A stretch of 64,000 bases of DNA from Ctena decussata. Its lineage: Eukaryota; Mollusca; Bivalvia; Lucinida; Lucinidae. A program made the position numbers and the translations under genes. This document shows positions 1 to 64,000 of the stretch, in pieces (within the stretch, counting starts at the first letter, position 1; each line of letters starts with the position of its first letter). Location: positions 91,620,979 through 91,684,978 of the forward strand of contig OZ022501.1 in NCBI GenBank assembly GCA_963989385.1. Direction: 5' to 3'. The notes beneath the pieces are model-generated. The model was not told where the DNA came from. It ran no database searches and worked only from the letters and a program-made list of their open reading frames with translations.

Positions 1-2
1 GG

Positions 3-539
3 GCAAATCAAATTAAAACAATTTTAAATAATATTGGTATGTCAAATTTGTGGAATAACCAATCTGCCGAGGGCATTAATTATGCTTCTATAAAACTACG
101 AATTTTAGACATATACAAACAATCTTGGTATGCAAAAATCAATAACTCCGGAAGGCTCTCCTCATATTGCCAATTTAAACATGATTTTGTTGCTGAAAAG
201 TATCTTTCATGCATAAACGAAAGTAAATACCGCGTGGCATATTCTAAACTAAGACTCTCGTCTCATGATCTTGCTATAGAAACTGGACGTTATATAAATA
301 TTGAACGACAATATCGTAAATGTTTACAATGCAGTATGGGTGTAGTTGAAAGTGAATACCACTTTACATTAGTTTGTCCGAAATACAGAGATTTGAGGTG
401 CAAATTCCTGAAACCGTATTTTTGTAGATGGCCGAATATTGATAAATTCATTGATTTGATGTCATCTAAGTCTGTACGTACTATAAACCAAGTTGCAAAG
501 TTCGTATATTTCGCATTCAAATTAAGAACGGAACAGTAA
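3..539 (+). CDS. LINE ORF2 C-terminal region (partial)
   Basis: An in-frame Met lies at 39, but the frame is open upstream to the window start, so the true protein begins outside. From that Met, Cys95, Cys98, His108 and Cys113 form the terminal zinc-finger-like motif. The endonuclease and reverse transcriptase domains are not visible. Role: part of the element's own replication protein. The LINE clade cannot be fixed from this piece. Confidence 0.75.
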   Translation, partial: ANQIKTILNNIGMSNLWNNQSAEGINYASIKLRILDIYKQSWYAKINNSGRLSSYCQFKHDFVAEKYLSCINESKYRVAYSKLRLSSHDLAIETGRYINIERQYRKCLQCSMGVVESEYHFTLVCPKYRDLRCKFLKPYFCRWPNIDKFIDLMSSKSVRTINQVAKFVYFAFKLRTEQ

Positions 540-606
540 AACATTTAAGAAACGTTATAATATGATCATATTTAACTCTTTATAATCACAGTTCGTCCAA
601 CTGATC

Positions 607-702
607 CCAGCGGGCACAGGATGTTGTAATGACGTCGTACTGGCCTCGATGCGTCTTAATAATGTCGCATCGACGTCAGTTCGACGTCATGTGCCCGCTT
701 GG
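607..702. mobile_element. Small palindromic element (MITE-like) in LINE 3' UTR
   Basis: Ends CCAGCGGGCACA and TGTGCCCGCTTGG are inverted repeats. A second inverted pair lies inside (ATGACGTCG near 629 and CGACGTCAT at 682-690). The 96-bp size and lack of coding capacity fit a MITE. No clear target duplication. Confidence 0.6.
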
Positions 703-930
703 AGTTTTTGTACATGTCTCAGACTTGTGTAAAATGATTATGATTTGTTGCCAACATCGTTGATCATGGCAAGCATATACATGTATAGAAAAACTCAGAT
801 TCTTCTTAGGAAATATTTATATGAGAAATCATGTCTTTCACTATAATTGTTTTTTTGTATGGCTATAAATGTATGTATATATGTTTAATGCCGAATAAAC
901 TTATGTTATGTTATGTTATATGTTATGTAA

Positions 931-2324
931 GAGAAGGAATAACAACAGACTGATTGGACCAATTAGCACCAATTAAGTCCTGTAGAATTTCTATGGAGAC
1001 TACTCGGAGAGGTGCTAATCAATTTGATAACATTGTGCCCCATCATCGTTACCGACACACCTAGACAAAGAGCCGATTCTTATCGCAGTCTCAGTAATTT
1101 ATCGAGTGAGGCACCTGTTAATTTTCTTAATTTTATAAATTAGAACAATTTAGGTAAAGTGCGCGTAATCACAGTTAAGTGTGGCGTGTAAAGAAGGGTC
1201 ATGCGGGTTTTCAATCATCCAAATCGGACCACAAATAGTTAACTTACAGCGATTCAAAATATTTTGTCTCCTATAAAAAAGGGAATTTACGCAATTTTTA
1301 TCTTAAATTTTATAGGCCTTCCGGTGAAGTCCGGAAAATAAAGTCAAGTTCATATGAGAATAAAACATGTAAGGATAAATACTGTCTAAATGTCTTGAGT
1401 GCGCACCGATGCGAACATTGAAAAAATATCAGTTAATGATGATAGGTCATTATCGTATAATTCAAATTTCAAGGTATGAAAAAAAGAAAAGAAATGAAAT
1501 ATCATGCCTTATGGTAGGATACACATACACATAGTGGTACGGGGCTTTAGAAGCGGTCTCTTAATCAGCATTAGGGTCAGGGTCGACCTTAAGTTGAAGG
1601 TAAAATCAACAAGGGATTAGACCTTTGGGATTTTGGGCCATTTTCAAGTTCATAGTCATCCTATGAGGTCAAAGTATCAGATTGGGCCGTGCGCTGTGTG
1701 AGCTATTTATAAGGGTAGACCTTAAGTTAAAACGATTTTTCAGTAGTCAGTTTAATGTCTAAGCAAATGACTCATTAAATAAATGATAAGAGTATAGCAG
1801 GAATACTGCAGTTTGGTAGTTTACTAGAAATTTCGTAGGCGTTCGTCAGTTCATACTAAAATGCGGAACAATGCGCAATGTTTTGCAATTTGAAAATATT
1901 TCCATAGTGTTTGTCTTTTACTTCTCGTAATATCAACCCGTAAGACTAATTTGAAAGCGTAAATATGTAAATTTCAAATTTTAACTTCATAAGACACCAA
2001 ATTTCAGAGAATAAGAAATTGACCATGCGCCCAGCGAAGACTAAGCTCACCCTTTCATCGGTCCAGTCACTGAGATCAGTCTTCGTTGTGCGCGTTATGC
2101 AGCTGAGGACCAAGCGTTTCTTAGGCGGAAAGCCGCATACACATTCTGACTAGATAGCTCATGGGAGGCTGATCGAAGGCTTCTCCGGGCATACACCATT
2201 TTCCTTTTTCTCATACGCTGCGCATATTAAAGAAATCGGGTCCATCTTTCATGTAAGACCATCACGAAAAGAGGGTTGGTGGGTGGGCAATGTACAGATA
2301 GATCTACTACATAATTAAAAATAG
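931..2324. other. No gene seen; AT-rich unique-looking DNA
   Basis: No open frame of note and no recognised family. A short segment (about 925-950 and 1045-1063) recurs inverted near 26098-26155. Bases 2027-2095 carry GCGCCCAGCGAAGACT facing a diverged inverted copy, probably a decayed relative of the MITE family at 43565-51183. Confidence 0.5.
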
Positions 2325-3223
2325 TGCCCCTTAGCACAGCGGCAATAGTGCTACTTAAGAAGACATCCCCTAATAGTAGTGCAGCGGCAATAGCGCTACT
2401 TCAGAAAGCATTCCCTTATAGTAGCACAGCGGCTATAGCGCTACTATAGAAGACAGCCCTTTTTAGTAGCGCAGCGGCAATAGCGCTACTTCAGAAAACA
2501 CCCCCTTATAGTAGCACAGCGGCAATAGCGCCACTTTGGAAGACATACCTTATAGTAGCGCAGCGGCATTAGCGCTACTACAGAAGACAGTCCCTTTTAG
2601 TAGCGCAGCGGCAATAGCGCTAGTACAGAAGACATCCCCTTAAAGTAGCACAGCGGCAATAGCGCCACTTTGGAAGACATTCCCTTATAGTAGAGCTGCG
2701 GCATTAGCGCTACTACAAAAGACAGCCCCTTTTAGTAGCGCAGCGGCAATAGCGCTAGTAGCGCTGCGGCATTAGCGCTGCTACAGAAGACAGCCCCTTT
2801 TAGTAGCGCAGCGGCAATAGCGCTACTTCAGAAAACACCCCCTTATAGTAGCGCAGCGGCAATAGCACCACTTTGGACTGACATTCCCTTATAGTAGCGC
2901 AGCGGCATTAGCGCTACTACAGAAGACAGTCCCTTTTAGTAGCGCAGCGGCAATAGCGCTAGTACAGAAGACATCCCCTTATAGTAGCGCAGCGGCAATA
3001 GCGCCACTTTGGAAGACATTCCCTTATAGTAGCGCAGCGGCATTAGAGCTACTACAGAAGACAGTCCCTTTTAGTAGCGCAGCGGCAATAGCGCTAGTAC
3101 AGAAGACATCCCCTTATAGTAGCGCAGCGGCAATAGCGCCACTTTGGAAGACATTTCCTTACAGTAGAGCTGCGGCATTAGCGCTATTACAAAAGACAGC
3201 CCCTTTTAGTAGCGCAGCGGCAA
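2325..3223 (+). repeat. 45-bp tandem repeat array A
   Basis: About 20 copies of a 45-bp unit containing AGTAGCGCAGCGGCAATAGC and a GACAGCCCCTTTT-like segment. Units alternate between variants (CAATAGCGCTA / CATTAGCGCTA), suggesting a 90-bp higher-order period. The array is interrupted at 3224 by a TIR element and resumes at 8618. Confidence 0.9.
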
Positions 3224-4149
3224 CACACCGGGTAGGCGGCAATCCTGAACACTCGCGGCAATCCAGAACGCGGATCAAATATTTACGCGACGAGTTTGGG
3301 TAACTCAGTTTAACATGTTTTATTTCATTTAATCGAACGGTTTTGGGTAAAAAATTTATTACTGGTCTGAAGCAGCATGTCTGAAAATTTCCCTGAAGAA
3401 GAATTTTCTTCACAAAGTCTTTACTAAATGTCGCACTGCCTTCTTACATTTTGACCATGAAATTTTAGACTGGCAAATTCAGATCTCTGGCTTATATTCC
3501 AAATTATTCAAGGTCAAATTAAATAAAACATTGTCTTCTCATAAACTTGAATGTCTTTCCTAAACACCTGTAAAAGTTCTAGGTTCTACGTTTAATTTTC
3601 ACCGTACTTGGAGGGGGGTGAAAATGCAAAGGTAAAAACTTCTGGCAATCGAAAACGTTGTTTTCTAAAATCAGTTGCAATCGACTAACGCAGGGCATGG
3701 CAATCGATGACGAAGAAGCTGTATAACAAACTGTTTCTAGATAAAGCTATGCTGCATTATTTTTCATTTGATAACATGCCGCCTTCAAGACTGAGTGTTT
3801 CTGTTAACAGACACGAGATTGCACTGGAATCCATGTATGTCTTGAAGAAGAGTTATCCCTGGAAACATTAAAATATACTTTATATGGGTAAAAGCCTTTT
3901 GCTTGTTTTTGTCGCTGAAATTGTTGTTCTTATTATTGATTTGTCGTTGTTTCAGGTCATTGTCTGAACCAGACGCCTGAAAACACAACGAAGCGCACTA
4001 TATGTATTATTGCTTTAAATACCCATCGTTTCCCAATATAACACAATGTCAACTATGGTTGCTGTTGTGATTATTGTTATTGCTGTTGTCAGGCTCAACG
4101 TAGCTCAATATACAAAGTCCATGAATCAATTTGCTAGCATGGAATTTGT

Positions 4150-4735
4150 CATTTATCGACGAGTTCCTTGGCAGGTATTCGAATCACATGCATGGTATTG
4201 TCCAGCTTAGTATCGGGTACATGTACCAAAGGGTTCGCCTTTCGACAAGTTTCATACATGGTATTTGAATATTATACATTATGTTGCTCATCATGGTAAT
4301 GTGTATCATTGGATTTGCCATTCGATGGATACCATGAATGGTATTCAAATCCCATTCATGAAATTGCACAGCATGATGTCGACTAGCATGGGGCTCATTA
4401 TTTATATACATGTATTCGAAATTCATACATAGCATTGCCCAGCATGGTATGAATAACATGGAGTCCACCATTCGACGAATCCTCTGCATGGTATTTTGCT
4501 CAGTATGTTATTGGCTGATATGGGGTTTGCTAGTCGATAAATCTGAAGCATACCAGTATTTAAATCCCATGCATGGTATTACTCAGCAAGGTATTGGCTA
4601 GCTTTGGATTCGTCATTCGATGAAATCCGTACACGGAATTTGAATGCACAGCATGGCATTGGGTTGAACGTTTGCTTTTTGGCATTTAATGAATCCCATG
4701 TAGGCCTACTCGGATTCCATTATGAGGAGCCTATT
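4150..4735. repeat. Degenerate CATGGTATT-rich repeats
   Basis: Segments like ATTCGATGAATCCCATG and CATGGTATTNNTCAGCA recur about every 55-65 bases with many substitutions. Probably an old tandem repeat within the 5.4 kb element. The overlapping open frames here are chance. Confidence 0.55.
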
Positions 4736-6203
4736 CGTAACTGAACCTACCATTCCGCAGTCCCAAGTTGAAGACTGATACGGTTTCATGAGGATCTTTA
4801 CTTTTGGTTACGGAAGTTATGGATCATGTCAGTGTCATTGATGAGGCTCTAGTAATCGGAACCTCGAAGTATGGTCCATTCTCCTTCTCTCAAATCTGTT
4901 TGGTGTTCTGTGCTCATGAAGGATTAGATTTTTTTTTTAAATGTGTATACCTTGATCCAACCTATAAATTGGGTAAAGGTTTCCTATAGCCTAGTGGCCG
5001 TAGGGGCGCTGGCTTGGGGGAGGGGCGGGGTGGGTGTAGGTGGTTAGGGTCAATGTATCTTTGGCATAGCATATGAAAGGTGAAGCCCATCTCTCTCCTT
5101 TCGCTGCCTTGTCCTTCCCTGATTTGAAAAAAGGTACCCATTTACTGCTTGGTTGACATAGATATTCAGTCGGTAGTTGATAACGCAGATACTATTCTAA
5201 TCCTTCAAGAGCACTGCACTCATTCGAAGGAAGGAACATATGGACCATACTTCGAGAAATTCGGCTACTCGAACCACATCAGTGACCCTGACATGATTTG
5301 GTTACGAAAACCAGAGAAAGCATAATGTATTTTCTTAGTTTTGGCAAGGCAGTAAATTCAAAGACTGATTAGTAACATAAAAGGTCTAAAAGAATAAAGA
5401 AAAGCAATAATCTAGACTATAAATCTAAACCAATAAAAAAATTCTGATTTCTCAGGATATTTTCTAGACCTCAAAGGAAAACATATATATATATTATGTA
5501 ATCTGCACTATGGATGACGTACGGGGAGACGTTTTACGGTCGCCGCACGACACGACACAAGTTGCACTGAAGTAAAATCTAAATCTAAAAGAGTTCACTC
5601 AAGAGCACAGAACACATTCGAAAGTAGGAACATGAGCCATCTCCGAAGTTTCTGCTTCTCAAGCCTTATCAGTAAATATTTATTGCTTCATTTCATCATT
5701 AAACTTTGTCCTATACTGGACAACTAATTGGAATTAGTAAAATAATTACTTTGTCCTGTATTGGACAATTAATTGGCATCATTAAAAGTCAGATAAGTTT
5801 ATGAAATGATGGCTCTACTATTGCAATTGGCACGTTCATAAAAAGATGACCCCACTGTTACAAATAAAAAAAATAACATCGCACCATAACTGCACCATGC
5901 GTCACTGCCATGGCACCGACCCGGCCTCTTTGTTGTAGTAGTGCTTGAGATACAGTCTTTGTCTCTTCGCCGCCCTGCTGGTGTTGTTGCCGTACAGCCG
6001 CCTCTCCAAACCATCCTTTAGGTAGCTGTCCGTATTGGAACGCAAGCTTTTTGTATTTAAACGTTTCTGTAGGAAACAGTCCGTTACAGTACGCCGAATG
6101 TAAACCGTAACTTCCGTAACTAAAGGTAACGATCCGCATGAAACCGTATCAGTCCTCAACTTGGAGTGGGACTGCGGAATGATAGGTTCAGTTACGGATA
6201 AGA
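4736..6203. mobile_element. Foldback-type insert with ~90-bp inverted ends
   Basis: Bases 4736-4826 and 6110-6203 are inverted copies, sharing CGTAACTGAACCTA, CATTCCGCAGTCCC and GACTGATACGGTTTCATG. The interior has no convincing gene. It contains a direct repeat (TTTGTCCT...TGGACAA.TAATTGG near 5704-5775). Target duplication not identified. Confidence 0.55.
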
Positions 6204-6745
6204 TACGGAACAGATACGTATGCGACACTGATTAGATACGGATAAATGCGGATATATGCATTTAGTAACGCACCATTACGGTTTACTCATCCGCGCCCGA
6301 ATTTTGAAACTTTTCAAAATTTCGACGCGGATCCTGCGGACCCTGCGGATATGATACGGAGAGTTACGGACTCTGCGGATGCGATACGAAGCCATTACGG
6401 ATAAAACGGATAGGTACGGACGGGCAATCCGTAGTATCCGCAGAATCCGTATGTGTGTGTGTGACTGGAGAATACAAGTAGTAGAAAGAGATGTGGACGT
6501 CGCAGTTAATCTTTTCTATCCGTCTATCCGCTAGGCACGCGCAACAGTCCGTATCTGAAGGTATTTATCCACATCTAAAGGTTACAGAAGGTAACGAAAG
6601 GTTAGTAGTTCGTACCTATCCGTAACCATCCGCATCTATTGGTAACTTGATCCGTAAATTCATTAAATAAAAATAGGCCACGCCCACAAATTCTGCGGAT
6701 AAACTTAGGATTCTATCCGTAACTATCCGCCCTATCCGCAATGTG
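6204..6745. repeat. CGGATAC/CCGTATC-rich degenerate repeats
   Basis: Many short copies of ACGGATA, TGCGGAT and the inverse TATCCGTA over ~500 bp, with GTGTGTGTGTGACTGG near 6453 and again near 6740. It looks like fold-prone subterminal DNA of the adjacent insert. Confidence 0.5.
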
Positions 6746-7242
6746 TGTGTGTGACTGGGGCATAAGTTTGAATTTCAAACTTAAAACAAGCAGTACAATA
6801 CTTTATTGACTACCCTCGTTTTCCTTCCTATAACGTACAGAGAAAGTGGAGGGTTGTAAGACTGAACATTGGTTTCCATAATTTCTGCTTAAAGCATACA
6901 TGGTTGGTTCTCATTAAATTCTCTCAATGGGGCAATTATAATGAGCACCACAGTTTATGTTTTAAGAGAGCCTTACAAGGGACATATCGTATCATATAAC
7001 AAGAGTATTAGCAAAATGAGTCAAAATATCGATGGTTGAATAAGTTTTTTTTTTTATTCCGGAAGTTAATCAGTTTTGGAAAGAACATGCTCAACAATAA
7101 TAGGATTGCCAAGTGTACATGTGTTGCATGTTTAATGCCCGGCGCCATTTGTAAGAATAAATAAATTAATAATAATAATGAAAATAAAAATAAACAAGAC
7201 AAAAAAAAACATTCTACAGGTTCTTGGCTAAATTTGAATTAA
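6746..7242. other. No gene seen
   Basis: AT-rich DNA with poly-A/T runs (near 7048 and 7201). Nothing recognisable. Confidence 0.4.
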
Positions 7243-8101
7243 ACTAGAAGGTTGTCCAGGGACAACTGGTCGAGCCCGTTGTTTGCTTTAGTGACCTATA
7301 AGTATGTCAAGACTAAGTAACTGCTTCACTCTAGAAACTCAATTTATGGCCATTTTATCATTTGACCTTCAAGTGTGACCTTGACTTTGGACCTACTAGA
7401 ACAAATGTTCCAAATGGCACTTCTTCTCATCAAGGAGAACAATTGTGTTAAATTATTTTGAAATCCATTTGTAAATGTTGAAGTTATGGCTCAGACAAGC
7501 TAAAATTATGGCCATTTTATCATTTGACCTTCAAGTGTGACCTTGACCTTGGACCTACCTGAACAAATGTTTCAAATGGCACTTTTAAACATCAAGGAGA
7601 ACAATTGTGCCAAATTATTTTGAAATCCATCCATAAATGTAGTAGTAATGGCTCGGACAAGCTCAATTTATGGCCATTTTATAATTTGACCTACAAATGT
7701 GACCTTGACCTTGGACCTACCTGAACAAATGTTTCAAATGGCACTTTTATTCATCAAGGAGAACAATTGTGCCAAATTATTTTGAAATCCATCCATAAAT
7801 GTAGAAGTTATGGCTCGGACAAGCTTAATTTATGGCCATTTTATCATTTGACCTTCAAGTGTGACCTTGACCTTGGACCTACCTGAACAAATGTTTCAAA
7901 AGGCACTTCTACTCATCAAGGAGAACAATTGTGCCAAATTATTTTGAAATCCACCCATAAATGTAGAAGTTATGGCCCGGACAAATCCGAACGGACGCAC
8001 GCACACACGCTCGCACGCACGCACGCACGCACCAACGGACATACACCGAACCGACATTGTAACAACTAAATCTCGCTCTCCACAAGCGGGCTCGACAAAA
8101 A
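7243..8101 (+). mobile_element. HINE/pearl-like element, 162-bp core monomers
   Basis: The head has a GTTGTCC/GGACAAC hairpin and CGAGCCCG (7271-7278). The core is about four 162-bp monomers containing TTTGACCTTCAAGTGTGACC. An ACGC microsatellite follows (7992-8033), and the tail has CGGGCTCG (8087-8094) then ACAAAAA. This head / tandem core / microsatellite / inverted tail layout matches bivalve 'pearl' and Helentron-associated elements. No coding potential. Confidence 0.7.
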
Positions 8102-8575
8102 TCGGCAGAAGCTATAAACACGATAAATGTTCATCGATTGCCTTTCAAACATTAGTTTGACGTTAGGCGATTGCCATGAACATCGTTTTCGATTGCCACC
8201 ATTCTCTACCCTGTTGTTTTCAAATCGATGTAACTTCGTTTGTGTACAAGACAGAGTCAAATGAATACGTACAGTCTGTCCAGAAAACATTAAATTTTAT
8301 CTGTATATCATGGAAATGATCAAAATATGTAGCAAACTTGAACATTTTGGTCTATTTTGTTGTTTTGGCGGTTTAAAAGTCACAGATCTTGCGTTTACGC
8401 CTAAACTACAGGCAACTTAATAGGGATTCAACAACTTAAATTGGTGAGGCATATCTTTGAACATATCTAAAAGTCGTGGCATAGTTACCTTTATTTTTTA
8501 ACTGATTCTTCCTGCTGAAAAAAGAAGTTTTGTCGACTCATCCTAAACAGCCCCGTAAATTTTTGACCTGCGTTC
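8102..8575. other. 3' part of the 5.4 kb TIR element; no gene seen
   Basis: Contains inverse-oriented GATTGCC motifs (8138, 8170, 8192) that mirror the GGCAATC motifs near the other end. Otherwise unremarkable. Confidence 0.5.
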
Positions 8576-8622
8576 GTGATTGCCGCGAGTGTTCAGGATT
8601 GCCGCCTACCCGGTGTGGGCAA

Positions 8623-8780
8623 TAGCGCTAGTAGCGCTGCGGCATTAGCGCTACTACAGAAGACAGCCCCTTTTAGTAGGGCAGCACCAATAGCGCTAGT
8701 ACAGAAGACGTCCCCTTTAATAAAGCAGTGGAACTGTGCTACTTTAAAAGTCATCACCTTTCAGTAGCTCAACATTTTAT
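8623..8780 (+). repeat. 45-bp array A, continuation after TIR element
   Basis: About 3.5 diverging copies of the same 45-bp unit in the same orientation as 2325-3223. Together they show the array predates the 5.4 kb insertion. Confidence 0.85.
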
Positions 8781-9435
8781 TCATCCCTGTGTCTTCAGTC
8801 ATAACTCAGTTGACATGCCAAAATTCAAAATTTATGTTATCTTTATGTTCATACTTAAGACTTTTTTGATCTGACATTATTAGACCAACTCCCTACAGGG
8901 TCAGTGCAACCAGGTGGAACCAAGTTGATCCTGGGAACTGGAAAGGGTCACAAGCAATGCCCAGGTTGAGCTGAGCCAGGCGTATTGTCACCTTAATAAA
9001 TGGCCTGAGAATGTCACAACAATGCTTATTCAGTGTTACTGCACCTTAATTCCTGGAAGCAATGAATCCAAAGCTACCTGGCACAAGACAACCATTTGCA
9101 ACAAAATTCTTATGCAAGGGCCCGAAGGGCCCGGGATCGCAGGGCCGAAGGCCCCTGGGTCAAGGCTATCTTGGCGGTGCTGTTCATTACTGAGCCATCT
9201 TGGCGGTGGCCCCTACTCGGATTCTATTCAATTGTAGCACTGCTTACTATCAAGCATGATCGAATCAGCTCTTTACAGATGACACCGGACACTACACAAG
9301 CATCACGGCCGAAGGCCGCTGGGACAAAGCTCCCTACAGGGTCAGTGCACCAGATGGAGTCAAGTTGATCCTGGGAACTGGAATGGGTCACAAACAATGC
9401 CCGGGTTGAGCTTTAAGCACAAAGTTACCTTATAG
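8781..9435. other. Spacer between 45-bp arrays with a 90-bp direct repeat
   Basis: Bases 8884-8970 and 9328-9414 are near-identical direct repeats (CTCCCTACAGGGTCAGTGCA...AAGTTGATCCTGGGAACTGG). Between them are short palindromes (GGGCCCGAAGGGCCC near 9118) and a repeated CTTGGCGGTG. No gene seen. Confidence 0.6.
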
Positions 9436-10470
9436 TTACCATCTACTAAAGGGAGAAGCTTTCTTAAGTGGCGCTAATGCCGCTGCGCTACTAGAAGGTG
9501 AAGTCTCCTGAAGGAGCGCTAATGCCGCTGCGATTCTACAGGGGCAAGTCTTCTTAAGTGGCGCCAATGCCGCTGCGCTACTAGAGGGTGAAGTCTCCTG
9601 AAGGAGCGCTAATGCCGCTGCGCTTCTACAGGGGCAAGTCTTCTTAAGTGGCGCTAATGCCGCTGCGCTACTAGAGGGTGAAGTCTCCTGAAGGAGCGCT
9701 AATGCCGCTGCGCTTCTACAGGGGCAAGTCAACTTAAGTGGCACTAATGCCGCTGCGCTACTAGTGGCAGTAGTCTCCCGAAGTAGCGCTAATGGCGCTG
9801 CGCTTCTACAGGGGCAAGTCTTCTTAAGTGGCGCTAATGCCGCTGCGGTACTAGAGGGTGAAGTCTCCTGAAGTTGCGCTATTGCCGCTGCGCTTCTATA
9901 GGGGGAAGTTTTCTTAAGTGGCGCTAATGCCGCTGCGCTACTAGTGGGTGTAGTCTCCCGAAGTGGCCCTAATGGCGCTGCGCTTCTACAGAGGGAAGTC
10001 TTCTTAAGTGCCGCTAATGCCGCTGGGCTACTAGAGAGAGAAGTCTCCTGAGGTGGCGCTAATGCAGCTGCGCTTCTACAGGGGGAAGTTTTCGTAAGTG
10101 GCGCTAATGCCGCTGCCCTACTAGAGGGTGAAGTCTCCTGAAGTGGCGCTAATGCCGCTGCGCTACTAGAGGGTGAAGTCTCCTGAAGTGGCGCTAATGC
10201 CGCTGCGCTTCTACAGGGGGAAGTTTTCTTAAGTGGCGCTAATGCCGCTGCGCTACTAGAGGGTGAAGTCTCCTGAAGTGGCGCTAATGCCGCTGCGCTT
10301 CTACAGGGTGAAGTCTTCTTAAGTGGTGCTAATGCCGCTGCGCTACTAGAGGGTGAAGTCTCCCGAAGTGGCGCTAATGCCGCTGCGCTTCTACAGTGGA
10401 AGTCTTCATTGCCGCAGCACTGTAGGTCCAGTGTTCTATTGGCGCTATCAGCGCAGCGCAACTAGTAGTT
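9436..10470 (-). repeat. 45-bp tandem repeat array B, opposite orientation
   Basis: About 22 copies of the array A unit, inverted relative to it. Because 45 is a multiple of three the minus strand stays open for 341 codons (repeating SAAALAPLKKTSP), but this is a by-product of the period. A 90-bp higher-order period (CTACTAGAGGGTG / CTTCTACAGGGGC) is clear. Confidence 0.9.
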
Positions 10471-10930
10471 TCTGTGTTTACTGACAGCCCTAATGTCGCA
10501 GTGCATCTAGTAAATACGTCCAGTGTGTCTATTGGCGCTATCAGCGCAGCAGTCAGTGGGTAAGTTCTGTCTTTTCTATTGGCGCTATTTCCGCAGAGCA
10601 GTCATAGGGTTAGTTCTGTGTTTTCTTATAATGGATCTGTTGCTGCAACCCAGTCAGTGGATAAGTTCATAGTAATGGCTCTGTTGCCCCAGCGCAGTAG
10701 CAGGTGTGTTTCCTGGTATGGATCCTACATGGTAACTTTGAGCTGAAATTTCGTGATGGCTTACATGAAAGAATAACCAGAAATCGCCTCCTTGAGAAAG
10801 GGAAACAAGAGCGCAAACTTCTCACAAGCCCATGAAAAAGTCACAAATGTCAAATATTGAACGAAATATTATTTGTATTTCTTTGTATATCTATTTTTCA
10901 CTTGCTAACTTTGCTTACGACCAAGAAAGC
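10471..10930. repeat. Decayed 45-bp repeat edge, then unannotated DNA
   Basis: Bases 10471-10720 contain diverged units (TTGGCGCTATCAGCGCAGC). Bases 10720-10930 show nothing recognised. Confidence 0.5.
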
Positions 10931-10939
10931 AAGTTGGAA

Positions 10940-11149
10940 ACATCAATTTGACGCAAAACGGCTGTAGAAAAGGTTGTGTCACTGTCATGATGGCTGAGGC
11001 CTTTGAATTAACTGAATTGTTGCAATTTTTAAGCATTAATTTAAAGAAACAGAAAATTTGACTATTTCAGTGTAAGATCGAGTTTAATTTCAGTCTGAAC
11101 GCTTCGCAACTCGTAAAAATACTGCTTTGGGTGTCCTTTCGGTGAAATA
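10940..11149. mobile_element. Left part of a MITE (family of 19122), split by a HINE-like insertion
   Basis: Shares TTTGACGCAAAACGGCT, TTTGACT.TTTCAGTGTAAG and GGTGAAATAA with the inverted copy at 19122-19440. The right arm continues after the inserted element at about 13068 (AAAATCGATCTTA). The MITE is thus split by the 1.9 kb insertion. Confidence 0.65.
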
Positions 11150-13067
11150 ACAAGTCGCCCAAGGGCAACGATCGCTCACCTGTCAGTATATGCTCAATTT
11201 ATATAAAATTGGTAGTACTACAGTCCCAGTTGCTAGATACCAAGTTTCAAGGCAATTGGCCCCGTGGTTCTGGAGAAGAAGATTTTTCAAGGTTTTTGCC
11301 ATTATATGGGCATGGTGGCCATCTTGGTCATGTGAGTGGACCGAATATATAAACTTTGTTTCCCGCTTTGCCTGAAGGCTGCATTTGAAATTAAATTGAA
11401 ATCTGCCCAGTAGTTTCAGAGGAGAAGTCCTTTAAAAATGTTGACACATTACAGACAAACGACCTTTAGCCAAGATAACTAGATCCATATATGGGCATGT
11501 TGGCCATCTCGGTCATGTGACCCAGACCCCGGGTATAAACTTTCGTTCCCCCATCCCACTGAGACTCCATATGAAATTTGGCTTCAATCGGCCCAGTGGT
11601 TTCAGAGGAGAAGATGTTTGAAAATCTTGACGACGGATGGTCCCACAGAATGACCTTGACCTTTAGTGACATAATATCTTCATCTGGTCATTTAGTCGAC
11701 CATGTATACCAAGTATTGTACCTAATACTTAAATAGTTTCTGAGAAATCCACTGTTTAAGCGTTTTCCCATATAATAGCCTAACGTACCAAAGTTGACCA
11801 TCCCGTAAATTAGGTCAAGGTCAACGCAAGATCATGATTTGTATAAAATATGATGTGCCCGCATGCCCAATGCTACATACCAAGTTTCAAGGTCATAGGC
11901 CTTTTGGTTCTGGAGAAGAAGATTTTTGAAGGGTTTTTACCATATATGGGCATGGCGGCCATCTTGGTCATGTGACCTGGACCAAATATATAAACTTTCG
12001 TTCCCCAATCCCACTGAGACTCCATATGAAATTTGGCTTCAATCAGCCCAGTGGTTTCAGAGGAGAAGATGTTTGAAAATCTTGACGACGGATGGTCCGA
12101 CGGAATGACCTTGACCTTTAGTGACATAATAGCTTCATCTGGTCATTTAGTCGACCATATATACCAAGTATTGTACCTTAGACTTAAATAGTTTCTGAGA
12201 AATCCACTGTTTAAGCGTTTTCCAATATAAAAGCCTAACGTACCAAAGTTGACCATGCCGTAAATACGGTCAAGGTCAACGCAAGGTCATGATTTGTATA
12301 AACTTTGATGGGCCCGCATGCCCGATGCTACACACCAAGTTTCAAGGTCATAGGCCTTTTGGTTCTGGAGAAGAAGATTTTTGAAGGGTTTTTACCATAT
12401 ATATGGGCATGGCGGCCATCTTGGTCATGTGACCTGGACCAAATATATAAACTTTTGTTCCCCCATCCCACTGAGACTCCATATGAAATTTGGCTTCAAT
12501 TGGCCTAGTGGTTTCTGAGGAGAAGATGTTTGAAAATCTTGACGACGGATGGTCCGACGGAATGACCTTGACCTTTAGTGACATAATATCTTCATCTGGT
12601 CATTTAGTCAACCATGTATACCAAGTATTGTACCTTAGACTTAAATAGTTTCTGAGAAATCCACCGTTTAAGCGTTTTCCCATATAAAAGCCTAACGTAC
12701 CAAAGTTGACCATGTCATAAATTAGGTCAAGGTCATCACAAGGTCATGATTTATATAAATTATGATGGGCCCGCATGCCCGATGCTACATACCAAGTTTC
12801 AAGGTCATAGGCCTTTTGATTCTGGAGAAGAAGATTTTTGAAGGGTTTTTACCATATATGGGCGTGGCGGCCATCTTGGTCATGTGACCTGGACCAAATA
12901 TATAAACTTTCGTTCCCCCATCCTGTTAATGCTCCATATGAAATTTGGCTTCAATCCACCCAGTGGTTTCTGAGAAGAAGATGTTTAAAATTGTGGACGC
13001 CGACGACGCCGACGACGACGGACGACGGACCAAGTCTATACTATAAGCTCACCTTGACAGGTGAGCT
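11150..13067 (+). mobile_element. HINE/pearl-like element, 456-bp core monomers
   Basis: The head reads ACAAGTCGCCCAAGGGCAAC with GCTCACCTG. The core has about 3.5 copies of a 456-bp monomer (TTTCAAGGTCATAGGCC at about 11885, 12340 and 12797) containing CATATATGGGCATGGCGGCC. A GACGACG microsatellite follows (12996-13026). The terminal hairpin AGCTCACCT-TGAC-AGGTGAGCT (13046-13067) is followed by AAAAA. Open frames in the core are repeat shadows. It is the same family as 14281-16229 and 61990-64000. Confidence 0.75.
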
Positions 13068-13159
13068 AAAAATCGATCTTAAGCCGGAAAATTCAAATAC
13101 ATGTATCCTCTATATACATTGAGTTATTAGATGAAGATCACAGCCAGTTGCGCATGCTC

Positions 13160-14280
13160 GGTTAGACGGTTTCAGTATCGGATAAGGATCAGTGTAATCC
13201 TTGGACCAAATCACTTGGACCGTTGGACCTTGGACTGGTCCAACTCGGACTGCACTGGTGTAATCCTTGGACCAGTTACCTGTTGGACCAAATTTTCATA
13301 CAGGTAACAGGTAGTTTCAATGGTTAAATAAACACTGATAATTAGGTGTAAGTGTCATTGCAAAACAATAATTACCAGTCAAACCATTCAAAGAATTTGA
13401 ATTCTAAAATTAATTTAAAAACTTTGATTTGATTTAGTAAATAGTGATACTAACAAAATCCAGCTGTCTTTTCTATTAAGAAAAAATATTTATTTATTTT
13501 TTTTTTGAAAAAAAGAAAAAGTATGATATTTTATCCAAACTATCATTTTACTGACGCGTATAACATTTCATTTTCCTTTTTGTTATTTTATTTTTCTTTT
13601 ATTTTTATTTTTGCCTTCAACAGCACATAACATTACTGGCAGTGGAAATGAATACTTTGACTTGAATCTGTCAAATTTGATACAGATCAGTTTCAATTTT
13701 TTACATGTGATAATTTTAGAAAAGTTTTCATAGCAGAATATATAAGTGGAAAAGTTACATTTCTATGTAGAAGTTATGCTGAAAGAAAAAAGCAAGCTGG
13801 CAGATGAAAAGAAAAATTATGCTATTTATAAAACAAGTTTAAAGACAAATAAACTTTTTGCGTAATGATTCAATAAATCTAGCACACTTCATGAGACATA
13901 TAATTTTTAATGCAATCTGTACTTATATACTTGTACACATGATAAAATGAAAAGAATTATGTGATACAGTTACCTGCTGTATTAAATCACTTGGGCTGCT
14001 GGAACTTGGACTGATATGGAGTAATACTTGGACCGGCTACCTGTTGGATCATACTGGAAAATTGTTGGGCCAAATTTATCTGAATCAGTGATGTTCTTTT
14101 TGACTTTCTTTTAGCATTACTAATATTTTGATAGATCGGTAGTTACTAGTTCATACATTAAAACAAATAATAAAGACATATATTTCACTCATGGGAACGA
14201 ATATAAAAAAATACTTTGACTATTTACCTGTTGGACCAAATTTACTTGGACCGATGTCAGTGTTGACACAAAAATATGCA
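13160..14280. repeat. TTGGACC-rich repeat region flanking AT-rich DNA
   Basis: Bases 13186-13312 carry many TTGGACC/GGTCCAA words. Similar stretches occur at 13975-14075 and 14220-14260, and an inverted copy of ~125 bp lies at 25905-26035. The AT-rich interior (13315-13970) shows nothing recognised. Confidence 0.6.
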
Positions 14281-16229
14281 TTTTTAGCTCACCTGAGCCA
14301 GCGGCTCCGGGGGAGCTTATAGGATGGTAAGGCTCCGTCGTCCGTCGTCGTCCGTCGTCCGTCCGTCCACAATTTCAAAGGACTTCTCCTCTGAAACCGC
14401 TGGGCCAATTGTAACCAAATTTCATATATGGCCTCCAGAGGAAGGGGGAACGAAAAGTTGTTCAAACCGTCCTGGTCACATGATCAACATGGCCGCCACG
14501 CCCATATATGGTAAAAACCTAAAAAAATCTTCTCCAGAACCAATAGGCCGATGGCCTTGAAACTTGGTATGTAGCATCGGGTACACGAGTACTACCAAGA
14601 TTGTTCAAATTATTACCTTGGGTTGACCTTGACCTTTTTTACGGCAAGGTCAAATTTGCTTCCTTGTGCTTTTATATGGGAAAATGCTAGAACATAAGAT
14701 ATCTTGAAAACTGTTAAAGATTTTGGGCTAAAAGTCAATGTCTACAGTCATCTTAATGAGTACATGAAGATTTATGAGTACAAAAGGTCAAGGTCATTCT
14801 TTGACCTTTGACCCAGAACTCTCATATTTTGACAATTTTAAACAATCTTCTCAACAGCCACTGGGCCAATTGTAGCCAACTTTCATATAGAGCCTTCAGG
14901 GGTTGAGGGAACGAAAATTTATTCATACGGTCCAGGTCACATGACCAGCATGGCCGCCAATGCCCATATATGGTAAAAACCTTGAAAAATCTTCTCCAGA
15001 ACCAATTGACCGATGGCCTTGAAACTTGGTATGTAGCATTGGGTACTCATGTACTATCAAGATTGTTCAAATTATTACCTTGGGTTGACCTTGACCTTTT
15101 TACGGCAAGGTCAAATGTGGGAAAATGCTAGAACATAAGATTTCATGGGAAGTTTTGAAGATTAAGGTATAAAAATTGGTATATGCAGTCATCTTTAATG
15201 AGTACAATGAAGATTTGTGAGAACAAGAGGTCAAGGTCATTCTTTGACCTTTGACCCTGAACTCTCATATTTTGACAATTTCAAACAATCTTCTCAAAAA
15301 CCACTGGGCCAATTGTAAACAAATTTCATATAGAGCCTTAGGTTGAGGGAATGAAAATTTGTTCAAACGGTTCAGGTCACATGACCAACATGGCCGCCAT
15401 GCCCATATATGATAAAAACCTAAAAAAATCTTCTTCTCCAGAACCAGTTGACCGATGGCCTTGAAACTTGGTATGTAGCATTGGGTACTCCAGTACTATC
15501 AAGAGTGTTCAAAATGATGACCTTGGGGTGATCTTGGCCATTTAACAGCAAGGTCAAATATGGGAAAATGCTAGAACATAAGATTTCATGGAAAGTTTTG
15601 AAGATTTAGGCCTAAAAATTGGTAAATACAGTTATCTTAATGTGTACATCAAGATTCATGAGTACAAGAGGTCAAGGTCGTTCTTTGACCTTTGACCCTG
15701 AATTCTCAGAATAGTTTGACAATTTCAAACTTCTCCTTAAAAGCCAATTTGCCAATTATAACCAAATATTAAATAGAGCCTTCAGGGGTCAAGGAAATGA
15801 AAATTTCTTCAAATGGTCTGGGTTACATGACCAACATGGCCACCATATATGGTAAAAACCTTTCAAAATCTTTTTCTCCAGAACCAATTGATCAATGGCC
15901 TTGAAACTTGGTATGTAGCGTTGGGTACTCCAGTACTATCAAGATTATTCAAATTATGACCTTGGTTGACCTTGACCTTTTTTACAGCAAGGTCAAATAT
16001 GGGAAAATGCTAGAACATAAGATTTCATGGAAAGTTTTGAAAAGTTTTGCCTAAAAAATGGTATATATGGTTGCCTTAATGAGTACATGAAGATTTATGA
16101 GTACAATAGGTCATGGTCATTCTTTGACTTTTGACCCAAGACTCATATTTAGACAATTTCAAAACATAAGAAAAAGCCACTTTGCCAATTGTTCAGGTGA
16201 GCGATACAGGGCCTCATGGCCCTCTTGTT
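14281..16229 (-). mobile_element. HINE/pearl-like element, 462-bp core, minus orientation
   Basis: Reads in reverse: TTTTTAGCTCACCTGAGCC tail at the left, a CGTCCGT microsatellite (14334-14370), about four 462-bp monomers, and the head GAGCGATACAGGGCC...GGCCCTCTTGT at 16200-16229. Monomers share AACTTGGTATGTAGCA and GGTTGACCTTGACC with the plus-strand element at 61990. Confidence 0.75.
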
Positions 16230-18249
16230 ATTTTACATCTTTCAAAATTTAAGATTTTCAGTCATGAATAATGATCACAAGCGGACTAGTGGATTTAGGT
16301 GGATGGTTTATAAGGGGAAGTAATTATGCAAGACTTAAAGATTTACACCCTGAACATTTCAATTAACTTTCTCACAAAACATTACATTCTAGGCATGATA
16401 ATGATTGCTATTAAAAGTATATTTATCTGCCCAATTTATGATTTGTGATGGCCGATGGAAACAGAATTTAAGAAAATACACAAAAAGAGCGTTAACAGCG
16501 GCCCGCCATTCCCGCCAAGAAATAAAGACTGGAATAATTAATCAGGTTAAAGTTATATCATGAATTTTACAGTCTTTCTTTAATCGACTTCAGACAGTTA
16601 TTGGCTGAAAAGAACTCACGTGCACAGATTAGAGGTTAATGCTATTGTGAAGTTATTTACTCCTCCGATCATAAAATTGAAAACATGCTTGCAGAAACAC
16701 CTGTGGGAGTCGATCAATTTATTACGACAAACTATTCTTGAATATACAAGAAGGGTACGCATTGATATATCGTGTCTGCCTCTGTAACAAAGATGTTTTC
16801 GCTGAAGATTTTTTGGACAAAACTTAATTATGTTGCATACAACTAACCAGTTTCATAACTTTGTGATCATTTCGTAATGAAATACGAGGGAGTGTACCTT
16901 TAACCTATACATGTATTATCTAAATCATGATCAATTTGCAAAGTATCAGTAATCTTGGAGATTTTCAAACTGTTCAATGTTTGCAAATGTGTGGTTTCTT
17001 AAATGGGCGTTTGCTGATCATACTGGTAACTGTATGATCAAGCTTTATCTTGGCTTTATCTGGGTTGACTGCCAGTGGTAGCATATTTAGTACTCAGACC
17101 ATCTGGACCGCTGGCTTAGCAGGCCAGTGCTTAACTGATTGAGCTATTGTGGGGCCTATCTTGTTAAGAAAGGAGATATACATGTAATGGGCTTTTACCT
17201 TAATTGGGAAATTAAAGAAATATATACTGCAATGCATATAATGGTTAGTCCGAATATTTAGATTTGAACAATAATGGCAAATGCAAAAGTGTGAAGGAAA
17301 AAAAAATGGTCTCATTGTTCTTTAACTTTTTTGTATTTGTATTTCTTGGTAACATTTCATTGTTTTATCCCTATTTAATTTTATCCCTATTTATGGGGGA
17401 GAGTCAACTAGTATGTCCTTTTGCTCTTTTTTCCTTGGTCAGTGAAAAAAAAATATCACATATACCATATTCATCCTAATAAAAACCCCTGCTCTAGCTA
17501 CCTCTTTTCCTAAAATAATGCTATCTTAACTTTTGAATTCCTGTTTGTTTCTCTGGATAATTAAAGTAGCTTTTTGAAATGTGGTCTTCTCTTAAAGAGT
17601 TGACCCTATACTGAGAAAGGGGGCAAAAATAGTAGAGTTAATTGCTTCTTCTGAAAGTATACCCATTACCTTATATTGCTACTAAGAGTTTTTTTGGCAG
17701 TGGCTGATTTACTACAATCTAGGCCCCCTCGCACCCCCCCTTTCGTAAAATGAAATACCCCCCCCCCCCACCCCCTGGGTATTTAATAGGATTAATATGG
17801 TATATCTGTTGTTCTACAGTGCAGGATTCAGGCAGTTATCAAAATATGTATGTGACAAGCTACCTGTTAGGACTGTATATTGTAATTTTCTAACAGTAGC
17901 AGCTACTAGAGTGTGTCAGAACTCCAATAAACAGTAGGGGGCTGTCAATTTATGAAATCACAGTACATTACCATATATACAGTAAACATTTCTAGTGTGC
18001 ATTTTCAGTTTTATAACTGTTTTTCTCTCTCCTTTTTTTCTAGAAAAAAATCAATGATAAAATATATTTGTTCATAAATATTATCTCAAAATAAGTTTTA
18101 CATCACATTTTATGTTGTGCAACAGATATCATACTGTTAGTGTTTGTTAAATATTCCAAACAGAAGCACAATATTCTGAGATTGTAACTAAATAAAAAAA
18201 ATGTCATAAATTGTTTTGGAGACAGATAATGCAATTTGTAAATAGTCCA
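16230..18249. other. No gene seen; tRNA-like SINE fragment at 17090-17155
   Basis: Mostly AT-rich. On the minus strand 17155-17090 has AATAGCTCAATCAGTTAAGC and CTGGCCTGCT, resembling the 5' part of the tRNA-like segment at 44847, probably a decayed tRNA-derived SINE. A C-rich run lies near 17727-17775. Confidence 0.4.
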
Positions 18250-18425
18250 TTTTTAGCTCGCCTGAACGAAAGTTCAGGAAGAGCTATTGTTGTCAACCTG
18301 GCGTCGGCGTCCGCGTCGGCGTCCGCGTCCGCGTCGGCGTCCGAAATGGATGTTTTGGTTAAAGTTTTTTTATGTGATGGGCAATGCGCTGCAGGCGAGC
18401 TATCCTGTACGCGGACAGGTCTTGT
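18250..18425 (-). mobile_element. Core-less mini HINE-like element
   Basis: Only the ends remain. The reversed tail with hairpin GCCTGAACGAAAGTTCAGG (same family as 37871-37911) and a GCGTCG microsatellite (18301-18343) are joined after a ~35-base linker to the head GGCGAGCTATCCTGT...ACAGGTCTTGT. No tandem core. About 175 bp. Confidence 0.65.
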
Positions 18426-19121
18426 TTTTATTAAAATATTTTAAAGATATTTTCCATGCATAATGGCCATTATTTCTGCATCACGCTTGAACTGTTCATA
18501 CTTTATAAGAATTTCATTGTCATTTGTGTCCCTGATATAACTATTTACTAAGGTGCAGAGGAGATGGGATTCGATCCAAACCATAATTATAAACTACTGT
18601 TATTAGAGCAGCCTTGATGAGGCAGTTCTAATGAGGGACAACAAAATGGGTTGTTATGGAGCATATTAACAGAATTTATCTTATAATTATCATCACCAAC
18701 CACCCTTTATTGGTCTGTCAGTATTGCTTAATTATGATACTTTGAGAATATATAAAACTTGAGTTTAGGCATCTTTACTGCTGATAGGACTATGGAGACT
18801 TTAAAACATGCACGTTAAAATGCAGAAAAACGCAGATGTGAACCTAATTGGATAACATTATTCATACCACTTATTTATGGATTTTTTTTTTCTGTTTCTT
18901 TTCTTTTTCTTCTATTTTTATACCATAAGTTACCTAAATATTTGGACACTAACAAACTACTGTCATTCCAGCATATCTTATTGTCCTTCTTTGTGTCAGT
19001 CTTATGGTCTGGAACCTAAAACTTTTTCAAGTGGAAAATATAAAATTTTATGTATTCTGAGATATTAATTCTCTCTGTTTATATTGAAAAAATGGGGAAA
19101 ACTATGAGTAATATAGAGGAT
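18426..19121. other. No gene seen
   Basis: AT-rich; a T-rich run at 18880-18920. No recognised family. Confidence 0.4.
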
Positions 19122-19271
19122 ATTTGACTTTTTCAGTGTAAGATCGATTTTTATTTCACCGAATGAACACCAAAGGCAGTATTTTCACGAGTGGCGAAGC
19201 CACGATTGAAAATACCACTTTTGGTGTTCATGAGTGAAATAAAAATTCATCTTACACTGAAAAAGTCAAAT
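19122..19271. mobile_element. Palindromic MITE (TTTGACTTTTTCAGTGTAAG ends)
   Basis: A 150-bp near-perfect inverted repeat centred near 19195, with arms running TTTGACTTTTTCAGTGTAAG...ACACCAAA. Similarity to the 10940-11149 copy extends ~110 bp beyond the palindrome (to about 19385), so the full element may be larger. Confidence 0.75.
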
Positions 19272-19385
19272 TTTCTATTTCTTTTATGCTTGAAAATCGC
19301 AATAACTCTGTTTATTCAAGAGCGTCAGCCATCACGACAGAAACACAACTTTTTCCCTAGCCGTTTTGCGTCAAATTTGATTCGT

Positions 19386-20378
19386 CCAGCGTGTTTATTG
19401 GGTATGATATTGGTTGTAAACATAGTTTGCAACTGAAAAATAGCTTCAAATACCATTTTGTAAACAGATCTCCAAAGAATGCCTACAGGAGACTCAGGCG
19501 GCCTGACGTCGCATGCAGTAAAAGTGTTACGTTGGCGCTTTAAGTGACGTCATTAACGTCGTGATGACGTGCAAACATGCATGACGTAATTTTTGCCAAG
19601 CCTGATAAGATTTGGCCAATTAATCAACAATAAACTTGAGGCTATTTCACAAAAATCCTATTTCTGAAACAGTGAAATCGAAAGTGATAATTTCACTGTT
19701 TGAAACGGTGAGATTATCAGTTTCGATTTCACCGAGAAATCTCTATAATTCATTGAGAAGTATAAAAGAAAAAGCTATTTCTACCCTACAATTAATTTTC
19801 ACAGATTCGTTATCCTATCCTAAATAGTTCTGAGTTAACACACTTTTATATTTTGGCTAGTAATAGAAAATCAATAAGACTATGAAGCCAATTACTGTAC
19901 AGGAGATGTATCTCCTATTTCTGACTGAATCTGTATTGAAAGCCACTTTGTCAAAATTAGAGGGTGGTCGGGTGGTGGGATGGTGCTGTGTATAAGGACC
20001 TCTGACGGTACCAATGCATATCTGCCTATTTTTCGACAAATAATTGCACCTTCCTCGGGCAGCAAAATGTGAAATATTTGGCATAAATATGTAGACTTGT
20101 GTACTATAAAGACATTTTAACAGTGATTTTGAAAAATATATCATGCCTTTAGACTAACTTAAACCGATTTTATCAAGAGGGGTATGTGAATTTTTCGGTC
20201 TCTGAAAATAAGTCCATTTTTTTAGTTTTCTGATAATCATATATCAAAATTTTAATAGACAACTATGATTAAACTGACGCACACACTACTGTTACTGATA
20301 TTATGCAATATTTTTTCAGTAATAAGGACTTTAGCCTATTTTTAGATATAAAGGGTGTAAGTACCCCACCCACTTTTT
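19386..20378. other. No gene seen
   Basis: Unique-looking DNA. AAGGACCTCTGACGGT (about 19996-20011) recurs inverted near 20845-20860, possibly short ends of an old element. Bases 19660-19740 hold a short GTGAAATCGAAA-type repeat. Confidence 0.4.
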
Positions 20379-20634
20379 CAGTTTCTCAGCTGTAGACTAT
20401 CTTTTCCCCCCGTGCCTCAGCAAGCCACTCACATATAATGTGTATTATGATAGTACGCACATACATGCAAAGTGGCTAGCTGACGCACGGGGGGGGGGGG
20501 GGGGGGGTCAGTTTCTCAGCTGTAGACTATCTTTTCCCCCCGTGCCTCAGCAAGCCACTCACATATAATGTGTATTATGATAGTACGCACATACATGCAA
20601 AGTGGCTAGCTGACGCACGGGGGGGGGGGGGGGG
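20379..20634. repeat. 130-bp direct duplication of a poly-G-ended palindromic element
   Basis: Two copies 130 bp apart (20379 and 20509). Each holds an inverted pair, CCCCCCGTGCCTCAGC and GCTAGCTGACGCACGGGGGG, and ends in a G run. The G runs may be mis-sized in assembly. Confidence 0.75.
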
Positions 20635-21090
20635 GTAGTATCTTTAAAAAACTTTTCCTGTTTCCATTACGTTTACTTATAAAATTTGGCTTTTTCCACC
20701 AAAAATTGAAGTCTATGTGCTAAAAAGTCAGAAGTAAAATTCATAGCCAGTCAGGGGAAGTTGAGAGCAACAAATTTCAAGAGGAATTATTGGGTATATC
20801 AAAAACTTAACTTTGACTGATTTTATAGGCAAATTAACATTACAACCGTCAGAGGTCCTTTCTAATGCCGGGGCGTCCTACTGATTTGGAACATAGGGCA
20901 AGGGCTTACTATGCTTGCAGTAGGTGTGCAGGCCCAGATCCAGACCACCGCGTTGTGGTGGGGTTCTGGATAACTTATGGGGATGGAAGGTGCCGAGATG
21001 TGTGTTTTGGGGGGAGGGGAGAGGGGCTGTGTGTTAGTGGGGCTTGAAAATATATAGGGATCGTTTTGTTGAGAATTTTTGACCATGAAA
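20635..21090. other. No gene seen
   Basis: G-rich patches (21000-21045) and short open frames without any recognised domain. Confidence 0.4.
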
Positions 21091-21162
21091 TATATATGTT
21101 GTGATAACTCATTAGAATCGCCTCACTGAGGCGATTCTAATCAGATGTCACAACATATGTTT
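21091..21162. mobile_element. Short palindrome related to the 53942 MITE core
   Basis: ATATATGTTGTGAT...GATTAGAATCGCCTCA is followed by its inverse and ATGTCACAACATATGT. The ACATATGTTGTGAC end matches the middle of the MITEs at 53942 and 57002. Confidence 0.6.
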
Positions 21163-21746
21163 TAATTCAACCAGGCCCAAGTGGCGGGGCTGAAGCCCCA
21201 AAGCCCACCCCATGGATCCAGGACTGGGTGGGGGTGGGGTTGTTTGGACATTTTTTCTCTCGTCTATTATTTCTCTTCTTTCTCCCTCTCTCTGGTAGAT
21301 GGCCCGATATAGACTTAAATACTGCCTCAAAGGGCTGTTAAACCCAAAACAATCAATCAGTCGTGAAAATTAAATGCAAAATATAAGTGCATTACCAGTG
21401 ACTTCTACCATTTGACACTTCTGAAATAGTTAATTTTCTATTTGGGACAAAATTAAAATTATTTTGAGCTGTCCCAGTACTTACATCATTACGGTATTCA
21501 CAATGGCTTTTTGATTTTTTAAGTTGAGTCAGTGTGATATTTAAAGTGAACTTTCTATATGGCCTTACATATGTCACTATAATTTACTTATAATATTGTT
21601 ATATAACTTACCGTTAAACAAAATCACCAAACTGAAATTTTCAAGAACCAAAGCAAATTTATCACGAAGCTCAAATCATCAAGTACTTATCTTAAACCCA
21701 TGGTTAGATGATCATTTTCTTCCCTAACTAGAAAATAGATATACAA
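21163..21746. other. No gene seen
   Basis: AT-rich; nothing recognised. Confidence 0.4.
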
Positions 21747-23542
21747 ACTAGAATTGTTTTTCTACGAAAAAACAGAATGTCTCCCCCCTTTTTGATGTCA
21801 AAAGGATCAGTCATTAAGACGCCAAGGGAAAAACAATATGTTTCCCTACTCTGAAGCAGGGATTCATTATAAGTAAAAAGTATAAATGCAAGAGTTATAG
21901 TTGTTATGCTCTGCATGTCATGTAATGTTGACTGATATTCATATTTAGTTTTTGTCAAAAAATATAAATGCAAGAGTTACAGTGCTCTGCACTTCGTCTA
22001 TTTATATGTTGACTGATATTTGTATGAAGTTTCATGAATATAGCTTAAATGGTTTTCAAGTTATAGAGCTTAGACGATTGAGACACGATTTTGTGAATGA
22101 CAAAGTTCCAAGGGAAATAACTCAAATAGTATAAATGCTGTGCTCTGCAGGTTGTCTAGTGTTGACTGACATTTGTATGACGTTTCGTGAATATAGCTTG
22201 TCCGGTTTTCAAGTAATAAAGCGATTGAGACACGATTTTGTGACTGACAAAGGTCCAAGGGAAATAACTCAAGAAGTATAAATGCAAGAGTTATGGTTCT
22301 TGCACTATGCAATTCTTCTAATGTTGATTGATATTTGTATGAAGTTTCGTGAATATAGCTTGAATGGTTTTCAAGTTATAGAGCAGACACGACTGAGACA
22401 CGATTTTGTGACTGACAAAATTCTAAGGGAAATAACTCAAATAGTATAAATGCTAAAGTTATGGTTCTTGCATTCTGCATGTCGTCTGATGTTAATTGAT
22501 ATTTGTATGAACTTTCATGAATATAGCTTGAATGGTTTTAAAGTTATAGACGGACTCGACTGAGACACAATTTTGTGATGGACAAAGTTCCAAGGGAAAT
22601 AACTCAAAAAGTATAAACGCCAGAGTGCATTCTGCACGTCGTCTGATGTCGATTGATATTTGTATGAACTTTCATGAATATAGCTTGAATGGTTATAAAG
22701 TTATAGACAGACTCGACTGAGACGCAATTTTGTGATGGACAAAGTTCCAAGGGAAATAACTCAAAAAGTATAAATGCCAGAGTTACCATTTGTGCACTCT
22801 GCCTCATGTTGATTGATATTTGTATGAAGTTTCGTGAATAAAGCTTGAGCAGTTTTCAAGTTATAGAGCGGACACAATTGAAACACAATTTTGTGATGGA
22901 CTAAGTTCCAAGGGAAATAACTAAAAAAGTATAAATGCCAGAGTTACCATTCTTGCGCTCTGCACGTCGTCTCATGTTGATTGATATTTATATGAAGTTT
23001 CGCGAATATAGCTTGAGCGGTTTTCAAGTTATAGAACGGACACGATTGAAACACAATTTTGTGATGGACTAAGTTCCAAGAGAAATAACTCAAAAAGTAT
23101 AAATGCCAGAGTTACCATTCTTGCACTCTGCACGTCGTCTCATGTTGATTGATATTTATATGAAGTTTCGCGAATATAGCTTGAGCGGTTTTCAAGTTAT
23201 AGAACGGACACGATTGAAACACAATTTTGTGATGGACTAAGTTCCAAGGGAAATAACTCAAAAAGTATGAATGCCAGAGTTACCATTCTTGCACTCTGCA
23301 CGTCGTCTCATGTTGATTGATATTTATATGAAGTTTGGCGAATATAGCTTGAGCGGTTTGGTCCTTTGAGATCATGGAATATATTCTGAGAAGTCAGAAA
23401 TGATCATACGTTTAGATTCATTTTCTAAACAAATTTGAAATATTTTGGTATTTTTCGACTTATATCAGTCTTTGAGACGACTGCCATGTTAAACCTGCAA
23501 ATTTACTGTTTTTTTCCTCTGGCTCCTTGTGCCAGATTTAAA

Positions 23543-23586
23543 GGGTCACTGATGAGGCTTGAATAGCCGAAACCGCGGTATGGCCC
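23543..23586 (+). ncRNA. Type I hammerhead ribozyme, unit 1
   Basis: Stem I strand GGGTCA (23543-23548) pairs with TGGCCC (23581-23586), with one G-U. The core CTGATGA is at 23549-23555. Stem II is GGCT/AGCC with loop TGAAT (23556-23568). GAAA is at 23569-23572. Stem III is ACC/GGT with a two-base GC loop and ends in the cleavage triplet GTA (23578-23580). The predicted cut is after 23580. All invariant hammerhead core bases are present. Stem III (ACCGCGGT) is self-complementary, as in hammerheads that act as dimers. A CTGGC/GCCAG hairpin sits just upstream at 23519-23535. Confidence 0.88.
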
Positions 23587-23917
23587 AACTTCTTACTTAT
23601 GAATGTTTTCTTTGCTCTTAAAGGATCTAAACTTTTATCATTATTTACTATCACTGCAGCTGGATGTTGTGCCGTGTGGCGGCCGTAAAAAGTCTCCCCG
23701 CACTCATCTATAGTGCAGATTATATTTTCCTTTTGGTCCTTTGAGATCATGGAATATATTCTGAGAAGTCAGAAATGATCATACGTTTAGATTCATTTTC
23801 TAAACAAATTTGAAATATTTTGGTATTTTTCGACTTATATCAGTCTTTGAGACGACTGCCATGTTAAACCTGCAAATTTACTGTTTTTTTCCTCTGGCTC
23901 CTTGTGCCAGATTTAAA

Positions 23918-23961
23918 GGGTCACTGATGAGGCTTGAATAGCCGAAACCGCGGTATGGCCC
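23918..23961 (+). ncRNA. Type I hammerhead ribozyme, unit 2
   Basis: Identical to the unit 1 motif, exactly 375 bp downstream. The predicted cut is after 23955. Cleavage here and in unit 1 would release a 375-nt monomer (23581-23955). Confidence 0.88.
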
Positions 23962-24292
23962 AACTTCTTACTTATGAATGTTTTCTTTGCTCTTAAAGGA
24001 TCTAAACTTTTATCATTATTTACTATCACTGCAGCTGGATGTTGTGCCGTGTGGCGGCCGTAAAAAGTCTCCCCGCACTCATCTATAGTGCAGATTATAT
24101 TTTCCTTTTGGTCCTTTGAGATCATGGAATATATTCTGAGAAGTCAGAAATGATCATACGTTTAGATTCATTTTCTAAACAAATTTGAAATATTTTGGTA
24201 TTTTTCGACTTATATCAGTCTTTGAGACGACTGCCATGTTAAACCTGCAAATTTACTGTTTTTTTCCTCTGGCTCCTTGTGCCAGATTTAAA

Positions 24293-24336
24293 GGGTCACT
24301 GATGAGGCTTGAATAGCCGAAACCGCGGTATGGCCC
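24293..24336 (+). ncRNA. Type I hammerhead ribozyme, unit 3
   Basis: Identical motif in the third unit, with predicted cut after 24330. It bounds a second full monomer, 23956-24330. Confidence 0.88.
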
Positions 24337-24667
24337 AACTTCTTACTTATGAATGTTTTCTTTGCTCTTAAAGGATCTAAACTTTTATCATTATTTACTA
24401 TCACTGCAGCTGGATGTTGTGCCGTGTGGCGGCCGTAAAAAGTCTCCCCGCACTCATCTATAGTGCAGATTATATTTTCCTTTTGGTCCTTTGAGATCAT
24501 GGAATATATTCTGAGAAGTCAGAAATGATCATACGTTTAGATTCATTTTCTAAACAAATTTGAAATATTTTGGTATTTTTCGACTTATATCAGTCTTTGA
24601 GACGACTGCCATGTTAAACCTGCAAATTTACTGTTTTTTTCCTCTGGCTCCTTGTGCCAGATTTAAA

Positions 24668-24711
24668 GGGTCACTGATGAGGCTTGAATAGCCGAAACCG
24701 CGGTATGGCCC
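24668..24711 (+). ncRNA. Type I hammerhead ribozyme, unit 4 (partial unit)
   Basis: The ribozyme is complete although its unit is truncated 59 bases later at 24770. The predicted cut is after 24705, giving a third monomer, 24331-24705. Confidence 0.88.
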
Positions 24712-25070
24712 AACTTCTTACTTATGAATGTTTTCTTTGCTCTTAAAGGATCTAAACTTTTATCATTATTCAAGTTATAGAACGGACACGATTGAAACAT
24801 AATTTTGTGATGGACTAAGTTCCAAGGGAAATAACTCAAAAAGTATAAATGCCAGAGTTACCATTCTTGCACTCTGCACGTCGTCTCATGTTGATTGATA
24901 TTTATATGAAGTTTCGCGAATATAGCTTGAGCGGGTTTCAAGTTATAGAACGGACACGATTTGTGACAGACAGACGGACAGACGGACAGACGGACGGACG
25001 GACGGACAGACGGACAGACGCCCGAGGAAAAACAATATGTCTCCCGACCCTGAAGGGGGGAGACATAATG

Positions 25071-25264
25071 AATTTAAAAAATAAATAAAATACAAAAAAA
25101 AAAAACAAAAAAAAACCAAGAAGCTAGAATCATGGACTTAAATAATTTCACGCACAAACAAGTTGGTTGGAAAAAGGCAAAATCTCTCTTTTTACTGACT
25201 ATAATAATATATTTGCTATTTTACACAGCATAAACTTTTCTATGATTTTCCTGTAAACTTCATT
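25071..25264. other. No gene seen
   Basis: A-rich then AT-rich DNA. Confidence 0.4.
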
Positions 25265-25805
25265 ATTTTTCAGGGCTATTTATCAATATTTACATTTTCA
25301 GTGCAGAGCTCTCTGTTAACCCAATTAAGTGATGCGGGAGTCAATTTTATTTACAAGTCAATAATAACATTGTGTCACGCGCTTTAAAGTGACAGCTCAT
25401 CGCACTAACTAGCACGTGAAATCTACAACATGCCATGTACTTGAATGGCTGGTAAACATTGAGTGACAGCTCGCTACGCCCACTTGCACGCGAAATCTAC
25501 AGCTGGAGGTGGACTTTACTGGTAGGCAGTGACAATGCGGCTGTTCCATTCGACCGGCAATGTTTTTAAAACGATTCTTATATATGTATTTCTTATTTTT
25601 GTTTACCTTTTTATTGATCAAAAGCTTCGTTTAATAATATAAATATAAGGAATGAATGTTATTTTTTAAACGTTTACTGAAGCATAAACTACATCGGGTC
25701 ACGAGCAAAGTTTACGTAAACCCCTTCGGGGTTCACTTACTTTGCTCGTGACCCGATGTAGTTTATACTTCAGTAAACGATGAAAAAATAACATTCATTC
25801 CTTAA
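25265..25805. mobile_element. 540-bp element with 160-bp palindromic end, copy 1
   Basis: Bases 25645-25805 are a long inverted repeat (AAGGAATGAATGTTATTTTT arms, centre CCCCTTCGGGG). The adjoining ~380 bp (GTGACAGCTC, ACGTGAAATCTACA direct repeats) recurs with it at 41920-42460 in inverted orientation, so the unit is larger than the palindrome. Confidence 0.75.
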
Positions 25806-25904
25806 ATAAATTTAGTAAACAATAAGGTAGGGCTTCTCAGGTAGTCATTTGTTATCAGTGACAGATATTATTATATGTATTAGTGTTTATTCATTTGTCC
25901 AAAG

Positions 25905-26035
25905 TACCTGTATAAATTTGGTCCAACAGGTAACTGGTCCAAGGATTACACCAGTGCAGTCCGAGTTGGACCAGTCCAAGGTCCAATGGTCCAAGTGATT
26001 TGGTCCAAGGATTACAGTGACCCATCGGATAACCG
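25905..26035. repeat. Inverted copy of the GGTCCAA-rich repeat at 13186
   Basis: ATTTGGTCCAACAGGTAACT, GTGCAGTCCGAGTTGGACCA and GTGATTTGGTCCAAGGATTA match 13186-13312 in reverse orientation over ~125 bp. Confidence 0.7.
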
Positions 26036-26539
26036 GCAAGACAGTAATCTTGCGCAATTTTCACAAGTACTTATCAATTAGGTGATAAAGAGTCGGTAAC
26101 GATGATGGTACTTTTGAAGTAGGCTCTGTTGTGATTCCTTCTCTTACAATTCCCTGTTTATTGTCTACATATGTGTCATTGTTTCTGCATAAAAAGATAA
26201 AATTTATATTTTAATTTTACAGTTTTGAAATCATTAAAAGCATAAACAAAACGTTTAGAAGCCATTTTAACCTGAAACAGAATGAAGAAAAGTGGTTTGG
26301 GGTGGTTTCCAAGCGGTTTGGGGTGTTTTGGGGTGGTTTACTGCTTTCTAACAAGCATACGGGTACCTACGGCTAGACCGACGGTACAAGAGTACGGGCC
26401 TGTACGCATAGACTGTCAGTCTAGTTGTAGGGATATAATTTTACATTTCTCTAGCGGGAGGTAGAGTATTACAACAGCTGTAGATGTCTAGTTGACAATT
26501 TACCTTAAACTCGCGAGGTCGTTTCCGGGGGGCACCACA
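26036..26539. other. No gene seen
   Basis: Includes GTGGTTTGGGGTG repeats near 26290-26340. No recognised domain. Confidence 0.4.
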
Positions 26540-27756
26540 GATCTCTATCTAGTTGTGCTGGAAAAGTGCGTTCTACATCTTCTTCAAGAGATTACTGCTT
26601 CAAGATATTTGAGGTTTGTTGCCTTGATGTGCCTCTAAATACCAATAGCGTTGTTTGGCATCAGCTTGGTCTTCTCAGCACTTATTTCCAGGTTTTGTCG
26701 AAACATTCAACTAGGACTTCCAGTTCATGCTCTTCCTCAGCAAGAGCGTCAATGACATCGGCAACAGCACATCGCCAATATCATTGGTAAAAATTCTGGC
26801 GCCTGTGCTAACCCTTCTATCACTTTCTTACAGAGCATCAGACAATCTTTTCGAAAAAATGTTGAAGCGGATGGGTGGGTAAAGGCATGCTTGCTGAGGG
26901 TGGGTGGGGAAAAGGCATCCTTGGAAGTTGCTCAACTCCAGCAGCTGTTGTTCTAAATAATTCTCCCCTGCTGCCATTCATTTGAACTGTCCTTACATAT
27001 GCATGAATAGCGCAATGGCTCGATCTTCCGCATAATGGATAAGGCTGCATGCAATACCCCGCCAAATGTTTTGAAATTGATATAAAATGAAGACATGGGA
27101 CGAATTGAATTACAGACGTTTCGAACCCTGGACGTTTCGTACCCTAGCCGTTTCGTACCCAACCCTGGACGTTTCGTACCAAAACATTGGTCGATTCGTA
27201 CCTTATTTCTGGTCGATTCGTACCATAATCCTGGTCGATTCGTACCCGGGTCCTATGTAGTATTACATGCCCATATCCATATAATTATTAGTTGATATAT
27301 CTATAAGGAGTATTAACTTCACCCAATTGTGATGTATGTTTGCCAAAATATTTTAGGGATTGTAATCATGCATATTTCAAACGGGGCTTAATGTGTTTAA
27401 ACGTGTTTGATATGCAGTTGATGAAGTAATTAAGCAATTAACCGCAATTGAATTACACATGTTACCAACATATGATAATTAGAGGCTTAAATCAGTCGCT
27501 ATACATCAAAGAGAGTAGTGATTTATGACAATTTGAAAATATAATTTTGCATTTATGCTGATATTTAAAAATAAGTCAAATTCAAGAAAGTTTATAAAAT
27601 GGTTATAATGTCTGTACAATGTTCAATAAAGGGGCAAAAATTATAAGATCTACTGAAATAGTAAATAATTATCAACAGTCTCATCCTGCATATTGGCTTG
27701 GTAACCATATTATATAGCAATAGTAATAGTTTCTATTAGATTCCTTGGATGGACGC

Positions 27757-29455
27757 ATCAGAATCAGAATCAGAATCAGAATTGTTTACTGGTGATACGT
27801 CCAAGGACAATCATTCACCAGGACCTGTGAATCAGGGAAGCTAGTACCTAGCCCTTATAAGAGAAGTAAACTTAGTAACTGAATCCTCTGCACCCTCAGC
27901 AGCAGAAATAAGTGAATCTTCCAAGGAATTCCAATCTCTAATAGTCTGGGGGAAGAAACTGGACTTGTAAATGTCAGTCCCAGCCAATGGGGTTTGAAAT
28001 GTCAGGGAATGATGATTCCTGGTATGCCTATTTGGGGGACAAGGTCATTTATGGGTATACTGGCTACACCCCTCAGACCTTTGTAAAGCATTATAAGTCT
28101 ACTATCTTTCCTTCTCGTTTTTAGGGATTCCCACTTAAGTTTCTCCAGAATGCCAGTCATACTCCCAGTTTCATATGTGTAATTTCCCATTACAAATCTA
28201 ACTGCTCTTTTCTGCACCTTCTCAAGTTCATATTGAAGAAGTGTACTTTGAGGGTCCCAAACTAAACTGCCATACTCCAGGACTGGACGCACCAGTCCCT
28301 TGTATGCTGACTCCTTAACATCTTGTGGACATGCTGCCAAGTTACGTCTGAGGAAGCCGAGGGTCCTATTAGCCTTTGTGCAAATATTACTGACATGTGT
28401 GTTCCATTTCAAATCATTGGCAATGGTTATGCCGAGATACTTGATAGTTTCTACATTACTGAGGACCGTTCCCTCTAAGGTGTAGGAAGCATTGATCTTC
28501 TTGATCCGTTTCCTTGTAATTTGCATTATATTGCATTTAACGGGTTGAAATCTGATGCCCCAACTCCTTGCCCAACAACCTTAATGATCTATATCCTCCT
28601 GAAGTTTCACAGTGTCTTCAATATCTCTGATTTCACGATAGCAAACACAGTCGTCAGCAAAAAGTCTTAATTCCGAGTCAATATTTTCTGTTATATCGTT
28701 AATGTATGACGAGAACAACAATGGTCCAAGCACGGTGCCCTGGGGATCACCTGACAAAACCGGGGCCCAATCCGACTTAACTCCATTTACCACCACACGC
28801 TGCTGCCTGTAACAGAGAAAAGAATCTATCCATTTCAGAGTCTTCCCACCAATACCATAGCCGTATAGCTTACATTTAAGTAATTCATGAGGGGGAGTGT
28901 TAAAAGCTTTCTCGAAGTCCAAGATAAAAGTGTCCACCTGACCGCCCTTATCCAAGATTTTAGCCGTCATTTATAACCGTGATCAATTGAGTTTCACAGC
29001 TATGTTTCTTACGGAAAGCATGTTGTCTGTCTGACAAAAGTTTATGTTTATCCAAATGTGCCATAATATTAGAGCAGACAATGTGTTCGAGTAACTTGCA
29101 TGGTACACAAGTTAGAGAAACCGGTCGGTAATTGCAAGCCAAAGACCTATCTCCTTTTTTGATGAGTGGGCATATATTTGCAAGAGACCATTCCTTGGGG
29201 ATTTCACCCGTGTCAATAGATTGTTGGAAGAGATGAGCAAACATTGGGCCTAATTCAGATGTTAGTTCTTTTAAGACTCTAGGATGCAATTCATCAGGTC
29301 CTAAAGCTTTCGATGGGTTCAAGCCCTTAAGAAGTTTCGTTACACCTTCTGCCGAAACATGAATGTCCTCCATGAAAGGAGCCGAGCGATTTGGAAGGGG
29401 GGCTTGGGTGTGCTCACTTTTGTTAAACACATCTGAAAACTGACCGTTTTCGGAT
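27757..29455 (-). pseudogene. CR1/Jockey-type LINE reverse transcriptase, 5'-truncated and mutated
   Basis: Minus-strand order: KLLKGLNPSKALGPDELHPR, NYRPVSLTCVPCKLLEHIV and SCETQLITVIND (29455-28985); a frame change near 28970; then DTFILDFEKAFNTPPHELL, a GDPQGTVLGPLLF catalytic-region motif, and the active-site block FADD near 28655; an in-frame TAA at 28583-28581; then thumb and C-terminal regions in the same frame as the preceding block (YLGITI, NRTLGFLRRNL, SAYKGLVRPVLEYGS, LEKLKWESL) to a frame change near 28045. The 3' end is a TTCTGA-type tail (27757-27781). It is non-functional. The endonuclease domain is missing. Confidence 0.9.
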
Positions 29456-29530
29456 GGTTCCAGGTGTGTGCAACTATGGATACGTTCCAGCTGAGCCACC
29501 TGGGGAACATCATTATAAATATAGAAACAA
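29456..29530 (-). repeat. Short dispersed repeat, possibly SINE-like
   Basis: Minus strand AATGATGTTCCCCAGGTGGC, then TCAGCTGGAACG...ATAGTTGCACACACCTGG. A second copy lies at 61276-61345. GGTGGCTCAGCTGG resembles a Pol III A box, but no clear B box is seen. Confidence 0.4.
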
Positions 29531-29570
29531 CAACTATAAGATTCCAGTCGGCTATACCACAAGGTGCAAC

Positions 29571-29576
29571 ATACAT

Positions 29577-29643
<67 letters not shown>

Positions 29644-29662
29644 TACATACATACATACATAC
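29571..29662. repeat. CATA/CA microsatellite
   Basis: CATA repeats flank a CA tract of ~24 units. Long open frames across it (CVCV / THTH) are artefacts of the repeat. Confidence 0.95.
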
Positions 29663-30066
29663 ACCTAATAGAGTAGGGTACGAATCGACCAGGATGAGGG
29701 TACGAATCGACCAGGATATGGTACGAATTGACTCGGGTACAAAACGTCCAGGGTACGAATCGTCTTGCACCCGACGAATTCAGCTGATGCTGAATGCACT
29801 TTTCACACAGGGTTCAGAGGATGAAGACCTCTTCTGTGGTGCTTCGTCCGGCTCTGAACCCAGCCTGTTCTTCGGCGATTATCACTGCAGCTTGGGCTTT
29901 GAGTCTGTTCTAGATGACTTTTGGCATGAATCTGCTCGGATGACTATTAAATGAGGCTGATGGGTCTGTAGTTCTGGTAGAGCTGTAAGTTGTACTTTTT
30001 AACAGTGTGTTTAAGTCCCTGGACTCGGCCATTCTCCTCTTCTCCAGATCTTGTTACAGATCTTTG

Positions 30067-30714
30067 TTAAAACATAAATCATGACCTCCCTGTCTGCTTG
30101 ATAAGTTACTGTTGAGTTGTGGTTTAACGTCCCAGTAAACAATATTTGAGTCATGTCCTCCGAATTTGTATGACTTTTACCCGACCTGAGATAAATGACG
30201 CTCAGGTTGTGCTAAGCTACTACCAGCCCTGTCTCAGCCACCAGGCAGTCAATCTATTTCGAAGACCCCGAAGGGCGGGTAAACAAGTTCTGCTGGTTTA
30301 TCTCAGCTCCGGCGGACTTTCCCTGTTTCAGTTGTGCATGCTGATTTGAGTCTCATTTGTTTTTCGTGTGAATTGTTCTTATTGTCAAAACTGGTGCTTT
30401 TGTTGTTATGTTGCATGGGTGGTAATTGTTTTGGTTGATTGAACAATTTACTGTCTGATGAACCCAGGCAGAATCAAGGGCGAAGGTTGGGTGACCACAA
30501 ACCGGTTAAGCCCCCACCCCCAGTAATTTTCTTACTGGCCGTCCCGAGGCAATACTTCTGTTTTTTTTTTGTTGTTGTTGTTTTATGTGTTGTTTGTTGT
30601 TGTTTGTGGGGGTGGTGCTGGGGGGGCGGGAGGGGTGGGACATATTGTTATTTTTGTGGATCCCGTTGGCTGAAGACCAAACTTGCACAAATACATAGTT
30701 GGGAGGGGGCAAGA
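30067..30714. other. No gene seen
   Basis: Contains G/T-rich low-complexity DNA (30555-30640). Nothing recognised. Confidence 0.4.
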
Positions 30715-31340
30715 CCTGATTAGATTTTGGTGACCTTGACCCTATTGTTGAAAAATGCCTTGTCTGCACCATATCTCCTGAATGTATGGATGTATTTCAA
30801 CCAAATTGGCAGATATATTATTGGGAAATGGAAAGATTTGATTAAAATTTGGTGACCTTGACCCCATTTTCAAGGTAATGGGAGATCAAAGAGTGTTGAA
30901 AAATGTCGTGTCTGCATCCTATCTCCTAAATGGATGGATGGATTTAGATTAAACTTGCAGATATATCATTGGTAGATGCAAAAGAACTGATTAGATTTTG
31001 GTGACACTGACCCTATTTTCAAGGTCACAGGAAGTCACAGAATGTTAATAAAATGCCTTGTCTGCACCATATCTCCTTAATGGATGGTTGGATTTTAAAC
31101 AAACTTGCACAGATATATCACTGGGAGACTGAAAAGAAGTGATTAGATTTTGATGAGCTTGACCTCATTTTCAAGGTCACAGAAAGTCAAAGAATGTTGA
31201 AAAATGTCTTGTCTGCACCACATCTCCAGAAGGAATTGATGGATTATGACCAAACATAGACAAGTGTATAATCCAGATGTGGAAAAGATCTGATTAAATT
31301 TTTAGGACCTTGGCCCTATTTTCGTGGTCACAGGGTCTTA
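30715..31340. repeat. Tandem core of a HINE-like element, ~150-bp monomers
   Basis: Four to five diverged monomers with TTTTGGTGACCTTGACC and TTGTCTGCACCATATCTCC. Head and tail are not convincingly seen, so it may be an orphan core. Confidence 0.6.
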
Positions 31341-32021
31341 ACTTGGTAATATTTAGGAAAAACGCAAAAAAAATTCTAGTTTTGATAATAACTTTGAGGT
31401 AATAGAAGTGGCACTTGGTAGATAGCTTATCCCTTTAAAGGCAGCAGCAAAACATCTATGAAGACTCCTGTGTACTTGACCCACATTTTGTCTTGTTTTT
31501 CCAACACAATTTAATGGGTTTGCATCTTACTTGAAACAACGGGTCAGTCTGACACTGGGAATTACCTCATACAATTTGTAGCTCACTGGGATTCATTCTT
31601 CAAATCTGAGCTAAAGGAAACATTGACTAAGTCTTGAAGTAGCATTTCTCTGATAGGTCTTTATATTGATGAAAATTTTTCAAAGTTTAAAACATAATGT
31701 CTAGCCTCCCGTAAATGAGACATAGACGAACAGAGCAGACCCAGATCAGATGCCACAAAATGTGGCATCTGATCAGGGTCTACTCTGTTTGCATAAGCTA
31801 AATGGATACTTCTCCTGAAAATGAAATACAAATGATACAAAAAAGCTATGCCAGACACCTCTTTATTGACAAATGAACTCTTCCATTTGATAATGCTAGT
31901 ATAGTCCACTGGTCCTACATGCCATATGCTTTGGACTACAATCTATGAGATCAGATTAGCTTTTAAGTGAGATTTGCTGAACTCAGATGAGCTCTCTAAG
32001 TTTCACATAACTGCAATGTAT
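31341..32021. other. No gene; palindrome at 31731-31790
   Basis: CAGAGCAGACCCAGATCAGATGCC.. faces its inverse GGCATCTGATCAGGGTCTACTCTG, a short MITE-like palindrome related in wording to 52772-52842. The rest is unrecognised. Confidence 0.5.
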
Positions 32022-32216
32022 TTAAGGTGGTGATTTGTGGTATATACAAAAATCGCAATAAAATGCTGAAAATACAATAGATCTTCCCAAAACTTAGCAG
32101 ATGCCTTCTTTATGTTGTTTCTCACAGTTTAGAATACAAAAATGCAGGACATATTGATAGTAATAAGGATTTATATAAGAAAAGATCAAAGTGTAATTTT
32201 GTGCGAATAAATCTAA

Positions 32217-33999
32217 ACAAGGGCTTCACAAGCGGCGCATAATACGCCCGTTTCAATGTCCTTAAGGAGTTACAGAATGAACAAGATTGTTTACAAAAGG
32301 ATAGACAGGCAGACAAACAGGGGCAACCACTCTATAATTAACTAGAACTGTCAGCGAATCTGACTATCTGACTATACCTCCCCCCCCCCCCCCCCCCCTT
32401 AATTGCTTAAATCAAATGGTGTTATTTTTGTAACAAAAAGCATAAAGAGGGAGAGAAATCATTGTTACCATGTATACCAAATATGAATGGTTGCTGTGAA
32501 ATCTGTTACAAAAAATTACATTATTCAAAGTCAGGAGAGAAAGAAAATTGGAAAAATATAGGGAAGAATAAGCAGAAGACTGGTTCTCAATCCCACAATA
32601 CAACAAGTTCTCATCAACCTGCATACAAAATTCCCTACTCTAACTTACAGATGCATAGAAATCTTTTGCACAAAAAATGCATTATTCAAAGTAAAGAGAG
32701 AAAGAAAATCAGACAAATACAGGGAATAAAAAGAGAAGTCTGGTTCTCAATCCCACAATACAGTAAGTCATCATTAACCTGCATACCAAATATGACTAAT
32801 CTAGCTTGCATGGTTGTGGAGAAAACTTTGATGAAAAAGTTCATTATTCAAAGTATGGAAAGAAAGAATATTGGACAAATACAGGGAAGAATAAGCAGAA
32901 AAAGGCTGGTTCTCAATCCCACGATACAACATATCGTCATCAACCTGCATACCAAATGGGACTACTCTAGCTTGCTTGGTTGTGGAGCAATCTTTGACGA
33001 CAAATTTTATTATTCAAAGTATGGAAAGAAAGAATATTGGACAAATACAGGGAAGAACAAGCAGAAAAAGGCTGGTTCTCAATCCAACGATACAACATAT
33101 CGCCATCAACCTGCTTACCAAATATGACTACTCTAGCTTGCATGGTTGTGGAGCAATCTTTGACGAAAAATTTCATTATTCAAAGTAGGGAAAGAAAGAA
33201 AATCAGACAAATACAGGGAAGAATAAGCAGGAGAAGGCTGGTTGTCGATCCCATTATACAACATGTCGTTACAACCAGCATAGCAAATATGACTACTCTA
33301 GCTTGTATGATTGTGGAGAAATCTTTGACGAAAAATTTCATTATTCAAAGTATGGAAAGAAAGAAAATGGGGCAAATACAGGGAAGAATAAGCAGGAGAA
33401 GGCTGGTTCTCAATCCCACAATACAACATGTCATCATCAACCTGTATGCCAAATATGACCAGTCTAGCTTGTATGGTTGTGAAGAAATCTTTGATACAAT
33501 ATCTTTGAACAAGGGAGATAACCTACATACACTAGGTATACCTTTTTTAGTTCTACTATTTTCCCTTGACAATATATTACATGTACAACAAAAAGTTTAC
33601 ACAAAAGTAGCCGATAAGAACTAATGAAAGGGATTCACTCTTAAACGAAGAAAGGGAGAGCAGCCATTGTTGTATGCGACACATCGTTAGGACTTCATAC
33701 ACATTGCTATGAAGTTTTATAAAGATATCCCAAACGGTTATCTAGTTATGGCGCGTACAAGACTTACAGGGATAAAATCAATCAAAGGGGCATAACTTCA
33801 AAAGTAACAAATGGGGAGCAACCATTTTTGTACGCGACACGTTCCCCCACCCTAATACATATGCCTACCAAATTTCATGAAGATATCCCAAATGGTTACT
33901 GAGTTATGGCGTGTACAAGAATGTTTACGGACGGACGGACGGATGGACGGACAGCGCCACGACATAATACGTCCGTTTTTTCAAAACGGGCGTATAAAA
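32217..33999 (+). mobile_element. HINE-like element, 165-bp core (left arm)
   Basis: The head ACAAGGGCTTCACAAGCGG...ATAATACGCCCG mirrors the tail ATAATACGTCCG...CGGGCGTATAAAAA. The core has ~6 monomers of 162-166 bp (TATTCAAAGTATGGAAAGAA). A GGAC microsatellite lies at 33930-33953, and a poly-C run at 32378-32398. Because 165 is a multiple of three, frames of up to 221 codons stay open; they have no recognisable domain and are not taken as genes. Confidence 0.7.
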
Positions 34000-34090
34000 A
34001 TGACCATCATTATTGAAAATGTAACTAGGTCTGAACATAAATTAATCTATTATGAAGAGCGTCCTAGCAATTATTTATTCCACTTTCTTT

Positions 34091-34362
34091 GCACATTATC
34101 AGGCTGCGCAGATAAAAACAGAAGCCTTTTCCTCAAATGTCTGACCATGTATATAAGTGCATGTATAGTGCTTGCATTCATTAATACAGGTAGGTCAGGT
34201 ATACCTATATCATACTCACAGTATAAATATTACATTACAGTGACCAAAACAGGTGTATTATTGAAATTATTCAACCTTGAAAACAGACTCTGCTATGTAT
34301 TTTGAGACAAATATTTGGACACAGGCCACTATTTTTTTATCTGCGCAGCCTGATGACATGCA
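34091..34362. mobile_element. Palindromic-ended MITE, ~272 bp
   Basis: Ends GCACATTATCAGGCTGCGCA and TGCGCAGCCTGATGACATGC are inverted, with arms extending into GATAAAAA/TTTTTATC. The interior is AT-rich without a gene. Confidence 0.7.
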
Positions 34363-34365
34363 AAG

Positions 34366-34774
34366 ACAAGAGCTGTCGCCAGACAGCATAGCTCGCCTAA
34401 TTGGTGCTTGCCCATCACTCAGCCGCTATGGTGGTGTGGACTGCTATGCATAAAACTTCATGCAAGCATGTCCATAATGAAAACACATTTATAAACAAAA
34501 GCTATCTCAGAAATAAGTCTTAAAATAAAATTAGAATAAAAAAAATGAAATGAAATTTCAAAGTCCATGAGCTTGAGGTAAACATAAAACTGACGGGTGG
34601 GGGGTGGGGCTATGTGGACTGCTATGCATAAAACTTCATGCAAGCATGTCCATAATGAAAACACAAAAGCTATCTCAGAAATAAGTCTTAAAATAAAATT
34701 AAAATAAAAAAAATGAAATGAAATTTCAAAGTCCATGAGCTTGAGGTAAAAAAACTGACCGTGGTGGTGGTGGT

Positions 34775-34813
<39 letters not shown>

Positions 34814-37800
34814 AGGGGGGGGGAAGGGGGGGGGGGGGGCTAGTATGTATCAAAACCCTGAACCATTATCTAACATCAGCCCAAGTATTAGTATCAACTG
34901 AGTCCATCATATTAGCACTGTGAAATTATGTCTTCATAAATATAAAACTTTAACCAAAATCTTTAAAACAAAATTCTAAGTCGATGACCTTGACTTCAAG
35001 GTCACCCAGTGGGGTAAGTATTATAAGGTGTTTTGTAAAAACTCAAAAAAGAGTCTAACATCAGTTCAAGTATAAACTAAATCTCTGCAAAGCATTATGA
35101 ATCAGTATGCAATTACAAAACTTTAAAAAAGACAAAAATTTCCTAAGTCCCTGACCTTGACACCAAGATCACTGAGCGGGGTTGGGGTAGTACTCTGTAG
35201 ATCTAACTACAGTGCAAATATAAAAAGAATTCATCTCTGGGTTCAGGAGATATGTGTCTTTAAAAAACTTTAACCAAAACATCCAATCAACAAGAGGGCC
35301 AAGTGGCCCTGAATCGCTCACCTGAGCAAAAAGGTTAAAGGTCAAACTAGGGTCATAATTTGAACAAACCTGATAGTTTGCAACCATTTCCAAATGGTTC
35401 TGAAGAAGAAGATTTTTGAATGTTTTTCTATGTATTGCTATGGTTCAAACCCTGGAGCCCCTGGGGCAGGGCCATTTTGGACCCTGGGGCTATCGTTTGA
35501 ATAATCTTGGTAAAGGACCACTAGGCAATGCTAAAAGCTAAATTTCAAGCCTCTTAGCCAAGTGGTTCTGAAGCAGAAGACTTCTGAATATTTTTCTATG
35601 TATAATATCTATGGTTCAAACCCAGGAGCCCCTGGGGCGGGGCCATTTTTGACCCTGGCACCATCATTTGAACAAACTTGGTAAGGGACCACTAGGCAAT
35701 GCATCATACAAAATTTCAAGCATCTGCACTAAGGGGTTCTGGAGAAGAAGGTTTTTAAGTACATTTTAATTTCGAACCCAAGACTGCCTGCCCCAGGGCC
35801 GTTTTGGATCCCAGGGCCACCATTTAAACAAACTTTGTAGGAGTCCACCAGGCAATGCATCATACCAAATTTCAAGCATCTGAGCCAAGTGGTTCTGAAG
35901 AAGAAGATTTTTTAATAGTTTCCTATGTATTTCAATGTCTCAAACTCAGGACTCCCTGCCGCAGGGCCATTTTGGACCATGGGGCCATCATTTGAACAAA
36001 CTTGATAAAGGACAACAAGGCAATGCATCATACCAATCTTCAAGCATCTGAGCCAAGTGGTTCTGAAGAAGAAGATTTTTGAATATTTTTCTATGTAGTT
36101 CTATGGTTCAAACCCAGGACCCCCTGGGGTGGGGCCATTTTAGACCCTGGGGTCATCATTTGAACAAACTTGGTAAAAGACTACTAGGCAAAGCTACATA
36201 CCAAATTTCAAGCATCTGAGCCAAGTGGTTCTGAAGAAGATGTTTTAAATATTTTTCAATATATTTCTATGGTTCAAACCTAGGACTCCCAGTCGCAGGG
36301 CCATTTTGGACCCTGGGGCCACCATTTAAACAAACTTGGTAAAGGACTACTAGGCAATGCTACATACCAAATTTCAAGCATATGAACCTTGCGGTTCTGA
36401 AGTAGAAGATTTTTTAATATTTTTCTATGGTTCAAACCTGGGACTCCCTGCCCCGGGGCCATTTTGGACCCTGGGTAGCCCATTTGAACAAACTTCGTAG
36501 AGGACCACTAGGCAATGTTACATACCAAATTTCAAGCATCTGAGGCAAGCAGTTCTGGTGAAGAAGATATTTAAAGTATTTTTTAGTTTCAAACCCAAGA
36601 CCCCCTGCCCCAGGACCATTTTGGACCCTGGGGCCACCATTTGAACAAACTTGATAGAGGACCACTAGGCAATTCTACAAACCAAATTTCAAGCATCTGA
36701 GCTAAGCAAATCTGGAGAAGAAGATTTTTAAGTATTTTTTAGTTTCAAACCCAAGACCCCCTGCCCCAGGGCCATTTTGGAACCTGGGGCCACCATTTGA
36801 ACAAACTTGATAGAGGACCACTAGGCAATGCTACATACCAAATTTCAAGCATCTGAGCCAAGCAGTTCTGGAGAAGAAGATTTTGAAGATATTTTTAGTT
36901 TCGAACCCAAGACCCCCTGCCCCAGGGTCATTTTGGACCCTGGGGCCACCATTTGAACAAACTTGGTAGAGGACCACTAGGCAATGCTACATACCAAATT
37001 TCAAGCATCTGAGCCAAGCAGTTCTGGAGAAGAAGATTTTTAAGTAATTTTTAGTTTCGAACCCAAGACCCCCTGCCCCAGGGCCATTTTGGACCCTGGG
37101 GCCACCATTTGAACAAACTTGGTAGAGGACCACTAGGCAATGCTACATACCAAATTTCAAGCATCTGAGCCAAGCAGTTCTGGAGAAGAAGATTTTTAAG
37201 TATTTTTTAGTTTCAAACCCAAGACCCCCTGCCCCAGGGCCATTTTGGACCCTGGGGCCACCATTTGAACAAACTTGGTAGAGGACCACTAGACAATGCT
37301 TCATACCAAATATCAAAGCCCTAGGCCTAGTGGTTTCAGAGAAGATGTCATTTAAAGCAAATTGTTGACGACGCACGACGGACGACTGACGACGGACGAC
37401 GCACGACGGACGACGGACACTGGGTGATCACAATAGCTCACCCTGAGCCTATGGCTCAGGTGAGCTAATAAAAAGACAATATTCTAAGTCCATGACCTTG
37501 ACATCAAGGTCACAGAGGGGGTAGGGGGTAGTACCTTCGAAAACTTTAGACCAATATCTAACTTTAGTGCAAGTATCAAAGGAATCCATCCATGGGTTCA
37601 GGAGATATTGGGCTTTATAAAACTTTAACCAAAACATCCAGTCCAAAAAAAACACAAATTTTCTAAGTCCATGACCTTGACATCAAGGTCACAGAGTGGG
37701 GTGGGGGTGGTACCCTGTTAAACCTTAGACCAATATCTAGCTACAGTGCAAGTATCAAAAGAATCCATCCATGGGTTAAGGAGATATAGGTCTTTAAAAA

Positions 37801-37911
37801 ACTTTAACCAAAACATCCAATTCGAACGCGGACGCGGACGCGGACGCGGACGCCGACACCGTGGTGACAACAATAGCTCTTCCTGAACTTTCGTTCAGGC
37901 GAGCTAAAAAT
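34366..37911 (+). mobile_element. HINE-like element carrying a nested second element
   Basis: The head ACAAGAGCTGTCGCCAGACA with AGCTCGCC is at 34366. Core pieces with CTAAGTCCATGACCTTGACA lie at 34970-35288 and 37475-37820. A GGACGC microsatellite (37827-37853) and the tail hairpin CCTGAACTTTCGTTCAGG, then GCGAGCTAAAAA, follow. A pair of ~135-bp direct repeats ending in a ~50-base G run (34774-34840) lies near the head. Its core is split by the element at 35289-37470. Confidence 0.7.
35289..37470 (+). mobile_element. HINE/pearl-like element, 156-bp core, nested
   Basis: The head is ACAAGAGGGCCAAGTGGCCC with GCTCACCTGAG. About twelve 156-bp monomers follow (TTTCAAGCATCTGAGCCAAG, GGACCACTAGGCAATGCTAC). 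An ACGACGG microsatellite lies at 37366-37418, and the tail hairpin is AGCTCACCCTGAGCC-TAT-GGCTCAGGTGAGCT. Later monomers (36600-37260) are much more alike than early ones, a sign of recent expansion at the tail side. Confidence 0.8.
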
Positions 37912-38614
37912 GGAAAAAATAATTGCTAGGACGCTCTTCATAATACATTAATTTATGTTCAGACCTGGTTACATTTTCAATAATGATGGTCATTTTTGTC
38001 GCACCTGCTTTAGCAAGGTGCGATATAGGAGTTCACTTTTCCGTCCGTCCGTCCGTACTTCCGTCAGCCCGTCCGTCTGTCCACAATTACCTCGACCCTA
38101 GTGTTTAAGTCCATTTCTCTCAAACTATGATACCTACAATCATCAAACCTAGTATAAAGTTTCTTCTGGGAATGTTCTAGAGGTATGTTGCACTTTTTTC
38201 TACCCTTGACCTATATTTCACACTCTGCTGACTTCGTAAAATTTGATGTGCAAAATTACCTCGACCCTAGCGTTTAAGTCCATTTCTCTTAAACTATGAT
38301 ACCTACAATCATCAAACGGGGTATTAGTTTCTTCTTAGAATGTTTTCGAGGTATGTTGCACTTTTTTCTACCCTTGACCTATATTTCATGCTCTGCTGAT
38401 TTTGTCTAATTTAATGTGCAAAACTACCTCAACCCTAGTGTGTAAGTCCATTTCTCTCAAACTATGATAACCACAATCATTAAACCTTGTACTAAGTATC
38501 TTCTTAGAATGTTCTTGAGGCATGTTGCACTTTTTTCTACCCTTGACCTATATTTAGCCCTCTGCTGACTTTGGAAAATTTCACGTCAAAAATTATATAG
38601 ACCCTAGCATTTAA

Positions 38615-39151
38615 AGGTAGGTTCCTGTACTAGCGATAACAATTATGTCCACAAAATAATTTCGTCTTTTTCTGACCAGTATTGAATTCTCTTATTTTTC
38701 TGAATTTGTTGCTACTGAGAAACTCGTCAGATGTTGAAGAAAATAGTCGTTTTCCCTCTTGGTTTATTTTCTTTCATTGGAATTCCAGTTCTAAAAATAA
38801 CTATGTTTATTATGTCTATGTGCGCGATTTCTGATGCCATTCTCCAAAGGTCAATTTTCCCTTGTCGTGAGCTCTCCTAGAGGTCCTGGCATGGTGGATG
38901 GGTTAAAACTATCCCAAAATGCAATGCAGCATGACCTCAGCTGCGTTATCTATTTTTGGCGCGAACTAAAAATAGCGCTAACTGGTGTGCGAAGCAGAGT
39001 TAGGAAATCCCTTGCAAAACAACTTTTCTAATATTTTTTTGATTAACACTTTTTAGTGAAACTTATTCATTCCCTTTTATAAGTGCTTTCCAACAACTTG
39101 GATGAAAGATCATCAAAATTATGATGCATTCCAAAGTACAGGAACCTACCT
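38615..39151. mobile_element. 537-bp MITE with TTAA target duplication
   Basis: TTAA at 38611-38614 and 39152-39155 flanks 17-bp perfect inverted ends, AGGTAGGTTCCTGTACT. Removing the element restores the 169-bp host monomer (GCAT-TTAA-GTCC). No coding capacity. Confidence 0.8.
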
Positions 39152-39540
39152 TTAAGTCCATTTCTTTCAAAGTATGATACCTTGAATCATCAAACCTGGC
39201 AAAAAGTTTCTTCATAAAAAGGTCTCAAGGGATGTTGCACTTCTTTCTGCCCTTGACCTCTGTTGGTGCTCTGTTGGTTTTAGAAAGGACGAGTTACACT
39301 TTACTATTGCAATGTGCCCACTGAAAAGGCCGATTTTCGAAGGTAGGCAGATAACCACAAAAACATGCAGAAATATTAGCTATATGTTTCTAGTTTATTC
39401 TGTACGATTTCATTTTCCCGTATTTTAATGCCTTTTAGGTTAATTTTGTGGTTGAATACATGTACTGTCTGCAACATTTAACATTGAGCCTATGGGAATT
39501 TGAACTACCGACGTCCACTATGCATCCAAATTTCACTTCA

Positions 39541-39636
39541 TCCTACCTTCGTAACCACTACAATTTTTATATATACTTATTCCTCATATACATATTCATC
39601 ATAATCGGATTATATTACAGTGGTTACGAGGGTAGG
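39541..39636. mobile_element. Small palindromic MITE
   Basis: CTACCTTCGTAACCACT at the left and AGTGGTTACGAGGGTAG at the right are inverted ends of a ~95-bp element with an AT-rich centre. Confidence 0.6.
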
Positions 39637-40307
39637 AGCAAACGAAAAATAAACTTTTTGGGTATATTTTCATGTATCCAACACTAGGATATCAGTATAT
39701 TCTGTAATTGATAGAAAATAGAGGCATCACATCTATTTCAAAGTGTTCATCTATGTAGTATAAGTTCCTAATGCCCCCACCAAGGATATCGCGTGGGGGA
39801 GGGGGGTTGGGGAGGGGAGGGGGCGCAGCGCTGGGCATGCGTATAGGTTAGATATGGTGTTATGTGCGTATGTAAGGCGCTAGACTGAATGACCTCCATC
39901 ATCATGCTGTGATACAACCTCTGATGTTATAATGTTGCGACGTGGTCAGATGATGTATCCCTCTGCCTGAAGCTGATGCATTGTCAAATTCTGTGACCTT
40001 GAACTTTGGTCCACTAACTTTGTATGAAAAGTTACTTGGATGAGCTTTTTCCTGACCTCTTTTGATATCTTTCGGGTAGGAGTGCTGATATTTGATAAGA
40101 TCATATCCTTAAAATGTAGGAACTGCAGAGCATCCATGCACACGGAGTCCTTGAACTTTATGCATGGACCAGGATTCGCAACATAATTACAAATACATGT
40201 AGTTGGTGAGTCAAACGAGGCAAAATAAAATCCTCATACTATCCTCATACTATTTGTAGGTTACTGTATATTTAAAAGTTCACTGTTCTTTTCCTTATAT
40301 ATTCAAC
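39637..40307. other. No gene seen
   Basis: A G-rich patch at 39795-39830; otherwise unrecognised DNA. Confidence 0.4.
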
Positions 40308-40450
40308 ACAAGAATTCCGCGGAATGCGGTGTATCGCCTGTCAGCGCTTATGACCTAAACCGCGAAAAATCGACAAAGTTTACGCCGCCGACGACGACGA
40401 CACCGGAAAAGCAATACATAAGTCTCGCCTCTGCTTCGCAGGCGAGACAA
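40308..40450 (+). mobile_element. Core-less mini HINE-like element
   Basis: The head ACAAGAATTCCGCGGAATGC (hairpin) is followed directly by a GCCGCCGACGACGACGAC microsatellite and the tail hairpin GTCTCGCCTCTGCTTCGCAG, then GCGAGAC. About 143 bp with no tandem core. Confidence 0.65.
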
Positions 40451-41685
40451 TTATATACCGGTCTGGCCACGTACTTTCGTTTCTCCTTCCGCTGATCCAA
40501 GAAGGGCGGTTGTCAGTTACTGGCGAAAGTATGTGCACTAAGTACTGGTTAACCGCTTAGGAGGTCTAAGCCTGCCCTGGCATAGTGTGGCTATGTTAAC
40601 TGACCATCCCGACATGACCATAGCTGTTTACCGAGGACGTTAAGCAATAAATCAATTAATCGATCAACATTATATACGCTTCATACCAAAGACAATGGTT
40701 CGGTCAGACTTTGCAAATGACGTCATACTTTTTGTAGGTCATTGTGACTTGTATTTCATGATCCACTGAATTGATGTTTTACATGTATTTCGAACAAATA
40801 TTTAATTGAATCTTCATCGTACTTGGAATAGTAAGTCACTTCAGCGCTGCATCACATGTGGTACTACATGTAGGTCCCTGTGACCTATATTTCTTGGTTC
40901 ACTGATTTTGTCTAATATTTTTAACATCTGTACCTGTGTAGCATCCATAAATGGGTAATATTTCATACGTGATTAATATTCGATATGACGAAGCTTTCAT
41001 TATATGTATAAATAGTGAATAATGCTTAATAAACACTTGTAAAATCTACTGTTCTGAGGTTTCGTAAAAAAATCAAATAAAATTTCACCTTACTAGATGT
41101 TTTGAACAAATATATCTCTTTTAGACTGTGGATAAGAACCAAAAGTATTATATCTGTCAGTCTGGAGGGCTAATATGTCAGCGGAATCGCTGAATATATC
41201 GAAAAACCGCAGGTAGTCAGTGTACCCCATTCAGCTCCCCATATGCAATAAACCGGAAGTCACGTGATTATTTATGAAACCGCAAACTTAAAAATGTGCT
41301 TATATAAACTGCCAAATGCCAAGCTTTTATAAACATAAATTTTATCAGGATCGGTCGTGGGCACAAAAACGACCAAAGTGTAACCCGTCCTTTGTAGGTT
41401 AACCTGGCATCCACATTTGTATGTACTTTGGAATTGAAGTACATTTCTCACAAACTAACCCACTTACAATCATCAGACATGGCAATAAATGTTTTCTTAA
41501 GCTGGTCTCTTGGATTGTTTACCTACTTTATACTTTTAATGATTATTTCATACTCTGTTGACTGTTGAATTTTATGTCCAGGATTGCATCCTTCTTTGGT
41601 TGCAAATCCAGTTTGCTCAAATTTTTGTACATGAATTCATCAACCCTAATCTAACCATGATCTCTGCTACTGTGGAAGAGCAAGG
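40451..41685. other. No gene seen
   Basis: Unrecognised DNA inside the right-arm element. Some stretches (TATTTCATG..CACTGA, near 40750 and 40890) look like worn core monomers. Confidence 0.4.
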
Positions 41686-41919
41686 CAGGTGCGACATAGC
41701 TTTCTGCGGAATTCTTGTTTAGATTTATTCGCACAAAATTACCCTTTGATCTTTTCTTATATAAATCCTTTTTAACATCAACATGTCCTGCATTTTGGGA
41801 TTCTGAATTGTGAGAAACAACATAAAGAAGGCATCTGCTATCTTTTGGGAAGATCTGTTGTATTTTCAGCATTAAATGCAGATTTTTGTCTTTGCCCCAA
41901 ATCAGTGAAAATCACCACC

Positions 41920-42460
41920 TTAAGGAATGAATGTTATTTTTTTAACGTTTACTGAAGTATAAACTACATCGGGTCACGAGCAAAGTAAGTGAACCCCGAA
42001 GGGGTTTACGTAAACTTTGTTCGTGACCTGATGTAGTTTATACTTCAGTAAACGTTTAAAAAATAACATTCATTCCTTATATTTATATTATTAAACGATG
42101 CTTTTGATCAATAAAAAGGTAAACAAAAATAAGAAATACATATATAAAAATCGTTTTAAAAACATTACCGGTCAAATTTTGCAATAGTTTGGAACAGCCG
42201 CATTGTCACTGCCTACCAGTAAATTCCACCTCCTGCTGTAGATTTCACGTGCAAGTAGGCGTAGTGAGCTGTCACTCAATGTTTACTAGCCATTCAAGTA
42301 CATGGAATGTTGTAGATTTCACGTGCTAGTTAGTGAGATGAGCTGTCACTCTAAAGCGCGTGAGACAATGTAATTATTGACTTGTAAAACAAAATTGACC
42401 CCCGCATCACTTAATTAGGTTTACAGGGAGCTCTGCACTAAAAATGTAAATATTATGAAA
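41920..42460. mobile_element. 540-bp element with palindromic end, copy 2 (inverted)
   Basis: Inverted copy of 25265-25805. The palindrome (41920-42079) abuts the 9.9 kb composite at the shared TTAA, and the GTGACAGCTC/ACGTGAAATCTACA segment follows. The two copies are clearly related but differ at scattered positions. Confidence 0.75.
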
Positions 42461-42849
42461 ATATTCAAGAGAGTAATAAAGTTACAGAAAGAACATGAAA
42501 CTCCCAAGCGCAGACATGAAATAGTGCATAAAACAGACACAAATCTGACAAAAAAGGCACCAAAAAGGAGATACCTTACAAAATATGATAATATGAGCTA
42601 CCATTCTAGTACATAACACATCATCATGACCTGTTATGCATAGCTGTGAAGTATCACGAAAATATTCCAAAAGGTTTTCAAGTTACAGAGTGCAAAAGAA
42701 AATGTTTACGGATGAACAGATGCCAGGCTCATAGATATGTTCCATGAACCTTTTGGTTAGGGAATAAAAATTGAACAGTTCTGTTTCTCAATGTACTAAT
42801 GTGTCTAAAGATGCTGATGGATGGCAAACATTGTAGGCCCTCATCAGAC
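42461..42849. other. No gene seen
   Basis: Unrecognised; a short HINE-core-like stretch near 42640-42720. Confidence 0.35.
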
Positions 42850-43079
42850 TGCAGTCTGGAGCCATATTTATAAAACGACTTAAGTGGTTGCTATGCTGTT
42901 GCTAAGGCTAAATTTCTATGAAGAAGATTCCCTACAACTATGAAATTTGCTTTGGAGGAACAGTCTGAAAAACTGTTCCTCCAGAGCAAATTTCAAAGTT
43001 GTAGGAAATCTCCTTCATAGACATTATGCCTTAGCAACTGCACAGCAATGACTTCAGTGCTTTTATTAATACGAACCCT
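42850..43079. mobile_element. Palindromic MITE (GGCCGTATTCATAAA family), copy 1
   Basis: Arms TTGCTAAGGCTAAATTTCTA and ACTATGAAATTTGCT.TGGAG meet at AACAGTCTGAAAAACTGTT. About 230 bp; the outer ends have decayed. Confidence 0.8.
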
Positions 43080-43166
43080 GACCTCTTAGTCTGCACTATT
43101 TGCTCACACACATCTGTCCCAATACACATGTACTTAAAATTATTATGGTATCCTCTATAAGAACCA

Positions 43167-43389
43167 GGGGCCGTATTCATAAAGCCACTTAAGTCGTTGC
43201 TATGCGGTTGCTAAGGCTAAATATCTATAAAGGAGATTCCCTACAACTATAAAATTTGGTCTGGAGGAACAGTCTTTGTAAGACTGTTCCTCCAGAGCAA
43301 ATTTCATAGTTGTAGGAAATCTCCTTCAAAGAAATTTGGCCTTAGCAACAGCATAGCAACCACTTAAGTCGTTTTGTGAATACGGCCCC
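43167..43389. mobile_element. Palindromic MITE (GGCCGTATTCATAAA family), copy 2
   Basis: Better preserved ends: GGGGCCGTATTCATAAAGCC and the inverse ..CGTTTTGTGAATACGGCCCC. The centre is AACAGTCTTTGTAAGACTGTT. The whole 223 bp can fold on itself. Confidence 0.85.
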
Positions 43390-43564
43390 AGCTAATCTAG
43401 AAATGCAGGTATGGGTATTTCAACTTGATCAGTCTCGGAGAAAAGGAGAAACAAACTAACTGACATTGTAAATTTCTTCTTTTCTTTCTTAGTCTAACTA
43501 CTGTAATATGCTTAAGCAACAGGACATCTAAAAATACTCAATTTTCGATTTGTCTAATATAAAT

Positions 43565-43801
43565 GAGCCATGACACAAGAAAACTAGCGAAGTGGTTGTG
43601 CGCCCAGGGCAGACTCAGATTAGCCTGGGCATCTGCCCAGTTTGATTACAGTCTTCGCTGTCTGCCTTAAGGTAGCTCTTAGACCCTTAGCTACCCTTTA
43701 AGTGCTTCGGGAAGACTGATCAATCTGGGCAGATGCCCAGGCTCACCTAAGTCTGTGCTGGGTGCACAACCACTTTGTTGGTTTTCTCGTGTGGTGGCTC
43801 A
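43565..43801. mobile_element. MITE, GAGCCGCGACACGA...CCAACAAAATGG family, copy 1
   Basis: Inverted ends GAGCCATGACAC / GTGGTGGCTC. Inner arms GTGCGCCCAG.GCAGACTCAG and CTGGGCATCTGCCCAG are repeated in inverse. About 237 bp, non-coding. Confidence 0.8.
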
Positions 43802-44019
43802 AACAGAAAATGAATTATTCCTTGTACCACAATACTTAAGGTTGTTATGGAATTTATCTACCTTGAATCTATTATTATTGCAAAACAAAGATACAGCAGG
43901 TATTTGCAAACATAATACAGCCAGATCAGACTGCTTTTGAGGAGTATTCTAATCAAATAATGTTTACCAAGTCTAAAATTATCAACAAACTGGTACAACT
44001 TCAGTGGCAATCTTCAGAT

Positions 44020-44255
44020 GAGCCGCGACACGACAAAACCAACAATGTGGTTGTGCGCCCAGCGCAGACTCAGATCAGCCTGGGCATCTGCCCAGTCTGA
44101 TCAGAGTCTTCATTGTCCGCATGAAGGTAGCTTAGTCCCTTGGCTACCCTTTAAGCGCTTAGCAAAGGGTCTGATCAGACTGGACAAATGCCCAGACTGA
44201 TCTGAGTCTGCGCTGGTCGCACGACCACATTGTTGGTTTTCTGGTGTCGCGGCTC
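44020..44255. mobile_element. Same MITE family, copy 2
   Basis: GAGCCGCGACACGACAAAAC at the left and GTGTCGCGGCTC at the right, flanked by AGAT on both sides (a possible 4-bp duplication). Confidence 0.8.
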
Positions 44256-44560
44256 AGATGATGAATAGACCAGCCAACTTCCATGGGCAAACCCACAAGG
44301 CACACAAAATCCAAAGAATGAAACGTCAACAATGATGTGCTGTCAAGATGACACCTTGATACCATTTAAACATTATGTGTCCGCTTCCTGGGAAGTGTCT
44401 AGCATAATTTCTTCTAAATACTAGAACAAAGTACTTCAGCAAAATGTGTAGACCCAACTGAGACTACAGGAGCAGGTTGATAAGGCCATGCATTCCTTGC
44501 TGCTGGATGCAGATTCAGCTCGTTGTTCAGTTATCCCAATATTTGGAGTACATGTAATTT

Positions 44561-44799
44561 GAGCCCTGACACAACAAACCCAACAAAATGGCATGTGCAC
44601 CCAGCGAAGACTCAAATCAGCCTGGGCATGAGCCCAGCCTGATTAGAGTCTTGAGTGTGTGTTTCAAGGTTAGCTAAGGGTCTGAGCTACTTCCATGCAG
44701 GCAGGGAAGACTCAGATCAGACTGGGCAGAATGTCCAAGCTGATATGAGTGTTCCCTGGGTGCACAGGCCACTTTGTTGGTTTTGTCATGTAGCGGCTC
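44561..44799. mobile_element. Same MITE family, copy 3
   Basis: GAGCCCTGACACAACAAACC ... TTTTGTCATGTAGCGGCTC. More diverged inner arms. Confidence 0.75.
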
Positions 44800-44842
44800 A
44801 ATTTCAAGGTAGTAGCAGAGCAATGACTTAGGCAGCTTAGTC

Positions 44843-44925
44843 TAACAGAGGAGACTCGGTAGCTCAGTAGGTTAAGCACTGGCCTGCTGATCTAGCAATC
44901 CCTAGTTCGAGCCTTGCTATAGGCT
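44843..44925 (+). mobile_element. tRNA-derived SINE head
   Basis: GGTAGCTCAGTAGGTTAAGC (A-box-like) and AGTTCGAGCC (B-box-like) are spaced about as in a tRNA, but there is no paired acceptor stem and the anticodon arm is poor. Best read as a SINE remnant rather than a tRNA gene. Confidence 0.5.
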
Positions 44926-45293
44926 GGAATCTTTTCAATCATAAATGGGGTCCACTGCACACTGCCTTTCATTATAACCCACCCATCATCCTGATATGAC
45001 TGAAATACTGTTAAAAAGGATGTAAAATTGCAAGTCATCCAGCCATCTAGGCAGCTTAGAATTTTTAATTAGTTTCCTATTACAATGTACATGTAACCTG
45101 TTACAATAACATAGCATATAATACTGATAATCAGAAGCAATGATATACCACAAAGTATTTCATGTTTTAATTTGGACAAATCCACTTGCCCTGTCAGAAG
45201 GAATTTCATAAACTGTTGGCTGAAGACAAACAGTGCATACCCTCATCAAGCAAGTTTTGCTCTGGCAGTATAACTAGGGATACCTGTTTTCAA
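44926..45293. other. No gene seen
   Basis: AT-rich DNA, possibly the body of the SINE at its start. Confidence 0.35.
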
Positions 45294-45423
45294 TATTGTC
45301 ATTTGGGGAGGTAAATAATTGTTTTTGTGGTTGGAAATTTTGTTGTACGCAGACGCCTTAGCAGAGCCATATAACGCAATTGCAACCATAAAACTGATAA
45401 TTTACCTCCCCAAATGACAATTT
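45294..45423. mobile_element. 130-bp MITE
   Basis: The inverted ends ATTGTCATTTGGGGAGGTAA and TTACCTCCCCAAATGACAAT are perfect over at least 20 bp. Non-coding interior. Confidence 0.75.
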
Positions 45424-45880
45424 TCCATACAGTTATCCCAACTCTAATGCATTTCTCACATTTTAATATAGCACAGTCCATTACTTTGCACCCAAAGATA
45501 GCCCTTTCTGTAACATAAAAACAGAAGTTAGCCAACAATATGCGAGGTTACTTAATGACATCAGATTTCTGACGGTATATCACAGGCTATACTGTCGTAA
45601 ATTTTTGATGTTATCCAATCAGACATCGCATAAAATATGTAAGTGCATTGTACTGAAAATTTGCAGTGTTCTCTAAACCAAAGAATCTTTATGTTGAAGT
45701 CAATGCGCTGAAGTGACAATATTTGTTCTTCCTGTATTTTTATGTGTGTATAGGCAAAAGAAAGATGAAAATATTAAAGTTAACATTTACACTTTATAAA
45801 CATTACAATATAGGTTTTGTTCATTTTGAAAAAAGAAAACAATGCCACAAAAATTGCTTTTCTAAAAAACAGAATTTAGA
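45424..45880. other. No gene seen
   Basis: AT-rich; the 74-codon frame at 45723-45947 has no recognisable domain and overlaps an element head. Confidence 0.35.
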
Positions 45881-48800
45881 AACAAGTAGCCCAAAGGGCA
45901 ACAACTGCTCACCTGAGAGACATTGTAAAACCTATAGGGATATTTAAGATGCTCAAGGGCAGCTAACTCCACAGTCAGTGGTCCAATCAGGCTGAAAATT
46001 AAACTCATCCAAAACATTATGTATGCCCTCATTTAATATATGCAAGTTTAAAAAGTATCCGATCAAGAGCACAATAGACAGAGCTGTCAAGGGCAGCAAA
46101 CTTCGTAGTGGTTGGCCTGATCTGGCCAAAATTTGAACTTGTTTAAGGTATTATGCATTTCCTCATTACCTGCAAGTTTGAAAAGGATCCGATCAGTAGA
46201 AACCAAGAAAAAAAGGCGACATTGATTTTTTTGATGCTCAGGGCAGGTACTCCATAGTCAGTGGTGGGATCTAGCCGAAATGCTAACTAATCAAAGCTTT
46301 TATGCATATCATCATTATCTGCAAGTATGAAGAGGATTCGATGAAAAATGAAAATGTGATGACGTTGTTTTCTCCATTATAAGACTATGGGATTTTTTTC
46401 AAACGCTCAAGGGCAGCTAACTCCATAGTCTGTGCTCGAATCCGGCCAAATTTCGAACTCATCCAAGCTCTTATGTATGTCATCATTACCTGCAAGTATG
46501 ATAAGGATCTAATCAAGAACCTTGACTGCAGCACCCTGAAAGTCAAACTTGCTCGAGATATTGTCATGCCCTACATTTGTGTGAATTTATTTTAAAATCC
46601 GTTGAGAAATGTAGGTGCTAGAGCGATGACAAAGTTTTTCTAAAAATAGCCACAGTGACCTTGACCTTGGGCACAACATCCTGAAAGTCGAACTTGCTTG
46701 AGATATTGTCATACCCTACATTTGTGTCAAGTTATTTCAAAATCCATGGAGAAATGAAGGTGCTAGGGCGATGACAAAGTTTTTCTAAAAATAGCCAAAG
46801 TGACCTTGACCTTGGGCACAGCACCCTGAAAGTCAAACTTGCTCGAGATATTGTCATGCCCTACATTTGTATGAAGTTATTTCAAAATCCATTGAGAAAT
46901 GTAGGTGCTAGAGCGCTGACAAAGTTTTTCTAAAAATAGCCACAGTGACCTTGACCTTGGGCGCAGCACCCTGGAAGTCAAACTTGTTTGAGATATTGTC
47001 AAGCCCTACATTTGTGCGAAGTTGATTTAAAATTCCTTGAGAAATGTGGGTGCTAGAGCGATGACCAAGTTTTTCTAAAAATAGCCACAGTGACCTTGAC
47101 CTTGGGTGCAGCACCCTGAAAGTCAAACTTGCTCGAGATATTGTCATGCCCTACATTTGTGTGAAGTTATTTTAAAATCTGCCGAGAAATGTAGGTGCTA
47201 GAGCCCTGACAAAGTTTTTCTAAAATTAGCCACAGTGACCTTGACCTTGGGCGCAGCATCCTGAAAGTCAAACTTGCTCGAGATATTGTCATGCCCTACA
47301 TTTGTGTGAAGTTATTTTAAAATCCGTTGAGAAATGTAGGCAATACAGCGATGACAAAGTTTTTCTAAAAATATGTGATGATGTTGTTTTCTCCATTATA
47401 ACACTATGGGATTTTTTTCAAACGCTCAAGGGCAGCTAACTCCGTAGTCTGTGCTCGAATCCGGCCAAATTTCGAACTCATCCAAGCTCTTGTGTATGTT
47501 ATCATTACCTGCAAGTATGACAAGGATCTAATCAAAAACAGTCAAGAAAACGTGATGACACCGTTTTCCCCATTATAACCCTATGGGGGCTATCTGTTGC
47601 CATGGAAACCAGAGTTCTGAGCTGATCTGCACCAAAACCTAATGCAGCCTTTCCCCCACCCCAATGATGCTTCAGATAAAATTTGATTGCGATCGGCCCA
47701 CTGGTTTCTGAGATATTTATGTTTGAAAGTGTTGACGCACCCACGGACCCACGGACCCACGCACGGACGACGGCTCGACTCCCATCCTATAAGCTCACCT
47801 CTGAGCCTTCTGCTCAGGTGAGCTAAAAATGGCCACAGGGACCTTGACTTTAAGCCCAGCACCCTGAAAGTTGAACTTGCTCGAGATATTGTCATACCAT
47901 ACATTTGTGTGAAGTTATTTCAAAATCCATTGAGAAATGTAGATGCTAGAGCGATGACAAAGTTTTTCTAAAAATAGCTACAGTGACCTTGACCTTGGGC
48001 GCAGCACCCTGAAAGTCGAACTTGCTCCAGATATTGTCATGCTCTACATTTGTGTGAAGTTATTTTAAAATCCATTGAGAAATGTAGGTGCTAAAGCGCT
48101 GACAAAGTTTTTCTAAAAATAGCCACAGTGACATTGACCTTGGCCGCAGCACCCTGAAAGTCAAACTTGTTCAAGATATTGTTATGCCCTACATTTGTGT
48201 GAAGTTAATTTAAAATCCGTTGAGAAATGTAGGTGCTAGAGCGATGACAAAGTTTTTCTAAAAAAAGCCACAGTGACCTTGACCTTGGGCCCAGCACCCT
48301 GAAAGTCAAACTTGCTCGAGATATTGTCATACCCTACATTTGTGTAAAGCTATTTCAAAATCCATGGAGAAATGTAGGTGCTAGAGCCATGACAAAGTTT
48401 TTCTAAAATTAGCCACAGTGACCTTGACCTTGGGTGCAGCACCCTGAAAGTCGAACTTGCTTGAGATATTGTCATGCCCTACATTTGTGTGAAGTTATTT
48501 CAAAATCCGTTGAGAAATATAGGCGCTAGAGCGATGACAAAGTTTTTCTAAAAATAGCCACAGTGACCTTGACCTTGGGCGCAGCACCCTGAAAGTCGAA
48601 CTTGCTTGAGATATTGTCATGCCCTACATTTGTATGAAGTTATTTCAAAATCCGTTGAGAAATGTAGGCCTTAGAGCGATGACAAAGTTTTTCTAAAAAT
48701 AGCCACAGTGACCTTGACCTTGGGCGCAGCACCCTGAAAGTCGAACTTGCTCGAGATATTGTCATGCCCTACATTTGTGTGATGTTATTTTAAAATCCAT

Positions 48801-49757
48801 TGAGAAATGTAGGCGCTAGAGCGATGACAAAGATTTTCTAAAAATAGCCAAAGTGACCTTGACCTTGGGCACAGCACCCTGAAAGTCAAACTTGCTCGAC
48901 ATATTGTCATGCCCTACATTTGTGTGAAGTTATTTTAAAATCCATTGAGAAATGTAGGTGCTAGAGCGCTGACAAAGTTTTTCTAAAATTAGCCACAGTG
49001 ACCTTGACCTTGGGCGCAGCATCCTGAAAGTCGAACTTGCTCGAGATATTGTCACGCCCTACATTTGTGTGAAGTTATTTTAAAATCCGTTGAGAAATGT
49101 AGGCAATAGAGCGATGACAAAGTTTTTCTAAAAATATGTGATGACGTTGTTTTCTCCATTATAACACTATGAGATTTTTTTCAAACGCTCAAGGGCAGCT
49201 AACTCTGTAGTCTGTGCTCGAATCCGGCCAAATTTCGAACTCATCCAAGCTCTTATGTATGTCATCATTACCTGCAAGTATGATAAGGATCTAAGCAAAA
49301 ACAGTTGAGAAAAGGTGATGACGCCATTTTCCCCATTATAACCCTATGGGATTTTTTTCAAACGCTCAAGGGCAGCTAACTCCGTAGTCTGTGCTTGAAT
49401 CCGACCAAATTTCGAACTCATTCAAGCTCTTGTGTATGTCATCATTACCTGCAAGTATGATAAGGATCTAATCAAAAACAGTTGAGAAAACGTGATGACG
49501 CCGTTTTCCCCATTATAACCCTATGGGGGCTATCTGTTGCCATGGAAACCAGAGTTCTGAGCTGATCTGCACCAAAACCTAATGCAGCCTTTCCCCCACC
49601 CAAATGATGCTTCAGATAAAATTTGATTGCGATCAGCCCACTGGTCTCTGAGATATTTATGTTTGAAAGTGTTGACGCACGCACCCACGGACGGACGGAC
49701 GACGGCTCGACTCCCATCCTATAAGCTCACCTCTGAGCCTTCGTCTCAGGTGAGCTA
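45881..49757 (+). mobile_element. HINE/pearl-like element, 145-bp core, duplicated through its tail
   Basis: One head (ACAAGTAGCCCAAAGGGCAA, GCTCACCTGAG at 45881) but two tails. Each tail has a CCACGGAC microsatellite, CGGCTCGACTCCCATCCTAT and the hairpin AGCTCACCTCTGAGC...GCTCAGGTGAGCT (47790-47825 and 49721-49757). Each is preceded by a run of 145-bp monomers (CACAGTGACCTTGACCTTGG, ATATTGTCATGCCCTACATT) and one or two longer units with CTCAAGGGCAGCTAACTCC. The second block (47828-49757) repeats the plan of the first without a new head. Confidence 0.75.
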
Positions 49758-50489
49758 ATAATAGGCCGAAATTTTCGTTTTTTTCATGTAGTGTTTCATG
49801 AAATATTACGAAATTTGAACAACTAGTTTCTATATAATCCTGTTCTGCATTTAGTAGATTTAGCATCTTTTTCTAAATCAAATATTAAAGACTTCTCTGA
49901 CATCATCTTAAATACTGGGACAAAAAATTTGTGTATCAGATGATGGGACATTGTGCAAGGAACTGAAAAATAATGTGAACTAAATTTTTGCCAAAACTTG
50001 ATTTGGCAGTCTTCTTGTACTAGCCCTTTAGTTTCATTTCTCATGACTCCAACATGGCATTTATGATGGAATTTCACTACACACAAAGTTTTTATTGCAG
50101 AGAAAAATACTGAAATTGTCACCAATAAAATGTTTAACATCTGACCCCGAGCTCTATTTGCCACACTACGCCACCTAGCCACCTTCTTGCACTAAGCCCT
50201 TCAATTTCTGTTCAAAATTTGTATGAGCATGAACTTTTGCAGTACCATGAGAAAAGATAAATGCAACCGAAACTCAGATGAGCCTGTGCGAATATGTTCA
50301 CTGAAAAGACTGATTAGCTTGCATTGAGACACACAGGCTAATATGAGTCTTTTCTATGTATGTGTAACAGGCACCTATCCTTTTGCCATGGCTCCTACTA
50401 TAATTTGACACAATCATAATATTTTTATTATCCACAGCTTCACCCTATACAGTCATATGTAGACATCAAATCAGCATCAGTCATGATAT
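49758..50489. other. No gene seen; probably CWC27 downstream flank or 3' UTR
   Basis: No domain seen in open frames. GTCTTTTC-type inverted words near 50300-50355 suggest one more worn MITE. I could not place the CWC27 poly(A) site. Confidence 0.4.
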
Positions 50490-50710
50490 GAGCTGCGATA
50501 CGACAAAACCAACAAAAGGGCATGTGCGCCCAGCGAAGTCTCAGATCAGCCTGGGCATCTGCCTAGTCTGATCAGTCTCTTCACTGTCCCCATGGAGGTA
50601 GCTTGGACATGTAGCTACCCTTTCAGTGCACAACGAAGCAGATGCCCAGGCTGATCTGAGTCTTTGCTGGGTGCACTTGCCACTTTTTTGGTTTTGTCAT
50701 GTTGCGGATC
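50490..50710. mobile_element. GAGCCGCGACACGA MITE family, copy 4
   Basis: GAGCTGCGATACGACAAAAC ... GGTTTTGTCATGTTGCGGATC, with the usual GCGCCCAGCGAAG inner arms. May lie in the CWC27 3' UTR. Confidence 0.75.
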
Positions 50711-50946
50711 ATATAAATGTTTGTTTGGCAAGAAACGCGTCATTACTGGTGTTGACTGGATGTTTTTATCCTCAAATGTATCAGGTAGCTTGCTTAAGAG
50801 TAAGAATGAATCATGATTCTATAAAACACGTTTTTTAATCACAATAATACAGTGTTTCACTTCTTACTCGGTCCTAATTCGTAGATTTTTAGATTTGTAG
50901 ATTCATAGCTTCATAGTTACTTTATGGCAGTATTTGAACATAAATT

Positions 50947-51183
50947 TAGCCGCGACACGAGAAAACCAACAAAATGGTTGTGTGCCCAGTGCAGACTCAG
51001 ATCAACCTGGGCATCTTCGAAGTCTGATCGGACTCTCCACTTAGTGCTTAAAGGGTAGCTAAGGGTCTAGGCTACCTCCATGCGGACAGCCAAGACTCTG
51101 ATCAGACTGGGCGGATGCCCAGGCTGATCTGAGTCTGCCCTGGGCGCACAACCACTTTGTTGGTTTTGCTGTGTTGTGGCTCA
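50947..51183. mobile_element. GAGCCGCGACACGA MITE family, copy 5, just after CWC27 stop
   Basis: TAGCCGCGACACGAGAAAAC ... TTTGCTGTGTTGTGGCTC. The element ends 16 bases from the CWC27 stop codon, so the mature 3' UTR must include this foldback sequence unless it is spliced or ends at once. Confidence 0.8.
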
Positions 51184-51199
51184 ATTACACATCTGAATG

Positions 51200-51353
51200 C
51201 TACCGTCTGTTTTTCAGGCTTTGTTTACTAGCCTCTCTTCTTCGTTTTGTCAATGGATTACGAGGGTCATAAATCTCATATCTGTCCACATCATGAATAT
51301 TAGCATCTAACACTTTCTTTCTATTGTCCTCAAAACGAAGTTTATGGTTCATC
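51200..51353 (-). CDS. CWC27: CWC27 terminal coding exon
   Basis: Acceptor ATTTCAG at 51355-51354 is followed by 50 codons and TAG at 51202-51200. It encodes MNHKLRFEDNRKKV and the signature YEIYDPRNPLTKRRRE, then a basic tail. The 3' UTR enters a palindromic MITE 16 bases after the stop, at 51183. Confidence 0.95.
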
Positions 51354-54300
51354 CTGAAATGAAGTTGAGAGTATTCACTATCATTTACCAATATAGAGTT
51401 ATGGTGTATGGACACTTCCACGTTTTTCTGCCATTTTTACAAAGGGTAACAACTTCAGTGACTTTTTGTTTGCTTCCCTGGACAACCAATCCTTTCTTAA
51501 ATATGGTCTTCTCTTTAAAGAGAGAACTTGCTCCTCCAGGGAGCAAATTCTTTCTTTACAGGGTAGACCCCATGTTTGAAATGCAGGAAAAATTAAAATG
51601 GCACAGTCTCTCACCCAGAATATGTATCCACACACCTTAAGAGGACAGTTTGAATACAAAGTCAAGCCCACTTTCTGCACAAAAATGAGACAAATACATT
51701 ATTTTATATACTGTCTGCTTATATTCAAATTCAGGATAGGTTAATATTAGTGATGATCCTGACAATTGATATGGATTTAATAAAACAGTTACACTGACCA
51801 TGAATTATTGTGTGAAAAGATGCGGTTGGAGGGCAGATGCTTAAATGATTTCACGACTAGGCATGCCTTTAAAATATCAAGACCAACAGAGAGTGCTGGA
51901 AGTCAGATCTGAAAATCACTTCAAGACTGTTTGCAAACAACCCCATTTTTAATCATTATGTATTATATTCAAGAAAAGAAATCTGATTGTCTGAAAATGA
52001 GAATATAAGAAATATTTACTGAGTAGGTGGTCTTTTAGAATAATGTGATGGCTTTCAGACAAGTGCAAGGCTTACCTTTACCAATATCTTTACACCTGAC
52101 TCCTGCATTAACCATGACCCACTATTCAGGCAGAATATCATATGACTAGATATTTTAGCAAAATTATGGATCCAGACAAGATATTCTAGCAAAGTTTCAT
52201 ACCATGACAGGATAATCAACATGATAAACTCACCGTAACATCCTTTTCCTAATTATACAGTTTCAAAGTCATCTACAAAGACTCAGAGCAAAAGGTACAT
52301 TACCATCCTCAGATAGGAGGATGGTATTATGCTTTATTCTCTGAACCTTTATGCAGCCCCAAAGGACTTCAAATGGAGTTACCTCCCATGATGGCTAGTC
52401 AATTAGAGTAACCTACCATGACATATCATTAACATCTTCTTCTTCCTCCTCTTCTTCTTCTTCTGGTATTTTTTCCTCCTCCGCCTCATCATCGTCATAA
52501 TCACCCGCCAGCGACCGGGCTGACTGTAACTTTGTCTTAAACTTGTCCAATATTGCTAGAGTGATGTCCTCTCTGTTTGCCCCCTTCGTACCTTGCTGCT
52601 TCCTTAAAGCTTTATATTTCTGTCTCTCTTTTTTGAAATCTGCCAATGGGTCACTAGTGGGTGGGGCATCTAAAATATGGAGTCGAAGTAGCAACAGATA
52701 AGGAATATTTTGGGGCTTCAGTTCTGCACTTTATACCGTAAAAATTCTATATATTGGGACAGTTAGGTCTGAGCAAATAGTGCAAACCCAGATCAGACTG
52801 CTCCTCAAGGAGCAGTCTGATCAGGGTTTACACTATTTGCCATCCCATTGGCATTTTTAGGGCACTTTACTGCACTGTAAAATCAAACTGTTCCAATTTT
52901 AGGACATTTATGGTAATTATTTTAGTGTCCCAATATTTGGAATTTTACGGTAGTTCTATGTATCAGTGCAGAATCATCAGACATCAAAATTACTGTAGCA
53001 GCACTAAAAACTAAAACTCAATGTCCTCACTCATCACAACTCTTTACCATACCTTTTCTGTAATGAAGTCTTCTCAGAATTTCAAGAGAAGCAAAAAGCA
53101 AACTGCTAAAGTTTTCTCCCTTTTAAAAATGAAGACCGAACCACAGAAGTGTAATAATATTCAATTATTGATCTTTGTAGAGGTGAATATGCAGTTTTAT
53201 TGGCCTGCAAACGACATATTGACTGAAGCAAAGTGGCGGTCAGTATGTTATGTTTGCAGATCAATAAAACTGCATATTCACTGAAACAAAGGTCAATAAA
53301 TGTTTTATTATATGACAACTCGCTATGCAATTTCCTTAGAGCTAGTTATCTTGGGATGTTATGCCATTAGTATGGATGTTTATACAACTTTATGTCATGA
53401 AAACACAAAATGACATCATCATAAAAGTAATATTCACTGACTGATCGATGAATATCCCAAAATACTGACTGACATGTGACACTTAATCAGCCAATAAAAT
53501 TTCATGTTACATCATAGTCAAATAATAATAGATGCTAAAACTGCCATGCCACTGATTCTTACAAGATCCCACAGCACACATGGTTAATTACATATTTGGA
53601 GAACTAGTGCTACAATAAATATTTTCAAAGCTTTGAACTTGCGATACTCATATTGTTTCTTTGGACTCCTAAAGGCCATAAGCATATTGCCATACTTTTA
53701 TTGTTGTGAAACTCCATTGATAAGAAATTTAAATTTGAATTAAACACCCAAATGTGATTTAATACTGGCCAATAATTGGGACACCTAAAAACCATTAATT
53801 TGTCCCAAATGGAAAATTAATGGTTTTCAGATGTCCCAATATTAAAGCACACTAGGGTATTACCAAATTTAATAATTCTGCACAGCTATAAAATATCCTG
53901 ACATTGGTTTTCTTTAAATGGGGCTCTGCAAAAAAGGTGTTCAGAGCTCTAGATAAGAGGGAGTATTTGATGATAATTAAGGATAATTTTTCTTATTTCT
54001 CATCAAAACCATTTGTTGTGACCCCTCATCTGAACCGTCTCGTCGAGACGGTTCAGATGAGGGGTCACAACATATGTTTTTACGCTGAATTAACAAAAAT
54101 TATCCCTAATTATCACCAAATACTCCCTCTTATCTAGAGCTCTGGTGTTTTAATACCAGTTTGATCTATTGGAGTTTCTGGTTCTTCTTGTTTAACTTGC
54201 ATTTTCTCTGTTCGTTTCTTGGATTCTCGGATCTCTTTCTTCAACTGTTTCACTTCTTGCTTTAGTTCATCTCTAAAATATAATTCAAAGGACCAGGTAT

Positions 54301-57300
54301 GATTTGGGCCACATATTGCCGAAATAATATCTGGTCCTTTCATGCTTTGCAGAGGTAAAACAACAGAATGAATCATGGCAAGTGCAAAAAGTTCAAGCTA
54401 AAACCAGAAAGTACATGTTCTTTGATTCAATTTTGTTTTGTTGCTGGAAACTTTAGCAATTTACTAATACATGTACTTGAATAGTTCAGGTTTTGATGTA
54501 TTCACAATTCTCAAATTGCCTGGACATTGCTCTTAGAAGATGATATTGTTTTCGCAATAAGGAAAAGCCTATTGGACTCCAACAACACACTGTTCTTGCA
54601 TAATGAGACAAATATTAAAAATATTCAGCTACCAACACTTTGTTTTTATGTGGTCTGAACTTCATTTAGAATGCTACTTCATATAACACTATCAATTTAT
54701 GCCGTAATTGTATAAATTTTCGTAATTTATTATAAATTTTCACAAATTTTGTGCTCAGTAAGTTTGTTCGAACTTTGATCTCATGAAAACACATTGTTTA
54801 CAAATAATTAATTGCAGACATCAACATATGTACGAACATTTATACACTTGAATCTGACTATAGTTGCTTAACCATGAACTTTTATGCCTATTTTTAAATA
54901 CAATTACAGTAACTCTACTGTGTAAACTTATCAAGTCATCACTCCATTTGAGGCTATACCAAAGAATAGTATAAGGCAAATGAGCATAAAACTGTTATTT
55001 GTCAGGTTCTGTTTGTTACTTTGTTGTTTGAATCAATATAATTGTTCATTTACGCCTTAGCATGTAATTAATTAATTGATCCCGAACACAGTGCGTAATT
55101 AATGTATACTCTTACTTTTTAGTGGGTAGTTTGGGGTCCTCAGGTTCAGTTTTCACAACAACCTTCTTCGGTTTTTCATCTGGATCTTTCTTCAATTTTT
55201 TCTTTACATTCTCCCTGATTGCTTCTTTCTCTTCCTCGTCACCAGACTCCTGATAGAATAGCAATCCTGTTACATCTAAACCTCTCTATAATCCTCAATA
55301 GAGAAAAAAATCTCAATATTGCACTCCACACTCTTGATATAATCTACATGTACTTTATGATCCAAACAGTGAACTAGAAATGTTTTTCAGAGAAAAACTG
55401 ATGTCCCCCCACCAGCCCATTTCCCATCCCCTCTAATGAATAAAAAGCCTGTACAAATAAAATATCTATGCAAGTTTGGACAAAATCCATCCGCTGGTTC
55501 TAAAAATATCCTACATAGAAGACTATGTCCTTCAAAAATGGTTCAAGGTCACCAACTACTAAACATGTCTTAAACTTGTCACAACGATACATTCATACAT
55601 TCATGCAAGTCTGATGAATATCCATCCACTGGTATCTCATTTTTAAGAGAGAAAAATATGCATTTGTAAGATAGCTTTTGACCTTGAAAATGGGGTCAAG
55701 GTCATCAAAACACAGTACACTCTACACTGTCCCATAGGTATATCTATGAAAGTAAAGTGGAAATCAAGCCAAAGGCTAAAGAGATACATCAATTTTAGTG
55801 AAAATTTTCACATATCTAACTCCTCCTGTGACCTTGAAAATGAGGTCAAGGTCACCAAAATTTTGTTCAGCTCTTAAACTTGTCCAAATCATGTATCCAC
55901 GAAAGTTTGGAGAATTCCATGCATTGGTTCAGGAGATATTGTGGGTACAAGAAATTGCCATGTTAGTCCTCCAGTGGCCTTTAAAATAAGGTGCAGGTTA
56001 CCAAAATCTAAATAGCTCATAAACTTGTCCCAATCATGTATCCAGGAAAGTTTGGTGAAATTCCATCCATTGGTTCAGGAGATATAGTGGGTACAAGAAA
56101 TTGTCATCCAAGTCCTCCAGTGACCTTGAAAATGAGGTCAAGGTCACCAAAATCTAATCAGCTCAAAAACTTGTCCCAATAATGTAACCATGCAAATTTT
56201 GTGAAATTCCATCCATTGGTTCAGGAGATGTAGTGGGTACAAGAAACTGTCATCTAAGTCCTCCAGTGACCTTGAAAATGAGGTCAAGGTCACTAAAATC
56301 TAATCAGCTCTTACACTTGTCCCAATGATATATCCATGAAAGTTTGGTGAAATTCCATCCCTTTGTTCAAGAGATATCGCGCATACAAGAAATTGGGTAC
56401 AAGAAATTGTCATCTAAGTCATCCAGTGACCTTGAAAATAAGGTCAAGGTCACAAAATCTAATCAGCTCTTACACTTGTCCCAATGATGTATCCATGCAA
56501 GTTTGGTGAAATTCCATCCATTGGTTAAAGAGATATCGTGCATACAAGACATTGTCATCTAAGTCCTCCTGTGACCTTGAAAATGAGGTCATGGTCACCA
56601 AAATCTAATCAGCTCATAAGCTTGTCCCAATGATATATCCATGCAAGTTTGGTGAAATTCCATCCATTGGTTCAAGAGGTATTGCGCATACAAGAATCTG
56701 TCACGCCGACGCTGATGGGATCCGCACTGAAAACAATATGTCCCCCCTCACCTTTGGTGGGGGGACATAATTCACTGCTAACGCTAATCTATTTCTTTTA
56801 TTAAAAGACTCTTACTCATTACCGGTAATTATCGGTGGAATCCTGGTGCTGAGAAAGTAGAAGCTTACACTCTAGTTAAAAAGGATGTGTACATTTTCAG
56901 GTGAAGCAACTATGCCATTTTTATTTGTGCCTGCCTTCTCAATGAGGGTCAACTCTTAAAGAGAAGAATTTTCTCCCTGAGGAGCAAATTCTTTCCTATA
57001 ACAGAGCTCTAGATAAGAGGGGTATTTTATGATAATTATTTTTATTTCTCATTGAAACCATATGTTGTGACCCCTCATCTGAACCATCTCATCGAGACGG
57101 TTCAGATGAGGGGTCACAACATATGTTTTTATACAGTATTAACAAAAATTATCCCTAATTATCACCAAATACTCCCTCTTATCTAGAGCTTTGTATAAAA
57201 GTAGACCCCAATTCAGAAGGGCTTTGTCATGCAGGCAAGCAAGTCACAAAAATTTTTCCCATTATGAAAATGGCAGAGAAACTAGGAGGTGCACTCATAC

Positions 57301-60300
57301 ACCTCAAGTAAAAGATATACTATAGTGATAAAAAGTTTAATAATTTTCATTTTCTTTAGAATCAACACTAAAAAGAGTACAAAGGATTATCACGAGCTCT
57401 ATCAACATTTTAACATCATCAGATGAGAAGCCCTATTTCTCTACCTCTGTTTCTAACTCTCTCTTGTCTCCTTGGAGAATACTCTCCTCTGCTCTCTCTA
57501 GGGCTGGTACCGCACTCAACTTTGGGTCATTGGCCAGGTCATGACTGCTCTTGCTCTTACCTTTCCAACCCTGCAATAAGATATTCTAGTTAATCATAAT
57601 TACCATAGATATTGGGCCATCTTAACCAGCTGCTTAACTCATCCTGCATTTTGAACAAGATGACTTCATCCTCTAGCAAGGAGAATGAAAGCAAGCCATG
57701 GAATACTATGTCTTGCCTGTCTGCACTTAGTCACAAAACAAAGCTAAAACAGAGAACTGGACAAAAGCATATGCCGCCGCAATAACACAGGAAAAGTAAT
57801 ATCTATGTCTTGCTTCTTACAGTTGCAGGTGAGACAAAAATAGCAAGTAAAATGCCAAACAGTGCTGACCCTGATAAGACCTGCTCCTCTGATGTATGTA
57901 AATATCACAAGCATGCTTGCATTAAGTATACAATCTTTGTCCCTCTCTACTGTAAGAATCAAAATTTAATCATTAAACTGACTTTCACACATTATAGTGC
58001 ATTATGCCAACATTTTTATTGTAACTCAAGAAACATTTGCAAGTTTAAGTTTCATGAAAATAAGGCATTGCAAAATGATATTAAGACATTCACCTTTCAA
58101 AGTTTTCTACTTTGCACCCACAGCAAGCACTTTCAGCAACATAAAACTAGACATCAGTCAATGAAAAGTGGCATTTTGTAATGACACCAGGTTTCCAACA
58201 GTATTATACTGTATATCACAGGATTTTGACACTGTCCAATCAGACATAGTATTATATTTGTAAGTGCATTAGAATACAGGAGGATTCTTAACCACAGAGT
58301 CCAACTTATACAGGAAATCCTTGAAGAGTCTAATTATAGACGAAACCTAGGTCGGATTAGTCGCGTTCAAGCCATGGACAAGACCACAGAGCCAACAGGG
58401 GATGGCAGCCCTGGCCAAACTATACAATCACTTTCCAATGAATTAGAAAACAGGTTTTATGGAAATTTAACATCAATTATCCATCCATAATTATCATAAA
58501 TTAGTCCCTCTTATTTACAGCTCTAACTATTAAGGAAAGGAGTTTGTTGCTATGGAAACCAGAATTTCCACACTGGTTACCTCTGAGACTTTTGTATTCA
58601 TCTCTTCGTCTTCTTCTGCCTCTTCTCCAAATGATAACAGCTTGAAATTTCTGTTAAAGAAGAAAATAACCATCTACAATGTGTGATTTGCATCCAGCAA
58701 CATGTTTGACTTGCATTCTGCAATGCGTGTGACTTGCATACAGCAATAAGTGTGACTTGCATACAGCAATGTGTGTGACTTGCATTCTGCAATGTGTGTG
58801 ACATGCATACAGCAATGTGTTTGACATGCATACAGCAATGTGTGTGACTTGCATTCTGCAATGTGTGTGACATGCATACAGCAATGTGTGTGACTTGCAT
58901 ACAGCAATGTGTGTGACTTGCATACAGCAATGTGTGAGACTTGCATACAGCAATGTGTGTGACTTGCATACAGCAATGTGTGTGACTTGCATACAGCAAT
59001 GTGTGAGACTTGCATTCTGCAATTTGTGTGACATGCATACAGCAATGTGAGAGACTTGCATTCTGCAATGTATGTGACATGCATACAGCAATGTGTTTGA
59101 CATGCATACAGCAATGTGTGTGACTTGCATTCTGCAATGTGTGTGACATGCATACAGCAATGTGTGTGACTTGCATACAGCAATGTGTGTGACTTGCATA
59201 CAGCAATGTGTGAGACTTGCATTCTGCAATTTGTGTGACATGCATACAGCAATGTGAGAGACTTGCATTCTGCAATGTGTGTGACATGCATACAGCAATG
59301 TGTGTGACTTGCATACAGCAATGTGTGTGACTTGCATACAGCAATGTGTGAGACTTGCATTCTGCAATGTGTGGGACTTGCATACAGCAATGTGTGAGAC
59401 TTTAATTCTGCAATGTGTTTGACTTGCATACAGCAATGTGTGTGACTTGCATACAGCAATGTGTGTGTGACTTGCATACAGCAATGTGTGTGACTTGCAT
59501 ACAGCAATGTGTGTGACTTGCATACAGCAATGTGTGAGACTTTAATTCTGCAATGTGTTTTACTTGCATACAGCAATGTGTGTGACTTGCATACAGCAAT
59601 GTGTGTGACATGCATAAAGCAATGTGTGTGACTTGCATACAGCAATGTGTGTGACTTGCATACAGCAATGTGTGTGACTTGCATTCTGCAATGTGTGTGA
59701 CATGCATACAGCAATGTGTGTGACTTGCATACAGCAATGTGTGTGACTTGCATACAGCAATGTGTGAGACTTGCATTCTGCAATTTGTGTGACATGCATA
59801 CAGCAATGTGAGAGACTTACATTCTGCAATGTGTGTGACTTGCATACAGCAATGTAAGTGACTTGCATACAGTAATGTGTGTGACTTGCATACAGCAATG
59901 TGTGAGACTTGCATTCTGCAATGTGTGTGACATGCATACAGCAATGTGTGTGACTTGCATTCTGCAATGTGTGTGACTTGCATACAGCAATGTGTGAGAC
60001 TTTAATGCTGCAATGTGTTTGACTTGCATACAGCAATGTGTGTGACTTGCATACAGTAATGTGTGTGACATGCATACAGCAATGTGTGTGACTTGCATAC
60101 AGCAATGTGTGTGACTTGCATACAGCAATGTGTGTGACTTGCATACAGCAATGTGTGAGACTTTAATTCTGCAATGTGTTTGACTTGCATACAGCAATGT
60201 GTGTGACTTGCATACAGCAATGTGTGTGACATGCATACAGCAATGTGTGTGACTTGCATACAGCAATGTGTGTGACTTGCATTCTGCAATGTGTGTGACT

Positions 60301-61851
60301 TGCATACAGCAATGTGTGTGACTTGCATTCTGCTATGTGTGTGACTTGCATACAGCAATGTGTGTTACTTGCATTCTGCAATGTGTTTGACTTGCATACA
60401 GCAATGTGTGGGACTTGCATTCTGCAATGTGTGTGACATGCATACAGCAATGTGTGTGACTTGCATTCTGCAATGTGTGTGACTTGCATTCCGCAAGCAA
60501 TGTGTGTGACTTGCATTCTGCAATATGTTTGACCTGCATACAGCAATGTAAGTGACTTGCATTCTGCAATGTGTTTGACCTGCATACAGCAAGCAATGTG
60601 TGTGCCTTGCATTCTGCAATGTGTGTGACTTGCATTCTGCAATGTGTGTGACTTGCATACAGCAATGTGAGCGACTTGCATTCTGCATTGTATGTGACTT
60701 GCATACAGCAATGTGAGCGACTTGCATTCTGCATTGTATGTGACTTGTATAAAGCAATGTATGTGACTTGTATACAGCAATCTAAGGTAATTAGGACAGC
60801 AGACAATTTAAGATACAGATGATTCACTTGGAATCACAAACAAACATGGTTAGTGTGAATTTTAACAATTATGCCTGTCAAATGTGCAATTGCATTCCCA
60901 AATAGAAATTAAAAATTCAAGCTTCTGCAAAAAGTTAGCCAAAATATAGCAATGCTGTTTGACTCATATGTATGGAAACCGTATTCTGCAAAATATTTGC
61001 TTTGAGGTAAAAGAAATAGTAGAGTTATCACAAAACCCTTGAAAGTGACCAAACCGAAATTTCAATTTGGTAACTTTCAGGAGTATTGTGAAAACTCCAT
61101 CTAGAACTGAAATTTTGTACATCACATATATCATGTATATGCGAGCCATTTATCATTGTTATATATTGGCAACCCATTTGCAAAAGCTTGAATTTTTAAT
61201 TTCCAAGCCGGAATAAAATTGCGAATTTTCCAGGCCTGGCTACCCTGTATAAGTGACTGGACGGACACTCGGTGCCAGGTGTGTGCAACTATGGTTACGT
61301 ACTGCTGAGCCACTTGAGGAACATCATTAGGAGAACAGAAACAGAACAGAACAGCCTGACTATGTGCAAACTGGTAAATCCCTCCCAAAATGAATTAAAC
61401 CCTTCACATTAAGGTTGTTAGTGATTTGTTGAAGTTTACATATCAATTAAGTCAAAAAAATTATAAATATTTTCTATGATACAATGGTTCAAGCTATAAC
61501 AAGTTGTGTAACTTATGTCAAGAAACAACTGACAAAGAAAAGTGTGTATGTAATATCTTTACACAAGATAAAATGTCTTTGCAATATACATGCTTCTCAC
61601 ATAAGTAGTTGGGTTCATTCACCAAAATAAATACTATGGAGACTCTGTAACCTAAATAAAAATCTAACTATGCACTAGGCAAGGCAGTTCTAACTGGGGA
61701 AACCCTCAACCTTTTTACACTTATAATCACTGAATATCTATCAAACATACTTTGTAGCCTTTGATTTACTCTTAGGCTTCTTCTCTAAGTCTTCTTCTTT
61801 CTTCTGTTTGATAACCCTCGGAACAATATCGTCAAATGGGTTGGACAACAC
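51200..61851 (-). CDS. CWC27: CWC27 spliceosome-associated cyclophilin homolog, 3' seven exons (5' end outside window)
   Basis: Seven exons on the minus strand (61851-61751, 58650-58581, 57570-57445, 55249-55116, 54272-54157, 52669-52417, 51353-51200) join in frame with GT-AG introns and end in TAG. They encode about 317 residues. The order of recognisable segments matches animal CWC27 after its cyclophilin domain: NPFDDIVPR, then NFKLLSFGEEAEE, WKGKSKSSHDL, a Lys/Glu-rich coiled region, ERQKYKALRKQQ, an acidic tract, and the C-terminal YEIYDPRNPLTKRRRE. CWC27 is a nuclear protein of the activated spliceosome that binds CWC22/eIF4A3 near the exon junction complex; this is family knowledge. 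The cyclophilin domain and start codon must lie above 64000. Introns are 0.8-3.1 kb and carry a 23-bp satellite, a HINE-like element and MITEs. No frame break or missing splice site is seen, so the gene looks functional. Family identity is strong; exon limits come from splice consensus and phase agreement at every junction. Confidence 0.95.
52417..52669 (-). CDS. CWC27: CWC27 exon with ERQKYKALRKQQ and acidic tract
   Basis: Acceptor ATTTTAG and donor ATG|GTAGGT enclose 253 bases (83 codons plus two bases on each side). Key segments are ERQKYKALRKQQ, REDITLAILDKFKTKL, and a Glu-rich run ending DVNDMS. The Trp codon is split across the next intron, as the human EGWMSH motif predicts. Confidence 0.95.
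52772..52842. repeat. Intronic palindrome
   Basis: GCAAATAGTGCAAACCCAGA, TCAGACTGCTCC and its inverse, ending GTTTACACTATTTGC. A 71-bp hairpin in a CWC27 intron. Confidence 0.7.
53150..53310. mobile_element. Palindromic MITE in CWC27 intron
   Basis: ATTATTGATCTTTGT...GTGAATATGCAGTTTTATTG is followed by the inverse CAATAAAACTGCATATTCAC. About 160 bp. Confidence 0.7.
53765..53850. repeat. Intronic inverted repeat
   Basis: ATTGGGACACCTAAAAACCA...TTAATTTGTCCC and inverse GGTTTTCAGATGTCCCAAT: an ~85-bp foldback. Confidence 0.6.
53942..54144. mobile_element. Palindromic MITE (CAGAGCTCTAGATAAGAGGG), copy 1
   Basis: A 203-bp inverted repeat with ends CAGAGCTCTAGATAAGAGGG. The central arms TTGTGACCCCTCATCTGAAC and GTTCAGATGAGGGGTCACAA meet at CGTCTCGTCGAGACG. 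The target duplication GTGTT is at 53937-53941 and 54145-54149. It lies 12 bases inside the intron from the splice donor of the CWC27 exon at 54157. Confidence 0.88.
54157..54272 (-). CDS. CWC27: CWC27 exon DELKQEVKQLKKEI
   Basis: Acceptor ATTTTAG and donor CTG|GTATTA enclose 116 bases: one base, 38 codons, one base. DELKQEVKQLKKEI corresponds to the coiled-coil EELRKEARQLKREL stretch of human CWC27. A MITE ends 12 bases past the donor (54144), so this intron starts with 12 bases and then transposon sequence. Confidence 0.93.
55116..55249 (-). CDS. CWC27: CWC27 exon, Lys/Glu-rich linker
   Basis: Acceptor TATCAG and donor AA|GTAAGA enclose 134 bases (44 codons plus two). It begins ESGDEEEKEAIRENVKKKLK and continues as a charged linker, matching the RERIAKKLKK region of the human protein in position and composition. 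Confidence 0.9.
55373..56770 (+). mobile_element. HINE/pearl-like element in CWC27 intron, ~146-bp core
   Basis: The head ACTAGAAATGTTTTTC...GATGTCCCCCC is followed by about eight monomers of ~146 bp (AAGTCCTCCAGTGACCTTGA, GTTTGGTGAAATTCCATCCA). The tail hairpin GTCCCCCCTCACC-TTT-GGTGGGGGGAC is followed by ATAAT. Same end family as 21747-25070. It is opposite in orientation to CWC27 transcription. Confidence 0.75.
57002..57193. mobile_element. Palindromic MITE (CAGAGCTCTAGATAAGAGGG), copy 2
   Basis: 192 bp, same family as 53942-54144, flanked by TATAA on both sides (56997-57001, 57194-57198). A worn third copy is suggested at 58480-58530. Confidence 0.85.
57445..57570 (-). CDS. CWC27: CWC27 exon GWKGKSKSSHDL
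   Basis: Acceptor ATTGCAG and donor GAG|GTAGAG enclose 126 bases (42 codons, phase 0 at both ends). KGKSKSSHDL is shared with vertebrate CWC27; the rest is an acidic, poorly conserved linker. Confidence 0.93.
57770..57843 (+). mobile_element. HINE-like tail fragment
   Basis: GCCGCCGCAATAACAC..., CTATGTCTTGCTTCTTACAG and GGTGAGACAAAAATAG resemble the tail at 40400-40450. Head not identified. Confidence 0.4.
58581..58650 (-). CDS. CWC27: CWC27 exon NFKLLSFGEEAEE
   Basis: Acceptor TTTAACAG and donor GAG|GTAACC bound 70 bases: one base finishing the Lys codon plus 23 codons. The LLSFGEEAEE segment is one of the best conserved linear motifs of CWC27. The large 23-bp tandem array begins about 40 bases upstream of this exon, inside the preceding intron. 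Confidence 0.93.
58690..60785. repeat. 23-bp tandem repeat array in CWC27 intron
   Basis: About 90 copies of a 23-bp unit, two main variants: GTGTGTGACTTGCATACAGCAAT and a form with CATTCTGCAAT, plus CATGCATACAGC forms. Variants recur in blocks of several units, so there is higher-order structure. The minus strand lacks stop codons in all three frames for long stretches, giving apparent proteins of up to 373 residues; these are repeat artefacts lying inside an intron. Confidence 0.95.
60786..61750. other. CWC27 intron, no exon seen; dispersed repeat at 61276-61345
   Basis: Contains an inverted pair near 61030-61095 (TATCACAAAACCCTTGAAAGT / ACTTTCAGGAGTATTGTGA) and a copy of the short repeat at 29456-29530. 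Otherwise unrecognised. Confidence 0.45.
61751..61851 (-). CDS. CWC27: CWC27 exon with NPFDDIVPR segment
   Basis: Acceptor TTTCAG precedes GTG and the donor is AA|GTATGT. The exon is 101 bases, begins in phase 0 and leaves two bases of a Lys codon. It encodes VLSNPFDDIVPRVIKQKKEE and a Lys-rich end. In CWC27 this is the segment just after the cyclophilin fold. It is the most upstream exon in the window; from here to 64000 there is only repeat DNA. Confidence 0.93.
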
Positions 61852-61989
61852 CTGAAACATATGGTAGACCTCCAGATACTGGGGTGGGTAGGTATAGGAC
61901 ATGTCTACATTACGTGATTTTTTTTTGGATAAATTTCATTACTCCATAAAAACATGATTTTTTTTTGTGAAAAATTTCATTTCTCCATA

Positions 61990-64000
61990 AAACAAGAGGG
62001 CCATGAGGCCCTGAACCGCTCACCTGAGTATGGTGGCCATGTAGGTCATGTGACCTAGACCGCTTGATAAATTTTTGTTCCATCAGCCCTGGAGGCTGTG
62101 TATGATATTTGGCTGCAATTAGCCCTGTGGCTTTTGAGGAGACGTCTTAAATTGTCAAAATATGAGAGACATGGTCAGAGGTCAAAAGATGACCTTGACC
62201 TCTTGTACCCGCAAATCTTTCATGTACTAAGACGACTGTATATACCAATTTTGAGGCCAAAATCTTCAAAACTTGCAATGAACTCTTATGTTCTACCATT
62301 TTCCCATACTTGACCTTGCCTTAAAAAAGGTGAAGGTCAGCCCAAGGTCATCGTTTGAACAATCTTGATAGTACTCAAGTACCTGATGCTATATACCAAG
62401 TTTCAAGGCCATCGGTCACTTGGTTCTTGAGAAGGAGATTTGTAAAGGTTTTTGCCATATATGGGCATGGCAGCCATGTTGGTCATGTGACCAAGACTGT
62501 TTGAACAAATTTTCGTTCCCTCGGCCCCTAGTGGCTCTGTATGAAATTTGGTTACAATTGGCCCAGAGGCTTTTGAGGAGATGTATGAAATTGTCACAAT
62601 ATGAGAGACCAGGGTCTAAGGTCAAAGAATGACCTTGACCTCTTGTACATACAAATTTTCATGTACTCATTAAGATAACTGTATATATCAATTTTCAGGT
62701 CTAAATCTTCAACAGTTTCCAAGAAATCTTATATTCTAGCATTTTCCCATATACAAGCTACAAAAAGCAAATTTGACCTTACCGTAAAAAAGGTCAAGGT
62801 CAACCCAAGGTCATAATTTGAACAATCTTGATAGTACTCAAGTACCTGATGCTACATACCAAGTTTCAAGGCCATCTGCCTATTGGTTCTGGAGAAGAAG
62901 ATTTTTCTAGATTTTTACCATATATGGGCATGGCGGCCATGTTGATCATGTGACTAGGACCTTTGAACAAATTTTCGTTCCATCAGCCCCTAGTGGCTCT
63001 GTATGAAATTTGGTTACAATTGGCCCAGTGGCTTTTGAGGAGATGTATGAAATTGTCACAATATGAGAGACCAGGGTCTAAGGTCAAAGAATGACCTTGA
63101 CCTCTTGTACATACAAATTTTCATGTACTCATTAAGATAACTGTATATATCAATTTTCAGGTCTAAATCTTCAACAGTTTCCAAGAAATCTTATATTCTA
63201 GCATTTTCCCATATACAAGCTACAAAAAGCAAATTTGACCTTACCGTAAAAAAGGTCAAGGTCAACCCAAGGTCATAATTTGAACAATCTTGATAGTACT
63301 CAAGTACCTGATGCTACATACCAAGTTTCAAGGCCATCTGCCTATTGGTTCTGGAGAAGAAGATTTTTCTAGATTTTTACCATATATGGGCATGGCGGCC
63401 ATGTTGATCATGTGACTAGGACCTTTGAACAAATTTTCGTTCCATCAGCCCCTAGTGGCTCTGTATGAAATTTGGTTACAATTGGCCTAGTGGCTTTTGA
63501 GGAGATGTATGAAATTGTCACAATATGAGAGACCAGGATCTAAGGTCAAAGAATGACCTTGACCTCTTGTACATACAAATTTTCATGTACTCATTAAGAT
63601 AACTGTATATATCAATTTTCAGGTCTAAATCTTCAACAGTTTCCAAGAAATCTTATATTCTAGCATTTTCCCATATACAAGCTACAAAAAGCAAATTTGA
63701 CCTTACCGTAAATAAGGTCAAGGTCAACCCAAGGTCATAATTTGAACAATCTTGATAGTACTCAAGTACCTGATGCTACATACCAAGTTTCAAGGCCATT
63801 GGCCTATTGGTTCTGGAGAAGAAGATTTTTCTAGATTTTTACCATATATGGGCGTGGCGGCCATGTTGGTCATGTGACCCAGTCCATTTGAACAAATTTT
63901 CGTTCCCCTGCCCCCTAGAGGCTCTGTATGAAATTTGGTTACAATTGGCCCAGTGGCTTTTGAGAAGATGTGTGAAATTGTCAAAATATGAGAGACAAAG
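61990..64000 (+). mobile_element. HINE/pearl-like element, 462-bp core, runs off window
   Basis: The head ACAAGAGGGCCATGAGGCCC with GCTCACCTGAG is at 61990. Monomers of 462 bp contain CATATATGGGCATGGCGGCC. The two units around 62500-63420 are nearly identical to each other while the first is diverged, suggesting recent local amplification. The tail is outside. Same family as 11150-13067 and 14281-16229. Confidence 0.75.

Follow-up and report, generated by a model that had tools for sequence, protein, structure and literature searches.

Insertion anatomy of a hammerhead-bearing tandem repeat of the retrozyme kind in the bivalve Ctena decussata

A stretch of 64,000 nucleotides from the lucinid bivalve Ctena decussata (contig OZ022501.1, positions 91,620,979 to 91,684,978; the whole stretch is referred to as the window) contains a short tandem array, set into a satellite, in which every unit carries a hammerhead ribozyme motif. 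The locus raises the question of how such a repeat is returned to DNA at a new site. The preliminary description of this locus recognized the array and its ribozymes; what follows adds to that first reading the Penelope-like elements, the palindromic nature of helix III, and the way in which insertions end, fixed on the 3′ side and truncated on the 5′ side.

The array and its hammerhead motifs

The proposed layout, a tandem array with units of 375 bp, was borne out by Tandem Repeats Finder, which reported a period of 375, 3.8 copies, and 100% matches at 23357-24770 (Table 1). The three complete units are identical, and each base of the array equals the base 375 positions further on. The unit is A+T-rich (G+C 37.6%) and holds no long protein frame, the longest stop-to-stop frame in two joined units being 76 codons. 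Its length and composition lie inside the ranges used to recognize retrozymes (150-450 bp, below 45% G+C), and the open reading frame with reverse transcriptase and GIY-YIG domains that characterizes Penelope-like elements is absent from it, such frames being located in separate elements. The hammerhead in every unit, the more than 1000 dispersed hammerhead copies, the array sizes, and the frame-poor, A+T-rich unit support the earlier claim of a retrozyme-like element. The element is an animal-type retrozyme, a known kind, classed by its features with no named sequence traced.

Table 1. Coordinates of the features of the array, numbered from the first base of the window.
Feature	Position	Strand	Remarks
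Retrozyme array	23357..24770	+	3.77 identical 375-bp units; enters at unit position 152, leaves at unit position 65
5′ junction of the array	23357..23359	+	TTT ambiguous with the TTTT of the target
168-bp satellite hosting the insertion	22006..23356		Resumes after 24770
Type I hammerhead motif 1	23543..23586	+	Predicted cut after 23580
Type I hammerhead motif 2	23918..23961	+	Predicted cut after 23955
Type I hammerhead motif 3	24293..24336	+	Predicted cut after 24330
Type I hammerhead motif 4	24668..24711	+	Predicted cut after 24705
Self-complementary octamer ACCGCGGT	23572..23579	+	Helix III; 8-bp helix possible between two ribozymes
Unit 1	23581..23955	+	Predicted 375-nt monomer between two hammerhead cut sites
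Unit 2	23956..24330	+	Predicted 375-nt monomer
Unit 3	24331..24705	+	Predicted 375-nt monomer
Final 65 nt of the array	24706..24770	+	From predicted hammerhead cut to fixed 3′ junction, ending in AACTTTTATCATTATT; putative start site of reverse transcription

The CTGATGA of the four motifs begins at 23549, 23924, 24299, and 24674. Each motif consists of helix I (GGGUCA/UGGCCC), the core CUGAUGA, helix II (GGCU/AGCC), GAA, and a helix III located inside ACCGCGGU, followed by an A before the predicted cut. All core bases are present in 4/4 motifs, which are of type I; helix I has six pairs including one G-U, as had been described, and helix II has four. A generic scan of the window for type I hammerheads found exactly these four on the forward strand, in phase and with the cut positions proposed earlier, and none on the reverse strand or in 60 windows simulated with a first-order Markov model. 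The ACC/GGT pairing proposed for helix III did not hold up, as it would need a 2-nt loop. Two forms of this helix are open to the motif: a CGCG loop closed by 2 pairs or, since ACCGCGGT is self-complementary, pairing over 8 bp with a second ribozyme.

On its own, the 44-nt motif folds more stably into a non-hammerhead pairing (-14.4 kcal/mol) than into the hammerhead (-10.7 kcal/mol). Two ribozymes co-folded with RNAcofold give exactly a double hammerhead, at -39.3 kcal/mol versus 2 x -14.4 kcal/mol, in which the self-complementary ACCGCGGU supplies an 8-bp helix III and helices I pair between the two molecules. The best structure of the closed circle retains 5/6 pairs of helix I, 4/4 of helix II, and 0/2 of helix III. 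Folding predicts cleavage of multimers and stable circles. Multimeric transcripts would be cut best as double hammerheads, since two ribozymes share the palindromic 8-bp helix III, while a lone one prefers an inactive fold.

The motif was not called by Rfam. At the gathering score no Rfam family matched anywhere in the window, and between 23300 and 24850 no hammerhead family matched even at E ≤ 10; the gathering score of 34 bits for Hammerhead_1 (RF00163) was not reached. To the letter, this is the result that the preliminary description had named as counting against a ribozyme. Across the genome, RF00163 gave one sub-threshold match, located elsewhere, among the 74 of 180928 candidates that were scored; it belongs to a different motif (L069), with 4 copies at ≤3 mismatches. 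The absent Rfam call is the only evidence against the retrozyme-like reading.

The ends of insertions across the genome

The search covered 1.66 Gb in 245 contigs. The hammerhead motif matched at 1273 places with at most 3 mismatches, and its reversed pattern at none, so that the related repeats expected elsewhere in the assembly were found in abundance. The first 100 of these 1273 places listed gave 47 loci on chromosome C1 and 10 on C2. Retrieved in list order, 47/47 loci from C1 and 9/10 from C2 were sampled, together with four arrays elsewhere picked for their length and with L001 and L006-L008 from the initial genome search; L002-L005, which overlap the L065 array, have no separate entry. 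Including that of the window, 65 arrays were measured. A census of C1, which overlaps this set, comprised 67 insertions, short copies having been added through probes for the 3′ end; it counts L034 twice, for its two arrays. As C1 loci needed an exact match to at least one probe, old or very short copies were missed. Ends were taken from retrieved DNA; apparent ends at "1-50" in the genome search were most likely search padding and were not used.

Nearly all insertions stop at the same point of the unit. On C1, 66/67 end at unit positions 63-75, and 62 of them at 64-69, the exception being L113, which ends at 49. Among the measured arrays, 63/65 end at 63-75; in L056, where a further piece is present, the end is at 44, and in L063, at 84% identity, it is at 48. 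As these two fall outside 63-75, they were dropped from the analyses of duplications and of variation within arrays. The 63 retained arrays are 104 to 4032 bp long, and inserts overall range from 40 nt to 4032 bp (10.75 units), many copies being shorter than one unit. The fixed 3′ end lies about 65 nt past the predicted hammerhead cut, and the 5′ ends vary. A fixed 3′ end combined with a variable 5′ end is the trace left by target-primed reverse transcription, as in LINE and R2 elements. The ends observed here carry this trace, with a single internal start; that start, lying 65 nt beyond the predicted cut, does not coincide with the RNA end expected from ribozyme cleavage. A fixed internal 3′ end downstream of a hammerhead, with a variable 5′ end, is a trait of Penelope-like insertions, and it is present in the same 66/67 C1 loci. 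In the open-licence literature, as represented by titles, abstract openings, and parts of main texts, we found no statement of a fixed 3′ end for retrozymes.

Truncation from the 5′ side is also apparent in genome-wide counts, which drop away from the 3′ end: 1491 matches for unit positions 32-65, 1273 for the hammerhead, and 930 for positions 77-110 (probes of 34, 44, and 34 nt, respectively, all at ≤3 mismatches; reversed controls 0). Subtracting the last count from the first suggests roughly 560 insertions. The genome probably holds several hundred, many of them nearly identical.

The 5′ ends on C1 cluster at two places. Eight of the 67 lie at unit positions 8-10 (0.54 expected, p=7e-8) and 7/67 at 364-369 (1.07 expected, p=1e-4); only 1/67 lies at the hammerhead cut (373-2), with 0.89 expected and thus no excess. 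Clustering of this degree was seen in 0 of 5000 scans with a 3-nt window, and had a scan p of 0.0038 with a 6-nt window. Short copies supply 7/8 of the ends at 8-10 and 5/7 of those at 364-369, and some of the ends (L113-L115 of the eight; L117 and L119 of the seven) were found only with the extra short-copy probes. One of these probes starts at position 10 itself, and 3/8 ends at 8-10 were detected only by it. Restricting the count to loci found with the hammerhead or 32-65 probes left 5/59 ends at 8-10 (p=1e-4) and 5/59 at 364-369 (p=0.003). A further 5′ end at 369, in L122, is located on C2 and is outside these counts.

Stepped 34-nt probes with one mismatch allowed gave a similar picture genome-wide. 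Counts were 1441, 1399, 1360, 1320, and 1311 for probes starting at positions 10, 4, 366, 360, and 354; they drop by 42 from 10 to 4 and by 40 from 366 to 360, versus 9 in the neighbouring 6-nt step and a uniform expectation of 9 per 6 nt if there are about 560 ends. Over the 13-nt step that crosses the hammerhead cut the count drops by 39, versus 19 if uniform; CpG changes possibly contribute, and some 5′ ends may lie at the cut genome-wide. An enzyme that travels along the RNA from 3′ to 5′ reaches positions 8-10 immediately ahead of the 3′ strand of helix I (1-6), and positions 364-366 immediately ahead of the corresponding strand of helix II (360-363). We read the two pile-ups as arrest at a folded hammerhead, and the pattern fits a folded hammerhead on an uncut, perhaps circular, template.

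The lengths of the inserts bear on this template as well. Those longer than 65 nt span the hammerhead cut; a cut linear monomer therefore cannot be their template, which must have been uncut or religated. By analogy with the mussel data (PMC7229834), a circular template fits best, with an uncut multimer as the alternative. Two substitutions, 289C>A and 51A>T, are carried by every copy of an array in which they are present (8/8 array-variant pairs, among arrays of at least 450 bp that cover the position at least twice). By a naive tally over all variants within arrays, 30 were shared by every copy and 125 by only part of the copies; the length of the T run near 303-304, for example, is mixed within L035, L058, L065, and L066. 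We think that many of the 125 partial variants reflect array ends, alignment gaps, or mutations that arose later. As this count includes alignment artefacts, array edges, and T-run differences, array uniformity is taken as supporting evidence only.

Target sites and Penelope-like elements

Clear target-site duplications were rare. In a scan for the longest word shared by both flanks, rather than for 4-bp repeats specifically, words of at least 8 were found at 4/63 loci (mean 1.3, maximum 5 in 200 shuffles of flank pairs) and words of at least 10 at 1/63 (mean 0.1, maximum 2). The one clear duplication, of 17 bp, is that of L011; otherwise, little rises above the shuffles. The first two flanking bases are TA at 31/74 loci versus a background of 7.8%, a figure open to two readings, since TA is also what follows in the unit. 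The A+T content of the following ten bases is 0.64 versus 0.62 in the background. The array of the window and that of L007 interrupt one satellite at an identical position: GCG(G) lies on one side and CAAG on the other, and TTTT separates the two in intact neighbours; in the window, the intact neighbours at 23011 and 23179 read GCTTGAGCGGTTTTCAAGTTATAG.

Penelope-like elements are present in the same genome. A search for GIY-YIG domains placed at least 150 over the cut-off (150/150 scored, of 926 candidates). Their hammerheads are our own motif calls, with cut sites placed by analogy. The retrieved ends of these elements are mostly in TA-rich tracts, unlike the retrozyme insertions, whose 74 flanks do not share this target.

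Copies of the first family, PLE-1, repeat every 3681 bp and contain a 774-aa frame with a C-terminal GIY-YIG domain; Pfam called no reverse transcriptase domain in it, and many of its relatives carry one. Of 120 listed relatives of the PLE-1 protein, 7 are named Candidatus Thiodiazotropha or Solemya velum gill symbiont, both of which are symbionts of clams. The copies of PLE-1 end, mostly inside TA-rich tracts, at two places about 45 nt apart beyond a candidate hammerhead (12/20 at the first, 8/20 at the second, the end of L109 having been assigned by eye), which resembles the optional 30-40 bp tail of Penelope elements described in PMC11167929. As a partner for the retrozyme, PLE-1 was set aside, its two 3′ ends ranking 34th and 75th among the 375 unit positions; the tails of PLE-3 and PLE-4 gave ranks of 16 and 22 and did not single out position 65.

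The PLE-2 family gave a different result. In all 9 copies that share the 3′ region, chosen by eye from 8 + 13 loci, the end lies 62-63 nt beyond the predicted cut and reads AACT(C/T)TTATTTCATT; of the 375 unit positions, position 65 is the single best fit to this tail. The match is short, with a shuffle p=0.018, uncorrected for the comparison of five tails. In the PLE-2 frame of L079, the reverse transcriptase domain scores just under the Pfam cut-off (28.7 vs 29.6).

A proposed route and its relation to known systems

We consider these loci to be insertions of a non-autonomous retrozyme, whose transcripts are predicted to cut themselves into monomers that, likely as circles, are likely reverse-transcribed from one internal start, probably by a Penelope-like enzyme, and give this reading a probability of about 0.7. 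We infer self-cleavage, circles, and the partner enzyme from sequence. Transcripts of an array would be cut into 375-nt monomers, multimers most readily as double hammerheads, and a host ligase would join the monomers into circles. A Penelope-like reverse transcriptase would then nick DNA and start inside the RNA at about position 65; it may circle several times, halting at random or before helices I and II of the hammerhead. The outcome would be a 5′-truncated array at a new site.

A more specific version is offered tentatively, as one that we doubt more than we believe. The retrozyme could mimic the tail of PLE-2: as a 375-nt circular RNA it would be a parasite of that family, reproducing the family's layout of a hammerhead, a 62-65 nt spacer, and a AACTTTTAT..ATT start. 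Its copies would then be a fossil record of an enzyme circling and stalling before helices I and II, and the palindromic helix III would act as a switch, with multimers cut as double hammerheads and the closed monomer staying shut.

The alternatives concern the template, the enzyme, and the retrozyme nature itself. It is possible, though unlikely, that a source array provides the template as a linear multimeric transcript that stays uncut, with the enzyme starting at one of the repeated internal tails and running upstream. Uniform source arrays would give uniform arrays by this route too, and in Anolis, hammerhead mutants left insertion in vitro unchanged and the dominant substrate was stated to be unprocessed RNA (PMC11167929). 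Any hammerhead cutting, however, should leave 5′ ends at the cut, where C1 shows no excess, and the RNA of the mussel retrozyme, though another sequence, is mainly circular (PMC7229834).

Lower still in our estimation is an enzyme of the LINE type (non-LTR) in place of a Penelope-like one. It would account for the fixed 3′ end, the 5′ truncation, and the single 17-bp duplication of L011, all of which match features known of LINEs, and frames resembling reverse transcriptase were seen by eye in the window at 28002-29664. For RNAs moved by LINEs, however, copying generally begins at the RNA 3′ end or close to it, often within a tail. The start observed here is internal, long poly(A) was not seen by eye at the junctions inspected, and an internal start past a hammerhead is known from a Penelope-like element (PMC11167929). 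We regard it as very improbable that unequal exchange and segmental duplication spread the array as an ordinary satellite whose ribozyme is a relic. The tandem layout would suit such an origin, and the nearly matching flanks of L061 and L062, which are probably one event, look like one duplicated insertion; but the other flanks inspected differ between loci by eye, except for the window and L007 in their shared satellite, the 3′ end is fixed while the 5′ ends vary, and many copies fall below one unit in length.

Our preferred reading, internal-start reverse transcription of a retrozyme RNA by a Penelope-like enzyme, can be set against known systems. Closest is the non-LTR retrozyme of the mussel Mytilus galloprovincialis (Cervera and de la Pena 2020, PMC7229834), with type I hammerheads and tandem units of 350-390 bp versus 375 here, low G+C, arrays from dimers to multimers, and Penelope-like elements in the genome; about 5000 hammerhead copies are given there, versus 1273 matches here. 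That paper proposed copying of a primed circle and named Penelope-like elements as strong candidates. Relative to its metazoan retrozymes (MN642551-MN642576), which we compared by description, the 3′ end, the 5′ truncation, and the candidate partner were read here from DNA alone. Amphibian retrozymes, for which action as dimers is reported, offer a further likeness: the hammerhead satellites of newt and axolotl (PMC7229834) have a short helix III with a palindromic loop and favour the dimer, as measured there and folded here. Compared by features rather than by unit sequence, the helix III of Ctena differs in that it can reach 8 bp between two ribozymes. The LTR retrozymes of plants (PMC4918200, PMC7761336) are likewise hammerhead repeats proposed to move via circular RNA, but have type III hammerheads spaced at 600-1000 bp and 4-bp duplications, in contrast to the type I motif and 375-bp unit found here.

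Among Penelope-like elements, which unlike the retrozyme carry a protein frame and whose local copies favour TA-rich targets that it does not share, the Anolis element Poseidon is the nearest parallel (PMC11167929). Its reverse transcription starts 111-118 nt into the ORF and its hammerhead cuts at 26, which by subtraction places a fixed internal start 85-92 nt past the cut, versus 65 nt here; tandem copies are common to both. What is new in Ctena is the anatomy of the insertions, which supports a Penelope-like route with an internal start. The insertions place the start site with a precision of a few bases, show where copying stops, and name a candidate partner family. With these in hand, the return of a retrozyme to DNA becomes a question that can be tested at the bench, with a defined RNA, a defined enzyme, and defined product ends.

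Penelope-like copies and their 3′ ends

Penelope-like copies recur with a periodicity of 3681 bp at G000:C2:2587885-2621697, a region covered in part by locus L082; those nearer its low-coordinate end are on the minus strand and those nearer its high-coordinate end on the plus strand. Many of them contain open frames of 774 aa, and the copies are apparently young. In PLE-1, the Penelope-like family with this repeat length, copies end at either of two 3′ positions, separated by about 45 nt, downstream of the hammerhead ribozyme (HHR) candidate, and most 3′ ends fell in TA-rich tracts (loci L093-L112, L074, L081, and L082). This pair of ends resembles the tail that is described as optional in Penelope elements (PMC11167929).

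Retrozyme arrays and other repeats

The longest measured retrozyme arrays, L065 and L066, comprise 10.75 and 9.48 units, respectively. Within both, a T run near unit position 303 differs in length among copies, perhaps through reverse-transcriptase slippage. At locus L034, two distinct arrays lie in like orientation within a span of about 2.5 kb. The retrozyme array of the window, which interrupts a 168-bp satellite (window 22006-24964 with the array included), and array L007 on contig C9 share the same insertion point in this satellite, which may reflect a target preference. Two 45-bp tandem arrays of the window appear, by eye, to be reverse complements of each other.

Locations of the separate hammerhead-like motif and of further window features
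Feature	Location	Strand	Remark
Hammerhead-like motif	L069 1501-1550; C1:38528682; C8:45546038; C8:90762800		helix III ACCTAGGT, or CCTTGG in two copies
45-bp tandem arrays	window 2332-3223; 9443-10405
23-bp minisatellite	window 58680-60781		91 copies
Frames resembling reverse transcriptase fragments	window 28002-28526; 28960-29664	-	by eye

Helix III among candidate hammerheads

The separate motif at L069, whose Rfam score lies slightly below the cut-off, occurs in 4 copies at up to 3 mismatches, half of which carry CCTTGG instead of ACCTAGGT as helix III. Among the Penelope-like HHR candidates, helix III was self-complementary by eye in several families (ATGCAT, ACGCGT, and AGCGCT; L073, L075, L078, and L082), as is the retrozyme helix III, ACCGCGGT. 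Action as double hammerheads may be general in this genome.
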